DNA of 64,000 nucleotides, taken from Aliivibrio sifiae (GTDB taxonomy: Bacteria; Pseudomonadota; Gammaproteobacteria; Enterobacterales; Vibrionaceae). A program made the position numbers and the translations under genes. How positions within the stretch are numbered: position 1 is the first letter of the stretch; every line of letters begins with the position of its first letter. Positions 1-64,000 of this stretch are shown here, in pieces. The stretch is from positions 577,742 to 641,741 of the forward strand of contig NZ_MSCO01000001.1 in NCBI RefSeq assembly GCF_002954705.1, given 5' to 3'. The notes below the pieces were generated by a model. The model was not told where the DNA came from. It made no database searches and saw only the letters and a program-made list of their open reading frames with translations.

Positions 1-35
1 CCGAGTGCGTTAGTATTTCAAACGCTTGATTTTTT

Positions 36-941
36 TTAGCCTTTGCCACGAGTTTTAGTCCTTTTAGTCGCTGCATTTTTCTCAATAAAATCAATAATTA
101 GGCCAGCAACATCTTTACCAGTTGCTTTTTCAATGCCTTCTAAGCCCGGAGATGAGTTCACTTCCATAACTAGTGGACCACGCTCAGAACGAAGTAAATC
201 TACGCCTGCTACATTTAAGCCCATGATATTTGCTGCAGCTACCGCTGTCTTACGCTCTTCAGGAGTTAATTTAACTAGTGATGCTGAACCACCGCGGTGT
301 AAGTTAGAACGGAATTCACCTTCTGCACCTTGACGTTTCATTGCTGCGATCACTTTGCCACCAATTACGAAACAACGGATATCTGCACCGCCAGCTTCTT
401 TGATGAACTCTTGAACCATGATGTTTGCTTTTAAGCCCATGAATGCTTCAACAACACTTTCTGCTGCTTTACGCGTTTCTGCAAGAACAACACCAATACC
501 TTGAGTGCCTTCTAAGAGCTTGATCACAACTGGCGCACCGCCAACCATGTCTAATAAGTCTTTTACGTCATCAGGCTTGCTTGCAAAACCTGTGATAGGC
601 ATACCAATGCCTTTACGAGAAAGTAATTGCATTGAACGAAGTTTGTCACGAGAACGAGTGATCGCAACTGATTCGTTTACTGGATATACGCCCATCATTT
701 CAAATTGACGCAGTACCGCAGTACCGTAGAACGTTACTGATGCTCCGATACGAGGAATGATAGCATCGTAATTAACAAGCTCTTCACCCTTAAAGTGGAT
801 CTGAGGTTTTTCTGAATTGATATTCATATAACAACGTAACGCATCAATCACTTTTACTTCGTGTCCACGACTCTCTGCTGCTTCAATTAGGCGGCTTGTA
901 GAGTAAAGAGATTGGTTACGCGATAAAATACCGATTTTCAT
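36..941 (-). CDS. rimK: RimK, ribosomal protein S6 glutamate ligase
   Basis: ATP-grasp ligase that adds glutamates to the C-terminus of ribosomal protein S6 in the cytoplasm. The 301 residues match the family length (about 300). An N-terminal pre-ATP-grasp domain (KIGILSRN start) is followed by the ATP-grasp fold, with the HRGG segment near residue 215 and the metal-binding MEVNSSPG strand at residues 259-266 (E260, N262). The C-terminus is basic (KRTKTRGKG). The start overlaps the stop of the upstream protease gene by 1 nt (TAATG), so the two are co-translated. RimK homologues can also make poly-glutamate chains; the exact target is inferred from the family. Confidence 0.95.
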
Positions 942-1381
942 TATAAATTTTCCTCAAAATCAACTAGGTAAGACGATGATGGATCAACAACAATGCGATC
1001 TTGCATTGATGTTCTGCCAAGTAACATACGAAACACCATTGTTTCTCGGTTACTTAATGTAATTTGTACTGGCCATTCTTGGCCTGCTAGTCGGATCATT
1101 GTTTTGATGACATAACGCATCTCTTCTTGTCCGCTTGAACTTTTTACTGAACGCTGATCGAAAATTTTAGCTTCGCATATTTGTACGAAGTCATTATTTC
1201 TTTTTTCTGGATGAATCCAGAAGCGGACCCAGTCTTCACCATCCTTTGTGAAGGGCTCTACTTTAAAAGCATGTAAACAAGAAGTTTTGGCGCCAGTGTC
1301 AACTTTTGCCTTAATTAATTTAATACCAAGTTCTGGAAGGCTTAATGATTCGCGCCATCCGACAATGATTTTATCTGTCAT
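941..1381 (-). CDS. RimB-like retropepsin-type protease (PF05618, 'ATP-dependent zinc protease')
   Basis: Small 146-residue protein of the PF05618 family, usually annotated as ATP-dependent zinc protease. It carries the retropepsin-like D-T-G-A-K-T-S motif at residues 28-34, with D28 as the presumed catalytic aspartate. It is directly upstream of rimK with a 1-nt stop/start overlap. In RimABK systems of other proteobacteria a protein of this family (RimB) trims the glutamate tails that RimK adds to S6, so the pair probably forms a write/erase module. No rimA-like gene is visible beside it. The family assignment is firm; the RimB role rests on context. Confidence 0.8.
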
Positions 1382-1870
1382 TAATTTGTCTCAAATAGAA
1401 AAAATCCACACTAAGTATAGTTAATACTTGGCGGATATCTAACCCATTTGGCTACCATCTAATTGTCTGAGTGTGTAACTCAGTAGTCTGGAGTTTGGTG
1501 GAATACGTAGAGAGGTGTTATAGGATGTGTACACCGTGACTCAATGACGGCGAATTTATCAGTAGTTTTTAATTTCGTCAAATAAAAAATAGATTATAAT
1601 TTTGATGCTTTTGCATTAGTTTTTCTAATGCTTTATGTTGTGAATAGATAATGTGATTTTATTTATATTGTTTAAAAAAAGAACACCGAAATTCTCTTTT
1701 TTTAACAAATAATGAATAAATATAATGCTGCCTATTGGTGCCGTTGAGGTGAGAAGCTCTGGACTCTTATTTGTTATGTAAATAAATGAGTTAATTAGAG
1801 ATTTAAAACTGGTGTTTAATTATGAGTAAAGTTATTATACTTGCATCGTACTAGTTTGGTGATACAGAGA
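1382..1870. other. 489-bp intergenic region with candidate promoter and leader
   Basis: Divergent region between the rimB-like gene (minus) and the NSS transporter gene (plus). No ORF of note. It holds a hairpin CTGAGT-GTGTA-ACTCAG near 1468-1485, a GCATTAG-TTTTT-CTAATGC hairpin at 1613-1631 without a convincing terminator tail, and a TATAAT hexamer at 1721-1726 that would give a leader of about 140 nt for the transporter mRNA. I tried to fit a glycine riboswitch, because some Vibrio amino-acid symporters have one, but did not find its conserved core. Confidence 0.4.
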
Positions 1871-3217
1871 ATGACGGATAATAGAGAAAGTTTTAGCTCA
1901 AGGATAGGGTTTATATTAGCAGCAGCAGGTGCCGCTGTTGGATTAGGAAATATTTGGGGATTCCCAACCCAAGCTGCTAGTAATGGTGGTGGGGCTTTCT
2001 TATTGGTTTATCTCATCATGATCCTTGTGGTGGCTTTTCCTATGCTTGTTGTCGAAATGGCGATTGGCAGACATGGTCAAGCGAACCCTGTCGACAGTAT
2101 GCGTTCATTGACTTCTAATCCAATTGGTAAGCGCGTAGGTGCTTTTGTTGGTTGGATTGGTTTGAGCGTACCTAGCACTGTATTGATGTTTTATAGCATT
2201 GTTGGTGGCTGGTTAATCTGTTTCTTACTTGGTGCAATGGCAAATGTGGTTGGGCTGCATGATATTGCTGAATGGTTTAAAGGCTTTAGCATTGAACGTA
2301 ATTTACTGGGTACGATAATCTTTTATGTATTAACTATTCTAATCGTACAAGGTGGAATTAAAGACGGTATAGAGAAATGGTCAACTCGTTTAATGCCTGC
2401 TTTGTTTGTTTTATTTGGCTTATTGTTTGTTTATATCATGATGCAGAAAGGTGCCGTTGAAGGATTAAAGCATTATTTGATCCCAGATTTTGAAAAGGTA
2501 ATGGACAAAAAATTGATCCTTGCAGCCATGGGACAAGGTTTTTTCTCTTTGACTATTGGTGGTTGTTCAATGCTGATTTATGGTTCTTATTTAAGTAAAA
2601 AAGAGAACCTACCAAAGATGGCAATGAACGTAACTTTGGTTGATACGGCTGTCGCATTTATTGCTGGATTAGTGGTAATGCCTGCAATGTTCGTTGCGAT
2701 GGAAAAGGGTGTTCAAATCTATGCAGAAGACGGTTCACTAATCAGCTCTGACACCTTAGTATTCACTGTATTACCAATGATGTTTGATAGTTTGGGTTTA
2801 TTTGGTGACTTGTTCGCAATTGTATTCTTTTTATTATTAACGATTGCTGCATTAACTTCTTCAATCTCAATGCTTGAGTGTTCAGTCTCTTTAGTGAGTG
2901 AGCGATTTAAAACAAAAAGAACACCAACAAGCTGGGTATTAGGTGCACTGATAGCAGCTTTCAGCGTTGTTATTGTCTTTAATTTTGGTGACTTATTTGG
3001 CTTAGTAGCTATGATTGCGACTCAATATTTACAGCCTGTTGCGGCATTACTGTTCTGTGTATTTGGTGGTTGGGTATGGAGCCGTCATTCAAAAATTAAA
3101 GAACTTGAGCAAGGTTACCCAGAATTTCAACAAGGTTTCTTCGGTAAGATTTGGCCTCTGTATGTGAAGTTTGTGTGTCCTATCTTAGTGATTACCGTTC
3201 TTTGGGCATCGTTCTAG
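1871..3217 (+). CDS. Sodium-dependent transporter of the NSS/SNF family
   Basis: Inner-membrane LeuT-fold symporter that imports an amino acid or related amine with Na+. The protein opens with the NSS signature in TM1 (FSSRIGFILAAAGAAVGLGN, then IWGFP) and has about 11-12 hydrophobic segments in 448 residues, normal for bacterial NSS proteins. I chose the ATG at 1871 because family members begin just before the FSSR motif; a TTG at 1841 would add ten unsupported residues. Substrate cannot be told from sequence. It is monocistronic, ending in a strong terminator at 3234-3273. Confidence 0.9.
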   Translation: MTDNRESFSSRIGFILAAAGAAVGLGNIWGFPTQAASNGGGAFLLVYLIMILVVAFPMLVVEMAIGRHGQANPVDSMRSLTSNPIGKRVGAFVGWIGLSVPSTVLMFYSIVGGWLICFLLGAMANVVGLHDIAEWFKGFSIERNLLGTIIFYVLTILIVQGGIKDGIEKWSTRLMPALFVLFGLLFVYIMMQKGAVEGLKHYLIPDFEKVMDKKLILAAMGQGFFSLTIGGCSMLIYGSYLSKKENLPKMAMNVTLVDTAVAFIAGLVVMPAMFVAMEKGVQIYAEDGSLISSDTLVFTVLPMMFDSLGLFGDLFAIVFFLLLTIAALTSSISMLECSVSLVSERFKTKRTPTSWVLGALIAAFSVVIVFNFGDLFGLVAMIATQYLQPVAALLFCVFGGWVWSRHSKIKELEQGYPEFQQGFFGKIWPLYVKFVCPILVITVLWASF

Positions 3218-3233
3218 TATCATTAACGTAAAT

Positions 3234-3273
3234 AAAAGGGCAGAACAATGATAATGTTGTTCTGCCCTTTTTT
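3234..3273. terminator. Bidirectional intrinsic terminator
   Basis: A perfect 15-bp stem (AAAAGGGCAGAACAA at 3234-3248 pairing with 3257-3271) with an 8-nt loop and T-run. It separates the NSS transporter gene from the convergent DUF4250 gene and can serve both strands. Confidence 0.9.
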
Positions 3274-3292
3274 GTTTTTGAGCAATTAGAGT

Positions 3293-3481
3293 TTATCTAA
3301 ATTGTTTAGCGTCGACTAAGTAATCAAAGCCAGCATCAGCCAGTTTTTTGATTAGCGCTTCTTTGTCCAATTCATAGAATTTTACGTAACTATCTAGATC
3401 ACCAAACTCATCGCGGATCTTCATATTAACCATGCTCATAAGCATAATCGGATCCATTGAAGTCATCTTTTCAGGTGTCAT
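3293..3481 (-). CDS. DUF4250 domain protein
   Basis: A 62-residue soluble protein of unknown function that I assign to DUF4250 from its pattern (MDPIMLMSMVNMKIRDEFGD, then a helical region ending in AGFDYLVDAKQ). The ATG overlaps the yaeP stop by 1 nt (TAATG), so translation is coupled and the two are probably made together. No catalytic residues or membrane segments are visible; it looks like two helices with an acidic surface. Confidence 0.75.
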   Translation of the reverse strand: MTPEKMTSMDPIMLMSMVNMKIRDEFGDLDSYVKFYELDKEALIKKLADAGFDYLVDAKQFR

Positions 3482-3687
3482 TACTCATCCTCAAAATCAG
3501 AAATTAATAAATTAGCGGCAGCAAATGCGGCTTTTTCACGAGTTGCTTTTGGAAGCGCTTCGTCAGCGGCAATATCATTTAGTGATTTAACAGCACAAGT
3601 AATCGCTTGAGGGATGTAGCCCTGATCGCCACTACCAATTAATGAATACAACTCACGAACCATCTCACAACAATCATATACTTTCAT
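3481..3687 (-). CDS. yaeP: YaeP (UPF0253) small protein
   Basis: A 68-residue protein closely resembling E. coli YaeP (UPF0253): the blocks [20 protein letters not shown] and [19 protein letters not shown] are characteristic. Function unknown. The start at 3687 is preferred over an in-frame ATG at 3699 because it has a GGAAAG ribosome-binding site at proper spacing, which the upstream ATG lacks. It is followed with 1-nt overlap by the DUF4250 gene. Confidence 0.85.
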
Positions 3688-3754
3688 TAGACTTTCCATT
3701 TTAAAATGATAACTGCTGTGAAGTTTACACGTTGAAAAAGGGAAAACCTAGATC

Positions 3755-3794
3755 AAAAAAAGCTGAAAAACCTAGGGGGAAGTTTTTCAGCTTT
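3755..3794 (-). terminator. Intrinsic terminator downstream of nanA
   Basis: Stem of 13 bp (AAAGCTGAAAAAC at 3759-3771 with 3782-3794), 10-nt loop, followed on the minus strand by a run of seven T. It ends the nanA transcript. Confidence 0.85.
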
Positions 3795-3816
3795 AGAGCA
3801 AAGGAATAGCTGTCTT

Positions 3817-4710
3817 TTATTGGATGAAGCCAGCAGATCTCATTCTAGTCACTACTGTTGTTTTCTGTTCAGCAGTTAATGGCATTAACGGTAAGCGAGG
3901 GTCTCCAGCATTAATATCATGAAGTTCCATCGCTACTTTACCGGCAGCTACGCCTCCAAAATCAACTAATACACGAATAAGCTCAATAACATTTGTCATC
4001 TTATTAAATACGGCTTCTTGATCACCACGATTAAACGCATCGATGATTGAATTGAAGTGAGGAGCGGCGTAGTTATAAGTACTGCCTACTGCGCTTTTAG
4101 CGCCAACCGCTAATGCACCTGGTAGATGTTCATCAACACCAAATGGAACATCAAATTTGCCATCACAAGCACGAAGACAACGTTGGTATTCGTATAAATC
4201 GCCACTGTTAAATTTAAGGCCTGATAAATTAGGAATGCGTTTATCGGCTTGGATTAAAAACTCTTCCATATTTAAATTCACACCAGACATGCCTGAATGG
4301 TAGTAGTAAAAGCCTTTTGATGGTGCTGCGGCAGCGATAGTTGCACAATATTCAACGAGATCAGCCACACTGCCCGGCTTGAAAAAACATGGCCCAATTG
4401 CTGATGTTGCTAAAATATCCAGTGTATCTGCATGACGTGTCAGCTCTAGCGTATCAACAATGCTTAATGCGCCTGTATGTACAATGATATCTAATTGATT
4501 ATTAGAAGCGCTTACCCAACGTTCAGCAATTGCTTTACGCTCTTCAACACTACAGTGAATACCTTCACCTGTTGTACCACATACATAAATGCCTTTTACG
4601 CCATCTTTGATTAAATGCTTGGCGATTTTATCAATCTCTTCAAAATTTACGTTGTTTGAAGAATCAAAAGGTGTATGTGGAGCAGCAATTAAACCGGTTA
4701 ACTTTTTCAT
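3817..4710 (-). CDS. nanA: N-acetylneuraminate lyase
   Basis: Cytoplasmic class I aldolase that splits N-acetylneuraminate into ManNAc and pyruvate, the first step of sialic acid catabolism. The 297-residue TIM barrel shows the carboxylate-binding GTTGEG at 45-50, the catalytic tyrosine in FYYYHSG (about Y136-Y137) and the Schiff-base lysine K166 in GLKFNSGD. The ASP-type YYYHSG and GDLYEYQ segments favour NanA over dihydrodipicolinate synthase. It is divergent from nanR, with three candidate NanR sites between them, and has its own terminator. Confidence 0.93.
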   Translation of the reverse strand: MKKLTGLIAAPHTPFDSSNNVNFEEIDKIAKHLIKDGVKGIYVCGTTGEGIHCSVEERKAIAERWVSASNNQLDIIVHTGALSIVDTLELTRHADTLDILATSAIGPCFFKPGSVADLVEYCATIAAAAPSKGFYYYHSGMSGVNLNMEEFLIQADKRIPNLSGLKFNSGDLYEYQRCLRACDGKFDVPFGVDEHLPGALAVGAKSAVGSTYNYAAPHFNSIIDAFNRGDQEAVFNKMTNVIELIRVLVDFGGVAAGKVAMELHDINAGDPRLPLMPLTAEQKTTVVTRMRSAGFIQ

Positions 4711-4766
4711 TTAAGCCTCGTTAGTTTATTTCTTTATGAAGTTATTCTTCATTTAAATATCAATTC

Positions 4767-4800
4767 TGGAGTTAAACTAATCTTATGGAGTAAAGTTTCA
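4767..4800. promoter_or_regulatory. Pair of candidate NanR operators upstream of nanA
   Basis: Two copies of a 15-bp motif close to TGGAGTTAWACTTCA: TGGAGTTAAACTAAT at 4767-4781 and TGGAGTAAAGTTTCA at 4786-4800, 19 bp apart start to start. The same motif recurs at 4926, 7143, 7285 and 7311, only in the two divergent promoter regions of the sialic acid locus. I assign it to the adjacent RpiR-family NanR by context; binding is inferred. Confidence 0.6.
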
Positions 4801-4925
4801 TTTAGCAACCTGAAAAGTGTTGGTTGATGTGCTAAATGTGATCTGTAAGAGGTAATTTAGATCTTATTATTTTTATATGCCTCTAATTTATTCTTTTTTA
4901 GTCGATAAAAGTAATGGGTTAATTA

Positions 4926-4940
4926 TGGAGTTACACTTCA
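4926..4940. promoter_or_regulatory. Candidate NanR operator near nanR promoter
   Basis: TGGAGTTACACTTCA, one of the two best matches in the window. It differs by a single base from the reverse complement of the site at 7285-7299. It lies 63 bp before the nanR start, consistent with autoregulation. Confidence 0.6.
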
Positions 4941-5003
4941 CAAAATAAGGTTGCCGTGACAAAATGAAATGAATAGGGTGTTTTATTCAAGGATCATTTA
5001 CTA

Positions 5004-5882
5004 ATGTCCAACCATAATATTCAAATAAAAGCCGGTAACATCATCGATACCATAGGCAGTCTTTATAATAGTTTAACGCCATCATCAAAACGCATTGCTG
5101 ATTATGTTGTGTCTAATGCTTCTCAGGTCAGTAAGCATTCAATAGCGGAGTTATCGCACCTTGTTAATGCAGGTGATGCGACTATCATTCGTTTTTGTCG
5201 TACATTAGGCTTTAAAGGTTTTCAAGACTTTAAAATGGAATTGGCAATAGAAGTGTCTAATCTTCAAGGTCGAGAGAAAGATATTTTTGATACCGACGTA
5301 ACGGCGGAAGATAACGCTGAAGTCATAGGGCATAAACTTCAATCAACCATTGAAAGTGTATTGTCTGAAACCATGAATCTTCTTAATTTCCAATCTTTAG
5401 AGTCAGTGGCTGAAGCACTTAAAGATGCAAAAGCTATTTATTTTTTTGGTGTGGGTTCATCAGGATTAACGGCGGAAAGTGCAAAGCATAAATTTATGCG
5501 AATTGGTTTGAATGTAGATGCATTTACTAATAATCACTTTATGTATATTAAGTCATCTTTAATGCAACCGGGGGACTTTGCCGTTGGTATTAGCCATTCT
5601 GGAAATTCGTTAGAAACGACGAAAGCATTGCGTTTAGCGAAAGAGAATGGGGCGACAACAATCGCAATCACTCATAATCCTCGCTCAGATATCACTAAGT
5701 TTTCTGATTATGTATTAGTAAATGGAAATAGGCAGGGGCAGCTTCAAGGTGACTCGATTGGCACTAAGATCTCTCAACTATTTGTATTGGATTTGATTTA
5801 TACGTTATTGGTCAAACGTGATATCAGTGGAGCGAAAGCCAATAAGTTAAAAACAACGGAAGCGCTTTCTAACCAGTCATAA
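5004..5882 (+). CDS. nanR: NanR, RpiR-family regulator of sialic acid catabolism
   Basis: A 292-residue transcription factor with an N-terminal RpiR helix-turn-helix (about residues 10-85; LVNAGDATIIRFCRTLGFKG is the recognition region) and a C-terminal SIS sugar-phosphate domain (about 130-275; FGVGSSGLTAESAKHKF). In Vibrio vulnificus the equivalent NanR is an RpiR protein that responds to ManNAc-6-phosphate, and the same role is likely here. It is divergent from nanA and convergent with nagA. The only regulator in the locus, it is the natural binder of the repeated TGGAGT motif. Confidence 0.87.
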   Translation: MSNHNIQIKAGNIIDTIGSLYNSLTPSSKRIADYVVSNASQVSKHSIAELSHLVNAGDATIIRFCRTLGFKGFQDFKMELAIEVSNLQGREKDIFDTDVTAEDNAEVIGHKLQSTIESVLSETMNLLNFQSLESVAEALKDAKAIYFFGVGSSGLTAESAKHKFMRIGLNVDAFTNNHFMYIKSSLMQPGDFAVGISHSGNSLETTKALRLAKENGATTIAITHNPRSDITKFSDYVLVNGNRQGQLQGDSIGTKISQLFVLDLIYTLLVKRDISGAKANKLKTTEALSNQS

Positions 5883-5904
5883 TTGATAATAGGCTTTCAA
5901 ATAA

Positions 5905-5948
5905 AAAATTAGGCAGTGAATATAAAGCATATTCACTGCCTATTTTTT
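5905..5948. terminator. Bidirectional terminator between nanR and nagA
   Basis: A perfect 14-bp stem (TAGGCAGTGAATAT at 5910-5923 with 5929-5942), 5-nt loop, flanked by A-run and T-run, between convergent genes. Confidence 0.92.
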
Positions 5949-7107
5949 ATTTTTGATGCGCTACTTTACCCATTTGGATTGTAGTCGTAACGTCATTATT
6001 TTTATCAAGTAGCGTAATGTTAGCTTTATAGTTTTCTTTTAATTGGCCATATTCATTATCTATTTTTAACGCTTGAGCAGGATACAAACTTGCCATTCTT
6101 AACGCTTCTTCTCTTGATAATCCCACATGATTAATGAGATTTTTTACTCCATCAATCATGGTGATGGCAGCACCAGCAATTGTGCCATCCTCATAATGAC
6201 ATTTACCATCAGTAACAAAAGCTTGTGTTCCTGCCATATCAAATTCAGTTAAATTGGTTCCTGCTGGAGTAACCGCATCCGTCACTAAAAATAATTTTTC
6301 TTTTAGCTGTTGATGAGCAATTCTAACAGATGGATAAGAGGCATGAATACCATCAACAATAACCCCTGCATGAGGCTTTTGATCGAAAATATAGCCAACT
6401 ACACCGGGCTCTCTTGAGCCAAGAGGAGTCATTGCATTGTATAAATGTGTTGCCATTGTAAGACCTGACTTTGTATTAACTTCTTCATAGGTAGCATTGG
6501 TATGTCCAATAGAAACGGTAATGTCAGCATCCGTTAAACAATCTAAAACCTCTTGAGAAATATGTTCAGGTGCAATTGTAATTACCTTTATAGAGGCGCT
6601 ATTTTTAGCAAGTAATTGGGCGGTTTCTAAATCTAATTCTCGAATATATTGAGCTTGATGTGCGCCTTTTTTTTCTATGCTAATGAAAGGACCTTCAAGG
6701 TGTAGTCCTAGAATGCCTTCTTGCTCTGCTTCTTTAAAATCAGCCATCATCATTAATGTGTTGTGCAAATCTTTCTCTGTACTGGTGATTAACGTCGGAA
6801 GGTATTGAGTCGTACCATACATTAGATTTGTTTTATTCATTGTGGCTAAGGTAGAAAGAGAAATATCGGTATTTAATAATACTCCGCCACAACCGTTTAA
6901 TTGAATATCAATAAAGCCAGATGTTGCTAAGGCACCATTACCGTCAATGGTCTGGAGAGATAAATTACATGCTTCGTTCATTGAAATAACGGATGAAATA
7001 GTATCGTTCTTTATAATAATTGCTTGTTTTTCTTCTATTTTCTGGCCGTTAAAAAGATTAACGTTAGTAATCATATAATGATTATCGTGAGTATTTTCTC
7101 TGTTCAT
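5947..7107 (-). CDS. nagA: N-acetylglucosamine-6-phosphate deacetylase
   Basis: Cytoplasmic amidohydrolase that deacetylates GlcNAc-6-phosphate to glucosamine-6-phosphate, joining sialic acid breakdown to glycolysis. The 386 residues match the family. The metal/substrate motifs HLEGPF, IGHTNATYEE, THLYNAMTPL and LVTDAV are all in place and in order. The gene is divergent from nanE, sharing an intergenic region with three NanR-like sites, so it is likely induced with the nan genes. Vibrios often carry a second nagA in the nag regulon, so this may be the sialic-acid-dedicated copy. Confidence 0.92.
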   Translation of the reverse strand: MNRENTHDNHYMITNVNLFNGQKIEEKQAIIIKNDTISSVISMNEACNLSLQTIDGNGALATSGFIDIQLNGCGGVLLNTDISLSTLATMNKTNLMYGTTQYLPTLITSTEKDLHNTLMMMADFKEAEQEGILGLHLEGPFISIEKKGAHQAQYIRELDLETAQLLAKNSASIKVITIAPEHISQEVLDCLTDADITVSIGHTNATYEEVNTKSGLTMATHLYNAMTPLGSREPGVVGYIFDQKPHAGVIVDGIHASYPSVRIAHQQLKEKLFLVTDAVTPAGTNLTEFDMAGTQAFVTDGKCHYEDGTIAGAAITMIDGVKNLINHVGLSREEALRMASLYPAQALKIDNEYGQLKENYKANITLLDKNNDVTTTIQMGKVAHQK

Positions 7108-7142
7108 TATTTTACCTATGCAATCAATTTGTAGTTATTGTT

Positions 7143-7157
7143 TGGAGTTAAGCTCCG
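7143..7157. promoter_or_regulatory. Candidate NanR operator upstream of nagA
   Basis: TGGAGTTAAGCTCCG contains GGAG-N5-CTCC, a near-palindromic variant of the motif found upstream of nanA, nanR and nanE. It lies about 36-50 bp before the nagA start. Confidence 0.5.
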
Positions 7158-7284
7158 AGTTTATATTGATTGAAAATACAGTAATGTTGTTTTTCAATCA
7201 ATATAAATCAAGGGTTTTGTTCTTATTGGTTGGTGTTGTTTACTTTTTTAGTAGATCTAGATCTCCATTTTTACATCTTTTTGT

Positions 7285-7325
7285 TGAAGTATAACTCCAT
7301 AAATATATATTGGAGTAATACTATT
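7285..7325. promoter_or_regulatory. Two candidate NanR operators upstream of nanE
   Basis: TGAAGTATAACTCCA at 7285-7299 (its reverse complement is TGGAGTTATACTTCA) and TGGAGTAATACTATT at 7311-7325, 26 bp apart start to start. The generalised palindrome is TGRAGT-N3-ACTYCA. The pair sits 31-71 bp before the nanE start, a position suited to repression of the nanE-nanK-transporter-nanQ operon. Confidence 0.6.
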
Positions 7326-7355
7326 ATACTGTTGTGAAATTTGGAGTTTGGCTTT

Positions 7356-8063
7356 ATGGGAAGCAATATCAACAAAACACTGAATGCATTATCGCAAGGT
7401 TTCGTTTCATCATGTCAACCTGTTGATGATGGACCTATGGATACTCCTGAAATCATTGCGGCAATGGCAATGGCAAGTGTTGAAGGCGGTGCTGTTGGTT
7501 TAAGAATTGAAGGCATTGATAATTTAAAAGCGGTGAGACCTCATGTCTCTGTACCTATTATTGGCATTGTTAAACGAGATTTAATGGATTCAGAGGTACG
7601 AATTACCCCTTTTATAGAAGATGTAATCGCATTAAAAGAAGCGGGGGCTGACATTATTGCTATTGATGCAACTCATCGACCTCGTCCTATATCCGTTGAA
7701 GAGTTAGTTAGAAAAATACACAGCTTAGGTTGTTTAGTTATGGCGGATTCTTCAACTTATGAGGAAGGTATGTTTTGTCATGATCTTGGCGTAGAGATTA
7801 TAGGAACAACATTATCTGGATATACGACTCCAATTACTCCCACAGAACCGGACTTTCCATTCATTCAACAGCTTGCAAGCCAAGGGTGTTTTGTTATGGC
7901 TGAAGGGCGTTTTAATTCCCCTCAACTGGCTCGAGAAGCAATTGAAGCAGGCGCATCTTGTGTCACTGTTGGTTCTGCGATTACTCGGATTGAACATATT
8001 TGTGATTGGTTTAAAGCAGAAGTTGAACTTGGTAAACAAAATACCATTAAGGACATCGCATGA
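7356..8063 (+). CDS. nanE: N-acetylmannosamine-6-phosphate 2-epimerase
   Basis: Converts ManNAc-6-phosphate to GlcNAc-6-phosphate in the cytoplasm. The 235-residue TIM barrel has the family motifs [25 protein letters not shown] and MAEGRFN. The ATG at 7356 is chosen because GGAG at 7343-7346 is well spaced as its ribosome-binding site; a TTG at 7341 would put the start inside that site. The stop overlaps the nanK start by 4 nt (ATGA), which is translational coupling. First gene of the nanE-nanK-transporter-nanQ operon. Confidence 0.95.
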
Positions 8064-8935
8064 GTTCTTGTTTAGCGGTCGATATTGGTGGAACTAAGAT
8101 AGCAGCAGCGGTTGTTGAATCTGGAAAAGTGCTACGTCGCCATCAAATATCTACCCCATCATCGACTAACCCAAAAGAGATGGATAACGCATTAAAACAA
8201 CTGCTGACTCCATTCTTAAATGAGGTATCAACAGTTGCTGTGGCATCTACAGGGATCATTAATGACGGGATACTTACTGCGTTAAATCCACGTAATCTTG
8301 GAGGGTTAAATAATTACCCACTTCGTTCTGTGATTGAAGCTATCTCTAAAAAACCAACAACAGTGATTAACGATGCTCAGGCTGCGGCGTGGGCAGAGTA
8401 CCAAACTCTTGAGTTAAATAGAGTCAATATGGCTTTTATTACCGTATCTACGGGAGTCGGGGCAGGCGTTGTTATTAATAATGATTTGCTTATTGGCGCT
8501 AATGGCATCGCTGGTCATGCAGGGCACACGCTTGCTGATCCTAATGGACCGATATGTGGTTGTGGTCGACAAGGCTGTGTGGAAAGTATTGCTTCAGGAA
8601 CGGCGATAGGCGAAGCCGGAAAAGCCTTTTTTGGTGATGACTGCACAGGTGAAATAGTTTTTAAGCATTTCACTCAAAATAATCCGAATGCAATAGATAT
8701 CGTCAATCGCTCTGCAAAAGCTATCGCACATTTAATCGCCGATTTAAAAATGGTTCTAGACATTGAATTGGTTACTTTAGGTGGCAGTGTTGGCCTTGCT
8801 CCTCAGTATTTAGATCGCGTACAGCATTATTTAGCACAACAACCTTCTCCTTATCAAACTCAAATTCAGTCTGCTCGTTGTGGCGCTGATGCAGGATTGA
8901 TAGGCGTCGCTCATTGGGCTAGCACAACACATTAA
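8060..8935 (+). CDS. nanK: N-acetylmannosamine kinase (ROK family)
   Basis: Phosphorylates ManNAc to ManNAc-6-phosphate. A 291-residue ROK kinase with the phosphate-binding [13 protein letters not shown] at the N-terminus, the catalytic [10 protein letters not shown] segment, the GHAGHT loop, and the ROK zinc cluster [11 protein letters not shown]. It starts within the nanE stop (ATGA overlap). Substrate is assigned from context between nanE and the transporter. Confidence 0.93.
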
Positions 8936-8994
8936 ATAAGAATTTATAAGAAATAGAAATTTAACCCTACAAAAATTATAAAAGGTATATTCGA

Positions 8995-10512
8995 ATGGAA
9001 GCACAATCATTTGGTACAGTAAATTATATCGCTCTTTTTGCCTATCTAGCGGCAATTATGGCGGTGGGTGTTTATTTTGCGCGTCGTCAGAAATCCGCTG
9101 ATGATTACTTTAAAGCAGGAGGGCGGATCCCCGGTTGGGCTGCAGGTTTCAGCGTTTTTGCTACTACATTAAGCTCTATCACATTTATGTCTATTCCGGC
9201 AAAAGCGTACACCAGTGACTGGACATTTTTGATTGGTCAATATGTTGCTATTGCTATTCTTCCTATTGTCTTTTGGTTCTACATTCCTTTTTTTAGAAAG
9301 TTGAATCTTACTTCTGTTTATGAATATTTAGAAAGACGTTTTGACGTAAGAATGCGTTTGTTTGGCAGCATTTCTTTTATGTTATTTCATATTGGTCGTA
9401 TTGCAATCGTTACTTATTTAACCGCGTTAGCACTAATGCCATTCATCGATATTAGCCCATTAATGATTGTCTTCTTAATTGGTGTTCTTTGTATTATCTA
9501 CACCTTCCTTGGTGGTATTGAAGGCGTTATTTGGACCGATGTAATTCAAGGTATTATGCTTTCTATTGCGGCTATTCTTATCTTTGTTGTTATCTGTTTT
9601 AACGTAGATGGCGGCATTGTTGAAGTGTTTAGCATGTCAAATCAAGCAAACAAATACTTCCCAACTGAGCAATTTAGTTGGAGTTGGACTGAAAGTACGA
9701 TTCCGGTATTAATGATTGGTTTCTTCTTTGCTTCTCTACAACAATTCACAGCAAGCCAAGATGTGGTTCAACGTTATATCGTTACCGACAATATTGATGA
9801 AACTAAAAAAGCACTGATCACGAATGCAAAATTAGTTGCTTGTGTTCCTGTGTTCTTCTTTGCGGTGGGCTCTGCACTATTTGCTTACTACACTCAAAAT
9901 CCTGAGCTGCTTCCTGCTGATTTTAATACTGGTGGTATCTTGCCTTTCTATATTATTTCGCAAATGCCTGTCGGTGTTGCAGGTCTGATTATTGCCGCTA
10001 TTTTTGCTGCATCACAATCTAGTATTTCAAGCAGCTTGAACAGTATTGCCGCGTGTTTTACCTCTGATATTTATGAAAAAGTAAGTAAAAACCCAACCTC
10101 TGAGCAGAAACTAAGAGTGGGTAGAACCCTAACGGTTGTCGCTGGTATTTTGGGTGTTGTTGCTTCTACTTATTTGATTATGTCGAATGAAAGTGAAATC
10201 TGGGATGCGTTTAACAGCTTACTTGGCTTGATGGGTGGCCCAATGACAGGATTATTTATGCTAGGCATCTTTATCCGCCGTGCAAATGCAAACAGTGCGT
10301 TACTAGGTGTGGTTGCAAGTATCGCTACTGTGTTGTGGGTTCGTTCTGCTACCGATTTAAACTTCTTCTTCTACGGTGTTATCGGGACGTTGATGGTGGT
10401 TATTGTTGGTTATTTAACGGCACCGATGTTTAAAAATAATTTAAATAGCGACGAAATTGATGAGTTAAGTGCAACGAAAGACAAGAACTCAAAATCAGCA
10501 GCAAAAGCATAA
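8995..10512 (+). CDS. Sodium:solute symporter, probable sialic acid transporter
   Basis: A 505-residue SSS-family membrane protein with about 13-14 transmembrane segments. Family features include the SADDYFKAGGRIPGW motif after TM1 and the GGIEGVIWTDVIQG segment. An AAAGG ribosome-binding site precedes the ATG. It lies 59 bp after nanK and before nanQ, so sialic acid import with Na+ is the likely role, as shown for the SSS protein SiaT of Proteus mirabilis. Vibrio cholerae and V. vulnificus use a TRAP transporter at this position, so this locus uses a different uptake route. The C-terminal tail is charged and cytoplasmic. Confidence 0.85.
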   Translation: MEAQSFGTVNYIALFAYLAAIMAVGVYFARRQKSADDYFKAGGRIPGWAAGFSVFATTLSSITFMSIPAKAYTSDWTFLIGQYVAIAILPIVFWFYIPFFRKLNLTSVYEYLERRFDVRMRLFGSISFMLFHIGRIAIVTYLTALALMPFIDISPLMIVFLIGVLCIIYTFLGGIEGVIWTDVIQGIMLSIAAILIFVVICFNVDGGIVEVFSMSNQANKYFPTEQFSWSWTESTIPVLMIGFFFASLQQFTASQDVVQRYIVTDNIDETKKALITNAKLVACVPVFFFAVGSALFAYYTQNPELLPADFNTGGILPFYIISQMPVGVAGLIIAAIFAASQSSISSSLNSIAACFTSDIYEKVSKNPTSEQKLRVGRTLTVVAGILGVVASTYLIMSNESEIWDAFNSLLGLMGGPMTGLFMLGIFIRRANANSALLGVVASIATVLWVRSATDLNFFFYGVIGTLMVVIVGYLTAPMFKNNLNSDEIDELSATKDKNSKSAAKA

Positions 10513-10568
10513 TTGATAATTTACTTTGAGCCTTTGCATTTACCTAAAGGCTCTTTTAAGGACAGTTT

Positions 10569-11039
10569 ATGATTTACGGTCATATTGAACATCAAAAAAC
10601 AAACCAGTATTTACCAAGTGTTATTCAACAATGTTTAGTCTATTTAAATGAGACAGATTTAGAAGCGTTGCCAACAGGAAAGCACATTATTGATGGTGAG
10701 CGAATTTTTGCTAATGTAATGGAATTTGAAACAGGTGAAGCAAGCAGTAAGCAAGCTGAAGTGCATAAAGAATACATTGATGTGCAATGCTTAATTCGTG
10801 GTGAAGAGCGTATTCAATATTCATTGGAAGATGCGGAAAATCCAATCGCTAAATCTTATGATGAAGAAAATGATTTTTACTTAGTAGAAAGTATGAATCA
10901 ATGTAATGAAGTGATTATGCATCCTAAAATGTTTGCTGTGCTCTTACCTGAAGAGCCACATAAACCGGGGTGTCTAATATCTCAATCTGGATTGATTAAA
11001 AAGATAGTGATTAAAGTTCATCGAAGTTTATTAGCATAA
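10569..11039 (+). CDS. nanQ: NanQ/YhcH-type sialic acid anomerase
   Basis: A 156-residue cupin-like protein of the YhcH/YjgK/YiaL family (DUF386), with the conserved KEYIDVQCLIRGEERI and AVLLPEEPHKPG motifs carrying candidate metal-binding residues. E. coli YhcH (NanQ) speeds anomer conversion of N-acetylneuraminate for use by NanA. It ends the nan operon and is followed by a bidirectional terminator. A GGA ribosome-binding site precedes the ATG. Confidence 0.88.
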   Translation: MIYGHIEHQKTNQYLPSVIQQCLVYLNETDLEALPTGKHIIDGERIFANVMEFETGEASSKQAEVHKEYIDVQCLIRGEERIQYSLEDAENPIAKSYDEENDFYLVESMNQCNEVIMHPKMFAVLLPEEPHKPGCLISQSGLIKKIVIKVHRSLLA

Positions 11040-11052
11040 TTGATTGAAAATA

Positions 11053-11102
11053 AAAGCCCTGATAGGTACTTAGTTATGGCATAAGTATTATCAGGGCTTT
11101 GT
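11053..11102. terminator. Bidirectional terminator between nanQ and ureG
   Basis: Inverted repeat AAAGCCCTGATA (11053-11064) with TATCAGGGCTTT (11089-11100), plus inner ACTTA/TAAGT pairing. It lies between the convergent nan and ure operons. Confidence 0.8.
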
Positions 11103-11156
11103 CTTATCTAGAAAGGATTTTATTGATGCTTGTTTATCGTAATTTGCTTAGCGTAA

Positions 11157-11777
11157 TTATTTTACGTCTAGCATGCCGCGATCAACGATGAATTCGATAA
11201 TTTTTTCTAGGCCAACGCCTTTTTTCAGATTGGCAAATACGTATGGGCGAGTAGGGCGCATACGAGCGGTATCTGATTCCATTACTTCAAGAGATGCACC
11301 AACATACGGTGCTAAGTCGATTTTGTTGATGATCAATAGATCTGACTTAGTAATACCTGGGCCACCTTTACGTGGGATCTTTTCGCCTTCAGCAACATCA
11401 ATCACATAGATGGTTAAGTCAGCTAACTCTGGACTGAATGTCGCACTTAGGTTATCGCCGCCGCTTTCAATAAATACCACATCTAGATTTTTATGGCGCT
11501 GTGCTAACTCTTCAACCGCAGCTAAATTCATTGATGCATCTTCACGAATCGCTGTGTGAGGACAGCCACCCGTTTCAACACCAATGATACGATCAGCAGC
11601 AAGTGCTTCCGCTTGAGTTAATATCTTTGCATCTTCTTGAGTATAAATATCGTTAGTGACTACGGCGATTTGGTAGGTATCACGCAGTGTTTTACACAGA
11701 ACTTCTAATAGTGCAGTTTTACCTGAACCAACAGGACCGCCAACACCAATACGTAAAGGTTGTTTGTAATCTTGCAT
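11157..11777 (-). CDS. ureG: Urease accessory GTPase UreG
   Basis: SIMIBI-class GTPase that drives nickel insertion into urease together with UreD, UreE and UreF. The P-loop [15 protein letters not shown] lies near the N-terminus, then the metal-binding [13 protein letters not shown] (Cys-Pro-His) and the base-recognition [11 protein letters not shown] start at the ATG at 11777 (206 residues, the family length, [14 protein letters not shown]); the longer frame to 11864 would overlap ureF. Last gene of ureDABCEFG. Confidence 0.95.
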
Positions 11778-11787
11778 TTGCTTCTTC

Positions 11788-12453
11788 TTATGATCTAAAT
11801 AGTCGAGTGTATTGGCTCTCGTGTCGAGAACTTGCCAATACTTGCGCTGGGGTGAAACTACCAATGAGGTGTTCAGGCCAGTGCTGTGATTTATCTACTG
11901 CTTGTAAGATAACGTCTGCCATTTCTAATAGCAGTTGTTGTCCTGCACTTTGTCCTAGAGGGACAAGCTTTATGCCAACAATGGTGGCATTTTCAAGCCA
12001 CCCCCAGGCATACGCTGCGGCTAACTTTCTTTCTGATAATTGCCAATGGTTAGCAGCAAGTGCGAATGCCGCAATTTGAGTCTGCTTTACCATTGGTAGG
12101 GTGGTTTGATTGAGTTCAATCCCTAATTTTGGTAATAACATAGAGAAGGCCAATCCTCTCTGTCTCTCTTCAAGACGTAGTTCTTTAGTCTCTCGATTGG
12201 CGATAACAAAATCGCTCCATTCTTGAGCTTCTTGCCATTGTTCATTTTTTATTAATTGCGTCATTTTAGCCAAAATAGGCAGCTCTAATGTGGCAATGCT
12301 GTCCATTAATTGGTTGCTTAGCCAATGTTTTAACTCTGTAACATTGCTAACCCAGCCTTTTTCTATTGCCCATTCTAACCCTTGAGAATAGGTAAATGAG
12401 CCAACAGGTAGTGATGGGCTAATTAGTTGGTAGAGCCTTAAATCCTCTAACAC
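11788..12453 (-). CDS. ureF: Urease accessory protein UreF
   Basis: A 221-residue all-helical protein that, with UreD, forms the platform on the apo-urease where UreG delivers nickel. The N-terminal block [19 protein letters not shown] is diagnostic of UreF. The start codon is GTG at 12453, supported by GAGG upstream. It is separated by 10-11 nt from ureE and ureG. Confidence 0.93.
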
Positions 12454-12464
12454 AATGGCCTCGC

Positions 12465-12953
12465 TTAATGGTGGTGACCATCGTGTGAGCCAGCACTTGA
12501 GCCGCCATAAGCGCCCGGTTCTGGTTGGTATTTAGCTTGTTCTACTCTTACGTTTAATCCTAAACGTTGCACCATGTCATCCAGTACGTGATCGTGTAGG
12601 TAACGGCACCAACCTGCTTCAACTTGTAGAGGTACGTGACGGTTACCTAGGTGATAGCATGCTTTTGCTAGTAATAGTAAATCATCGCTGTAAACCGTTG
12701 ATACCGTCTCTTCGGCTGCGGTGATCATCGCTTGAATACCATCATCGCTTTCTACAATGTCGTGTTCTTTTAATACGGTACCGCGAGGTAAGAATAGACC
12801 CGCATCAGAGCCATCACTTAAGGTGACTTTTAAACGACTTTTTGTACGCTCTAGCATCGTTAGGCAAAGCGTAAGTCCTGTTGTGTCGTGTGAATGCACT
12901 TCACCGTGATGATCGTCATGGTGGTGATGTGCAAGGTGAGTAAATTTAATCAT
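12465..12953 (-). CDS. ureE: Urease nickel metallochaperone UreE with His-rich ends
   Basis: A 162-residue nickel chaperone that hands Ni2+ to UreG/urease. The peptide-binding and metal-binding domains are seen in the middle ([23 protein letters not shown]). Unusually it is histidine-rich at both ends: [18 protein letters not shown] within the first 25 residues and DGHHH at the C-terminus. Many UreE proteins have only the C-terminal tail. This suggests added nickel storage capacity. Within the ureDABCEFG operon. Confidence 0.93.
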
Positions 12954-13024
12954 GATTATTCACTGTAAAAGGTGCTCCACCAGAACTAGGAAAACTGGCA
13001 GAGCAAGGTTGCTTGGATAATTAT

Positions 13025-15090
<2,066 letters not shown>

Positions 15091-15097
15091 TAGTTCC

Positions 15098-15400
15098 TTA
15101 AACGATAGGATCGTGAATCGACACTAATTTGGTGCCGTCAGGGAAGGTACATTCAACCTGAACATCTGGGATCATTTCAGGAATTCCTTCCATTACATCA
15201 TCAGCAGTTAAAATTGTACGACCGTAGTTCATGAGGTCTGCCACTGTTCGCCCATCACGAGCACCTTCCATTATTTCAAAACAGATTAAGGCGATGGCTT
15301 CTGGATAATTGAGTTTTAATCCGCGAGCTTTACGTCTTTCCGCGATCATGCCCGCAGATGCAAGCAGCAGTTTGTCTTTTTCTCTTGGTGTTAATTCCAT
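15098..15400 (-). CDS. ureA: Urease gamma subunit
   Basis: A 100-residue subunit with the canonical start [13 protein letters not shown], the [17 protein letters not shown] segment and the C-terminal [14 protein letters not shown]. Lies between ureD and ureB in the operon. Full length for the family. Confidence 0.97.
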
Positions 15401-15415
15401 TGCGATTCCAACTTA

Positions 15416-16279
15416 TTATGTAGCCCAGATGCGTGGGACTTCGGGTAATGTTCCTAACCAGTCTTGGCGAGTGTGTTGCCATAAAGTGCTGAAACACGCC
15501 ATCATGGGTTCTGTTTGGTAACCTAAATAGCGGATAACCAATAAGCCATCAATTTGAGTAATTCCACAAATAGGATCGCTATTGCCAAATAACCCAGTTT
15601 GTTCATGGAAATGTTCATCTATCAGTATTCTTAACTTGTCTTCTAATCCCTCAGAAGCGGGGTAAATAAAGAGATTGCCAAGCATTGGGTAATCTCGCAT
15701 TCCTGCGGCATGTTTTGTTTCATCGAGGGAATCGATATACATGGATTCTGACAGAATTAATTTGTCATCAATTTTAATATTAGTACGGCCTGTCACCATG
15801 CCATTTTCAAAAATCTCATTGAGAACTGGGCGACCAAAACAGTTCATTTCCCAGCCAATAAAGTGAGCGTTTTTATGCAGGGTTATTTGTGTATTCAAGC
15901 GCGCTTGGCCATTAGGAAAAAAGATATTTTCTTGGGGAAGCCATTCTAAGAAACCAGTATCATCCACATTTAAGCGCTGTGTTTGAGTTGATGTTGCACC
16001 TGAGCTTCGATAAAACTTAGTCGCTCCGGGTGTGGTAATTAATGAATGTGCTTCTGGGGCGACATGAATATTAATATTGAGTTGATCACCACCGACTACG
16101 CCACCTGGAGGGTGAAGTAGATAAGTATGAGCTATCCCAACTTCTGGATAAAAAGGGCGCTGCACCATTAATGGGCCAACTTGTTCACGATGAACTAGTT
16201 TGGTATTTGAGCCTCTTTTTTCATAGAAAAGGGATATATCTGCTAACCAACCAGAGGGTGATGTATTTATTTCAGACAT
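15416..16279 (-). CDS. ureD: Urease accessory protein UreD (UreH)
   Basis: A 287-residue beta-rich accessory protein that binds apo-urease and links UreF-UreG to it. UreD motifs seen: [20 protein letters not shown] and [13 protein letters not shown]. First gene of the ureDABCEFG operon; the promoter must lie in 16280-16649, where there is a 22-bp near-palindrome. No ureR-type activator gene is present nearby. Confidence 0.94.
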
Positions 16280-16649
16280 AATTGGTCCTGCCGATATGGC
16301 ATATTTTCTTTAAAAGAAATAATGAAAACAAATAGCAAAATACTCCAGTTTTTAAAAACTAGAGAAGTAAGTATTCTAAATAAATTGTAAGAGCCTAAAT
16401 CGCGGCAGTGTTGAGTTAAGTACTCATATTTACAGTAAAGGTAATCTAGTTTGAGTGAACATGAATATGAAAAATAGATTAACTTTAGATAAGGTTTTTG
16501 AACGCTTTGTGATCTGGATATTAATCCTATATTTTAAACTTGGCAACAGAAATATAGTGAAAAAAGAGAACTTTTTTAGGTCTTTAAATTTGTTAAATAT
16601 AAGTAGAAAATTTATTCTAAAATTTAGTCAATATCTTTGAATAAAATGT
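16280..16649. other. Urease upstream region with candidate operator, no convincing gene
   Basis: This 370-bp AT-rich stretch separates ureD from the end of the nickel-type importer operon, both on the minus strand. It contains the palindrome described at 16343-16364. A possible 61-codon frame on the plus strand (16455-16640, GTG start, Lys/Ile/Asn-rich, no ribosome-binding site) looks like chance AT-rich coding. No NikR-type GTATGA/TCATAC pair was seen. Confidence 0.5.
16343..16364. promoter_or_regulatory. 22-bp near-palindrome upstream of ureD, candidate operator
   Basis: AGTTTTTAAAAACT at 16347-16360 is a perfect 14-bp palindrome, extended by CTC/GAG at both ends with one mismatch. It lies 64-85 bp upstream of the ureD start, in a typical operator position. 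No regulator can be named from sequence. Confidence 0.4.
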
Positions 16650-17237
16650 CTATTTTAAGGTAATTACTTTTTCACAAATGGAGTTAAGTAAGCTCTTTTC
16701 ATGTGAAATAATTAAAAGCCCAATATTTTTTTCTTTACTTAGTTTAAGTAATTGTGTCCAAATTGATTGCTGAGTTATCGGGTCGAGTTGAGCTGTTATC
16801 TCATCACACAATAAATATTGAGTGGTAGGCAATAATGCTCGTAGCAGTGCGATACGTTGAAGTTGTCCGCCAGACAACTCTTTTGGGTAGCGAGACAGCC
16901 ATTCCTTTTCAATACTAAAACTCTTTAAATGGGAGTCAAAATCGACTTGGCGAAAGCTTTCTTTTAGTGATTTTAATAATGTCCATTTTGGATTAAATGA
17001 AAGCTCTGGATGTTGCCCGACCCACTGTACGGGATTGGCTTTATGTTTATCGTAAGCGGGTGTTACTACGATGCCAGAAGTTGGTATTAGAAAACCAGAA
17101 AGTAACATCGCAACGGTTGATTTACCTGAACCGCTAACCCCATTTAAACCAAGAATATCCCCCTGTGCTAAACGGATATCAGGTAAGGGCAGCAATTTTG
17201 TTTGATAACGAACGGTCGCGTTAGTTAAATAAATCAT
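16650..17237 (-). CDS. ABC importer ATPase, NikE-like
   Basis: ATP-binding subunit of the neighbouring importer. Walker A GVSGSGKST, signature LSGGQLQRIALL and Walker B LLCDEITAQLD are present. At 195 residues it is short: it lacks the C-terminal oligopeptide/nickel extension of most NikE/OppF proteins. I start at the ATG at 17237 (MIYLTNATVRY), with a GGAA ribosome-binding site and 1 nt after the previous stop; the longer frame to 17330 overlaps the previous gene by 92 nt. Last gene of the five-gene operon. Confidence 0.8.
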   Translation of the reverse strand: MIYLTNATVRYQTKLLPLPDIRLAQGDILGLNGVSGSGKSTVAMLLSGFLIPTSGIVVTPAYDKHKANPVQWVGQHPELSFNPKWTLLKSLKESFRQVDFDSHLKSFSIEKEWLSRYPKELSGGQLQRIALLRALLPTTQYLLCDEITAQLDPITQQSIWTQLLKLSKEKNIGLLIISHEKSLLNSICEKVITLK

Positions 17238-17238
17238 A

Positions 17239-17994
17239 CTAATTCCAGTTTTTAGGTAATGCTTGCCACAAGGCTTGGCTGTATGAGCCACTATTTCTTT
17301 GAGTGATTTTTTTAGGTGTTGTGTATTCAATAGAAGATAAACTTTCTTGATTATCTACTCCCTGCAATATCAATATATGGTCAGCTATATCAAGTACATA
17401 TTTGATGTCGTGACTGACAATAATGACGGTCTTTTTCTTTTTATGAGCCAATTGTTTGTAGTGTTGAAATAATGCTTCTGCGAATTCATCATTAACACCA
17501 CAGCTTGGTTCATCAGCAATAATAATGTCAGGGTTTTGAATGAAAGCGAGAGCTGATAGGGCTCGTTTAGCCATACCTCCTGATAATTGATGAGGATATA
17601 AATTAGCGACAGAAACAGGAAGTTGAGCTAAAGTCAGAGCATTATTAACAAGGTTTTTGTCAGCGCGTTGATACCATTTTTTTCTAGGGCTGAATTGAAT
17701 TAATTGAGAACCGATTTTTGCTGTTGGGTTTAACGCATTAATACTTTGTGGAACTAATGAAATACGAGTGTTCGGAGGCATTAAAATATTCCCCTTTAGT
17801 GTAAAATCAGCAGAAAGTGAGTTCATAATGGCATTAATTAATGCGCTTTTTCCGCTGCCGCTGGTCCCGATAATAGCTAACACTTCGCCTTCATTAATTG
17901 ATAATGAAAGATCTGTGATGAGAGATTTAGCGTGGTTGTTTTGCTTGATATCCAATGCTGTAATATCGATCATCGCTGTCTTTTTATTTTTCAT
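17239..17994 (-). CDS. ABC importer ATPase, NikD-like
   Basis: A 251-residue ATPase with Walker A GTSGSGKSAL, the SGGMAKRALSALAF signature and Walker B IIIADEPSCGVND. It overlaps the permease stop by 11 nt and is 1 nt from the second ATPase. An internal ATG at 17973 (MIDITALDIKQ) is an alternative start with no better ribosome-binding site. Together with the second ATPase it powers the permease pair. Confidence 0.8.
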   Translation of the reverse strand: MKNKKTAMIDITALDIKQNNHAKSLITDLSLSINEGEVLAIIGTSGSGKSALINAIMNSLSADFTLKGNILMPPNTRISLVPQSINALNPTAKIGSQLIQFSPRKKWYQRADKNLVNNALTLAQLPVSVANLYPHQLSGGMAKRALSALAFIQNPDIIIADEPSCGVNDEFAEALFQHYKQLAHKKKKTVIIVSHDIKYVLDIADHILILQGVDNQESLSSIEYTTPKKITQRNSGSYSQALWQALPKNWN

Positions 17995-18748
17995 AACTTT
18001 TACTGATAGACATGAGTAGTAATAAGCTAATAATTAAAATTATGCCTGGGAACAGAGCAAGCCACCACTGACCACTGAGCAAATATTGACTGGATTCGGA
18101 GAGCATTCCGCCCATCGAAGGCGTAGATGGTTCAATCCCAAAGCCTAAAAATGTTAACCCTGCACCATGCACTAAAGCTTGAGGATATAGAACAAGGATC
18201 CCTGTTAGTATTTGAGGCAGTACATGAGGTGTTAAGTGCGTTTGATAAGAATGCAGTTTTGAATGCCCAAAAGCTAATGAGTGCAATACATAAGGCTTTT
18301 GCCGTAATTGCTCAATTTCAATTTTTAGTAAACGGGTTAACTTTGGCCAATGGCTGAAAGTAATTGCAATAACAAGCCCTTCAAATCCACCGCCAACTAA
18401 TACAGATAAAACAATCATAACTAATAGGTGTGGCAAAGCACTCCAAACGTCGGTCAAAGTATCAATGACATAACTGAGCGTGGTATTAATGTTTCCTATT
18501 AGCGCTAAACAGAGCGACAGTAATGCACAACTTAAAGATGCAAGTCCTCCCATAGCAAGACTAAATAACAATGCTTTAAGGGTTCGACTGAAAACATCTC
18601 TGCCTAACCAATCTGTACCAAACCAATAATTAAAATTTGGCGCGAGATTCTTATTAAATAAATCAATCGCTTCTCCGTTATTTTGCCAAGTAATCGAAGT
18701 CATTAATAAAAGGCAAAACAAGGTTAAAGAAAGATGCTTATTAAGCAT
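17984..18748 (-). CDS. ABC importer permease, NikC/DppC-like
   Basis: A 254-residue inner-membrane permease. It shows the DppC/NikC features FGTDWLGRDVFSRTL (periplasmic loop after TM1) and the cytoplasmic coupling region around SLAFGHSKLHSYQTHLTPHV, with about six membrane segments and the C-terminal GLTFLGFGIEPSTPSMGGM motif. It pairs with the NikB-like permease upstream (18 nt gap). Confidence 0.85.
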   Translation of the reverse strand: MLNKHLSLTLFCLLLMTSITWQNNGEAIDLFNKNLAPNFNYWFGTDWLGRDVFSRTLKALLFSLAMGGLASLSCALLSLCLALIGNINTTLSYVIDTLTDVWSALPHLLVMIVLSVLVGGGFEGLVIAITFSHWPKLTRLLKIEIEQLRQKPYVLHSLAFGHSKLHSYQTHLTPHVLPQILTGILVLYPQALVHGAGLTFLGFGIEPSTPSMGGMLSESSQYLLSGQWWLALFPGIILIISLLLLMSISKSYEK

Positions 18749-18766
18749 TATATATGGCCTTTAAAA

Positions 18767-19750
18767 TTAAAATGACGAAGATAAAGAGAGTCGCTTACTT
18801 AGTAGTGAAGCGGAAGCATTACCAATAAATACAAAAATAGCACAGCAGAAAGTGATCCCTAAAAGTAGAGGCGTATCGCCACTTAACCCTGACTTTACTA
18901 AGGTTTGCCCAATACCAGGGAAGTTAAATACCGTCTCAATAATGACTGAACCGCTGAGTAACTCAGAGAAGCCAGCCAATTGAATAACAAGTGCAGGAAC
19001 CATTGTGTTTCTTAGTAAATGATATCGAACGATTGAGAGTGTTGACTGACCATGCAGGCGAGCATAGTGAACATGCTGACTACTATTTACTTCCATCACT
19101 TTTTCTTTTGTATGTAAAATGATTGGAGCGATTAAACTGAAACATAGAGTAATTAAAGGCAATACGAAATAAGGTGCTTTTTCATTAAAGGATAAGGTTT
19201 CAGGGGCTACTCCAAGAGGAGAAATACCTCCGATTGGAAACCACATTAACTTAATCGCAAAAATGGCAATCAGCATTAACCCAATCCAAAAGCTAGGGAG
19301 CACGTTCATTATTAATGTCAGTTGAGTAATGAATGTGCTCACTTTTCTGGTTGGAAATAGGCCAAGCAGCAACCCAATCCCATAACCTAGAACAAGTGAT
19401 GTGGCACTCGCGCCACACATTAGGATTAAGGAATATTTACTGCGTTGCCAAATGATGTTGCTGACGGGTTCCTGATAATGGTTGGAATAACCTAAATCAC
19501 CAGATAATAGAGCTTGGACAAAGAGGATTATGCGCTCTATCGCACTTTGGTTTAATCCTAATTGCTCCGTCAGTAGATCTTTTCTATCCCCAAAAACCGC
19601 TAATGCATTACCATCAAAATAGGCACTGATCGGATCAATCGGTGATAACGTCAATAACAGCGTTATTAAGATTAAAGCCAAACAGAGTTGCACGATAAGA
19701 CGTGCAAGAGTAATGCATAATTTATTTGAGTAACTTGCGGTTACTGACAT
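18767..19750 (-). CDS. ABC importer permease, NikB/DppB-like
   Basis: Inner-membrane permease of 327 residues with about six membrane segments. DppB/NikB-type motifs: LTEQLGLNQSAIERI, the coupling helix region VHYARLHGQSTLSIVRYHLLR and VIETVFNFPGIGQTL. I take the ATG at 19750 (10-nt overlap with the binding-protein stop); a GTG at 19762 is in the same frame. The peptide/nickel family assignment is sound; substrate is inferred from the adjacent urease. Confidence 0.82.
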   Translation of the reverse strand: MSVTASYSNKLCITLARLIVQLCLALILITLLLTLSPIDPISAYFDGNALAVFGDRKDLLTEQLGLNQSAIERIILFVQALLSGDLGYSNHYQEPVSNIIWQRSKYSLILMCGASATSLVLGYGIGLLLGLFPTRKVSTFITQLTLIMNVLPSFWIGLMLIAIFAIKLMWFPIGGISPLGVAPETLSFNEKAPYFVLPLITLCFSLIAPIILHTKEKVMEVNSSQHVHYARLHGQSTLSIVRYHLLRNTMVPALVIQLAGFSELLSGSVIIETVFNFPGIGQTLVKSGLSGDTPLLLGITFCCAIFVFIGNASASLLSKRLSLSSSF

Positions 19751-21429
19751 TGCCAGCGCCACTCTTCAATGTTTGCGGTTAATGGCCAACCATGATCATG
19801 AGGCTCTGTAATTGGCGTGCCAAGGTTTAAGCAGGCATTTGCCATATAAAGATGTTTAATATTCACTAACCATGTCCATGGACGATCGTGCTGTATTTGT
19901 TGTTGAGCTTCTTGCCAAAAAGGGATGGATGCTTGCCAAGAAGAGGCTTTGAGTGCGTTATCTATCGCAGTGTCTACTTTTGTATTTTTATAGCCACCAG
20001 AGTTATAAAAATCAGTGTGTGCGTAGCGTGAATGATAGACATAGGTGACCTCACTCGCTGAGTGGCTACCAAAGCCCATTAATACAGGCGTGGTGGTCAT
20101 TTGCAGTGCGATTGCATTCCACTCAAGACCTTTGATATCAACATTGATCCCAACTTGTGCTGCCATTGAGCGAATAGCAAGGGCAAGTTGTTCTCTAACA
20201 CTATCTCCCGATTTATAGAGCAACGTAAAAGAAGCTTCATGGCCTTGTTTATCAATAACACCATTTCTATTACTGTCTACCCATCCGGCTTTTTTTAGCA
20301 ATGCGTTCACATGTGTAAGGCTGGTTTTTTTCACGGTGATATTTTGAGTATCTAACCCCCAAGGCATATTATCTGCAATTGAATATGCCGGTGTCGCATA
20401 ACCATCAAGTAACTTATCGACGATCAATTGTTTGTCTATTAGGTAATCAAATACTTCTCGTATTACAGGATCTGCACTTACATATGTGGCGTTTTTATCT
20501 TGCTGGTAAGTCATCGGCCAGACAATACCACGGTTATCTAAGGTCGGAACTGACCATAACTTATAGCCTGTAATAGACTGATTAGCATAGCGCTGTGGTA
20601 TGACACTTAAATTGAGTTGGTGCATTTTTAACTGAATAAAACGAGATTCTTCACTACCAAAGACGGCGATTAATTTAGGGAATGCGGGTTTCTTACCATA
20701 ATAAAATGGATTTAAACTCATGCTGACGTATTGGTTTTTAACCCATTGATTTAATACATAAGGGCCAGAGCCAATAGGGTTTTCACCATAAGCGTGTTTA
20801 TTTTTACTTGTTTTCTGATACAGATGTTTAGGCACGATACCGATGGACGATAAACGGTCTAAGAAAGTGATATCGCAATCAATAAGATGGAAAGCAACAG
20901 AGTTAGGCGTTAATGGTTCTGCCATCTTCAGTATGCTTAAATCGTGTGAACTGCCTTGCTGTAAAATTTGATTGTAGGTAAACGCGACATCTTCCGCTGT
21001 CAATGGTGTGCCATCACTGAATTTTACATCGCCTCTTAAGTTGATAATCCAAGTCAGTTTATTATTCGTTAAGCGCCATTTTGTAGCTAGATCACCAACA
21101 AAATTTAATTCCTTATCTCTTTTTAATAAGGTTGATTGGAAAAGAGGATTGCCATATTTACCCCAACCTTTGATCGGATCAAATCCGGTAGTTGGTTCAC
21201 TGCCAAGGGCGACTTTTAGTATGCTTGGCTTTTCATTTAGATGCGCAGATGCTTGTGAAATGAACGAGCTCACAATGAATAGAGATAATGTAAATAAGAA
21301 ACGAAAAGATATTAATGGTAATTTTTGTCTATTTAAAATTTTAAATAATATATTCACAACTTGTTTCCAATATAAAGGAAGTGAGCACTGGTAAATAAGA
21401 AGACGATAGCACTTTATTTTACGCAGCAT
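19741..21429 (-). CDS. Periplasmic solute-binding protein of NikA/DppA type, probable nickel
   Basis: Extracytoplasmic family 5 binding protein (about 560 residues). The mature part shows the family core ATKWRLTNNKLTWIINLRGD, VKFSDGTPLTAEDVAFTYNQ and GSGPYVLNQWVKN. The ATG at 21429 has a well-spaced GAGG site; a GTG at 21357 with GGAA upstream would give a more usual 38-residue signal peptide ending FISQASA. First gene of the importer operon. NikABCDE and the metallophore-nickel importers belong to this family, and urease needs nickel, so nickel or a nickel chelate is the favoured cargo; short peptides are the alternative. Confidence 0.75.
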   Translation of the reverse strand: MLRKIKCYRLLIYQCSLPLYWKQVVNILFKILNRQKLPLISFRFLFTLSLFIVSSFISQASAHLNEKPSILKVALGSEPTTGFDPIKGWGKYGNPLFQSTLLKRDKELNFVGDLATKWRLTNNKLTWIINLRGDVKFSDGTPLTAEDVAFTYNQILQQGSSHDLSILKMAEPLTPNSVAFHLIDCDITFLDRLSSIGIVPKHLYQKTSKNKHAYGENPIGSGPYVLNQWVKNQYVSMSLNPFYYGKKPAFPKLIAVFGSEESRFIQLKMHQLNLSVIPQRYANQSITGYKLWSVPTLDNRGIVWPMTYQQDKNATYVSADPVIREVFDYLIDKQLIVDKLLDGYATPAYSIADNMPWGLDTQNITVKKTSLTHVNALLKKAGWVDSNRNGVIDKQGHEASFTLLYKSGDSVREQLALAIRSMAAQVGINVDIKGLEWNAIALQMTTTPVLMGFGSHSASEVTYVYHSRYAHTDFYNSGGYKNTKVDTAIDNALKASSWQASIPFWQEAQQQIQHDRPWTWLVNIKHLYMANACLNLGTPITEPHDHGWPLTANIEEWRWQCQ

Positions 21430-21734
21430 TAAACACCTCAATGATGAGGCAAAAAATACGAAACAAAATGTATAGACTTAACGGGTAAGCTAAATTAAAT
21501 CGGATCTGATGAACTTAAAAATAGATAGATAAAGCACATCGAGGTAGAACTACAAGATATATAAAATCACAAAGCCGTAGAATAACGGTAATAAAAGGGA
21601 GCGATTTTGTTAAGGCGGATTCTATCAGTAGTCGAAAAGTTAGCAAGCAATAAATAAGTGAAAATTATATTTTTATAGATATAAAAAAAGCCAAGTCAGT
21701 GACTTGGCTTATTATTTATTAATGGTGACTGAAA
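21430..21734. other. Intergenic region between proS and the nickel-type importer
   Basis: 305 bp, AT-rich. It contains the proS terminator at its proS-distal side (21682-21710) and must hold the importer promoter. No NikR-like operator, RNA gene or ORF with a ribosome-binding site was seen. Confidence 0.4.
21682..21710 (-). terminator. proS terminator
   Basis: A perfect inverted repeat AAGCCAAGTCA (21688-21698) / TGACTTGGCTT (21700-21710), followed on the minus strand by seven T. It lies just after the proS stop. Confidence 0.88.
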
Positions 21735-23450
21735 TTAGCTAAGTTGTGCTTTAATGTGCTCAACGATGTTTGCAATTTCTACCACTTCTTTGCTGTTTGC
21801 ACGACGGTTCTTATATTCAAAGTTACCTTCGTCCATGCTACGGTCGCCAATAACAACGGTATGTGGAATACCGATAAGCTCGATGTCTTTGAACATAACA
21901 CCTGGGCGTTCTTTACGATCATCAAATAGAACGTCGATGCCCATTGCTGTTAATTCTGCATACAGTTTTTCTGCAGCTTCTTTAACGCGATCAGATTTGT
22001 ACATGTTCATAGGAACGATAGCAACCGTAAATGGTGCAAGTGCTTCTGGCCATACAATGCCGTATTCGTCATTATTTTGCTCGATAGCTGATGCAACAAC
22101 TCGTGAAACACCGATACCGTAACAACCCATCTCAAGGATAGAGTTTTTACCGTTAGCATCAAGTACGCCACAGTTCATTGCTTCTGAGTAGGCAGTGCCT
22201 AATTGGAAGATGTGACCAACTTCGATACCGCGTTTCAGTTGTAGAGTACCTTGACCGCATGGGCTTAGGTCGCCTTCTACAACGTTACGTAGATCTTCAA
22301 CTTGACCAAGCTGTACATCACGATCCCAGTTCACACCAAAGAAGTGTTTACCATCGATGTTTGCGCCTGTACCAAAGTCACTCATTACCGCAACAGAGCG
22401 GTCAACGATGAATGGCAGTTCTAGGCCAACAGGACCAAGAGAACCAGCACCAGCGCCGATTAGGTCACGAAGTTGTGCTTCGTCAGCCATCTCTAGTGGA
22501 GATAAAACTTGTGGAAGGTTTTCAGCTTTAACTTCGTTAAGTTCGTGATCACCACGGATGATAAGTGCGATGATATCAGCGTCAACTTCATCAGATGCTT
22601 TAACAAACAATGTTTTCACTGTTTTTTCAATCGCGATACCGTGTTGATCAACCAATTCAGCGATTGTTTTTGCGTTTGGTGTATCAACCGTTGTCATCTC
22701 TTGAGTAGGAGCGGCACGTTCAGTTGTCGGTGCTAGTGCTTCTGCTTTTTCGATGTTTGCTGCGTAATCAGATTCTGTTGAGAATGCGATTAAATCTTCG
22801 CCGCTTTCTGCAAGTACGTGGAACTCTTGAGAACCGCTGCCGCCGATAGCGCCTGAGTCAGCCAATACTGGACGGTACTCAAGACCCATACGGTCGAATG
22901 CTTTACAGTAAGCATCGTGCATTGCATCGTAAGACTTTTGTAGGCCTTCTTTATCGATATCAAAGCTGTACGCATCCATCATGCAGAATTCACGTGCACG
23001 CATTACGCCAAAGCGTGGACGACGTTCATCACGGAATTTAGTTTGGATTTGGTACAAGTTTAGTGGAAGCTGCTTGTAAGAGTTAACTTCGTTACGAACA
23101 AGGCTCGTGATAACTTCTTCAGCAGTTGGACTAAGTACAAACGGACGAACATGACGGTCAGTAAAGCGAAGAAGTTCAGGACCCATCTTTTCAGAACGGC
23201 CAGTCTCTTCCCAAAGCTCAAACGGTTGAACTACGGGCATCAAAGTTTCGATTGCACCTGCATTGTCGATCTCTTGACGAACGATGTTTTCGACTTTACG
23301 CAATACACGTAGACCAGTCGGTAGCCAAGTATATAAACCTGAAGCTAGACGACGGATCATACCTGCACGTAGCATTAGCTGGTGGCTAACTACTTCTGCG
23401 TCGTTTGGAGTCTCCTTCAGTGTTGAAAGAAGGTATTTGCTAGTGCGCAT
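21735..23450 (-). CDS. proS: Prolyl-tRNA synthetase
   Basis: Charges tRNA-Pro. This is the bacterial long type: class II catalytic core, a YbaK-like editing insertion (about residues 225-400) and a C-terminal anticodon domain. It starts with the characteristic [15 protein letters not shown] as in E. coli, so I set the start at 23450 rather than 23462; GGATG lies before it. The protein has 571 residues. It is followed on the same strand by its own terminator and preceded by trmO, the same neighbourhood as in E. coli. Confidence 0.97.
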
Positions 23451-23597
23451 GTTTTCATCCATTTGTTAGTTATGAATATTGGAATAACTCGATTTAAACA
23501 GTTAAATCGAGAGTTTAATCTTAGTTTGAGAATGCTCTTTAAAGAATTAGCTCAAATCCAAAATTAAGCCCTCTATGATATCAGCCTAAAAGCGATC

Positions 23598-24296
23598 TCA
23601 AAAGCGATCAATTGCAGTTACCGTGATGGAATTGCTATCAACGGTGAATTTTACGTTCAAATCAAACAAATTGACCGCATATTCTTTAGTATCTGCTTTC
23701 CCTTTTTTATAAGCAGGGCGTGGATCTTGCCCAAGCACTTCTTTTATCACCGCTTCAATATGTGTTTTTTTTGGGTGTGAGCTAAGTGATTTTTGGGCCT
23801 CTATCGATAAATACACATCAAGAACATCGGGTTCTTTTTCGGCAAAACCACCTAAAGCATCAGGGATAGAATCGGAATAAGGGATATAAGGTTTGATGTC
23901 GATAATCGGTGTGTTATCCACTAAATCAACGCTCCCCAATTCTAAATAAGTTTGATTACCTTCTTGAACAACGCCTTTTAATTCAACTGCAGACATACCA
24001 ATACCATTGGGACGAAAGGTCGCACGCGAAGCAAACACACCAATACGCTCGTTGCCACCCAAACGTGGTGGACGAACCGTTGGTCTCCATCCCGCATCGA
24101 GATTTTGGTCAAATAAGAATAATAACCATAGATGAGAGAATTGCTCAATTCCACGAACCGCTTCTGGTGAATTTGCATCTCCCACCAATTTTAGGCGAGA
24201 TGTCGCGCTAGGGGCTAAGCGAGGTTGACGAGGAACCGAAAATTTTTCTTTATAAGGCGATTGAATAAAACCAACAGGATCGAGGTGATAAGTCAT
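23598..24296 (-). CDS. trmO: tRNA t6A37 N6-methyltransferase TrmO
   Basis: SAM-dependent enzyme that methylates threonylcarbamoyladenosine at position 37 of tRNA-Thr (YaeB/TsaA family). The 232-residue protein has the diagnostic N-terminal GFIQSPYKEKFSVPRQPRLA, the FLFDQN segment and RPTVRPPRLGGNERIGVFAS, then RPNGIGMSAVEL. It is adjacent to proS as in E. coli and divergent from the zinc-free ribosomal proteins. Confidence 0.93.
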   Translation of the reverse strand: MTYHLDPVGFIQSPYKEKFSVPRQPRLAPSATSRLKLVGDANSPEAVRGIEQFSHLWLLFLFDQNLDAGWRPTVRPPRLGGNERIGVFASRATFRPNGIGMSAVELKGVVQEGNQTYLELGSVDLVDNTPIIDIKPYIPYSDSIPDALGGFAEKEPDVLDVYLSIEAQKSLSSHPKKTHIEAVIKEVLGQDPRPAYKKGKADTKEYAVNLFDLNVKFTVDSNSITVTAIDRF

Positions 24297-24392
24297 TTAT
24301 GTAAGCTCAACGGTGAATATGGATGAATTTTATCATAACTAATGAGTCGTCACTTTTTTACTTTATATGATAATAGTTCTCAATTATTAACT

Positions 24393-24410
24393 GTTATGTT
24401 ATAACATAAC
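24393..24410. promoter_or_regulatory. Zur-like operator upstream of rpmE2-rpmJ2
   Basis: GTTATGTTATAACATAAC is a perfect 18-bp palindrome containing the TGTTATA-ACATAAC core of gammaproteobacterial Zur boxes. The symmetry extends to 26 bp with one mismatch pair. It lies 26 bp before the rpmE2 start. Zur control of the zinc-free L31/L36 genes is well known in other bacteria, so the assignment is strong but untested here. Confidence 0.8.
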
Positions 24411-24435
24411 GGTTAATTTGATATGGAGAAAAAAG

Positions 24436-24693
24436 ATGAAAGAAGGCATTCACCCAGAATACAGAAAGGTTATTTTTCACGATACGAGTGTGAATAAATA
24501 TTTTCTTATTGGTTCAACATTACAGACAGATAGAAAAATGACATGGGAAGATGGTAAGGAATACCCTTATATGACATTGGATATCTCTTCTGAATCACAT
24601 CCGTTTTATACGGGAGAGCAGAGAGTCGTGTCTAGCGAAGGTCGAGTTGCAAACTTCAATCGTCGATTTGGCGCATTAAAAGGTAAAGTATAA
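24436..24693 (+). CDS. rpmE2: Ribosomal protein L31 type B (zinc-free)
   Basis: An 85-residue L31 paralogue lacking the four-cysteine zinc site of standard L31; the sequence contains no cysteine. Motifs: [18 protein letters not shown] and [24 protein letters not shown]. It replaces the zinc form of L31 on ribosomes when zinc is scarce, releasing zinc. The ATG at 24436 has GGAG at 24425-24428; a TTG at 24418 precedes this site. The stop overlaps the rpmJ2 start (TAATG). Confidence 0.95.
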
Positions 24694-24830
24694 TGAAAGT
24701 ATTAAGCTCATTGAAAAGTGCTAAATCTAGACATAAAGATTGTCAAATCGTAAAACGAAAGGGGAGAGTTTTTGTTATTTGTAAAACAAACCCTCGATTT
24801 AAAGCTGTGCAAGGCAAGAAGAAAAAGTAA
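24693..24830 (+). CDS. rpmJ2: Ribosomal protein L36 type B (zinc-free)
   Basis: A 45-codon gene encoding a protein that begins [20 protein letters not shown] and ends [10 protein letters not shown], very like E. coli YkgO. It lacks the full zinc-binding set of the standard L36. It starts at the TAATG overlap with rpmE2, so the pair is co-translated and under the same Zur-like site. It is followed by a terminator. Confidence 0.95.
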
Positions 24831-24835
24831 GATAA

Positions 24836-24866
24836 AAAAAGGTTGGCATCATTGCCAACCTTTTTA
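24836..24866. terminator. Bidirectional terminator between rpmJ2 and metQ
   Basis: Perfect 11-bp stem AAAGGTTGGCA (24838-24848) with 24853-24863, TCAT loop, A-run and T-run either side; the genes converge here. Confidence 0.93.
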
Positions 24867-24890
24867 GGTTTTATTAAGTTAAAAGAGGGA

Positions 24891-25700
24891 TTACCAACCT
24901 TTAACTACGCCACCTTTAAATGTTTTTAGAGCGGCTTGGTAAACTTCTTCTGATTGGTACGCTTTAACAAACGTTTTTACGTTTTCAGTGTTTACGTTAT
25001 CAGTACGACCAACAATTAGGTTTACATACGGAGAGTCTTTATCTTCAACAAAGATACCATCTTTCTCAGGTGTAAGGTTTAGGCTACTTGCGTAAGTTGT
25101 GTTAATTACAGACAGTGCCACATCATCAAGAGACCGAGGAAGCTGTGCAGCATCTAACTCAACAATAGTGATGTTTTTAGGGTTAGCTGTAATATCACGA
25201 ACCGTAGCAGCAAGACCAGAACCATCACGTAATGTGATTAGACCTTGTTCTTGAAGAAGAAGCAGAGAACGGCCAAGGTTAGTTGGATCGTTTGGTACTG
25301 CAATACGTGCACCATCTTCAATTTGGTCAACTGAAGTTACTTGCTTAGAGTAACCAGCAATTGGGTAAACGAATGAATTACCAGCAACTTCAATTTTGTA
25401 ACCACGGTCAGCCACTTGTTGATCAAGGTATGGTTTATGTTGGAATGCATTTAGGTCGATAGAACCATCATCTAATGCCGCGTTTGGTGTTACGTAATCG
25501 GTAAATGTCACCAGTTCAACATCAAGTCCGTATTGCTCTTTTGCAACTTTCGCAGCTACTTCTGCAACTTGCGCTTCAGCACCCGCCATTACACCTACTT
25601 TAATTAGATTGGTGTTTGCTTCTTCTTGGCCACAACCAGTAAGAATTAATGTTGATGCTAGGCCTGCAACTGCTGCCAGTGTTTTTATGTTCAATTTCAT
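24891..25700 (-). CDS. metQ: Methionine-binding lipoprotein MetQ
   Basis: Periplasm-facing substrate-binding lipoprotein of the MetNIQ importer. A signal peptide ends in the lipobox LTG-C (C23). The NlpA-family core is clear (VKVGVMAGAEAQVAEV-like start, VTFTDYVTPNAALDDGSIDL, NAFQHKPYLDQ, VPNDPTNLGRSLLLLQ). The 269 residues match the family. Last gene of metN-metI-metQ; L- and D-methionine are the usual substrates. Confidence 0.95.
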   Translation of the reverse strand: MKLNIKTLAAVAGLASTLILTGCGQEEANTNLIKVGVMAGAEAQVAEVAAKVAKEQYGLDVELVTFTDYVTPNAALDDGSIDLNAFQHKPYLDQQVADRGYKIEVAGNSFVYPIAGYSKQVTSVDQIEDGARIAVPNDPTNLGRSLLLLQEQGLITLRDGSGLAATVRDITANPKNITIVELDAAQLPRSLDDVALSVINTTYASSLNLTPEKDGIFVEDKDSPYVNLIVGRTDNVNTENVKTFVKAYQSEEVYQAALKTFKGGVVKGW

Positions 25701-25739
25701 TATTTACTCCTTAAAAATGAATTCCATTAAATTTTTTAA

Positions 25740-26417
25740 TTAACGGTGATCAACTTTTTTAACTAAAGCATCACCTACAGATTGAATGATTTGCACCAAA
25801 ACAATCAGCATTACAACAGTCACTGCCATGATAGTTAAATCATAACGGTGGAAACCATATCGAATAGCAACATCACCTAGACCACCACCGCCCACAGTAC
25901 CTGCCATTGCAGAGTAGCTAACCAGAGTTACTAGAGTGATTGTTACTGCATTTAAGATTGTTGGTAGTGCTTCAGGAAGCAATACTTTAGTAATAATTTG
26001 TAGTGGTGTTGCACCCATAGATTGCGCCGCTTCAACTAAGCCACTTGGTACTTCAATTAGTGCGCCTTCAATCAGACGAGCCACAAATGGGATTGCACCA
26101 ATAGTCAGCGGAACGATTGCCGCTGTAGTACCAATAAAGCTACCAACAATCAGTTTTGTTACTGGAATAATAGCAACCATTAATACTAAGAAAGGCACCG
26201 AACGACCCACGTTTACAATCGCACCAAGTACGCTGTTAAACGCAGTATTTTCCATCAAACCACCTTTTTTAGTGATATGTAGAATAACGCCCAATGGAAT
26301 ACCAATAGCAAAGCCAACAATACCTGCAACCGCGACCATATAAAGGGTTTCGCCTGTTGCGTTTAATAGCAGCTTGCTGTTTAAATCAAGCCATGCAGAA
26401 ATCACATCAAATGACAT
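25740..26417 (-). CDS. metI: Methionine ABC transporter permease MetI
   Basis: A 225-residue inner-membrane permease with five predicted membrane helices. The coupling segment [20 protein letters not shown] is typical of MetI. It overlaps metN by 11 nt and precedes metQ by 39 nt. Confidence 0.95.
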
Positions 26418-27441
26418 AACCTAATACCTCTACTTTTACGTGATGATTGCGTAAGAATGCAATTGCTTGCTCTGTTGATTCTTGGTTACCGAAAAACTCC
26501 GCTAACATAAGGCCGAATTTCACACCGCCGGCATAATCAATATCTGCATTTAAGATACTGATATCAATATCGAACTCGCGAGATATTTGGCTAATAACAG
26601 GGGCATCAACACTCGCACCAGTAAATTCCAAACGAATGAGAGGGTAGCTGCCTTCTACATAAGTTTCTTGTAGACGAGATTTGAAATCATCAGGAATAGA
26701 TAAATCTAATGTTGCACGAATAAATTCTTGAGCCAGTTTGGTTTTAGGATGAGCAAAAATATCACTCACAATGCCTTTTTCAACCAATTCACCACCACCG
26801 ATAATAGCCACTTCATGACAGATGCTTTTTACGACTTCCATTTCATGAGTAATGATTAAGATCGTGATGTTTAATTTACGGTTTAGATCTTTAATCAGCT
26901 CTAAAATTGATTTTGTAGTTGCTGGATCAAGTGCACTGGTTGCTTCATCACAAAGCAGTACTTTTGGATCTGTTGATAAAGCTCGAGCAATCGCAACACG
27001 TTGTTTTTGACCACCACTTAAATTAGCTGGGTACGTATTATGTTTATCTTCTAAGCCAACCAAATCTAATAATTCAGTGACTTTTTTATTAATCTCTTGT
27101 TTTGATTTTCCCGCTAACTCTAATGGTAGAGCAACGTTATCAAATACAGTTCGTGAAGCTAAAAGATTAAAGTGTTGGAAGATCATCCCAATATTGCGGC
27201 GAGCTTTACTCAATTCGCTTGAAGAGAGCTTAGTTAAATCAACACCATCAACAATCACTTCACCATTAGTTGGCTTCTCTAGCATGTTTACACAGCGTAT
27301 CAGTGTGCTTTTCCCTGCACCTGATGAGCCTATTACACCAAAGATGGTGCCTTGGGCAATGTGAAGGTTAATATCTTTAAGGGCATTAATTTCCTTTGCA
27401 CCTTGATAAAACACCTTATTAACGCGGTTTATTTCAATCAT
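26407..27441 (-). CDS. metN: Methionine ABC transporter ATPase MetN
   Basis: A 344-residue ATPase: Walker [10 protein letters not shown], signature [12 protein letters not shown], Walker [13 protein letters not shown], and a C-terminal ACT-like NIL domain (about residues 265-344) that senses methionine and inhibits transport. First gene of metNIQ. MetJ-like boxes lie about 150-180 bp upstream, so transcription is probably repressed by MetJ-SAM. Confidence 0.95.
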
Positions 27442-27592
27442 GATTCGCCTTGAACTGCATTTTTGTAAAATAGGGAGCTAATGTAAATAGAAAGCCAGTG
27501 TAAATAGAAAGATAACAAAGGTTAAAAAATCTGAGCAATCTCTCATTTTTGATATCCTACTGATGCTATTTCGGATATTGATTTAAGTCAAT

Positions 27593-27624
27593 AGATATTT
27601 TTACGTCTAGACGGCTAAACGTAT
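27593..27624. promoter_or_regulatory. Tandem MetJ boxes (met boxes)
   Basis: Consecutive 8-mers aligned to the AGACGTCT consensus: AGATATTT (27593-27600, weak), TTACGTCT (6/8), AGACGGCT (7/8) and AAACGTAT (6/8). Tandem arrays of this kind are MetJ operators. The site is in the region shared by metNIQ and gmhB; metNIQ is the expected target. Confidence 0.75.
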
Positions 27625-27698
27625 AAATAAGATGCTAAGAAGCAAAAAGCGTGAGATAATTTTTTATTAACCGATTTGATTATATAGAGGGTTTCACC

Positions 27699-28250
27699 TT
27701 GTCTAAACCAGCAGTATTCCTTGATAGAGACGGCGTGATTAACGTTGATCGTGGCTATGTTCATAAACGTGATGACTTTGAATACATTGATGGTGTATTT
27801 AATGCTGTTAAAAAATGCAAAGACATGGGTTACCTACTGGTATTGGTAACAAACCAATCAGGCATTGCTCGTGGTATGTTTACAGAAGAGCAATTTGAAA
27901 CACTAACAGAGTGGATGGATTGGAACTTTGCTGAAAATGATATCGATTTTGATGGTATCTATTACTGCCCACACCACCCAGAAGCAACGGTAGAACAATA
28001 CAAAGAAGTGTGTGATTGCCGTAAACCAAATCCAGGTATGTTTATTTCAGCTCAAACTTTCTTAGACATCGACATGGAAAATTCAGTGATGATTGGTGAC
28101 AAGAAAGAAGACATGATGGCTGCACAAGCAGCAGGTGTTGGTACTCGTATTCTTGTTCGCACAGGTAAGCCAGTAACAGAAGAAGGGGAAGCGTTAGCAA
28201 CCACTGTTCTTGATAGCATTGCTGATGTACCTAAATTTTTGTTTGCTTAA
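27699..28250 (+). CDS. gmhB: D-glycero-beta-D-manno-heptose-1,7-bisphosphate 7-phosphatase
   Basis: HAD-family phosphatase in the ADP-heptose pathway for the LPS core. Motifs: nucleophile FLDRDGVIN, the zinc loop CPHHPEA...CDCRKP and [10 protein letters not shown]. The 183-residue frame starts at a TTG with GAGGG 8 nt upstream; the residues that follow ([11 protein letters not shown]) match the known N-terminus of E. coli GmhB, and no ATG is available, so the rare start is likely real. Divergent from metNIQ, as in E. coli. Confidence 0.95.
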
Positions 28251-28274
28251 GTAATACAGCTGACGAACATTATT

Positions 28275-28312
28275 TTAGAAAGCCCACAGACTTAGGTTTG
28301 TGGGCTTTTTTA
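28275..28312 (+). terminator. gmhB terminator
   Basis: Stem AAAGCCCACA (28279-28288) with TGTGGGCTTT (28299-28308), 10-nt loop, T-run after. Confidence 0.85.
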
Positions 28313-28316
28313 TTAC

Positions 28317-29201
28317 TTATTCTTTTTGATAATTTAAATATTGAATACAGAGAGCATAAAATTGCTGTGCCTGAGGGGAAATAGTTCGACCTGTTAATTG
28401 AAATATGCCAATTTGTCGTTCTAGTGGTGGATCAATCAAAGGGATCCAGACTAACCGTGTTTCATTGGTTGGAAAGGCCAATTTAGGTAATGTCGTAATT
28501 CCTATACCAAGTTCTAATATAGAAAATAATGAGGTTATATTTTCAACAGAATAAAGAGCTTGTTCGCTAAGAATACGAGCCGGTGTTGAGTTGAGTAAAG
28601 TACATGTTCCGTTTCTTATAAAAGGTTGTTCGAGTAAAGTTTGCCACTCGATCCCTTCTGGATTATTTGCTATAGGGTTATCTTTTAAACAAACAACACC
28701 AATAGGATCGCTAATAAGAGGAGTAAAATGAATAGCCTCTTCTTCTAATTGTGAATAATTACCTAAGGCGAGATCTACCTCTCCAGACAATAATCTCGCT
28801 TCTACTCCTGCGGCATTATCATCTATCAAACTGACTTCTACGTTTGGGTATTTCTCGCTGAATGCACCAAGTACGCTCGGAATTAATTTTGCAGCCACTG
28901 AGGGAACACTGGCAATCCGAACGCGGCCTTGTTGTCCTGCGGCATCTGCCTGTAAATCATTCTTTAAACGATCATACACATCTAAAAACTGTGAGATTTT
29001 AGGAAAGCAAATTTCACCAAAAGGGGTGAGTTTTGATTTATTTCCAGCTTCAAATAATGGCTGTTCTAAAATGCGTTCAAGCTCTTTAATCGACGTTGAT
29101 AATGCAGCTTGAGAGCGATTGGCTCGATTTGACGCCGCACGGAAGCCTCCTTCCTCTACGACTAAAGTAAAGTGTTTCAATTGTTGTAGCTTGATGCTCA
29201 T
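28317..29201 (-). CDS. LysR-family transcriptional regulator
   Basis: A 294-residue LTTR: N-terminal winged helix-turn-helix (about residues 1-60; FTLVVEEGGFRAASNRANRS and AALSTSIKELE) and a C-terminal periplasmic-binding-like effector domain (about 90-290). It is divergent from the RidA gene, with a perfect T-N11-A type inverted repeat between them, the usual arrangement in which an LTTR controls the adjacent operon. It probably senses the substrate or an intermediate of the downstream catabolic genes. Confidence 0.9.
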   Translation of the reverse strand: MSIKLQQLKHFTLVVEEGGFRAASNRANRSQAALSTSIKELERILEQPLFEAGNKSKLTPFGEICFPKISQFLDVYDRLKNDLQADAAGQQGRVRIASVPSVAAKLIPSVLGAFSEKYPNVEVSLIDDNAAGVEARLLSGEVDLALGNYSQLEEEAIHFTPLISDPIGVVCLKDNPIANNPEGIEWQTLLEQPFIRNGTCTLLNSTPARILSEQALYSVENITSLFSILELGIGITTLPKLAFPTNETRLVWIPLIDPPLERQIGIFQLTGRTISPQAQQFYALCIQYLNYQKE

Positions 29202-29250
29202 ACCTTAAACCTCACTGTCATCCCTTTATTTATCGAACTCTCACTAAGGT

Positions 29251-29267
29251 GATAAGTTTTTCTTATC
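29251..29267. promoter_or_regulatory. LysR-type operator (T-N11-A inverted repeat)
   Basis: GATAAGTTTTTCTTATC is a perfect 6-bp inverted repeat with a 5-nt centre and contains the ATAAG-N5-CTTAT form of the LTTR T-N11-A box. It lies 49 bp upstream of the LysR gene start and about 104 bp before the RidA start. Confidence 0.7.
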
Positions 29268-29370
29268 GAATGTAAAAAATTTACCGTTAGATTTATCATC
29301 TGTCAATGTGCAATATTTAACCATATTGAAGCATTGTTATTACATGACGAATGAGAGCGTGAAGACTAAA

Positions 29371-29754
29371 ATGAAAAAGCATTCAATAAAAACTGACTTA
29401 TTTGCCTCTAAAGCGCCACTTGAGTGGGCAATTGTAAATAACGGAACTTTATATACCGCTCAGATCCCAATTGACCAATCTGGTGCGGTTGTTGACGGCG
29501 GCATTGAAGCACAAGCACGCCAAACACTAGACAACTTAGTTCATACCTTAGAGTGTGCTGGTGAGTCTTTAGATTCTGTTTTGCAGGTATTAATTTGTGT
29601 CACTGATAGAGAGTACTTAGCCACTGTAAATAAAGTGTACGCAGAGTACTTTAGTGCACCTTATCCAAACCGTGCAGCAATGATTGTTGCAGGGTTAGCT
29701 CGAGAAGAAATGCTCGTTGAATTTGTTGTTTATGCCACAGTCGGATCAGAATAA
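29371..29754 (+). CDS. RidA family (YjgF/YER057c/UK114) protein
   Basis: Probable enamine/imine deaminase that clears reactive 2-aminoacrylate-like intermediates, or a pathway-specific hydrolase. RidA fold features: YTAQIPIDQSGAVVDGGIEA, ARQTLDNLVHTLECAG and the active-site arginine in PNRAAM. I start at 29371 (MKKHSIKTDLF), which fits RidA length (127 residues); upstream in-frame starts at 29308 and 29344 lack ribosome-binding sites. First gene of the operon divergent from the LysR gene. Confidence 0.85.
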   Translation: MKKHSIKTDLFASKAPLEWAIVNNGTLYTAQIPIDQSGAVVDGGIEAQARQTLDNLVHTLECAGESLDSVLQVLICVTDREYLATVNKVYAEYFSAPYPNRAAMIVAGLAREEMLVEFVVYATVGSE

Positions 29755-29842
29755 GCCCAACGCTTTACCTTATTAAATACTAAAGAATTCGTTTTTTATT
29801 GCTTATTTTTAAAAGCAATAATCTTAGAACAAGGAAGATAGC

Positions 29843-31306
29843 ATGACAGTTCAAACACTAAATATTCAAGCAGAGAAATCATTATACATCGGTGGTGAAT
29901 GGCAATCTGGTATCAGTACGATTGCCAATATTAACCCATCAGATATTACGCAGCATTTAGGCCATTTTGCTCAAGCAAGTGAAAGCCAAGTTCAAGACGC
30001 AATTTCAGCCGCAAAAAAAGCGCAACCACAGTGGGAAAAAACACCACTAGAGCGCAAACAAGCGGTACTGCAAGCGATTGGTGATGAGCTAATTGCACGT
30101 TGTGATGAACTAGGACGTTTGCTTTCAAGTGAAGAAGGTAAACCTTTTATGGAAGGTCGTGGTGAGATTTATCGTGCAGGTCAATTCTTCCAGTACTTTG
30201 CAGCAGAAGTACTACGCCAAATTGGGGACAGTGCCGATTCAGTAAGACCGGGTGTTTCTGTTGAGGTAACGCGTGAAGCCGTCGGTGTGATTGCGGTGAT
30301 TTCTCCTTGGAACTTCCCAACGGCAACCGCGGCTTGGAAGATAGCTCCAGCTCTCGCGTTTGGCAATAGTGTTATTTGGAAACCTGCCAATCTTACCCCT
30401 GCAAGCGCCGTGGCCCTTACTGAGATTATTCATCGTCAAGGTTTACCAGAAGGAACGTTTAATCTGGTATTAGGCAACGGTTCTCAAGTGGGCAATGCAT
30501 TAATCAATTCAAAAGAAATTAATGGTGTGAGCTTTACTGGTTCTGTAGATACAGGACGTAAAGTGGCAGCGGCAACTGCACCAAATTTTGTGCGTTGTCA
30601 GTTAGAAATGGGCAGTAAAAATGCGTTAGTGATTGCCGATGATGCCGATATTCAAATTGCGGTTGAAGCAACCATTGCAGGATCTTTTTCTGGTGCTGGT
30701 CAAAAATGTACAGCGTCATCTCGTTTAGTTGTGATGGACGGTATTCATGATGCGTACGTTGAAGCGCTAATTAAACGTATGAGTGAATTAAAAGTAGGTC
30801 ACGCATTAGAAGATAGCATCTTCATGGGCCCAGTGGTTGATGGTAATCAATTGGATGCAAACTTTGGCTGGATAGAAAATGCACGCCAAAGTGGTGCTGA
30901 ATTGGCATTTGGTGGTGAGCGTTTAAATCTTGAATATGATGGTTATTACATGTCTCCAACGCTATTTATTAACACCGATAATAAGTGGGAAGTAAACCAA
31001 GAAGAAGTCTTTGCTCCGATGGCAAGCGTGATCCGAGTGTCTGATTTAGAAGAAGCAATTGCAACGACTAACGATACTCGCTTTGGTTTAACGGGTGGCA
31101 TTATTACTCAAAGTTTACGCACGAGTTCATTGTTTAAACAACAAGCTCAAACTGGGTGTGTGATGGTGAATTTGCCTACCGCGGGTACGGACTATCATGT
31201 GCCATTTGGTGGGCGTAAAGAATCAAGCTTTGGCCCTCGTGAGCAAGGCCAGTACGCAAAAGAGTTTTATACGGTTGTGAAAACGGCCTACCAACGTCCT
31301 TATTAA
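29843..31306 (+). CDS. NAD(P)-dependent aldehyde dehydrogenase
   Basis: A 487-residue ALDH with the general base E255 (QLEMGSKN) and nucleophile C289 (GAGQKCTASS), both in the expected context, and the NPSDI and ISPWNFPTATAAWKIAPALA cofactor segments. It resembles the alpha-ketoglutarate semialdehyde / succinate-semialdehyde dehydrogenase branch, e.g. the VSFTGSVDTGRKV block. So the pathway likely yields a semialdehyde oxidised to a dicarboxylate, but the substrate is not proven. Lies between the RidA and M19 genes. Confidence 0.88.
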   Translation: MTVQTLNIQAEKSLYIGGEWQSGISTIANINPSDITQHLGHFAQASESQVQDAISAAKKAQPQWEKTPLERKQAVLQAIGDELIARCDELGRLLSSEEGKPFMEGRGEIYRAGQFFQYFAAEVLRQIGDSADSVRPGVSVEVTREAVGVIAVISPWNFPTATAAWKIAPALAFGNSVIWKPANLTPASAVALTEIIHRQGLPEGTFNLVLGNGSQVGNALINSKEINGVSFTGSVDTGRKVAAATAPNFVRCQLEMGSKNALVIADDADIQIAVEATIAGSFSGAGQKCTASSRLVVMDGIHDAYVEALIKRMSELKVGHALEDSIFMGPVVDGNQLDANFGWIENARQSGAELAFGGERLNLEYDGYYMSPTLFINTDNKWEVNQEEVFAPMASVIRVSDLEEAIATTNDTRFGLTGGIITQSLRTSSLFKQQAQTGCVMVNLPTAGTDYHVPFGGRKESSFGPREQGQYAKEFYTVVKTAYQRPY

Positions 31307-31362
31307 AATGGATGGAAAATCTACTCAACTAGATGAAACCGAAATGAAATAAGGAGTGATTT

Positions 31363-32352
31363 ATGTATCAACAACGGATTGTTATCGATGGATTGCAGTA
31401 TTGCAATTGGGATCGAGAATATTTTCAAACCTTAAAAGCCAGTGGGATTACTGCGGTTCACGCCACCATGGTGTACCACGAAAACGCACGTGAAACCTTG
31501 AGTCGTTTTGCAGAGTGGAACTTACGCTTTGAGCAAAATGCAGATTTAATCATGCCTATTTATTCGATGGTTGATATTGAAGCTGCAAAAGCGGAAGGCA
31601 AAGTCGGTATTTTCTTTGGCGCACAAAATTGCTCTCCCATTGAAGATGAAATTGGTTTAGTTGAGGTCATGCGTCAGCAAGGGTTGTTGATCATGCAATT
31701 GACCTATAACAACCAAAGCCTACTCGCGACGGGATGTTATGAAAAAAATGATACTGGTATTACTCGTTTTGGTCAGCAAGTGATTGAAGAGATGAATCGT
31801 GTAGGGATGATCGTTGATATGTCTCACAGTGCAGAGCGCTCAACCCTTGAAGCGATTGATTTATCGTCACGTCCTATTTGTATTAGTCATGCCAACCCTT
31901 CTTTTGCTCATGATGCATTACGTAATAAATCAGACACAGTAATTAAAGCATTGGCAGAGCGTGGTGGCTTACTTGGTTTTAGTTTGTATCCATTTCACCT
32001 ACCAAACGGCAGTCAGTGTTCATTAAATGACTTTTGCCAAATGGTCGCGAAAACGGCCGATATGGTGGGGATAGATCATTTAGGTATTGGTAGTGATTTG
32101 TGCCTAAACCAACCACAAGAAGTGTTGGAGTGGATGCGTAATGGTCGTTGGTCAAAAGCGATGAATTATGGTGAAGGTTCAGCGAGTAATTCAGGGTGGC
32201 CAGATGCGCTCCCTTGGTTTTGTGGAAGTGCTGGGATGGAAAATATTTACAATGGATTAATGCGTCACGGGTTCAGTGAATCTGAAGCGGGGAAAATACT
32301 AGGTGAAAACTGGTTTAACTTTTTACAACAAGGACTAGAGCCTATTTCGTAA
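31363..32352 (+). CDS. Divergent M19 (renal dipeptidase-like) protein with altered metal site
   Basis: A 329-residue TIM-barrel protein of PF01244. The two histidines of the second metal site are retained (H155 in VDMSHSAERS, H176 in CISHANPS) but the canonical D-G-H-x-D motif is D9-G-L-Q-Y13, and the bridging glutamate is Q88 (FGAQNCSP). So three of the five usual zinc ligands are missing. The N-terminus (IDGLQYCNWDREYF) and GAQNCSPIEDE resemble, from memory, the 'dipeptidase' of Pseudomonas dimethylglycine/betaine loci, suggesting a specialised subfamily, not a classical dipeptidase. No signal peptide. Confidence 0.8.
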   Translation: MYQQRIVIDGLQYCNWDREYFQTLKASGITAVHATMVYHENARETLSRFAEWNLRFEQNADLIMPIYSMVDIEAAKAEGKVGIFFGAQNCSPIEDEIGLVEVMRQQGLLIMQLTYNNQSLLATGCYEKNDTGITRFGQQVIEEMNRVGMIVDMSHSAERSTLEAIDLSSRPICISHANPSFAHDALRNKSDTVIKALAERGGLLGFSLYPFHLPNGSQCSLNDFCQMVAKTADMVGIDHLGIGSDLCLNQPQEVLEWMRNGRWSKAMNYGEGSASNSGWPDALPWFCGSAGMENIYNGLMRHGFSESEAGKILGENWFNFLQQGLEPIS

Positions 32353-32450
32353 AGCGGACCCATACATGGAGCAGCCTACTCAATACAAAAATAACAGGGT
32401 AGGTGGTAAATACACCTTTGCAGCTGCAAAGCAACTTCTGGAGTCAGAGT

Positions 32451-34049
32451 ATGTCTGATTTAGCCAATAGCGTGAAAGAGTCAAACAAAAATACGATAAA
32501 AAAGGAAACTAAAACCTCAACACTACAAAGTAAAGAATCAACATCTGAAAAGTTAGGGCTTGATAACCCTGCTTTATGGTATAGCGGTGGTTTTATCGCT
32601 CTATTTGTTTTACTTGCATTGGTTGATGGAGAGTTATTATCAACCGTTGTAAATACTGGCTTTTCGTGGGCCGTGAAAATATTTGGTCCTTACTGGCAGT
32701 TACTTTTATTACTGACATTTTTAATTGCTCTTGGGCTTGCAGTAGGGCGTACCGGGCGAGTAATACTGGGGGGGATCGATAAACCTGAAATGGATGGCTT
32801 TCGATGGGTTGCTATTATCTTTTGTACTTTACTTGCTGGTGGTGGGGTATTTTGGGCCGCAGCTGAACCAATAGCACACTTTGTTAATGCACCGCCATTA
32901 TATGGTATTCAAGAGAGCGCTCAGCAAGGTGCCGTAAATGCACTGTCACAGTCATTTATGCATTGGGGGTTTTTAGCCTGGGCGATAGTGGGTGGTTTAA
33001 CTTCCATTGTTGTTATGCACCTTCATTATAATAAAGGCTTGCCTCTTAAACCGAGAATTCTTCTTTATCCTCTTTTTGGTGAGCGTGTACTTAAGGGGCA
33101 CACTGGGGCATTGATTGATGCATGTTGTATTGTCGCTGTTGCTGCGGGAACTATAGGTCCAATTGGCTTCTTAGGTTTACAAGTGAGCTATGCGTTAAAC
33201 GCGTTGTTTGATATTCCTGATGGGTTTACCACACAGTTCATTATCATATTATTTGCGATTGCATTATATACCTTATCAGCATTAAGTGGTTTGAACCGCG
33301 GCATGCAAATGTTAAGTCGATATAACGTAATTTTAGCCGCTGCACTTATGCTTTATATCCTTATTTTTGGTCCAACTGACTTCATTGTGAATAGTTATAT
33401 TCAAGGCGTTGGTAGCATGATTGATAACTTCATACCAATGGCGACATATCGTGGCGATGAAGAATGGTTAAGTTGGTGGACAGTCTTTTTCTGGGGATGG
33501 TTCCTAGGATACGGACCAATGATGGCTATCTTTATTGCGCGTATCTCACGTGGTCGAAGTATTCGTCAGTTAGTATCGATGATCTGTATTGTTGCACCGT
33601 TAGTGACGTGTTTTTGGTTCACCATTGTTGGTGGTTCTGGACTCGCATTTGAAATCACTAACCCGGGTAGTGTTAGTTCAGCTTTTGAAGGGTTTAATTT
33701 ACCGGGCGCTCTGCTTGCAGTGACATCTCAGCTGCCAATGCCAATGCTGATATCTATCTTATTTCTTATCTTAACCACTATTTTCATTGTAACAACGGGT
33801 GACTCAATGACGTACACCATTAGCGTAGTGATCAGTGGTGAGACCGAACCTAATGCCATTATCCGAACTTTTTGGGGGGTGATGATGGGGGTAACCGCAT
33901 TGATTTTAATTTCCTTAGGGTCTGGTGGTATTTCAGCGTTGCAATCCTTCATTGTTATCACCGCGGTTCCTGTCTCTTTGGTTCTCTTGCCTTCATTGTG
34001 GAACGCACCACAGATAGCAATGAAAATGGCCAAAGAGCAAGGTCTATAA
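32451..34049 (+). CDS. BCCT family transporter
   Basis: A 532-residue inner-membrane transporter of the betaine-choline-carnitine family, about 12 membrane segments. It has the BCCT core motif in the variant form WWTVFFWGWFLGYGPMM followed by ARISRGRSIRQL. The variant tryptophan motif differs from choline (BetT) and glycine betaine (BetP) types, so the cargo may be an unusual zwitterion. The ATG at 32451 has a GGAG site at 7 nt; a GTG at 32403 does not. N-terminal 45 residues are hydrophilic and Lys/Thr/Ser-rich. Confidence 0.88.
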   Translation: MSDLANSVKESNKNTIKKETKTSTLQSKESTSEKLGLDNPALWYSGGFIALFVLLALVDGELLSTVVNTGFSWAVKIFGPYWQLLLLLTFLIALGLAVGRTGRVILGGIDKPEMDGFRWVAIIFCTLLAGGGVFWAAAEPIAHFVNAPPLYGIQESAQQGAVNALSQSFMHWGFLAWAIVGGLTSIVVMHLHYNKGLPLKPRILLYPLFGERVLKGHTGALIDACCIVAVAAGTIGPIGFLGLQVSYALNALFDIPDGFTTQFIIILFAIALYTLSALSGLNRGMQMLSRYNVILAAALMLYILIFGPTDFIVNSYIQGVGSMIDNFIPMATYRGDEEWLSWWTVFFWGWFLGYGPMMAIFIARISRGRSIRQLVSMICIVAPLVTCFWFTIVGGSGLAFEITNPGSVSSAFEGFNLPGALLAVTSQLPMPMLISILFLILTTIFIVTTGDSMTYTISVVISGETEPNAIIRTFWGVMMGVTALILISLGSGGISALQSFIVITAVPVSLVLLPSLWNAPQIAMKMAKEQGL

Positions 34050-34154
34050 ACAACATCAATAACGTGAATTGAGTGGTGGAAACATCACTCTATCTGGCTC
34101 TAATAAAAGAGCTACCTATCAATATAATTATAACGAGAAATGGTGGTGAGCAAC

Positions 34155-35840
34155 ATGGATGCACATCGTTCAACGTACGCTGAAACTCATCTGCGTAAAC
34201 CTAAAATTGTAATGGCACCAGAAAGATTAGGTGCAATGCATCAAAATAGGATCAGTTTTGTTCGTAGCCTAATTAGAAAAATGGCACAACAACACTGGCA
34301 AGTGACTAAGCATGAATGGCTGTTATCACCGCAAGGTTTTGGGCATGTTATTTATAAATTAGTGACTCCACATGATGTTTATCACTTAGTGGTATTTTGT
34401 GATGAAATAGCGGATGAAGAGCGGAATGACCGTGTTATTGCCGAAAAGTGGGATGTTACTTTTGCCTTAGTTCTTGGTGATGTTGATGTGACGTTGTTAA
34501 GCAGATTAAGAGAGAATGTACCGCTGCAAGAGGCAGGGCGAAACCCAAATAATGTACTGGTATTAGCAAGAGCAAATAAAAGTGTTCGAGTCTTTGACCA
34601 TCTGGTTTCTCACTTAGCAAAAGGTGAACAACCTAATCAGAAAGAGTTGGCAGAGGTAGGGTATATCCTACGTACAACAGCTGTTTATGGTAATGGCAAA
34701 TTTGGTATTGCTGATTTTAAATTATTAGAGAATAACACTGATTTTAATCAATCGTTTAGCGCGCAAATGTGTGCGGTTTATATGCTGCGCCAATTTAGTT
34801 TGGATTGGGTGCATTACCTTGCGACAGAGCAAGGTGGCGAGAAGGCAATTAGTTTACAGCCTGAATTACAACGTTATCTTGGTGTTGGTAATGCAACGGG
34901 GTTAGGGATGGCACCGTATTTAATTAATCATCCTTGTATTGTAGATCAGTGGATGTTTGCTCGTGAAATAGCTTTGGCTGAGGTTCTTCATCACAGAGTG
35001 TCACTGAATAAGAAATCACCTCTGGATTATTTATTGAAAAAAGCAGTGCTGCACTTAGAGCAGGTTATTACTATTAATGAAGTTCAAGATAACCTTAATC
35101 ATATTGCAGTGTCTGAATTAAAAGAGTTTGTGAACAATTTAGATAATGTACTTGCTCTCAGTTCAACTTGGGAGGATGTAGTCACTCAAGCTCATAATAT
35201 GAGCTTAGAAGCACAAGAGATTCTTCTGTCTTGCTTAATGGAAATTCATCCAGAATTAGTCGATAGATTTGAAGAGCAAATGAACTGTAGTGAAACGCTT
35301 TCTCTACCGAGTGGGAAGAAAGTGCAAGATTTGCAGATAATCATAGAGGGTTGTTATCAATGGGCAATCGGCACTGATTTTACTAAACCAGAGAATAACT
35401 ACTGGTTTTGGTATCGCTCACAAGATAAAGAAGAGCCACGGTTAGGGGTTAGAGGGCAAGAAAAGGGAGAGGACAGAGAGTTGCCATTAGACATTGGTCG
35501 ACAGGTTTATCGCCTTTACCATTCGCTATTGAAATGTGATAAGACGTTATCATTGGCTGAGTTTTTGGTTGAGCATCCTAAGTACCGTGCCATTGCACGA
35601 AGAGTGTGGACATTAGGGCATAAGGCAATGGGGGATATTCAAATGAATGTACTACATAAGTCGTCTTTACCTATGCATTTATTACGCTGTAAATTAGCGG
35701 TGTTTGGTGCGACAAAATTTGATCCTCGCTCAGATCGCTGGGTTAGAGTTACGTTTTTTCAAGGTGCGCCATTGCTCGATGAGATTAATGATGGTGAATG
35801 GCTGTTCCCATTATTGCCAGCCGAAGGAGAAAGCGAATGA
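34155..35840 (+). CDS. Conserved protein of unknown function, BCCT/M19 locus
   Basis: About 561 residues, soluble, no signal peptide, no membrane segment and no motif that I recognise. The N-terminal part (RISFVRSLIRKMAQQHWQVT, then LLSPQGFGHVIYKL) appears helical then beta-rich; the C-terminal part contains SLPMHLLRCKLAVFGATKFDPRSD. GGTGAG upstream favours the ATG at 34155; 34140 is an in-frame alternative. The stop overlaps the next start (ATGA), so the two products are coupled in translation and may form a complex. It is best described as an uncharacterised enzyme or assembly factor. Confidence 0.7.
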   Translation: MDAHRSTYAETHLRKPKIVMAPERLGAMHQNRISFVRSLIRKMAQQHWQVTKHEWLLSPQGFGHVIYKLVTPHDVYHLVVFCDEIADEERNDRVIAEKWDVTFALVLGDVDVTLLSRLRENVPLQEAGRNPNNVLVLARANKSVRVFDHLVSHLAKGEQPNQKELAEVGYILRTTAVYGNGKFGIADFKLLENNTDFNQSFSAQMCAVYMLRQFSLDWVHYLATEQGGEKAISLQPELQRYLGVGNATGLGMAPYLINHPCIVDQWMFAREIALAEVLHHRVSLNKKSPLDYLLKKAVLHLEQVITINEVQDNLNHIAVSELKEFVNNLDNVLALSSTWEDVVTQAHNMSLEAQEILLSCLMEIHPELVDRFEEQMNCSETLSLPSGKKVQDLQIIIEGCYQWAIGTDFTKPENNYWFWYRSQDKEEPRLGVRGQEKGEDRELPLDIGRQVYRLYHSLLKCDKTLSLAEFLVEHPKYRAIARRVWTLGHKAMGDIQMNVLHKSSLPMHLLRCKLAVFGATKFDPRSDRWVRVTFFQGAPLLDEINDGEWLFPLLPAEGESE

Positions 35841-36568
35841 TCGTTTCACATAATGAGTTAGTTGCAGTAACTAATAAGGCATTTCTGGGGATGAGACGTA
35901 CCTGTGGAGAGGCTGATATCATTGCTAACATGGTGGCAGACCTGCAAATGGTTGGTCTCAATGGCGTTAGGCATTTTAATAATGCGACCAAGTTTTTAAC
36001 TGCTGAAGAAGATTGCCCTGTAGATATTACAATGTCCAACTCAGGGAACTTAGTGGTGGACTTACACGGTTGCAGTGTGGCTTGTCATTTGCCTGTCATC
36101 GTTGATTATGCGATTGAAAAAATGGTAGAGAAAAAAGCCTTAACGATCACACTTAAAAAATGCCATAACCGTTGGTTAGCTTACAGTGAATTAGTAAAGT
36201 TGGCTGCGAAAGGTATTGCCTGTAAAGCTCATTGGGAAAACGGTACGAGCCCTAAGCGAACTTTATATGTCTTGAATCGAGGGTGTGTGGCTCCTGAATT
36301 ATTCTTATCCGATAAAATAGATCTAAACAGTGGTTACCTTAATGATATGACAATTGAATTATCTGTAAGAGATTTCAATGTAATGGCACTATCTGAAGGA
36401 TACAGTATTCATATCGATTCCGCGGAATTAAGTTCAACACAAGAGAATGCATGGCGACACGGCATTGATGTTGATGATGTCGATTGGGAAAACTTGAAAA
36501 AAACCGCGACCGCTATTTTAGTCGAAAATAGTGAACAATCTCTAAAAGGGGCTGGTGAACTGGTCTAA
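35837..36568 (+). CDS. Uncharacterised protein, probably DUF3726
   Basis: A 243-residue soluble protein. The N-terminus (VSHNELVAVTNKAFLGMRRT, ADIIANMVADLQMVGLNG) fits what I remember of DUF3726 and resembles the helical start of Ldh_2-type dehydrogenases, but no catalytic residues of that family are visible. It starts at ATG 35837 inside the stop of the preceding gene; the ATG-like start at 35798 overlaps more and is unlikely. Last gene before a terminator, so it closes the operon. Confidence 0.65.
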   Translation: MIVSHNELVAVTNKAFLGMRRTCGEADIIANMVADLQMVGLNGVRHFNNATKFLTAEEDCPVDITMSNSGNLVVDLHGCSVACHLPVIVDYAIEKMVEKKALTITLKKCHNRWLAYSELVKLAAKGIACKAHWENGTSPKRTLYVLNRGCVAPELFLSDKIDLNSGYLNDMTIELSVRDFNVMALSEGYSIHIDSAELSSTQENAWRHGIDVDDVDWENLKKTATAILVENSEQSLKGAGELV

Positions 36569-36596
36569 GTAGGGTAAAAAAGTAATGCATACTAAT

Positions 36597-36630
36597 GGCA
36601 CTCATGGTAAAAACAATGAGTGCCTTTTTT
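36597..36630 (+). terminator. Terminator of the BCCT/M19 operon
   Basis: Stem GGCACTCAT (36597-36605) with ATGAGTGCC (36616-36624), 10-nt loop, T-run. It lies 29 bp after the DUF3726-like gene. Confidence 0.9.
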
Positions 36631-36735
36631 AGACTTGTCTCAAAGTTAAGGTTGTTTGCCTGTATATTTATAAGGCAATTTTACATAAGGTTACTTACAC
36701 TTATTTAGTAAGCATTTAAGGAAGAGGTGGTTTAT

Positions 36736-36903
36736 ATGAATACGTTAGATACAAGTAACAGTATGGTTTCAGATTTAGAAACGACAAAAAAATTACCAAT
36801 TCAACATGATCAGCTAGATGATACCGTAAATACGTGGGACCAATTAACTGAAAAACAACAACAAGATATACTCGCTCATTTGACAGCAATACCTTTTGAG
36901 TAA
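36736..36903 (+). CDS. Small protein (55 residues) of unknown function
   Basis: A 55-codon frame from ATG 36736 to TAA 36903, preceded by a strong ribosome-binding site (AAGAGGTGG, 5 nt spacer). The product starts MNTLDTSNSMVSDLETTKKL and ends ILAHLTAIPFE; it is acidic, without Cys or membrane segments, probably helical in its second half (WDQLTEKQQQDILAH). It stands alone between terminator 36597 and the peptide importer. I do not recognise it. Expression is supported only by the ribosome-binding site and normal codon composition. Confidence 0.6.
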   Translation: MNTLDTSNSMVSDLETTKKLPIQHDQLDDTVNTWDQLTEKQQQDILAHLTAIPFE

Positions 36904-37163
36904 TTTTTGCGTTAAAACATTCTTTAATTTCCTTGTTTGGATAATCTAATCCAATGAGGTTTACTTTGTGACACTTTTATAACAATTGTATCAAAAAACA
37001 GCCTTTCCCTTCCTTATCCCCTCACTATTCTGCAAACTGTTAACTCTATTACATTATCAAGTCTTAGCTTTGTAGTTACTTAATCATTGAGCTAAGTTAA
37101 TAAAATTATTATAAAAATAATAGGCAACGGAGTTTGTCGAAGGATATGGAGCAATAGTCACGG

Positions 37164-38192
37164 ATGATATCTTATCTACTCAGACGACTTTTATTGGTTG
37201 TCCCTACCTTTATCGGTATTACCTTACTTATCTTTGCCCTAACTCGATTTGTACCGGGTGGCCCAGTTGAACGCATGTTACTCAGCTTACAAATGCAAGG
37301 AGCTTCAGAAACTGGTGGTACTAGCAGTGTTACTGATGGTAATAATGCCTTATCTGAAGAGCAAATCGCTGAGCTAAATGCTTTCTACGGCTTAGATAAA
37401 CCCGTATTTGAAGCCTATTATGATTGGTTAACTAAGTTAGTCGTTCTTGATTTAGGTGAATCGACCCGTTATTACGAGCCAGTATGGGACATGATAGCTG
37501 AGCGCTTACCTGTCTCTCTTTTTTATGGGGGAATGACCTTTCTACTTAGTTATATGATCTCTATTCCTCTTGGTTATCTTAAAGCCTTAAAGCATGGTTC
37601 CATTCTTGATTCTACTTCTTCCATTGCGATTTTTGTTGGTTTTGCTTTGCCGGGCTATGTGATTGGTGTTTTCTTGATTAGCTTATTCAGTTACCAATTA
37701 GAATGGTTTCCAATGGGAGGCTTTGTTGGTGATGACTTTGATGACTTCGGAGTTTTTGAGCAAATAAAAGACATTATGTGGCATGCGGTGTTGCCTCTAT
37801 TTTGTTATTTGATTGGTGATTTTGCTTTACTTACCATGACAATGAAAAACAACCTAATGGAAAACCTTGCGTCGGATTACGTGCGTACTGCCATTGCAAA
37901 AGGGTTGCCGTTTAAAAAAGCAGTACGTAAGCACGCATTGCGAAATAGCTTAATTCCTGTAGCAAGTCATTTTGGTAATTCATTAATGTTCTTTATGACA
38001 GGGTCATTTTTGATCGAGGTTATTTTCAATATTGATGGTATTGGATTACTAGGTTATGAAGCGATAATGGAACGTGATTACCCAGTAGTTATGGGATTGT
38101 TTGCCATTAATGCCACCATGTTGATGTTAGGTAATATCTTATCTGACATCTGTGTTGCTGCGGTTGATCCGCGCGTTAAATTTGGAGCTTAA
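37164..38192 (+). CDS. Peptide ABC transporter permease, YejB-like
   Basis: A 342-residue inner-membrane permease: SYLLRRLLLVVPTFIGITLL at the N-terminus, FVPGGPVERML loop, and the coupling region SDYVRTAIAKGLPFKKAV, then SFLIEVIFNIDGIG. The large first periplasmic loop and GGPVE motif are typical of YejB. YejABEF of E. coli imports oligopeptides including microcin C. It is 2 nt from the YejE-like gene and is the first in the operon; the promoter is within 36904-37163. Confidence 0.87.
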   Translation: MISYLLRRLLLVVPTFIGITLLIFALTRFVPGGPVERMLLSLQMQGASETGGTSSVTDGNNALSEEQIAELNAFYGLDKPVFEAYYDWLTKLVVLDLGESTRYYEPVWDMIAERLPVSLFYGGMTFLLSYMISIPLGYLKALKHGSILDSTSSIAIFVGFALPGYVIGVFLISLFSYQLEWFPMGGFVGDDFDDFGVFEQIKDIMWHAVLPLFCYLIGDFALLTMTMKNNLMENLASDYVRTAIAKGLPFKKAVRKHALRNSLIPVASHFGNSLMFFMTGSFLIEVIFNIDGIGLLGYEAIMERDYPVVMGLFAINATMLMLGNILSDICVAAVDPRVKFGA

Positions 38193-38194
38193 TT

Positions 38195-39247
38195 ATGTTG
38201 TCTATTTTAAATTTAAGTCCATTAACGCAAAAGAAAGTTCAACGATTTAAAGGTATAAAACGCGGTTATTGGTCTTTTCTTATTTTATCTTTGCTATTGG
38301 TACTATCGATTTTTGCTGAAGTTTTTGTTAACAGCCGAGCTTTACTTGTTAGCTACCAAGGTCAGTGGCATTTCCCGACGTATGGTGATGTGAAATCAGG
38401 AGACACCTTTGGCTTAGGGTATGCTCATGAAACCAATTACAGAGAATTGCAGCTTAAGTTTGAACAAGAGAGCGAAGGCAATTTTGTCATTATGCCAATA
38501 GTGCCTTGGAACCCTTATGAGCAAGATTTCTCTGGCGATTTTCCACCGACAGAGCCAAGTATCGAAGGAAAACATTACCTAGGCACAGATACCATTGGAC
38601 GAGATATTTTATCGCGCCTGACTTATGGTTTTAGGATTGCGATGGGCTTTGCGCTGATTACGTTAGTGATCTCGTATGCGATAGGGGTCTCTGTTGGCTG
38701 TGCGATGGGTTTCTTTGGTGGAAAGTTCGATCTATTTTTCCAACGCTTTATTGAAATTTGGTCTATGGTGCCATTTTTATACGTCATCATGATTTTAGTC
38801 TCGATAATGAAACCAAGCTTTATGCTCTTTACCTTAATTAACGTTATGTTTGGTTGGATGGGAATGACATGGTATATGCGAACCATGACCTATAAAGAAA
38901 AATCCAGAGAATATGTGATGGCAGCGAAAGCGCTAGGTGCGTCTAATTCTCGTATTTTATTTCATCATATTTTGCCTAATACCATGGTCATGATCGTGAC
39001 ATTAGCACCATTCACTATTGTTGCTAATATCACAGCACTAACAGCATTAGATTATTTAGGGTTAGGACTTATGCCTCCGACGCCAAGTTGGGGAGAACTA
39101 TTGCAACAAGGTAAATCTAATTTAGATTCACCTTGGATCGCTACTTCGGTTGTGACTGCTATTGTTACTGTATTAATTATGGTGACTTTTATTGGGGAGG
39201 GGATACGTGAAGCTTTTGACCCTAAGAAACATACTCGATATGAGTAG
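38195..39247 (+). CDS. Peptide ABC transporter permease, YejE-like
   Basis: A 350-residue permease with the YejE-type extended N-terminus: FKGIKRGYWSFLILSLLL, ALLVSYQGQWHFPTY, then HYLGTDTIGRDILSRL and the C-terminal LTALDYLGLGLMPPTPSWGE and GEGIREAFDPKKHTRYE. Pairs with the YejB-like protein. Very short spacing to both neighbours (2 nt and about 50 nt) marks the same operon. Confidence 0.87.
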   Translation: MLSILNLSPLTQKKVQRFKGIKRGYWSFLILSLLLVLSIFAEVFVNSRALLVSYQGQWHFPTYGDVKSGDTFGLGYAHETNYRELQLKFEQESEGNFVIMPIVPWNPYEQDFSGDFPPTEPSIEGKHYLGTDTIGRDILSRLTYGFRIAMGFALITLVISYAIGVSVGCAMGFFGGKFDLFFQRFIEIWSMVPFLYVIMILVSIMKPSFMLFTLINVMFGWMGMTWYMRTMTYKEKSREYVMAAKALGASNSRILFHHILPNTMVMIVTLAPFTIVANITALTALDYLGLGLMPPTPSWGELLQQGKSNLDSPWIATSVVTAIVTVLIMVTFIGEGIREAFDPKKHTRYE

Positions 39248-39296
39248 TTCTACTTAATCGTTTAATGGAATGAATAATAAAAATAGGAAGGGATTT

Positions 39297-41141
39297 ATGA
39301 CGATAAAAAAGAGACTGGTATTGCTGTCAGCATCAACTGCCGCTTTATTCAGTATAAATGTATTTTCGGCCGATCTTCCAGCCAATCTTGAATGGAAAAC
39401 AAATGATAGCGCGCCAACGTTTGCGTCTTCTCAAGCTACATTTGGTGGTACCTTTCGGACCTATACATTAAGTTTTCCACAGACTTTTAGAACAGTAGGG
39501 CCTGATTCTAATGGATCATTCAGAGCATGGATTTTAGAAGCTAACTTACCACCGTTAATTAAACACCCTAATACCAATGAATGGTTACCAGGCCTTGCTC
39601 AATCATGGGCGTTTGGCGACGATAATAAAACCGTCTACTTTAAGTTAAACCCAAAAGCTACATGGAGTGATGGCAAGCCCGTTACTGCGGACGATTATCA
39701 GTTCATGCTTAAATTAATGCGCTCAACTGACATTGTTGCACCTTGGTACAACGATTTCTTTACTAATGATATTGCAGATATTATTACGTTTGATAAACAC
39801 ACTATCGCAATCGTGTCAGCAAAAGCTCGAAATCGTGATGAGCTTATCGCCTATACCAACTTAATGCCCCGTCCTAAACACTTCTACGGTGAGCCTAAAA
39901 TCGATGAAAATAATGATGGCATTGATGATAAATTCGTCCGTAAATATAACTTTAAACCAGAGCCTGTAACAGGGCCTTACTACATAGATAAAATTAAAAA
40001 AGGGAAGAATATTACCTTTAAACATGTCGGTAAAGATTGGTGGGGCTATGAGAATAAATACAATCAAAACCGTTATAACGTAGAGAAAATTAATATCAAA
40101 GTGATCCGTGATGCGGACATTGCGTTAAAGCATTTTGAAAAAGGTAATTTAGATACGTTTGATTTAGTGCGTCCTGATTTATGGCATGAAAAATCGGAAG
40201 GGAAAAATTACCAAAAAGGCTATATCCAAAAAGCGTGGGTATATAACCAAGCTGCGGTTGGTGCTGGTGGCTTGTGGTTAAATACCTCAAAACCTATGCT
40301 GGATGATATCAATGTTCGTCAAGGCATTATGTATGCGACGGATTTTGACATGATGATAGAGAAGGTGTTACGAGGAGATTATTCTCGTAAGCCAAATGGC
40401 ATGGGGTTTGGTCACCCTGGTTATGATAATACGGAATTAAAAGCGCCTAAGTTCGATGCAAAAAAAGCGATTGGACACTTTGAAAAAGCAGGTTTTAAAA
40501 CGGTAGGTTCTGATGGTATTCGAGTTAATGATAATGGTGAACGGTTAAGTTTTGCAGTGACGTACTCTCAACAATCCTTTACCCCACGAGTTGCTGTATT
40601 AAAAGAACAAGCAAAACAAGCAGGATTAGATCTTGAGCTTAACCTGATTGATGGATCGAGTATGTTTAAATATGTACTTGAGAAAAAACATGATATTTCC
40701 TTCCATAATATGGGAACCGGAGAGATCCCCGCTTACTGGGAATACTTTCACTCAGATAATGCCAATAAACCACAAACCAATCACTTTACTAATTTTTCTT
40801 CACCTGAGTTAGATGCGTTAATCATTTCATTCAAAAATGAGTTTGATATTGAAAAAAAACAAGCACTATCTCGTGAGATCCAGCAAGTTATAGCTGATGC
40901 AAACGTGATAGTTCCGGGCTATATGGTGCCTTATGCTCGTGCGGGTTATTGGCGTTGGATTAAATTACCAGAGCAAATAGCAACGAAGCAGACGGGATAT
41001 TTATTTCATGGTTGGGGATTCTCTCAAACCTTCAGTACTTTTTGGATTGATGAAAAAACCAAGAAAGAAACTAAAGCGGCAATGAAGTCAGATAAAACGT
41101 TTGAACCAGTCATTATTATTGATGAAACCTATAAGCTGTAG
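39297..41141 (+). CDS. Peptide-binding periplasmic protein, YejA-like
   Basis: A 614-residue family 5 substrate-binding protein with a signal peptide (MTIKKRLVLLSASTAALFSI, cleavage near NVFSA). The start of the mature part, ATFGGTFRTYTLSFPQTFRT, is typical of YejA, as is LPPLIKHPNTNEWLPGLAQS. I start at ATG 39297, which has GGAAGGG in front; an ATG at 39270 is in frame with no site. It supplies oligopeptides to the YejB/YejE-like permeases. Confidence 0.87.
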   Translation: MTIKKRLVLLSASTAALFSINVFSADLPANLEWKTNDSAPTFASSQATFGGTFRTYTLSFPQTFRTVGPDSNGSFRAWILEANLPPLIKHPNTNEWLPGLAQSWAFGDDNKTVYFKLNPKATWSDGKPVTADDYQFMLKLMRSTDIVAPWYNDFFTNDIADIITFDKHTIAIVSAKARNRDELIAYTNLMPRPKHFYGEPKIDENNDGIDDKFVRKYNFKPEPVTGPYYIDKIKKGKNITFKHVGKDWWGYENKYNQNRYNVEKINIKVIRDADIALKHFEKGNLDTFDLVRPDLWHEKSEGKNYQKGYIQKAWVYNQAAVGAGGLWLNTSKPMLDDINVRQGIMYATDFDMMIEKVLRGDYSRKPNGMGFGHPGYDNTELKAPKFDAKKAIGHFEKAGFKTVGSDGIRVNDNGERLSFAVTYSQQSFTPRVAVLKEQAKQAGLDLELNLIDGSSMFKYVLEKKHDISFHNMGTGEIPAYWEYFHSDNANKPQTNHFTNFSSPELDALIISFKNEFDIEKKQALSREIQQVIADANVIVPGYMVPYARAGYWRWIKLPEQIATKQTGYLFHGWGFSQTFSTFWIDEKTKKETKAAMKSDKTFEPVIIIDETYKL

Positions 41142-41195
41142 CGCTTATTCTTATAAATTAATGGCTAGGAGAGGGATCTCTTAGCTAGAAAATAA

Positions 41196-41361
41196 TAATA
41201 CCAATTCCATTAATTATCTAATCATTATTACTGGTTAAATCACTCAATAGTTGCGTTAAAAATTATTCTTGTAGAATAACTACTTATAAGATTTTTTGCC
41301 TTACTCTTAAGTGATTTTTCTGCGTAATAAATAGATCATCTAATTAGTTACATTGGTATAA
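41196..41361. repeat. MITE-like palindromic repeat element (~165 bp)
   Basis: Imperfect terminal inverted repeats: TAATACCAATTCCATTAATT at the left end and, read from the right end inward, TATACCAATGTAACTAATTA. The interior also shows imperfect dyad symmetry (AAATCACTCAATAG against AAATCACTTAAGAG; TTATTC-TTG-TAGAATAA at the centre), so the whole element can fold into one long hairpin. It has no ORF. It lies between the YejA-like and first ATPase genes of one operon. From memory similar ACCAATTCCATTAATTA repeats are dispersed in Vibrio genomes. Confidence 0.72.
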
Positions 41362-41381
41362 TAAAAATAGTGAAGAAGCAT

Positions 41382-42389
41382 ATGGAAAGAAAAGTTGTAT
41401 TAGCCGTTGAAGATCTAGTGACAGAGTTTCAAACGGACGAAGGAACAGTTCGAGTGCTTGATGGTGTGAGTTTTCAAGTACCTAAAGGTAAAACTATTGG
41501 GATTGTTGGTGAATCGGGCTGCGGAAAAAGCGTCACGTCCATGTCTATTATGGGCTTACTGCCTAAGCCTTACGGTAATGTGGTTGGTGGTCGTATCTTA
41601 TACGGAGATATCGATCTGGTTCAATTAAGTACCGATAAATTATATGAAATGCGAGGTAACCGTATTTCAATGATTTTCCAAGATCCCATGACAGCATTAA
41701 ACCCTGTACATACCATTGGAAAGCAAATTAATGAAGTATTAGAGCTTCATCGTCCTGATTTAGATAAAAAACAGCGTTTAGCATATTCAATTGAAATGCT
41801 TGAAAAAGTAGGAATGCCCTCACCAGAAACGCGATTGCACGAATATCCACATAATCTATCTGGTGGTATGCGCCAACGAGTCATGATAGCAATAGCTCTT
41901 GCTTGTGAGCCTGATATTTTGATTTGTGATGAGCCAACGACTGCACTAGATGTGACTATCCAAGCTCAGATTTTAGAGTTAATGAAAAAACTGCAAGATG
42001 AAACGGGTATGTCGATTATTTTTATTACTCATGATTTAGGCGTTGTTGCTGAAATATGTGATGAAGTAGTCGTGATGTATGCAGGAAGGGTAGCTGAACA
42101 AGCTGGTATTTTTGAATTATTTGATAACCCTAGTCACCCATATACAAAAGGACTAATGTCCTCAATGCCTAGCTTGAGTCTTCAGCCAAAAACAGAGCTT
42201 GAAACCATCCAAGGTACCGTACCTTCCTTAAGTGAAATGCCAAGCGGTTGTCGTTTTTCAACTCGTTGTAAATACAAGCAAGAGAAATGCGAGTCGGAAG
42301 TACCTATGATGAGCGAAATCAGCTTATTACACCAAGTGAGTTGTCATTTTAGTAATGCATTATCGATCAGTACTGAGGAGATAAAATGA
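41382..42389 (+). CDS. Peptide ABC transporter ATPase, DppD/OppD-like
   Basis: A 335-residue ATPase with Walker [10 protein letters not shown], signature [12 protein letters not shown], Walker [13 protein letters not shown], and the C-terminal oligopeptide ABC domain with Cys-rich motif ([15 protein letters not shown]). It takes the N-terminal half of what is a fused two-domain YejF in E. coli; here the two are separate genes. I chose ATG 41382 ([12 protein letters not shown]); GTG 41370 is an alternative. The next gene begins inside its stop (ATGA). The repeat element just upstream separates it from the permease genes. Confidence 0.88.
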
Positions 42390-43354
42390 GTGAATTGTTG
42401 AGTGTTGATGATCTCAAACAGTATTTTTACTCAGGTAAAGGGATCTTTAATAAGGGTTATGTGGTTCATGCGGTTGATGGAGTTTCACTGAGTGTTAATA
42501 AAGGTGAAACGCTTGGGCTTGTGGGGGAGTCTGGTTGTGGAAAAAGTACATTAGGTCGTAGCCTTCTGAAGTTATTTGAGCCAACTTCCGGGCGTATTTT
42601 TTTTGAAGGGCAGGATATTACTCATTTAGGCAATAAAGAAATGCGCTCACTTCGTCAAGAGATACAGATTATCTTTCAGGACCCAACAGAATCATTAAAT
42701 CCTCGTCATACTATTGAAATGATCTTAGAGGAACCTTTTGTTATTCATAATGTTGGGACAAAAGAAGAACGCAAACAGTGGGTAGAAGAGCTATTGATAA
42801 AAGTGGGCTTACCAATAAGTGCTGCAACCCGTTATCCTCATGAGTTTTCTGGTGGGCAGAAACAACGTATTGGAATTGCTAGAGCTATAGCATTGAAACC
42901 AAAGTTAATTGTGTGTGATGAGTCAGTATCTGCATTAGATGTATCTGTTCAAGCGCAAATTGTGAATTTATTATTAGCTTTACAACGAGAGATGAATTTA
43001 GCATTAATTTTTATTGCTCACGATCTTTCGGTGGTTAAGCATATTTCAGATAAAGTTGCGGTAATGTACTTAGGTAAAATAGTGGAATATGGCGACTCAG
43101 AGACGCTTTATCATTTTCCTAAGCATCCTTATACCGAAGCATTATTATCCGCTATACCTGTTTCTCATCCTAGATTCAGGGGGAAAAAACGCATTATTTT
43201 GACTGGCGATGTACCATCACCAATTAACCCTCCCAAAGGCTGTCGATTTTCTACAAGGTGTCCAAAAGCAGAAAAGCAATGTTTTAAAGAGGAACCACAA
43301 AGAAAGATTTTAAATAATGCAGGTCATGAAGTTGCTTGTCATTTATATAAATAA
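42386..43354 (+). CDS. Peptide ABC transporter ATPase, DppF/OppF-like
   Basis: A 322-residue ATPase: Walker [10 protein letters not shown], signature [14 protein letters not shown], Walker [13 protein letters not shown], and the C-terminal Cys-rich motif [15 protein letters not shown]. It starts in the preceding stop codon (ATGA). It completes the five-gene peptide importer. Confidence 0.9.
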
Positions 43355-43424
43355 ATATCTTTTTTGGAACATCTTTTTTTTACTTGTTTTATCCTATAGT
43401 TAATAAAAAAGAATTGAGGATATT

Positions 43425-43751
43425 ATGAAAAAATTACTCGTATTGATTGCCTTTGGAGTATTGGCTGGTTGTTCATCACAAATGCCAGACATGGGAACTG
43501 CAAAACCGGTACATTATCAATGTGAAGAGGGGCGAAATTTTCAAATCACATTCAATGAAGATAAAGCATTATTACAGTTACCAAAAGAAGATTATGCATT
43601 GAAACGTGCAGTATCAGCGTCGGGTATGAAGTATATTTCTGATGATGGGATGCAGGATGTGAGTACTGCAATTACTTTTCTTGGGAAAGGAGATGAGGCA
43701 AGGTTAGAGCTTGGCCGAGAGGTACTAAAGAATTGTATGGTAATGAAATAA
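43425..43751 (+). CDS. mliC: MliC-type membrane-bound lysozyme inhibitor
   Basis: A 108-residue lipoprotein with lipobox LAG-C (C16) and a small MliC domain: HYQCEEGRNFQITF, EDYALKRAVSASGMKY and a second Cys near the C-terminus that would form the disulfide (C-x~70-C). MliC blocks c-type lysozymes in the periplasm or at the outer membrane, which helps survival on animal surfaces. It is a single gene between two converging transcripts. Confidence 0.82.
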   Translation: MKKLLVLIAFGVLAGCSSQMPDMGTAKPVHYQCEEGRNFQITFNEDKALLQLPKEDYALKRAVSASGMKYISDDGMQDVSTAITFLGKGDEARLELGREVLKNCMVMK

Positions 43752-43765
43752 ACAGATTTTGAATA

Positions 43766-43803
43766 AAAATGGCCACGTACTTTAATTAGACGTGGCCATT
43801 TTT
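43766..43803. terminator. Bidirectional terminator between mliC and yitT-like gene
   Basis: 12-bp perfect stem AAATGGCCACGT (43767-43778) with 43790-43801, 11-nt loop, flanked by A- and T-runs. Confidence 0.92.
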
Positions 43804-43825
43804 ATCACTAATGTTCGTTTATCAA

Positions 43826-44434
43826 CTACGAACCATAAACCACAATATAACGATTAGGTTTGTGATTCATAGCAAGAACAATATTTAATACAATGGCGCC
43901 AAGAACCGAAATCACCAATAGCGACGGCGTAATAAAAAAGAAAGAGGCACTTAAAATACAGAAGTCGATCGCCATCTGAACTTTACCAACTGAAATACCA
44001 AATTTTTCTTGGATAAATAGGCACAAAACATTAAATCCACCCAAGCTAGAACGATGTCTAAATAAGATCAACATACCTAACCCCATCAATAATCCACCAG
44101 CAATAGCGCAGTAAATATCATTGATATGATCAACAGATATCATCATATTCAAATGGTCAGTCATGATAGAAACAAGAGCACCAGAAATTAGACTAGTTAA
44201 TGCAAAACGTTTTCCAAATCTCTGCCAAGCTAAGGCGTAAAACGGTAAGTTACATAAAAAGTATAAAATACCAAAGCTGATACCACTCATTTGGCTGATT
44301 AATAAAGCCAAACCCGTTGTGCCGCCTGTAAGTAATTGTGCCGCCTGTAAAAAGAAAACGCCTTGAGAAACGAGAAAGGTGCCAGTCAGGATAGCAATGA
44401 CATCTTCCTTGTGCGTGTGTTTTATTTTTTTCAT
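43826..44434 (-). CDS. YitT family membrane protein
   Basis: A 202-residue inner-membrane protein, five to six hydrophobic segments, with the YitT family pattern (LTGTFLVSQGVFFLQAAQLL, TGGTTGLALLISQMSG, HRSSLGGFNVLCLFIQEKFG). It lacks the C-terminal DUF2179 domain of the longer members. Function unknown. I start at 44434 (MKKIKHTHKED); a TTG at 44464 is possible but has no ribosome-binding site. Confidence 0.78.
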   Translation of the reverse strand: MKKIKHTHKEDVIAILTGTFLVSQGVFFLQAAQLLTGGTTGLALLISQMSGISFGILYFLCNLPFYALAWQRFGKRFALTSLISGALVSIMTDHLNMMISVDHINDIYCAIAGGLLMGLGMLILFRHRSSLGGFNVLCLFIQEKFGISVGKVQMAIDFCILSASFFFITPSLLVISVLGAIVLNIVLAMNHKPNRYIVVYGS

Positions 44435-44697
44435 AACAATAAGTCTATTAACTAATACCAACAAAATAATGCCCGCAAGAATAGTGTGATTTTCAATTTA
44501 TGCAATTGTTGATAGATAAATATGGCAGTGATTTTGTAGTAAACCCTTTACATAGTGTAAAGCTCAATATTGACACTTCTTGAGTCTCATTCATGTTGAT
44601 AATGAGCAATCCTCAACAGAAATAACAAAGAAAAGTACTATTTAGGGTATCTGATCCAGATCAAATTATGTAGAATACGTTGCAGTTAAGACTAGTG

Positions 44698-44713
44698 ACG
44701 TAATCGTTTGCGT
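44698..44713. promoter_or_regulatory. PurR box upstream of glyA
   Basis: ACGTAATCGTTTGCGT matches the PurR consensus ACGCAAACGTTTGCGT at 14 of 16 positions. It lies 49 bp before the glyA start. glyA is a PurR target in E. coli, so control by purine availability is likely here. Confidence 0.78.
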
Positions 44714-44761
44714 CGCTGGGCTATTTTTGGGTTTTATATTTATCTGAGTCAGGAGATACAG

Positions 44762-46012
44762 ATGCTTAAGCGTGATATGAACATTGCAGATTACGATGCA
44801 GACTTGTTTGCAGCAATCCAGGAAGAGACAGTACGTCAAGAAGAGCATATCGAGCTGATTGCTTCTGAAAACTACACTAGCCCACGAGTGATGGAAGCTC
44901 AAGGTTCACAACTAACAAACAAATATGCAGAAGGTTACCCTGGTAAGCGTTACTACGGCGGCTGTGAGTTCGTTGATAAAGTAGAAACACTGGCTATTAA
45001 TCGTGCATGTGAACTGTTTGGTGCTGAATACGCAAACGTACAACCACATTCTGGTTCTCAAGCGAACAACGCAGTTTACATGGCATTACTAAACGCTGGT
45101 GATACCGTGTTAGGTATGAGCCTTGCTCACGGTGGCCACTTAACTCACGGTTCTCCAGTAAACTTCTCTGGTAAGCTTTATAACATCATTCCTTACGGTA
45201 TTGATGAAGCTGGTCAAATTGACTATGAAGAAATGGAAGCACTAGCAGTAGAACATAAACCTAAAATGATCATTGGTGGTTTCTCTGCTTACTCTCAAGT
45301 ATGTGATTGGGCTCGTATGCGTGAAATCGCAGATAAAGTTGGCGCTTACTTCTTCGTAGATATGGCTCACGTAGCAGGTCTTATTGCTGCTGGTGTTTAC
45401 CCTAACCCAGTACCACATGCTCACGTAGTGACAACAACAACTCATAAAACGCTTGCTGGTCCTCGTGGTGGTCTTATCCTTTCTAATGAAGGGGAAGACC
45501 TTTATAAGAAACTAAATTCAGCTGTATTCCCTGGTGGTCAAGGTGGCCCTCTAATGCACGTTATCGCTGGTAAAGCGGTTGCATTTAAAGAAGCACTAGA
45601 GCTAGAATTTAAAGAATACCAAGCGCGCGTTGTTGCTAATGCAAAAGCGATGGTTGCAGAGTTTCTTGCTCGTGGTTACAACATCGTTTCTGGTTCTACT
45701 GAGAACCACTTGTTCCTAGTTGATTTAATCGACAAAGACATCACTGGTAAAGAAGCAGATGCGGCACTAGGTTCAGCTAACATTACCGTTAACAAGAACT
45801 CTGTACCAAACGATCCACGTAGCCCGTTTGTTACTTCAGGTATCCGTGTTGGTTCTCCTTCAATTACTCGCCGTGGTTTCTCTGAAGAAGATGCAAAAAA
45901 CCTTGCGGGCTGGATGTGTGACATTCTAGACAACATGGGTGATGAGTCAGTTATCGAAGCAACTAAAGCGAAAGTATTAGAAATTTGTAAGCGTCTACCT
46001 GTATATGCTTAA
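44762..46012 (+). CDS. glyA: Serine hydroxymethyltransferase
   Basis: PLP enzyme that converts serine and tetrahydrofolate into glycine and methylene-THF. The 416-residue protein begins [16 protein letters not shown] as in E. coli; the PLP lysine is K229 ([14 protein letters not shown]). ATG 44762 has an AGGAG site; the frame upstream to 44708 runs through the PurR box and is not coding. Followed by a terminator at 46041. Confidence 0.97.
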
Positions 46013-46040
46013 TCTCTAAACCTGCTTTAAAGTATTAAGA

Positions 46041-46071
46041 AGGTCAGCCTAGTTAGGCTGGCTTTTTTTTT
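46041..46071 (+). terminator. glyA terminator
   Basis: Stem GTCAGCC (46043-46049) with GGCTGGC (46056-46062), one G-T pair, followed by eight or more T. Confidence 0.85.
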
Positions 46072-46298
46072 GTCTGAAATTTAGTAAATTATTAATAATT
46101 CATTGGTTATTCTGAGTGATTTATATACATAGTGGAAATTAACTTCATATTATTCATGAATTAAATGTAAACTAGATTCTCTTTCATGATTCTTATTCTA
46201 TTTCTGTATTATTTTTGAGAATTGGTGAAAATAAATATGGTATGTTTCGATCTTAGTGAACTGAACGTTTAGTTTCAGCACTTCTAAAAGGTTGAATT

Positions 46299-49200
46299 AT
46301 GAGTAAGAAATTATTATTAGCATCGTTGGTATCAATGCTGCTTACTGGCTGTAATCAAGAAAGTATAGAGTTGGGTGGAGGTACGTCGACTAAGCCTGAA
46401 ACTATTCCGCCGACAGATATTATTCCGCCAGAGCCAACTCCGGATCCAGAACCAGTCACTTATTTTGGTAAATTGACGGCGGGTGGTCAAGTTCTTAAAG
46501 GTGAATTGATTTGTGATGGTGAAGAACTCACAGACGGTACTTTTGAGATCGGTCAGGGGCGATCTTTTGATTGTCAATTGGGTACAGTACAGCTTGGCTC
46601 TTTTACGGCACCAATTCCGAATGTTTCTCGTGTAGCAAGCCCTTCTGATAAGGTTGAGCATTCATTTAACCTTGTAGAGCAGCATGGCGAAAACGTGACT
46701 AAAGTTCTGCAATCGATTAACTCATGTGATGTAGATAACACTATCTGTTTAACAGAGTTTGACTCAATCGATATTCAAGATATCTATTTGATACTTGATG
46801 ATAACGCCGCAGTAACTGAATTTGTGGAGTTAAAAGATCAGCAAACTGAAAGTGAAGCCACTGATGAAGTTGATAAAGCGCCGAGCTCGCATGTCGATGC
46901 TAATGTGAAACCAGAAGAGTCTGAAGGTGTTAGCCCTGATCTTAATTCAGATTTTGTTTCTGCAAGTGCAGAAGAAACGTACGTCTACAAGCCAAGCGTA
47001 GAAAACCAAATCTTAACTGTTGGTAAATTGACAGATATTAATGGTAAAGCATTAAATGGAGTTAGTTTTTTCTCTGATAACTCGAGAGGTGTTACTGGCG
47101 TCTGTGAAGATGGTTCATGTGAAGATGGTTCGTTTAAATATGTTTGGGGTGATAAACTAACTTTTGGTATTGATACGTTTGAGTTTGGTGCGATTAAAGG
47201 GAATAAACTATCGTATAAAATTACCGATGTGACTGATAATGCAGTAACAAAAAATAACATTCAATCGCTTCTTGAGCGTTATGGTGATGTGAGCGGTGAT
47301 AGCTTAGTTATTAGTGAAAATGTCACAGATGTTTTCTCTGAGTACCCTAACGTGATTAATGAATTGATTAATTTTCGATTGCCAAATGGTGGCTTGATTG
47401 AAGGGACGACGGATAAGTACGTGCCTAATGAGTTCAATAGTCAATTTGAGTCAGGATTAACGTCAATTATTGATGCAAAACTAAAGAATAATGCGAGTGA
47501 TTATAAGGTTAAGTCACCTACAGTTTATTCGACGTTAAGTAATGGCACATACGTTACAGATTCTTTAAATTCCATTTTTAATAATGTAGAAACGTTTCAT
47601 GTGTTTCATGATAACCAAGGTGGCTATGGTGCGACAGGCTGGGTTCGTGGTAATCGCGTATTAAACCTGTCGAACCGTGCCTTTCCTGTCATGATGGATC
47701 GTAATGACATTAACCGATTAATTCCGTTTGATAGTGCTCAAGCTTGGACACGAGAAGGTAAACCTTATATCGCAGAATACAAAGATGTGTCGATGCCTAA
47801 TGTACCAACAGTTAAGGATGATACCGCTACTTATGGGTTGCCTTTTGTGGGGGCTGGTGAGATAGGTAAGGGTAAGGTGGTGTTCATGGGGAACTCCATG
47901 TATCCATCAATCCTATCGTGCCCTGATAATTTCTGGGCAAATGGATGGAATGAAGTTCGCGTTAACGCACAATCAAAAGAGTGTACTTCGAATGTAACCG
48001 AATCTGATCCTCGTTCAGATAAAGGTGACATGCAGCGTTACTTTATTAACTTGTTTGATTGGTTTAAAGCTGGTGGTCGCCACAAAGTAGCAACCAATAT
48101 TGATCAAGGTGTATTTGCACAGGCAAATAACGATGCTGGTTTACGTTATGACTTCTTTATTGATGAAACTTATGGATTAAATGTCAGTGAGATTTCAACT
48201 GGTGGCTTTAATTTAGATCCAATAGAAACACCTATTTTGATTCTTCAGGCATACGGTACTCATGGTTCATTTAATAATAATGCAGCAGATTTAAACGATC
48301 CGAAATTAACTCAAAAGGATATTACGGATCTTATTCATTACATAAATGAAGGTGGCAATGTTTTATTTATGGATGGCATCGATACCACTAACCCCGAGCC
48401 GATTGCTCGATTAGCCGATGCGGCAGGTGTTTCACTTGGTGGGCCAAATGTTGCCAATGTCACCCAAAGTAATTGTGATGCTGGCAATAAATATTGCAAC
48501 AAGTCACCAGTATTAAACCAAAAGCAAGAAAAAGACATCGTAGTGCTTCAGCGCTTTGATAATCTAGCTGGAGGTAAGCCTCCATTTACTGTTAATGAGG
48601 GTACAGGGTTTGTAACATGGGCTTCTGCTGCTGATATGTTATCAACCCCATTCCATGTACCAACGTATAGGGTTACCAACAGTGATGGCAGCGAATCGAC
48701 TCATCGAGCACTTATTCGAGTAAATAATGCAGAAGAACGTGAAGCGGCATTTAAAGAGCTAGAAGTAGCATTTCCTGGTACACCGCGTTGTACTCATGAG
48801 TATGAATATGAGTTTAACTGTATTGAAAAACGTTCAGGTACGGGTGTCACTGAACGAGCTTATGGTCGAGCGGATTTTGAACGTATTCAGTTTGAAGTAA
48901 GCAGTATGGTTAAAGCGGCTAGTTTGGGCTCGAACATGCAGGCCTTAGGGGATCATGAGCTTTATTACCGTTCAGGAGGTAAGCAAGGTAAGCGTCTTCC
49001 AATCAATGAGTTAAATCAGACCTATGACAATATGTCTACGTGGTTATGGAACAATAACGATTACCACTATGATGCTGCTGTTGGTCAAGATGAGCTTGGT
49101 TTCAAACGCCTTGTTGAGTACATGAATTGTTATACCAGTGATACTTATGGTGGTAATGCTGAGTGTCCAACGGATCTGAAAACGACGCTCGTGGCGAATA

Positions 49201-50723
49201 ACATGATTGTTGGTGAAGGCGAGTTAGCGGGTTTCATGAATCCAAGCTACCCTCTAAACTACCAAGAAAAGCCATTAACACGCATCATGTTAGGGCGCTC
49301 ATTCTGGGATTATCGTATTAAAGTAGATACAACGAGCTACCCTACGCGTCCAGATAATAACGCGGTAACGACAACGACGATTGATATTGAAACTGACGGG
49401 GTAGGGGTTTCTTTCTCGGCGGGCAATAATCAGTCTACCGGTATGTGGTTGCCACAGCATGAGGTTGGTACGGTTACGGGCAGTGTTTCAGCAATCATTA
49501 CTGTCATGTTTGCTGATGACTTAACGGGGCGCCCTCAGCATGAAACTGGTTTAAAACGCCCACCTCGTATGACAAAGACGTTTAAACATGAAGCGGGGGC
49601 TACCACCAACATCGACTCGCCTTATGGTGGTTTAGTGTACATTCAACCGTTAGATAAAAATGGCATCGTTCAATACACGCTTAGTGGTGTAATGGCGACT
49701 CCTTTATATAAAAATGGCGCTTGGGTTACTGCACCAGCTAATAGTGGAGTAAAACTCGCTGAGATTGATACAGGGTCATTCATTTATACCACGCATGTGA
49801 ATAATGTTGCAGACACTGACTTGGATACCTTCTCTGCTGAAATGAACCGTTTTGCGGATGCTGCAAGTGATTTCTATGGCCGTGATGAAGTCGTTGATGG
49901 TGGTAATCATCGTCGCTTTACTTATCCTGAGCTAAAAGAGTTCCGTCATCGCTTTGTGAATGATGTTCAGATCTCGATTGGTGCTGCTCACTCTGGTTAT
50001 CCGGTAATGAATAGCTCGTTTAATGCAAATTCAACCACTATTCCGACTAAAGCGAAAGATGATTGGTTGTTATGGCATGAAGCGGGTCATAACTTAGCGG
50101 CTGCACCATTTATGGCACCAGGTAGTACAGAGGTAACTAACAACCTTTTAGCCTTGTATATGCAAGAGCTTGAAGGTCGTAATGATAACCCTCGTATGGA
50201 TCGTATTATCTTTGATATTAAGAAAGCACCATCATGGTTAAACAGTCATATGGACGGAGATAAAGGACACGCTTGGGCAAATGGTAATGCGGGCATGCGT
50301 CTTGTGATGCTTGGTCAGTTAAAAGTCTGGGCAGAATCTCATTTTGCGATCGATGCATGGAATACGAGAGCTAATGTAGAAAAATCTCCTGTTTATGGTA
50401 CCGACGAAGGTTGGAACATGATCAAGTTAATGCATCGTTTAGCTCGTGATAACAAGGATGCGATTGGTACGAACTACTGTAGTACTTCTGATACTAAATT
50501 ATCTGGCGGTGATTTGATGATGATGTGTAGTTCTTATGTATCAGGCTATGATCTAAGTGATTTCTTCATACAATGGAATGTGGGTGAATCGTCAACCACA
50601 ACACCTGATGGTAAAGTGCTGTACACTGGTGGTATCAGTCAAGCTAGTTTAGATAAATTAGCGGAAATGAAACTTACGAAACCGGAAAGCGGTCCACAAG
50701 CTATTAATGCATTACCTAACTAA
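46299..50723 (+). CDS. acfD: AcfD/SslE-type secreted M60 metalloprotease lipoprotein
   Basis: A 1474-residue lipoprotein: lipobox LLTG-C (C18), a Pro/Thr/Glu-rich linker (about residues 28-53), a long N-terminal region and a C-terminal peptidase M60 domain. The zinc motif H-E-A-G-H is at residues 1260-1264 (WHEAGHN) and the third ligand is probably E1278 in TEVTNN, the gluzincin M60 pattern. Homologues are V. cholerae accessory colonization factor AcfD and E. coli SslE, which degrade mucin after export by the type II system. It stands alone with its own terminator. In a host-associated Vibrio it would favour mucus passage. Confidence 0.87.
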   Translation: MSKKLLLASLVSMLLTGCNQESIELGGGTSTKPETIPPTDIIPPEPTPDPEPVTYFGKLTAGGQVLKGELICDGEELTDGTFEIGQGRSFDCQLGTVQLGSFTAPIPNVSRVASPSDKVEHSFNLVEQHGENVTKVLQSINSCDVDNTICLTEFDSIDIQDIYLILDDNAAVTEFVELKDQQTESEATDEVDKAPSSHVDANVKPEESEGVSPDLNSDFVSASAEETYVYKPSVENQILTVGKLTDINGKALNGVSFFSDNSRGVTGVCEDGSCEDGSFKYVWGDKLTFGIDTFEFGAIKGNKLSYKITDVTDNAVTKNNIQSLLERYGDVSGDSLVISENVTDVFSEYPNVINELINFRLPNGGLIEGTTDKYVPNEFNSQFESGLTSIIDAKLKNNASDYKVKSPTVYSTLSNGTYVTDSLNSIFNNVETFHVFHDNQGGYGATGWVRGNRVLNLSNRAFPVMMDRNDINRLIPFDSAQAWTREGKPYIAEYKDVSMPNVPTVKDDTATYGLPFVGAGEIGKGKVVFMGNSMYPSILSCPDNFWANGWNEVRVNAQSKECTSNVTESDPRSDKGDMQRYFINLFDWFKAGGRHKVATNIDQGVFAQANNDAGLRYDFFIDETYGLNVSEISTGGFNLDPIETPILILQAYGTHGSFNNNAADLNDPKLTQKDITDLIHYINEGGNVLFMDGIDTTNPEPIARLADAAGVSLGGPNVANVTQSNCDAGNKYCNKSPVLNQKQEKDIVVLQRFDNLAGGKPPFTVNEGTGFVTWASAADMLSTPFHVPTYRVTNSDGSESTHRALIRVNNAEEREAAFKELEVAFPGTPRCTHEYEYEFNCIEKRSGTGVTERAYGRADFERIQFEVSSMVKAASLGSNMQALGDHELYYRSGGKQGKRLPINELNQTYDNMSTWLWNNNDYHYDAAVGQDELGFKRLVEYMNCYTSDTYGGNAECPTDLKTTLVANNMIVGEGELAGFMNPSYPLNYQEKPLTRIMLGRSFWDYRIKVDTTSYPTRPDNNAVTTTTIDIETDGVGVSFSAGNNQSTGMWLPQHEVGTVTGSVSAIITVMFADDLTGRPQHETGLKRPPRMTKTFKHEAGATTNIDSPYGGLVYIQPLDKNGIVQYTLSGVMATPLYKNGAWVTAPANSGVKLAEIDTGSFIYTTHVNNVADTDLDTFSAEMNRFADAASDFYGRDEVVDGGNHRRFTYPELKEFRHRFVNDVQISIGAAHSGYPVMNSSFNANSTTIPTKAKDDWLLWHEAGHNLAAAPFMAPGSTEVTNNLLALYMQELEGRNDNPRMDRIIFDIKKAPSWLNSHMDGDKGHAWANGNAGMRLVMLGQLKVWAESHFAIDAWNTRANVEKSPVYGTDEGWNMIKLMHRLARDNKDAIGTNYCSTSDTKLSGGDLMMMCSSYVSGYDLSDFFIQWNVGESSTTTPDGKVLYTGGISQASLDKLAEMKLTKPESGPQAINALPN

Positions 50724-50747
50724 TTTAAGTTAAGGTAGATGCAATAA

Positions 50748-50785
50748 AAAAAAGCGCCTGAACCATCATAGTTCAGGGGCTTTTT
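50748..50785. terminator. Terminator between acfD-like gene and convergent lipoprotein gene
   Basis: AAAGCGCCTGAAC (50751-50763) pairs with GTTCAGG-GGCTTT (50771-50783) with one internal mismatch, 7-nt loop; A-run before, T-run after. Confidence 0.85.
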
Positions 50786-50810
50786 ACTATCTGCTATATT
50801 AAATAAAAAT

Positions 50811-51137
50811 CTATTTATTAATATTAATTAATGCACCAGATTTACATTGGAAAGTGTAGTAACGGCTTGTTTCATTAAATTTGCCTAGACCTTCACCAGT
50901 ACAGTAATCCACATTAATATCGCGCATGATGTCTAATGTTTTTTCATTGTTCAGTTGGAACTTAGAGCCATCACTACATACGATACGAACACGGCCATCA
51001 TCACTTACTGAATACACTTTTACTTCTGTATTACATAGCTCAAAAGACGCATCTTGATAGTTATCTTGCTGCTTTGGAGCGCTGCTACAACCGGCTAAAA
51101 CAAGTGCAAAAACACACGCTAGACTGATCTTTTTCAT
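50811..51137 (-). CDS. Small putative lipoprotein, unknown function
   Basis: A 108-residue protein with signal peptide and lipobox LAG-C (C17). The mature part has four further cysteines in the order FELCNTEVKVYSV, RIVCSDGSKFQLN, VDYCTGEG, TFQCKSGALI, so two disulfides are likely. The pattern CxxGxxFxLNN repeated in the halves suggests an internal duplication. I do not recognise a family. Sits between acfD and the chemoreceptor gene; separate transcript. Confidence 0.7.
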   Translation of the reverse strand: MKKISLACVFALVLAGCSSAPKQQDNYQDASFELCNTEVKVYSVSDDGRVRIVCSDGSKFQLNNEKTLDIMRDINVDYCTGEGLGKFNETSRYYTFQCKSGALININK

Positions 51138-51219
51138 TTTGATTATTCCTTTAAGCTAAATTATCTTTTAAATATATCTTGTAACTCTCTGGATTGCGAG
51201 TTTATGCCAGATAAATCAG

Positions 51220-53208
51220 TTAGACCTTAATAGTATTGATTTGAATTGTTAACTCGGACATTGTTTGTTCGATATTCATCATTTCATTTTCAAGATGATG
51301 AATAAGCTCATTGGTGCCATTTGCTAATGAGGCCAAATCATCAATGTCGGAATTTACCGAATTTGCGGTTTCAGATTGTTCTAATGTCGCTGCTGAAATA
51401 CTGGTATTGAAACTGTCGATCTCAGTAACGGCAGAATGCAATGAATCAATAAATACGGTTGAAGAATTTACGCTATCTTGAGTTTTTGCACTTAATGCTT
51501 TGCTCTCTTCCATTGAAGAAAATGAGTGTTTAGCGCTATGACCAATGGTATCTAACAATTGGCGAATATCGCTTGTCGCTTCTTTGCTTCGTTGAGCTAA
51601 TTTTCTTACTTCATCAGCAACGACAGCAAAGCCTCGTCCTTGCTCTCCTGCGCGAGCTGCTTCAATAGCGGCATTTAAAGCAAGTAAGTTCGTTTGTTCA
51701 GACACGGCAGTAATAGTGTCTAAAATCTCAGAGACATTAAGAGTTTGCTGCCCTAAGTGCTCAACGTGTTCATGGGTGTTAATAATACTGTGATGCAAAT
51801 CATTCACTATGTCAGCGGTATTCATTGTGTGGTTTTTACATTCAGTAGCATTGTTTGTTGCTTTGGTTGTTGTCTCATGGGCACTGTTTGTTACTCCTGA
51901 AATTTCAGAGCTGGTTTGTGCCATTTCAGTCATTGCTGTTGCAATACTGTCACAGTGAGTCAGAGTTGTTTGGCTTGATTTAGTCGCTTGTTTTAGGTGG
52001 TGGCTTAATGAATTAAGTTCGTTCTGAGTTTTAGAGGCGACAGTATGCGCGGCGCGTAAAGGTAATGAAATATTTTCAATTAGAGAGTTAATGTCTTTTG
52101 CGATGTCATCAAATTCATTTTCATTATTATCCTCTAAGACTAACGTTAAATTTTTAGTCGCTGATATTTCATTGATACGGAGGCTGAATGTTGTCATTCG
52201 TTTACTGATCGAGCGTGTTGTCATAAGACTTATGATTGTAATCGGAAGAATAAGTAACAGTGCGATCGCAATGTAAATATTACGAATGAATTTTGCATCA
52301 TTCATGGTGCCATGAGCGGAAGCATTCAATTTTTTAGATATGTTATCAGTGATCGTTTTGATTAAGCCAATACGTTGAGTTGCTAATGAAAACCAGTCAC
52401 TAGCTGTTGGACCATTTAATGCCTTTAAATTATTTTTTTGAGATAAATAATCATTTTGAATATTAGATACTTTTTGCCAAGTATCAGAACGAGAGGTTGA
52501 GTTTAACTGTTCAATAAATAGTGGAGATAAAACAGAGCTTGCCTGACGGATGGCAAGAGATTCTGTGGTTAGATAATTATTAATATCGGCATATTTATCT
52601 AAACTTGATTTCTTTCCTGAAAATGCTCCATTTAATGCCCCTCTTACTTTTCCGGCTTCCTCTTTTACTTGCAGTAAAGCTGATAGCCCGAGCATTTCGT
52701 TACGTAAATTTTGAGAGTTAATGTTACCAATAATGATAGAAATGGAATCAAGTGAAAGCTGATTAATTGTTGAGTAATAAACGAAAGGGGATGTGGTAAT
52801 TTGTAAATTGTCCACTTGAGTTCGAATTGATGGCTTCTTGTTTAGTTGTGCAGTGATATCTGATAGCAAGGTACTTACCATGTTTTTATCTAAATACACC
52901 GCGTTGAAATTTTGTAATTTTTTTTCTGCGAGGTCTGATTTTTTACGCTGTTGGATTAATTTATCTTTGCCAGATAGCCCTTCTGACGCAATAAATCCTG
53001 CGGTTAATCCACGTTCAACAGCAAAGTTATGTGCCACATTATCTAAAGCGTTAAAAAGAGATACAGCTTCAAGAGAATAATTTGCGTTATAAACGTTTTT
53101 ATTTTCTTGCATTAAAAGTTGAATGAGAAAGACTGAGATAATCAATGTTGGCAGTAGAGATATGATTAACAAGCGGAGCTTAATACTTTTAAAAACAGAG
53201 ATTGTCAT
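51220..53208 (-). CDS. Methyl-accepting chemotaxis protein with NIT sensor domain
   Basis: A 662-residue chemoreceptor. TM1 (residues about 10-30) and TM2 (about 308-332) bracket a periplasmic NIT (nitrate/nitrite sensing, PF08376) domain, marked by [22 protein letters not shown]-like region follows, then the cytoplasmic hairpin with the kinase-control tip [20 protein letters not shown], then [18 protein letters not shown]. The C-terminus ends in TIQINTIKV, with no CheR/CheB-docking pentapeptide. Ligand likely nitrate or a related anion by family, unproven. Confidence 0.9.
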
Positions 53209-53375
53209 AAGTAACCTTCTAATTAGTATGGGTATGCACGTATATTGGTATATTCAATTGACACTTTAGTTAATAATTTATTTATCTTGCTCTAAACCTC
53301 CCTTCTTCTTTAGGTCTAATGTAGGCACCGTTACGCTTTTCTTGTACACTAAATAAAAAATAATAGGAGGCAAGA

Positions 53376-53825
53376 ATGCATTGTCCATTTTGTAGTGCAA
53401 CCGACACAAAAGTTATCGACTCCCGATTGGTTTCTGATGGTCATCAAGTTCGTCGTCGTCGACAATGTTTGGCGTGTAATGAGCGATTTACTACATTTGA
53501 ATCAGCCGAATTAGTAATGCCAAAAGTAATTAAGTCGAATGGTAATCGTGAACCATTTAATGAAGATAAACTTTCGGGTGGTTTATATCGTTCATTAGAA
53601 AAGCGTCCTGTTAGTGCTGATTTAGTCGAATTGGCGTTGAATACGATTAAATCACAACTGCGAGCTACTGGTGAACGAGAAGTGCCTTCTGATATGATTG
53701 GAAACCTAGTTATGGACCAATTAAAAGAGTTAGATAAAGTTGCTTATATTCGTTTTGCTTCGGTATATCGTAGTTTTGAAGATATTAAAGAGTTCGGTGA
53801 AGAAATCGCAAAGTTAGAGAAATAA
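53376..53825 (+). CDS. nrdR: Transcriptional repressor NrdR
   Basis: A 149-residue repressor of ribonucleotide reductase genes. A zinc ribbon with C3-x2-C6 and C31-x2-C34 comes first, then an ATP-cone domain ([20 protein letters not shown]). An AGGAGG site precedes the ATG. It lies 1 nt before ribD and starts the nrdR-rib-nusB operon. Confidence 0.96.
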
Positions 53826-53826
53826 C

Positions 53827-54948
53827 ATGAAATTTAGCTCCCAAGATCACCAAATGATGCAAAAGGCCATTTTATTGGCAAAGCAAGGCATTTTTACTAC
53901 TGCGCCCAATCCAAATGTAGGCTGTGTGTTGGTTAAAAATGGGCAAATCATTGGAGAGGGAGCGCATTTAAAAGCTGGCGAACCGCATGCAGAGGTTCAT
54001 GCATTGCGTCAAGCGGGTGAAAATGCGAAAGGTGCAACTGCCTATGTAACCTTAGAGCCATGTTCTCATTATGGTAGAACGCCCCCTTGTGCAGAAGGCT
54101 TAATAAAAGCAGGTGTTGCTAAGGTTATTTGTGCCATGGTAGATCCAAACCCTCAAGTTGCTGGACGAGGGTTAGCGATGCTAAATGCTGCTGGTATTGA
54201 AACTGCATCAGGTTTATTAGAAGTAGACTCTAGAGCCCTAAATCCTTCATTTTTACAACGAATGGAAACGGGAAAGCCGTTTATTCAATTAAAGATGGCA
54301 GCCAGCCTTGATGGTAAAACCGCATTGAAAAATGGTGAAAGCCAATGGATTACCTCTAAAGAAGCGAGACAAGATGTTCAGCGTTATCGTGCTTTATCTG
54401 GCGCAATATTATCAACAGCAAAAACGGTAATAGAAGATAATGCTTCTCTTAATGTTCGTTGGAACGAACTTCCATTATCCATCCAAGAAAACTATCCAGA
54501 AAAAGAACTAAGACAACCATTAAGGGTTATTTTAGATCGCCAACATCAACTCACTCCAGAGCTTAAATTATTTAAGGTAGAGGGGGAGGTTGCAACTATT
54601 TCTTCTCACTTTGATCACTCAATTGATTCTCAAAAACATCATCTGCATTGTAACGTTTGTGATGAGGATAAGCTGATTTTGTCAGAAGCAATTGATAAAG
54701 TAGCTCAAGAATACAATGTTAATCATATTTGGGTTGAGGCCGGTGCGACTTTAGCAGCGAGTATGATAGAAGCGAATTTAGTGGATGAATTAATTATCTA
54801 TTTAGCGCCTAAATTAATGGGAGCTGATGGACGTAGTTTATTAAATATTGTCGGATTAACCGCAATGTCTGAGTCTATTGAATTAGACATTACAGATGTT
54901 CGAATGGTTGGAAAAGACATTCGAATTACAGCAAAAATAGCAAGGTAA
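53827..54948 (+). CDS. ribD: Bifunctional riboflavin deaminase/reductase RibD
   Basis: Second and third steps of riboflavin synthesis. N-terminal deaminase (about residues 1-145) with the zinc motifs HAEVHALRQAG and PCSHYGRTPPCAEGLI; C-terminal reductase (about 150-373; IQLKMAASLDGKTALKN). The 373-residue length is normal. 1 nt after nrdR and 3 nt before ribE. Confidence 0.96.
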   Translation: MKFSSQDHQMMQKAILLAKQGIFTTAPNPNVGCVLVKNGQIIGEGAHLKAGEPHAEVHALRQAGENAKGATAYVTLEPCSHYGRTPPCAEGLIKAGVAKVICAMVDPNPQVAGRGLAMLNAAGIETASGLLEVDSRALNPSFLQRMETGKPFIQLKMAASLDGKTALKNGESQWITSKEARQDVQRYRALSGAILSTAKTVIEDNASLNVRWNELPLSIQENYPEKELRQPLRVILDRQHQLTPELKLFKVEGEVATISSHFDHSIDSQKHHLHCNVCDEDKLILSEAIDKVAQEYNVNHIWVEAGATLAASMIEANLVDELIIYLAPKLMGADGRSLLNIVGLTAMSESIELDITDVRMVGKDIRITAKIAR

Positions 54949-54951
54949 CGT

Positions 54952-55608
54952 ATGTTTACAGGAATTATTGAATCAATCGGCACACTTCAAGCTATCACGC
55001 CAAAAGGTGAGGACATTAGTGTAACGGTTAATGTTGGTAAATTAGACATGGGTGATGTAAAGCTTGGAGATAGCATCGCAACCAATGGGGTATGCTTAAC
55101 GGTTGTTGCTATGACCGCACAAACTTACACTGCCGATTTATCACTAGAAACGCTTAAACGTACTGGGTTTGTTGAGTACAAAGCAGGCGATAAAGTAAAC
55201 CTAGAAAAGGCGATGTTACCAACCACCCGTTTTGGTGGGCATATTGTTTCAGGCCATGTTGATGCGGTAGGTGAGATTATCGAGCGTCATCAAACGGGCA
55301 GAGCGGTGGAGTTTTGGATTCAATTACCACAGAATCTAGCCAAGTATGTTGTTGAAAAAGGTTCTATAACGGTTGATGGCATAAGTCTAACGGTTAATGA
55401 TTTACGTAAAAATGCATTTAAACTGACGATTGTCCCTCATACGGCAGCTGAAACAACAATGGACAATTTCTCTGTAGGTCAAAAAGTGAACCTAGAAGTG
55501 GATGTCATTGCTCGATATTTAGAAAGACTTGTGATCGGACAGAAAGAAGAGCAACCTGAGTCTTCTGTTACGATGGATCTTTTGGCAAAATCTGGTTTCT
55601 TAAATTAA
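54952..55608 (+). CDS. ribE: Riboflavin synthase alpha chain
   Basis: Last step of riboflavin synthesis (dismutation of dimethylribityllumazine). Starts MFTGIIESIGTLQ; two homologous lumazine-binding domains of about 95 residues each, with GHIVSGHVDAVGEI between them. 218 residues. In E. coli the equivalent gene is ribC (also called ribE). Follows ribD by 3 nt. Confidence 0.95.
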   Translation: MFTGIIESIGTLQAITPKGEDISVTVNVGKLDMGDVKLGDSIATNGVCLTVVAMTAQTYTADLSLETLKRTGFVEYKAGDKVNLEKAMLPTTRFGGHIVSGHVDAVGEIIERHQTGRAVEFWIQLPQNLAKYVVEKGSITVDGISLTVNDLRKNAFKLTIVPHTAAETTMDNFSVGQKVNLEVDVIARYLERLVIGQKEEQPESSVTMDLLAKSGFLN

Positions 55609-55644
55609 CCACTTAACCTAACTAATATATTAAAGGTATTTCAC

Positions 55645-56754
55645 ATGGCAATTAGCTCAGCAAAAGACATTATTGAAGATATTCGCTTAGGTAAGATGGT
55701 TATCCTGATGGATGACGAAGATCGTGAGAATGAAGGCGATTTAATCATTGCAGCAGAAAAAATTACACCAGAAGCGATCAATTTTATGGCAACACACGGT
55801 CGTGGTTTAATTTGTCTTACGATGACGAAAGAGCGTTGTGAAAAGTTAGGTCTTCCACCAATGGTGCAAGATAATAATGCCCAGTTTACAACTAACTTTA
55901 CGGTATCTATTGAAGCAGCTGAAGGTGTAACTACGGGGATTTCAGCTGCCGACCGTTCTCGTACCGTTGAAGCAGCTGTTGCAAAAAATGCAGTGGCAGC
56001 AGATTTAGTTCAACCTGGTCATATTTTCCCTCTTGCAGCCCAAGAAGGCGGTGTACTAACTCGTGCTGGACACACTGAAGCTGGTTGTGACTTAGCTCGT
56101 TTAGCTGGTTTTGAGCCTGCAGGTGTGATTGTTGAAATCCTAAATGATGACGGCACAATGGCTCGCCGTCCTGACTTAGAAGTGTTTGCTGAAAAGCACG
56201 ATGTTAAGTTAGGTACAATTGCAGATTTAATTGAATACCGTAATAACAATGAAACAACGATTGAGCGTGTGGCTGAGTGCAAATTACCAACAGAGTTTGG
56301 TGATTTTGATTTAGTGACTTACCGTGACACGATTGATAATCAACTTCATTATGCAATGAAGAAAGAAAATACATCAGGTACTGCGCCGTTAGTTCGTGTG
56401 CATCTTCAAGATACGTTTACTGATATTCTTCATTCAGATCGTTGTGCAGAGCGTAGCTGGACACTGCCAACGGCAATGCAGCGTATTGCGGCAGAGGGCG
56501 GTGTACTTGTAATTTTAGGCAATGAAGAATCAACAGATAGCATTGTTCATAAAATCAAAGTACTAGAGCGTCAAGATAGCGGTGAAGCGCCTACTATGGC
56601 TAAGAAGCAAGGTACCTCACGCCGTGTTGGTGTTGGTTCTCAAATCTTAGCGGATATGGGTATTTCAGATATGCGTCTGTTATCATCATCTTCAAAGCGA
56701 TACCATTCATTATCAGGCTTTGGCCTTAATGTAGTTGAATACGTTTCAAAATAG
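55645..56754 (+). CDS. DHBP synthase with degenerate GTP cyclohydrolase II domain (RibBX type)
   Basis: A 369-residue two-domain protein. The N-terminal 3,4-dihydroxy-2-butanone-4-phosphate synthase is intact ([35 protein letters not shown]). The C-terminal RibA-like domain (about residues 215-369) is degenerate: of the three zinc cysteines only C267 (SDRCAERSW) remains; the RCDCG motif is absent, and GQEGRGIGL is replaced by GNEESTDSI. So it likely makes DHBP only, and GTP cyclohydrolase II must be encoded elsewhere. This matches the RibBX variant known in Shewanella. It sits between ribE and ribH. Confidence 0.9.
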
Positions 56755-56903
56755 CGTATTGATGGGCTCTATTGTGTAATTAGAGCCCAAATAATTAGAT
56801 ATTTGTCACAAAGCTGTGATAGAATCCGGCGATTCTCACTATGAATACGTAGTTGAAAATAGTTACCCAGTTTAATTGGAATAATATAGATACAGGAAGG
56901 CTT

Positions 56904-57374
56904 ATGAACGTAATTGAAGGCGGCGTTGCTGCTCCTAATGCGAAAATTGCAATTGTCATTTCTCGCTTTAATAGCTTTATTAATGAAAGTCTACTTTCAG
57001 GCGCTATCGATACATTAACGCGTTTTGGTCAAGTATCTGAAGAAAACATCACAGTTGTTCGCTGCCCTGGCGCCGTAGAATTACCGTTAGTTGCTCAACG
57101 AGTAGCTAAAACAGCAAAATATGATGCGATTGTTTCATTGGGTTCTGTTATCCGTGGTGGTACACCACATTTTGAATACGTATGTAGTGAATGCAATAAG
57201 GGTCTAGCACAAGTATCTCTGGAATATAGTATTCCAGTGGCATTTGGTGTTTTGACTGTTGATACTATCGATCAAGCAATCGAGCGCGCCGGTACCAAGG
57301 CTGGTAATAAAGGGGCAGAGGCTGCACTAAGCGCACTCGAAATGATTAATGTTCTGTCTCAAATCGAATCCTAA
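56904..57374 (+). CDS. ribH: 6,7-dimethyl-8-ribityllumazine synthase
   Basis: Condenses DHBP and aminoribitylaminouracil in riboflavin synthesis. Start [20 protein letters not shown] with GGAAGG before ATG 56904 (the frame from 56853 adds unsupported residues); motifs [25 protein letters not shown] and [14 protein letters not shown]. 156 residues as expected. Overlaps nusB by 1 nt (TAATG). Confidence 0.96.
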
Positions 57375-57841
57375 TGGGGGTTAGTGTGAAACCAGCCGCA
57401 CGTCGTAATGCACGTCAATTTGCGCTTCAAGCAATTTATTCATGGCAATTAAGCAAAGAAAATATTGCTGATATTGAAGAGCAGTTTTTAACTGCAGAGA
57501 AGTATGATGAAGAAGAGCATCATGCAAAAGAGCCTAAGCTACAAGCTCCAGAGACAGATGTAGCGTATTTCCGCGATCTTTTCTCAGGCGTTGCTCTTAA
57601 CCACATTAAGTTAGACGGTAAAATGCGTCCATACTTATCTCGTCCACTTCAAGATCTTGATCAGATGGAACTTGCGTTACTACGTATGTCTATCTATGAA
57701 ATGATGAATCGTGACGATGTACCTTATAAAGTAGTTATCAATGAAGCGATTGAACTTGCCAAAGTGTTCGCAGCAGAAGATAGCCACAAATTTGTAAATG
57801 GTGTATTAGATAAAGCGGCTCCGACATTACGTAAAAAGTAA
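57374..57841 (+). CDS. nusB: Transcription antitermination factor NusB
   Basis: A 155-residue RNA-binding helical protein of the rRNA antitermination complex. The sequence [20 protein letters not shown] and C-terminal [17 protein letters not shown] are diagnostic. It starts in the ribH stop; a GTG at 57386 is a possible internal start. A mid-protein acidic insert ([10 protein letters not shown]) makes it longer than the E. coli form. Followed by a terminator. Confidence 0.95.
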
Positions 57842-57869
57842 GTTGGATTTAGCATACTAATTAATAGTA

Positions 57870-57899
57870 AAGGTCAGCCTAGTTGCTGGCCTTTTTTAT
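57870..57899 (+). terminator. Terminator between nusB and thiL
   Basis: AAGGTCAGC (57870-57878) with GCTGGCCTT (57885-57893), one G-T pair, 6-nt loop, T-run. It separates the rib-nusB unit from thiL, so thiL either has its own promoter or is read through. Confidence 0.8.
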
Positions 57900-57924
57900 A
57901 ACTAAAAAACGGTATTATTATACG

Positions 57925-58923
57925 ATGAGTAGTGAATTCAATTTAATTGACCGATTTTTCGTACAAGGAAACTTATCTCGAGATGATGTTGATTTAGGGA
58001 TAGGTGATGATTGTGCATTAGTCAGCGTTCCTGTTAATCATCAAATTGCGGTTACAACGGATAGTTTAGTTGCGGGGACTCATTTTTTAGAAGATGCAGA
58101 TCCAGTTAAGGTGGGTTATAAAGCACTGGCTTCTAACTTAAGTGACTTAGCAGCCATGGGAGCTAAACCAACATGGGTGTCTTTGGCGCTAACATTACCT
58201 CAACCAAATGAAATTTGGCTTAAAGGTTTTTGTGATGGTTTTTTCGGTTTAGCGAAGCAGCATAATGTGCAGCTTATTGGGGGGGATACAACTAAGGGGC
58301 CATTAAGTATTACCATTACTGTGCAAGGTATAGTACCTAAAGGTGAAGCAATGACTCGAAAAGGGGCTTGTTGTGGGGATGATATTTATGTGACTGGTAA
58401 TTTAGGAGATAGCGCAGCAGGCCTAGAGGTTGTATTAAACACATCGATTTTTGATAAAAATGAATTAGAGCAAGAGCTAGAAAAACGACACTATTATTCA
58501 TCACCAAGAGTAGAGTTAGCTCAACAAATTCGTCACTTATGTCACTCAGCCTTGGATATATCTGATGGACTTATTTCTGACTTAGGTCATATACTAAAAC
58601 AATCTGGAGTCACTGCTAAAATTGATGTTGAAAAATTACCCGTGTCTGAAGAACTCGTTCAGTATTGCCAAAATAACGGTGATAAGTACCAGAAGATGGC
58701 ACTGACAAGTGGTGAAGAATATGAACTTTGTTTCACTGCTCCTAAAATAAATAGAGAAGCGATTAAACAAATAACTACTTTTTTAAATCAAAACGTTAGT
58801 ATAATTGGTGAAATATCAAATGAATCATTTACTAACCTACAGTCTAAAGTACAATTATATAAAAATGAGACCTCACTAGATTGGCAGTTATCTGGTTACG
58901 ATCATTTCAGGAGTGAAGCATGA
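57925..58923 (+). CDS. thiL: Thiamine-monophosphate kinase
   Basis: Phosphorylates thiamine monophosphate to the active diphosphate. A 332-residue PurM-like ATPase: GIGDDCALV, the TDSLVAGTHF loop, GDTTKGPLSI and DISDGLISDLGHI. ATG 57925 is chosen; the frame upstream runs into the nusB terminator. Stop overlaps pgpA by 4 nt. Confidence 0.95.
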   Translation: MSSEFNLIDRFFVQGNLSRDDVDLGIGDDCALVSVPVNHQIAVTTDSLVAGTHFLEDADPVKVGYKALASNLSDLAAMGAKPTWVSLALTLPQPNEIWLKGFCDGFFGLAKQHNVQLIGGDTTKGPLSITITVQGIVPKGEAMTRKGACCGDDIYVTGNLGDSAAGLEVVLNTSIFDKNELEQELEKRHYYSSPRVELAQQIRHLCHSALDISDGLISDLGHILKQSGVTAKIDVEKLPVSEELVQYCQNNGDKYQKMALTSGEEYELCFTAPKINREAIKQITTFLNQNVSIIGEISNESFTNLQSKVQLYKNETSLDWQLSGYDHFRSEA

Positions 58924-59423
58924 CAAACCCTTTAGCATTAATTAGCTTAAAAAATCCGTGGCATCTACTAGCAACAGGATTTGGGAGCGGTTTGGCGCCA
59001 ATTATTCCAGGGACAATGGGAACTTTTGCTGCAATTCCATTTTACCTACTGATAGCCCAATTGCCTTTTAACTTATTTGTAATTGTTGTTGCTGTTTCTG
59101 CTCTTATTGGCATTAAAATTTGTGATATTACCTCATCTGATATGAAGGTACATGATCACGGTTCTATTGTTTGGGATGAGTTTGTGGGCTTATGGATAAC
59201 AATGAGCATTGTTCCATTCTTAGATTTACCAGTAACCGACTGGAAATGGTTACTTACAGGGTTTGTTCTATTTCGATTTTTCGATATGGTGAAGCCTTGG
59301 CCAATTGGATGGCTAGATAAAAAAGTTCATGGCGGCTTTGGCATCATGCTTGATGATATTGTCGCTGGATTTATGGCTCTAATTAGTCTTTGGTTAATTG
59401 GGCAATATTCTGGTTGGTTATAA
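58920..59423 (+). CDS. pgpA: Phosphatidylglycerophosphatase A
   Basis: Dephosphorylates phosphatidylglycerol-3-phosphate at the inner membrane. The 167-residue protein has the N-terminal NPWHLLATGFGSGLAPIIPG, DHGSIVWDEFVGLW and RFFDMVKPWPIGWLD motifs, and about four membrane segments. Starts in the thiL stop. luxP follows after only 3 nt. Confidence 0.95.
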   Translation: MTNPLALISLKNPWHLLATGFGSGLAPIIPGTMGTFAAIPFYLLIAQLPFNLFVIVVAVSALIGIKICDITSSDMKVHDHGSIVWDEFVGLWITMSIVPFLDLPVTDWKWLLTGFVLFRFFDMVKPWPIGWLDKKVHGGFGIMLDDIVAGFMALISLWLIGQYSGWL

Positions 59424-59426
59424 AAA

Positions 59427-60554
59427 ATGATTAAAGTCAGAGCTAATGCGTGCTCTTTACTTCTTGTTATAATTACTTTTTTCAGTTATTCGAAAGTAGT
59501 CGCTGCTAATTCTGTATTAGTCGGTTATTGGGGGTATGATGAATTCTTAGCTAAGCACCCTGAAGAGAGCGTATTAACTTCTGAGTTAAAAAACATAGTT
59601 AAAATAGATCCTGTACCGCTTTCTATTAAACAAGATAAACCAATCAAAATATCATTTATTTATCCTGGGGAACAAGCCTCTGATTATTGGGTTCGTAATT
59701 TAATTGCATTAGAGTCTCGTCTAAAAGCATTGAATATTAAATATGAATTAACTACGGTATCAACTCGATTAAATATTGATTTTAAAGAACAAAGTCGTTC
59801 TTTGTACAATGCCATAGATAAAAAATCAGACTATCTTATATTTACTCTTAATACGACTCGTCATCGAAAGTTTATTGAACACGTCATTCAGAGTCCTGAT
59901 ACTCAAATTATTCTGCAAAATATAACCACACCAGTAAAAGCATGGCATGATTGTCAGCCATTAATGTATGTTGGCTTTGACCATGTAATAGGAACTAAGC
60001 TGTTAGCTAACTATTATCAACACAAGTTTCCAAATGGTGCTAAATATGGAATGTTATATTATTCGTATGGTTATTTAAGTACGGCCAGAGGTGATGTTTT
60101 TGTTCAATCTATGGATAATAATAAGTACACATTAACGTCTTCTTTTTATACTGAAGCGACGAGAGAGAGTGCTTATAGCGCAACTCAGAGTATTCTACAA
60201 GATAGGTCTGATGTAGATTTTATTTATGCATCTTCAACAGATATTGCGCTAGGTGCTGTTGATGCACTTAATCTTTTTAAGGATAGTCAACCTTTGGTTA
60301 ATGGTTGGGGAGGGGGGTCTTTAGAGTTGGAGGCAATTGAAAATGGCACGTTAGATGTGACAGTTATGAGAATGAATGACGACACTGGTGTTGCAATGGC
60401 TGAAGCAATAAAATTAGACCTCGAAGGTAAACAGGTACCTATAGTATTTTCTGGGGACTTTGAAGTCATAACCTCTGATACTACTCCAGAAAAAATAGAA
60501 GCATTGAAAGAGAGAGCTTTTCGGTACTCTGACGCGAGTTTAAAGGATGAGTAA
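59427..60554 (+). CDS. luxP: Autoinducer-2-binding periplasmic protein LuxP
   Basis: A 375-residue periplasmic binding protein with signal peptide (about residues 1-26). All AI-2 contacts of V. harveyi LuxP are conserved here, by alignment: Q83, S85, W88 (GEQASDYW), N165, R221 (TARGD), T271-D272, W294 (NGWGGG) and R315 (VMRMND). So it should bind the borated furanosyl diester form of AI-2. It presents the ligand state to LuxQ. It begins 3 nt after pgpA and overlaps luxQ by 8 nt. Confidence 0.96.
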   Translation: MIKVRANACSLLLVIITFFSYSKVVAANSVLVGYWGYDEFLAKHPEESVLTSELKNIVKIDPVPLSIKQDKPIKISFIYPGEQASDYWVRNLIALESRLKALNIKYELTTVSTRLNIDFKEQSRSLYNAIDKKSDYLIFTLNTTRHRKFIEHVIQSPDTQIILQNITTPVKAWHDCQPLMYVGFDHVIGTKLLANYYQHKFPNGAKYGMLYYSYGYLSTARGDVFVQSMDNNKYTLTSSFYTEATRESAYSATQSILQDRSDVDFIYASSTDIALGAVDALNLFKDSQPLVNGWGGGSLELEAIENGTLDVTVMRMNDDTGVAMAEAIKLDLEGKQVPIVFSGDFEVITSDTTPEKIEALKERAFRYSDASLKDE

Positions 60555-62781
60555 AGGAAATGTACTAAAAAAAGCATCGTTAGCTGATCTTATCTTTCGT
60601 GCTATTTTTGTTATATTTTCTATCTTAACGGTAGGTATTACGATTCATACCTATCAGCTTAGTATCAATACTATAAATGAAGAAGTGAAACGGAATTTAC
60701 AGCAAACGTCTTCACTAATAACGAATTATTTAAATCATCGCTTAGCTATATTACAAATTAGACAAGATACTGATGCTGGAAGTTTAGGTCTGACTGATGC
60801 TTATAATAAAGATCGTATTTTTACTCTAGAGCGTTACTTTGCAGATATGGAGTCTAAATCACCTTATAATTCACCGGACTTTAGATTTATCGAAGTGGAT
60901 AATAAGTTATATTGGAATGATGGTAATAACTTATTTTCAGGGATGATGGAGGATAGCCTTCAATCTATTATTGATAAAAGTATTTATATAAATACTTGGT
61001 ATTATATGTTGGTTGATAATGCGAGCCCTAAAGCTCATGTTTTAATTCGAAAAACGCCAATAGTTGCCTCTTCTACAGGTCATATCCGAGGCTATTTGTA
61101 CAATGGTGCGATATTAAATAATAACCTTTCCTTTGCTCATAATTTAAAAGCGGTAAGTAATAGCCAAGGGATTTTTATTATTAGTAATGGTGAGATAATA
61201 GCATCAAGCCTTAGAAAAGGGTCAGATGAATATAAAGAGATCGACAGTGTTATTTCTAATCCTAAGTTAATCTTGCCTGATAAGATCTTAAATTATACTC
61301 CCTTAAATATTAAGTCATTGAATGGTTCATTATCTATATTGTCATTAAAGAATAAGAATAACATTGAGCAGCTAGAGCAGCGCTTTATTTATAGTGTCAT
61401 TCTCTCTTTCTTCATTCTTATTGCCATTGCGGTTTTAGTTCGAGGCCTTTTTGAGCATAAGATATTATTAGCATTAAACTCGTTACTGAACTATACCAAT
61501 GATGCTTCTAAAAAAGACGCTAATATTCATTATTTAGGCAGTGGCATTGTAGAGTTTGATCATATTGGTAAACAGTTAGAGCAAACATTTGTTGAATTAA
61601 TTGAAGCTAAAGAAGAGAGCTATAGGGCTCAAGCTGCAGCTGAAAAATCAACTCAGGTTAAGTCTGACTTTTTAGCGAGAATGAGTCATGAAATCCGAAC
61701 CCCTCTCAATGGTATTTTGGGCATATCTAGTCTGTTAAAACAAACCAATTTAACCGTTGAACAGAAAAAGCAAATTTGCATACTGCATCAAGGTGGAGAG
61801 CACCTACTTGCGGTACTTAATGATGTATTGGATTTTTCTCAAATAGAACAAGATAAATTGAATATAAATTATGAATTGTTCGTATTAAATGATGTGTTGG
61901 AAACAATCAATGCGATATATACCCCTCTTTGTAAAGAAAAGAGCATTGAGTTTATCATTGAAAATAAAGTAAATAGCAAAGAACTAGTGAATTCAGATCA
62001 GGTGAGATTAACGCAAATATTATTTAATTTATTAAGTAATGCCGTTAAATTTACTGAGAAGGGTCATGTGAAATTAACGGTATGTTTAGATGTTCAAGGA
62101 CCTCAATCACTACTTAATATTCATGTTGATGACACAGGCTTGGGGATTTGCAGTGATGAACAATCGCGTATGTTTGAACCCTTTGTTCAAGTTGAATCTA
62201 CTGAGATCAGAAAGGTTGGTGGTAGTGGTTTAGGTTTAGCTATTGTAAAACAACTGTTAGATTTACTTTATGGCAGTATTTGTGTTCAAAGTGAGTTAGG
62301 GGTTGGTTCGTCTTTTTACGTGCAGATCCCTGTTTCTGTTATTGAAACGACAGAAGAACCACTAAGTATGGAAAGCTTGAATATTGAATCTCAATTACCA
62401 ACTAATTTAGACGTATTGTTGATTGAAGATAATAAGTCGAATGCTTATATTGCTAAAGCATACTGCCAGAAATATAGTCTAAAGGTTGAATGGGAAATAT
62501 CCGCAAAAGCAGGAATAAAGAGATTACGAGAAAAATCATTTGATCTCATTCTCATGGATAATCAAATGCCGGAGATGAGTGGAATTGAAGCGACTAAATA
62601 CATACGTCAAGAGTTAAACTTAATGACTCCGATATATGCATATACCGCTGATGTTTTAAAAGAGGCGAGTGATGAATTTTTATCTGCAGGTGCTAACTAC
62701 ATCATTACCAAACCAATCAAAGAAAAGTCTATTTTAGATGCGCTGTTTTTTTATAAAACGACAACTCGCCCTAAGTTTTGA
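60547..62781 (+). CDS. luxQ: AI-2 sensor hybrid histidine kinase LuxQ
   Basis: A 744-residue hybrid kinase: TM1 (about 17-37), periplasmic LuxP-binding sensor (about 40-275), TM2 (about 279-300), HAMP-like linker, HisKA with H381 (SHEIRTPLNG), HATPase (N-box LLSNAVKFTE, GLGIC, GSGLGLAI) and a receiver with D671 (LILMDNQMPEMSG). V. harveyi LuxQ has the histidine at 492 and aspartate at 785, so about 111 residues are missing before H381, consistent with lack of the cytoplasmic PAS. It acts through LuxU-LuxO, not encoded here. Confidence 0.93.
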   Translation: MSKGNVLKKASLADLIFRAIFVIFSILTVGITIHTYQLSINTINEEVKRNLQQTSSLITNYLNHRLAILQIRQDTDAGSLGLTDAYNKDRIFTLERYFADMESKSPYNSPDFRFIEVDNKLYWNDGNNLFSGMMEDSLQSIIDKSIYINTWYYMLVDNASPKAHVLIRKTPIVASSTGHIRGYLYNGAILNNNLSFAHNLKAVSNSQGIFIISNGEIIASSLRKGSDEYKEIDSVISNPKLILPDKILNYTPLNIKSLNGSLSILSLKNKNNIEQLEQRFIYSVILSFFILIAIAVLVRGLFEHKILLALNSLLNYTNDASKKDANIHYLGSGIVEFDHIGKQLEQTFVELIEAKEESYRAQAAAEKSTQVKSDFLARMSHEIRTPLNGILGISSLLKQTNLTVEQKKQICILHQGGEHLLAVLNDVLDFSQIEQDKLNINYELFVLNDVLETINAIYTPLCKEKSIEFIIENKVNSKELVNSDQVRLTQILFNLLSNAVKFTEKGHVKLTVCLDVQGPQSLLNIHVDDTGLGICSDEQSRMFEPFVQVESTEIRKVGGSGLGLAIVKQLLDLLYGSICVQSELGVGSSFYVQIPVSVIETTEEPLSMESLNIESQLPTNLDVLLIEDNKSNAYIAKAYCQKYSLKVEWEISAKAGIKRLREKSFDLILMDNQMPEMSGIEATKYIRQELNLMTPIYAYTADVLKEASDEFLSAGANYIITKPIKEKSILDALFFYKTTTRPKF

Positions 62782-62788
62782 TTTCAAA

Positions 62789-63064
62789 TTAGCTGCGTTT
62801 AATACGAACTACTTTCATTATTTCAATATCAAACCCTGCAACTTTTTCCAAGGCTGGATAGTACGTTAAGTTTACTTTTGCGCCTTTGAGAGATTGGTAT
62901 GCTTTTGTTCTATTAAATTTAAATGGAACATTACAGTTTTCAATCATAATGGTATGCTGTATCCAATCACCAGTATCTCGCTGCGTATGAGACGTTACTT
63001 TTACCTCTACGCTATGGGTGAGTTGCTGATGTTTATTCAGCATTTTATCTACGTCTGATTTCAT
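62789..63064 (-). CDS. Small protein of unknown function
   Basis: About 91 residues (95 if starting at 63076). No signal peptide or recognised domain; it starts MKSDVDKMLNKHQQLTHSVE and ends FDIEIMKVVRIKRS, looks beta-rich after a short helix. Convergent with luxQ (7-nt gap) and head-to-head with the ABM gene. Neither start has a clear ribosome-binding site. Probably a conserved vibrio protein; I do not recognise a family. Confidence 0.6.
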   Translation of the reverse strand: MKSDVDKMLNKHQQLTHSVEVKVTSHTQRDTGDWIQHTIMIENCNVPFKFNRTKAYQSLKGAKVNLTYYPALEKVAGFDIEIMKVVRIKRS

Positions 63065-63147
63065 TACTATTACCATGTAAAGTGCACAAAACTATGCGTC
63101 ATAGTGAGAGAAAAAAGGATGTTAGTCAATCAAATAAGGAGTTCATC

Positions 63148-63498
63148 ATGTCTAAGAAAGTGTATTGTATTGCTCAGTTTTTACCAAAAGAAGGTAAATT
63201 AGATGCATTGTTTTCTGTATTACAGAGCTTAGAGCCTAATACCATGCGTGAAGATGGTTGCTTACAATATACAGTAACTCGTCAGTTACAAAGCCCATTT
63301 GCTGAAGGCCAAAGCTTTCCTATTGCATTTAATGAGATTTGGGCTGATAACGCAGCGTTTGAAGCGCATTGTCAGCGTGAAGAAATTAAGCAATTTTTCG
63401 AACAACAATGCATCGCTGAAGATGGGTTAGTGGATAAATGGAATGTGTGTATTTATACCGATGAGCCTAGTAATTTTGATGCGTCGAAATTAAGTTAA
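63148..63498 (+). CDS. ABM (antibiotic biosynthesis monooxygenase) domain protein
   Basis: A 116-residue ferredoxin-like ABM-fold protein, similar in type to the YgiN quinol monooxygenases. Typical segments: YCIAQFLPKEGKLDALFSVL, DGCLQYTVTRQLQ, FNEIWADNAAFEAHCQ. ATG 63148 has AAGGAG 8 nt upstream; the frame to 63082 has no site. Role uncertain; often involved in oxidation of phenolic or quinol compounds. Confidence 0.82.
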   Translation: MSKKVYCIAQFLPKEGKLDALFSVLQSLEPNTMREDGCLQYTVTRQLQSPFAEGQSFPIAFNEIWADNAAFEAHCQREEIKQFFEQQCIAEDGLVDKWNVCIYTDEPSNFDASKLS

Positions 63499-63514
63499 AT
63501 TTTATAATCATTAC

Positions 63515-63548
63515 ATAAAAAAAATGCCACAAAGTTGTGGCATTTTTT
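63515..63548. terminator. Bidirectional terminator between ABM gene and dxs
   Basis: Stem AAAATGCCACAA (63521-63532) with 63535-63546, flanked by an A-run and T-run, between convergent genes. Confidence 0.88.
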
Positions 63549-63563
63549 ATAAAGTGAGATTAC

Positions 63564-64000
63564 TTATAAGTCTAAATAATCTCTGATTTGTTTTTCAATA
63601 CCTTGTGCGTCTAAGCCTAATTCGGTGTGCATCTCTTCTTGTGTTCCTTGATCAATAAATTGATCAGGCAAACCGAGTTGTAGTACTGGTTTAATGAGGC
63701 GGTTTTTCATTAAGAATTCAACAACACCAGAGCCAGCACCACCAGAAATTGCATTTTCTTCAATAGTAATAAGAACATCATGGGTTGTTACTAGCTCACA
63801 TAATAAAGCTTCATCAAGGGGCTTAACAAAACGCATGTCAGCAACTGTAGCATCTAACTGTTCTGCTGCTTCTAAGCTATTAGCTAAGAAAGTACCGAAA
63901 TTTAAAATCGCAACACGTTCACCTTTTTCAGTGATTTTTGTTTCACGAACTAAACGGCCTTTGCCTATTTCTAACGCTTTCATGTCGCTATCTACGTCTA
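63564..64000 (-). CDS. dxs: 1-deoxy-D-xylulose-5-phosphate synthase, C-terminal part (truncated by window)
   Basis: The last ~145 residues of Dxs, the TPP enzyme that starts the MEP isoprenoid route. The frame is open to the window edge; the visible residues ([61 protein letters not shown]) are the C-terminal transketolase domain. An internal ATG at 63983 should not be taken as the start. Confidence 0.95.

Follow-up and report, generated by a model that had tools for sequence, protein, structure and literature searches.

The 64,000-nucleotide stretch of the Aliivibrio sifiae genome analysed here (the window) contains a LysR-controlled operon which, judging from sequence, probably degrades a cyclic zwitterion with an N-methyl group, homarine (N-methylpicolinate) being the most likely one, as the Vibrionaceae version of the hom pathway. 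The first-pass annotation had held that the gene set matches no known operon and that no substrate can be assigned. Neither statement is supported: the locus is probably the operon that Ferrer-Gonzalez et al. (2026, Nat Microbiol 11:1531, cited in the available part of PMC13390433) reported for homarine, or a near homologue, and homarine is proposed as the substrate. This identification was made because the gene count, the taxa, the betaine-type transporters and the neighbouring genes of the N-methylglutamate dehydrogenase type fit. The hom genes are described in no other paper among the matches listed by the literature search, and the available parts of PMC12817926, PMC9723723, PMC9038784 and PMC10041152 give no homarine gene.

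The homarine degradation route itself is already known, having been reported elsewhere very recently, and the window probably has a different last enzyme; new here are the probable kinship of DUF3726 with Ldh_2, the motif loss in M19, a BCCT carrier devoid of the glycine-betaine box and the mutual exclusion of RidA and Ldh_2. If the proposal is correct, a common marine osmolyte is broken down in Vibrionaceae and numerous other bacteria with release of methylamine, not N-methylglutamate, HYP566 is part of an enzyme without known family, and RidA, usually regarded as a housekeeping safeguard, serves this pathway specifically and is exchangeable for a reductase.

Gene set, operator and protein families

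The predicted six-gene operon with a divergent regulator was recovered in the expected order and on the expected strands (LysR <-> RidA-ALDH-M19-BCCT-HYP566-DUF3726), with all seven reading frames open (Table 1) and Pfam matches above the cut-off for LysR, Ribonuc_L-PSP (RidA), Aldedh, Peptidase_M19, BCCT and DUF3726. The last two genes share an ATGA at 35837-35840, which favours 35837 over 35798 as the start of DUF3726. Their description as two coupled proteins of unknown function thus stands as to the coupling, but DUF3726 is not wholly unknown, members of its family matching Ldh_2.

Table 1. Features of the locus, in window coordinates
Feature	Positions	Strand	Evidence and remarks
LysR-type regulator, divergent	28317..29201	-	PF03466 1.1e-36, PF00126 8.3e-15
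T-N11-A palindrome GATAAG-N5-CTTATC, probable LysR operator	29251..29267		GATA-N9-TATC in 23/28 comparable regions
RidA family protein	29359..29754	+	PF01042 4.9e-21; start GTG 29359 or ATG 29371
Aldehyde dehydrogenase (ALDH)	29843..31306	+	PF00171 2.9e-148
M19-fold protein	31363..32352	+	PF01244 2.3e-72; without HxD motif, Gln for classical Glu
BCCT transporter without glycine-betaine aromatic box	32451..34049	+	PF02028 3.4e-149; GTG start at 32403 possible
HYP566, 566 aa, conserved, no known family	34140..35840	+	no Pfam match above cut-off
DUF3726 protein, probable shortened Ldh_2 relative	35837..36568	+	PF12525 2.3e-17; ATGA overlap with HYP566

The T-N11-A operator postulated between the divergent genes is present. 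A palindrome of this type, by our own criterion, occurs in 26 of 28 LysR-RidA intergenic regions (9.7 expected), and the sequence GATA-N9-TATC in 23 of them (0.2 expected), the window being included in both counts and the expectations coming from single-base shuffles. Conservation of this site supports the suggested LysR switch, in which the regulator would bind a substrate or product and act at GATA-N9-TATC. The LysR protein of a Pseudomonas locus (L020) is 37% identical to that of the window. RidA scores 75.4 bits against its profile PF01042 (cut-off 27.3) and falls below the cut-off of the subfamily TIGR00004 (72.2 vs 106.25); the start codon is GTG in nine of ten aligned rows, window included, and ATG in the tenth.

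The M19 protein matches the Peptidase_M19 profile with 244.3 bits (cut-off 26), the match beginning at profile position 35, and is homologous to the classical membrane (renal) dipeptidase, of which both later His and the Asp are conserved. However, alignment with three classical M19 proteins revealed DGLQY and GAQN at the positions of THID/GHND and MENG/IEGG, so that both the HxD motif and the Glu, which we take to be metal-ligand positions of the classical enzymes, are lost. The protein is thus atypical, as had been noted, and we rejected a role as an ordinary dipeptidase. By sequence, its nearest solved structure is 2i5g, presumably the P. aeruginosa protein of the pepD-hp-dgcAB-fixAB cluster. 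In this cluster, which V. natriegens and P. aeruginosa use for dimethylglycine, the gene of a predicted dipeptidase likewise adjoins that of a hypothetical protein within a locus for N-methyl amino acid catabolism, but the other enzymes differ, according to the available part of PMC12093977.

The carrier proved to be a variant BCCT: its box segments read HWGFLAWAIV and WGWFLGY, and by eye the glycine-betaine aromatic box described in the available part of PMC12093977 is absent, with Val for Tyr in TM4 and Phe and Tyr for the second and third Trp of TM8. Family membership makes the suggested uptake of a zwitterion by this carrier probable. The ALDH family likewise supports a semialdehyde step, in which the enzyme would oxidise the resulting omega-semialdehyde to a carboxylate; its best curated model, NF042993 (alpha-ketoglutaric semialdehyde dehydrogenase), is matched with 461 bits, far under the cut-off of 770.

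HYP566, DUF3726 and a putative ring-opening step

In an alignment of 46 HYP566 sequences, window included, 79 positions are invariant, some of them lying in the two HYP566 motifs by which the genome scan picked its matches; a search of solved structures returned one match, at E 2.3. DUF3726, which is named in no paper among the matches listed by the literature search, is on sequence grounds probably a shortened relative of the Ldh_2 dehydrogenases. Of the 46 members of its family, 23 match Ldh_2 (PF02615) at E <= 0.001, with 8.6e-14 as the best value, and 24 at the looser E <= 1; the copy in the window is not among the 23. The kinship rests on these Pfam matches because hhalign of DUF3726 against seven Ldh_2 rows is by itself weak (probability 20.9, E 0.0011). 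Ldh_2 proteins (malate/L-lactate and ureidoglycolate dehydrogenases) have ~335 aa and an SHG motif, whereas DUF3726 has ~240 aa and lacks SHG. The Ldh_2 family also includes imine reductases.

M19, HYP566 and DUF3726 are the genes most often kept together when others vary, and this conservation suggests that they may jointly carry out ring opening and removal of the outer carbon. By our arithmetic, homarine + 3 H2O = formate + N-methylglutamate semialdehyde; therefore, in principle, no oxygenase is needed. We tentatively envisage the trio as a new ring-opening enzyme that hydrates and hydrolyses an N-methylpyridinium without oxygen, built from a dipeptidase fold with a partly lost metal site and a degenerate dehydrogenase. 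It would be followed by either of two exchangeable endings, RidA (methylamine and a 2-oxo acid) or Ldh_2 (an N-methyl amino acid), and the form in which a major marine osmolyte gives up its nitrogen would then depend on the taxon.

Distribution and contexts of the gene set

HYP566 relatives are encoded in at least 585 stretches of the genome scan, of which 80 loci were kept; all seven families are present in 49 of the 62 kept loci with >=5 kb per side. Neighbours were counted by tblastn because ORF clustering mislabelled genes in high-GC loci (antisense frames). The first sample comprised 107 loci with a HYP566 match, 78 of them with >=5 kb per side and 77 counted; the S. meliloti-type locus L038, which would count as having neither RidA nor Ldh_2, was left out, and L040 and L046, of the same type, were kept. 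M19 lies near 76 of these 77 loci, DUF3726 near 74, BCCT near 60 and a glycine-betaine ABC binding protein near 5. The second, broader sample comprised 40 loci, of which L181 and L198 were dropped for short flanks and L193-L195 were taken as the same genomes as L055, L085 and L079. Among the 35 counted, ten are pairs from one genome each (G488, G502, G558, G716, G720) and G641 gives two more; M19 is near 31, DUF3726 27, LysR 15, ALDH 14 and BCCT 8. Conserved co-occurrence, proposed earlier as a check, therefore holds for this gene set, but second-sample loci often have no ALDH, LysR or BCCT.

The tight co-conservation supports the view of the locus as one catabolic unit and weighs heavily against a peptide or osmolyte scavenging operon, in which M19 would cleave dipeptides, ALDH and RidA would serve general detoxification and the functional ties between the genes would be loose. 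RidA is indeed a general enamine/imine deaminase, and M19 does belong to a peptidase family, but the loss of HxD and Glu and the alternation of RidA with a dehydrogenase family render this explanation highly improbable.

The set is carried in Rhodobacterales by Ruegeria, Phaeobacter and Sulfitobacter. In Ruegeria TM1040, LysR, ALDH, M19, BCCT, HYP566, DUF3726 and Ldh are consecutive, with soxA and soxG one gene past LysR, and Pelagibacterales SAG-MED31 has M19-HYP566-DUF3726 on 8.5 kb in which ALDH was not detected. The operon homABCDER reportedly comprises five structural genes and a regulator and is said to occur in Rhodobacterales and SAR11, groups to which these carriers belong. The locus type resembles it in taxa and in the link to N-methylglutamate dehydrogenase, and, if the transporter is left out, its five enzymes and a regulator would agree with the reported gene number. 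The window's operon differs in having RidA where the TM1040 locus has Ldh_2, and in that its genome has no soxA/Mgd-type match above the cut-off.

Soil isolates (Aminobacter, Pararhizobium, Caballeronia) also carry the set, and therefore the substrate may be broader or different. Six genomes hold several HYP566 copies, the extra ones sitting in other contexts in several genomes; the trio also occurs beside an MttB-type methyltransferase, a homocysteine methyltransferase and an FAD-oxidoreductase/GcvT-like protein, and S. meliloti pSymB has a distant version of the locus with another transporter and an aminotransferase. Because of these contexts, the pSymB version and the gaps in the second sample, the core, as its neighbourhoods indicate, is not tied to one substrate. 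The several HYP566 copies and the other contexts of the trio, together with carriers from soil and plants, speak for an operon of the same logic acting on another N-methylated or cyclic zwitterion (trigonelline, proline betaine or another pyridinium or betaine) and unrelated to the published hom operon. We regard this as unlikely, given that the gene count, the SAR11/Rhodobacterales spread and the N-methylglutamate link fit the homarine operon as reported. Moreover, the known proline-betaine and trigonelline routes use a Rieske or flavin monooxygenase, and the seven families include neither. Plasmid carriage is common (168 plasmid records). Phage carriage was rejected, with no HYP566 relative in viral contigs or phage records, but the locus may still be mobile through plasmids.

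Alternation of RidA and Ldh_2

RidA was found at 55 of the 77 first-sample loci, Ldh_2 at 12, both at none and neither at 10. The idea of mutual exclusion, formed on these loci, was then tested with the same queries and thresholds on the second sample (9 RidA, 10 Ldh_2, 0 both, 16 neither), the respective p-values of 1.8e-8 and 0.036 both ignoring relatedness. We read RidA and Ldh_2 as probably alternative means of removing a single C=N intermediate, in support of the imine proposed earlier. RidA would release methylamine by hydrolysing the C=N at carbon 2, leaving a 2-oxo acid. Other lineages carry a full-length Ldh_2 instead of RidA; this enzyme would reduce the bond, and the N-methyl amino acid so formed would be demethylated by an enzyme of the N-methylglutamate dehydrogenase type.

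The two proteins might instead act on different intermediates, with the exclusion reflecting lineage history and similarity thresholds, the more so as the counted RidA loci are mostly gammaproteobacterial and the Ldh loci mostly belong to other groups, and relatedness does not enter the p-values. Against this rather doubtful explanation, the RidA/Ldh_2 state changes at least 8 times (87 rows) on the HYP566 tree, which has 114 rows (78 first sample, 35 second sample and the window). Furthermore, a Marinomonas locus (L115) has an Ldh_2 gene in the slot held by RidA in eight loci of the same layout, RidA occurs in Phaeobacter and Sulfitobacter and Ldh in Marinomonas, HTCC2148 and a Halieaceae assembly, and the two co-occur in 0 of 112 loci. 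Distinct intermediates would concern one step and are compatible with homarine as the substrate.

The soxA-type family has been proposed as the N-methylglutamate dehydrogenase (Mgd) of SAR11 (available part of PMC3160333), and Mgd takes part in homarine catabolism (available part of PMC13390433). Ldh_2 has no match in the window's genome, and soxA none above the cut-off there (best 120 bits, one part only). Because both are lacking, methylamine and a 2-oxo acid are the predicted products of the window's operon, and because Mgd, a downstream step outside the operon, is lacking, that operon is a probable variant rather than a proven hom member.

In the first sample, soxA-type genes accompany 6 of the 12 Ldh loci, none of the 55 RidA loci and one of the other 10. 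For both samples, the queries for soxA and Ldh included genes from counted loci (L022, L041, L102, L110) whose families were checked. The Ldh/soxA link is not significant with relatedness respected (median p 0.25), nor in the second sample, with soxA-type genes near 1 of 10 Ldh loci. Five distant RidA-type genomes (G488, G502, G641, G716, G720) own soxA elsewhere, as does the gammaproteobacterial RidA-type G417. In two alphaproteobacterial assemblies (L102, L125), soxA-type and Ldh_2 genes lie near the trio M19-HYP566-DUF3726; a family scan confirmed both, with soxA scores of 1154 and 1148 (cut-off 1164).

Layout and conservation of the operon

The operon that the first-pass annotation had put forward as catabolic is real, catabolic and widely conserved. 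Opposite the regulator gene LysR run, in this order, RidA, ALDH (aldehyde dehydrogenase), M19, BCCT (a betaine-type carrier), HYP566 (a protein of 566 aa) and DUF3726, in a source genome of 4.46 Mb in four contigs. HYP566 and DUF3726 are joined by an ATGA overlap, which makes 35837 the likely start of the latter. The intergenic region between LysR and RidA holds a T-N11-A palindrome, found by our criterion in 26 of 28 comparable regions (9.7 expected), with GATA-N9-TATC in 23 of the 28 (0.2 expected); both counts include the window's region, the expectations were obtained by shuffling single bases, and the regions are kin to one another.

Positions of features in and beside the operon
Feature	Position	Strand	Remark
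LysR	28317-29201	minus	divergent from the RidA-led gene row
DUF3726, probable start	35837
Region 3' of the operon	36569-37163		some 600 bases in which no ORF reaches 90 aa
Next genes after the operon	37164-43354		by appearance, an ABC peptide-transporter set

Searches for HYP566 gave matches in 7 of 14 genus genomes, 63 of 150 family genomes and 38 of 397 genomes from the phylum sample, each count containing the window's own genome, and DUF3726 in 17/148 order genomes and 13/274 class-sample genomes, one of the 13 scoring under the Pfam cut-off. The genome-contig scan returned at least 590 stretches, at least 585 being HYP566 relatives, and the closest named relative among the matches listed was from Aliivibrio sifiae (96%). 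Neighbourhoods were compared for the best 80 of the at least 585 relatives, a set biased towards the window's layout because it was chosen as most similar to the window; it includes Vibrio, Photobacterium, Moritella, Psychrobacter, Shewanella, Poseidonibacter, Halomonas, Marinobacter, Pseudomonas, Oceanospirillaceae, Halieaceae, together with one Pelagibacterales assembly and with MAGs carrying the labels Bacillales and Anaerolineae. DUF3726 was seen at 79 and M19 at 77 of these 80 loci, all four missing cases lying on contigs 3.8 to 5.2 kb long. Among the 62 loci with at least 5 kb on either side, M19 and DUF3726 were present at 62 each, ALDH at 58, LysR at 56, BCCT at 55 and RidA at 50, with the complete set together at 49. 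HYP (HYP566 and its relatives) and DUF3726 are annotated as a single gene in Mesorhizobium and are apparently fused in Poseidonibacter (802-aa frame). Plasmid pNVE500 of the haloarchaeon Natrinema versiforme (L039) carries a distant HYP (33% identity) with an unknown gene and then BCCT after it; no M19 match was found near it at the threshold used.

Features of the encoded proteins

Across 46 aligned sequences HYP566 gave no consistent Pfam match, one family being common to at most 3, no NCBIfam match was found, and no relative appeared among solved structures (best E 2.3); 79 columns are invariant in the 46, some of them in motifs that the scan used for selection. The HYP genes of genomes G702, G704, G773, G824 and G827 contain an in-frame TGA or are split across several frames, reflecting either sequencing error or decay. 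Judged by sequence, DUF3726 appears to be related to the Ldh_2 dehydrogenases, in a divergent and shortened form: PF02615 (Ldh_2) was matched by 23 of 46 family members at E <= 0.001 (best 8.6e-14), the window's own copy not among them, and a profile comparison of the two was only suggestive. Since it lacks the SHG motif that the full-length Ldh_2 proteins at these loci show, DUF3726 is probably not a working dehydrogenase.

Aligned with three classical M19 proteins, the window M19 has L-Q-Y and Gln at the sites of HxD and Glu, which are metal ligands in classical M19 proteins, and retains the later His, His and Asp. A fourth M19, from locus L203, likewise lacks HxD and Glu; the solved structure nearest to the window M19 by sequence is 2i5g. 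The window BCCT has lost the TM4 Tyr and the second and third Trp of TM8, and an excerpt of PMC12093977 describes three V. natriegens BCCTs altered in this box that imported none of the tested osmolytes, so that another substrate is likely. Among curated models, ALDH scores best with that of alpha-ketoglutaric semialdehyde dehydrogenase, at 461 bits where the cut-off is 770; this hints at the size of the substrate but does not assign it.

Alternation of RidA and Ldh_2

The neighbourhood comparison revealed that loci alternate between RidA and a full-length Ldh_2 gene. The 77 counted loci of the first sample carried RidA (55), Ldh_2 (12) or neither (10), and none carried both (Fisher 1.8e-8); the exclusion idea formed on them was tested on 40 further loci, of which the 35 countable ones carried RidA (9), Ldh_2 (10), neither (16) or both (0; Fisher 0.036), with both P-values ignoring the kinship of loci. 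On the HYP tree, a quick search with a warning of long branches, the state switches at least 8 times over 87 rows. Within one layout, RidA adjoins BCCT in eight loci and Marinomonas L115 carries Ldh_2 in that slot. The window's genome gave no Ldh_2 match.

Homarine as predicted substrate and other contexts of the core

Homarine (N-methylpicolinate) catabolism is the best single identification, the operon most probably being a RidA version of the homarine operon. The abstract of a 2026 paper reportedly describes homABCDER in Rhodobacterales and SAR11, with N-methylglutamate a product. An excerpt of PMC13390433 cites that paper for a homarine pathway conserved in bacteria, and gives N-methylglutamate dehydrogenase (Mgd) a part in this pathway; heterotetrameric sarcosine-oxidase-type genes of SAR11 are proposed as this dehydrogenase in a passage of PMC3160333. 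In Ruegeria TM1040 the gene row consists, one after another, of soxA, soxG, a regulator, LysR, ALDH, M19, BCCT, HYP, DUF3726 and Ldh, and two uncultured alphaproteobacterial assemblies (L102 and L125) have M19, HYP, DUF3726, soxA-type and Ldh_2 genes in one stretch. We read purU at the Shinella and Roseateles loci, with folD also at the latter, as one-carbon disposal.

Homarine would yield formate and N-methylglutamate semialdehyde (C7H7NO2 + 3 H2O = HCOOH + C6H11NO3), which ALDH would then convert to N-methylglutamate. Such a balance would need no oxygenase, and no known oxygenase family was found in the operon's gene set, HYP566 itself being of no known family. Opening of the pyridinium-2-carboxylate ring should give an enamine or imine at carbon 2; such groups are hydrolysed by RidA and reduced by imine reductase.

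The Mgd-like soxA-type genes lay near 6/12 Ldh, 0/55 RidA and 1/10 other loci in the first sample and near only 1/10 Ldh loci in the second, and their association with Ldh was not significant in a tree-aware pair test (median p 0.25). Genome-wide, 8 of 9 gammaproteobacterial HYP genomes had no soxA match at E <= 1e-100, and 8 of the 9 have RidA at the locus, a contig end hiding the RidA side in the ninth (G045); gammaproteobacterial G417 has both RidA and soxA. All 17 more distant HYP genomes in this comparison carry soxA, RidA types among them, and its presence is therefore uninformative there. In the window's genome, soxA matches were partial and under the cut-off only.

Near HYP in the second sample (n = 35) were M19 (31), DUF3726 (27), LysR (15), ALDH (14) and BCCT (8); part of these HYP genes are extra copies within one family, some adjoining genes without evident link. 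Seven loci (L172, L174, L184, L185, L186, L189 and L190) have HYP with a short neighbour gene, M19 in several and surrounding genes that several have in common, and neither ALDH nor BCCT was found near HYP in them. At L168, L180 and L183 (family f233), M19-HYP-DUF3726 adjoins an MttB-type methyltransferase, a homocysteine S-methyltransferase, a PEP-mutase family protein and an FAD/GcvT-type protein, labels from family scans made on L183; in this context the same core possibly serves a second substrate. HYP branches may differ in their substrate, and the window's operon is a member of the branch with ALDH, BCCT and LysR. A distant arrangement, IclR-HYP-unknown-M19-ABC transporter, occurs on plasmids of S. 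meliloti (pSymB, L038), Bosea (L040) and Ensifer (L046); in L038 and L046 an aminotransferase, an ALDH match and RidA come after the transporter.
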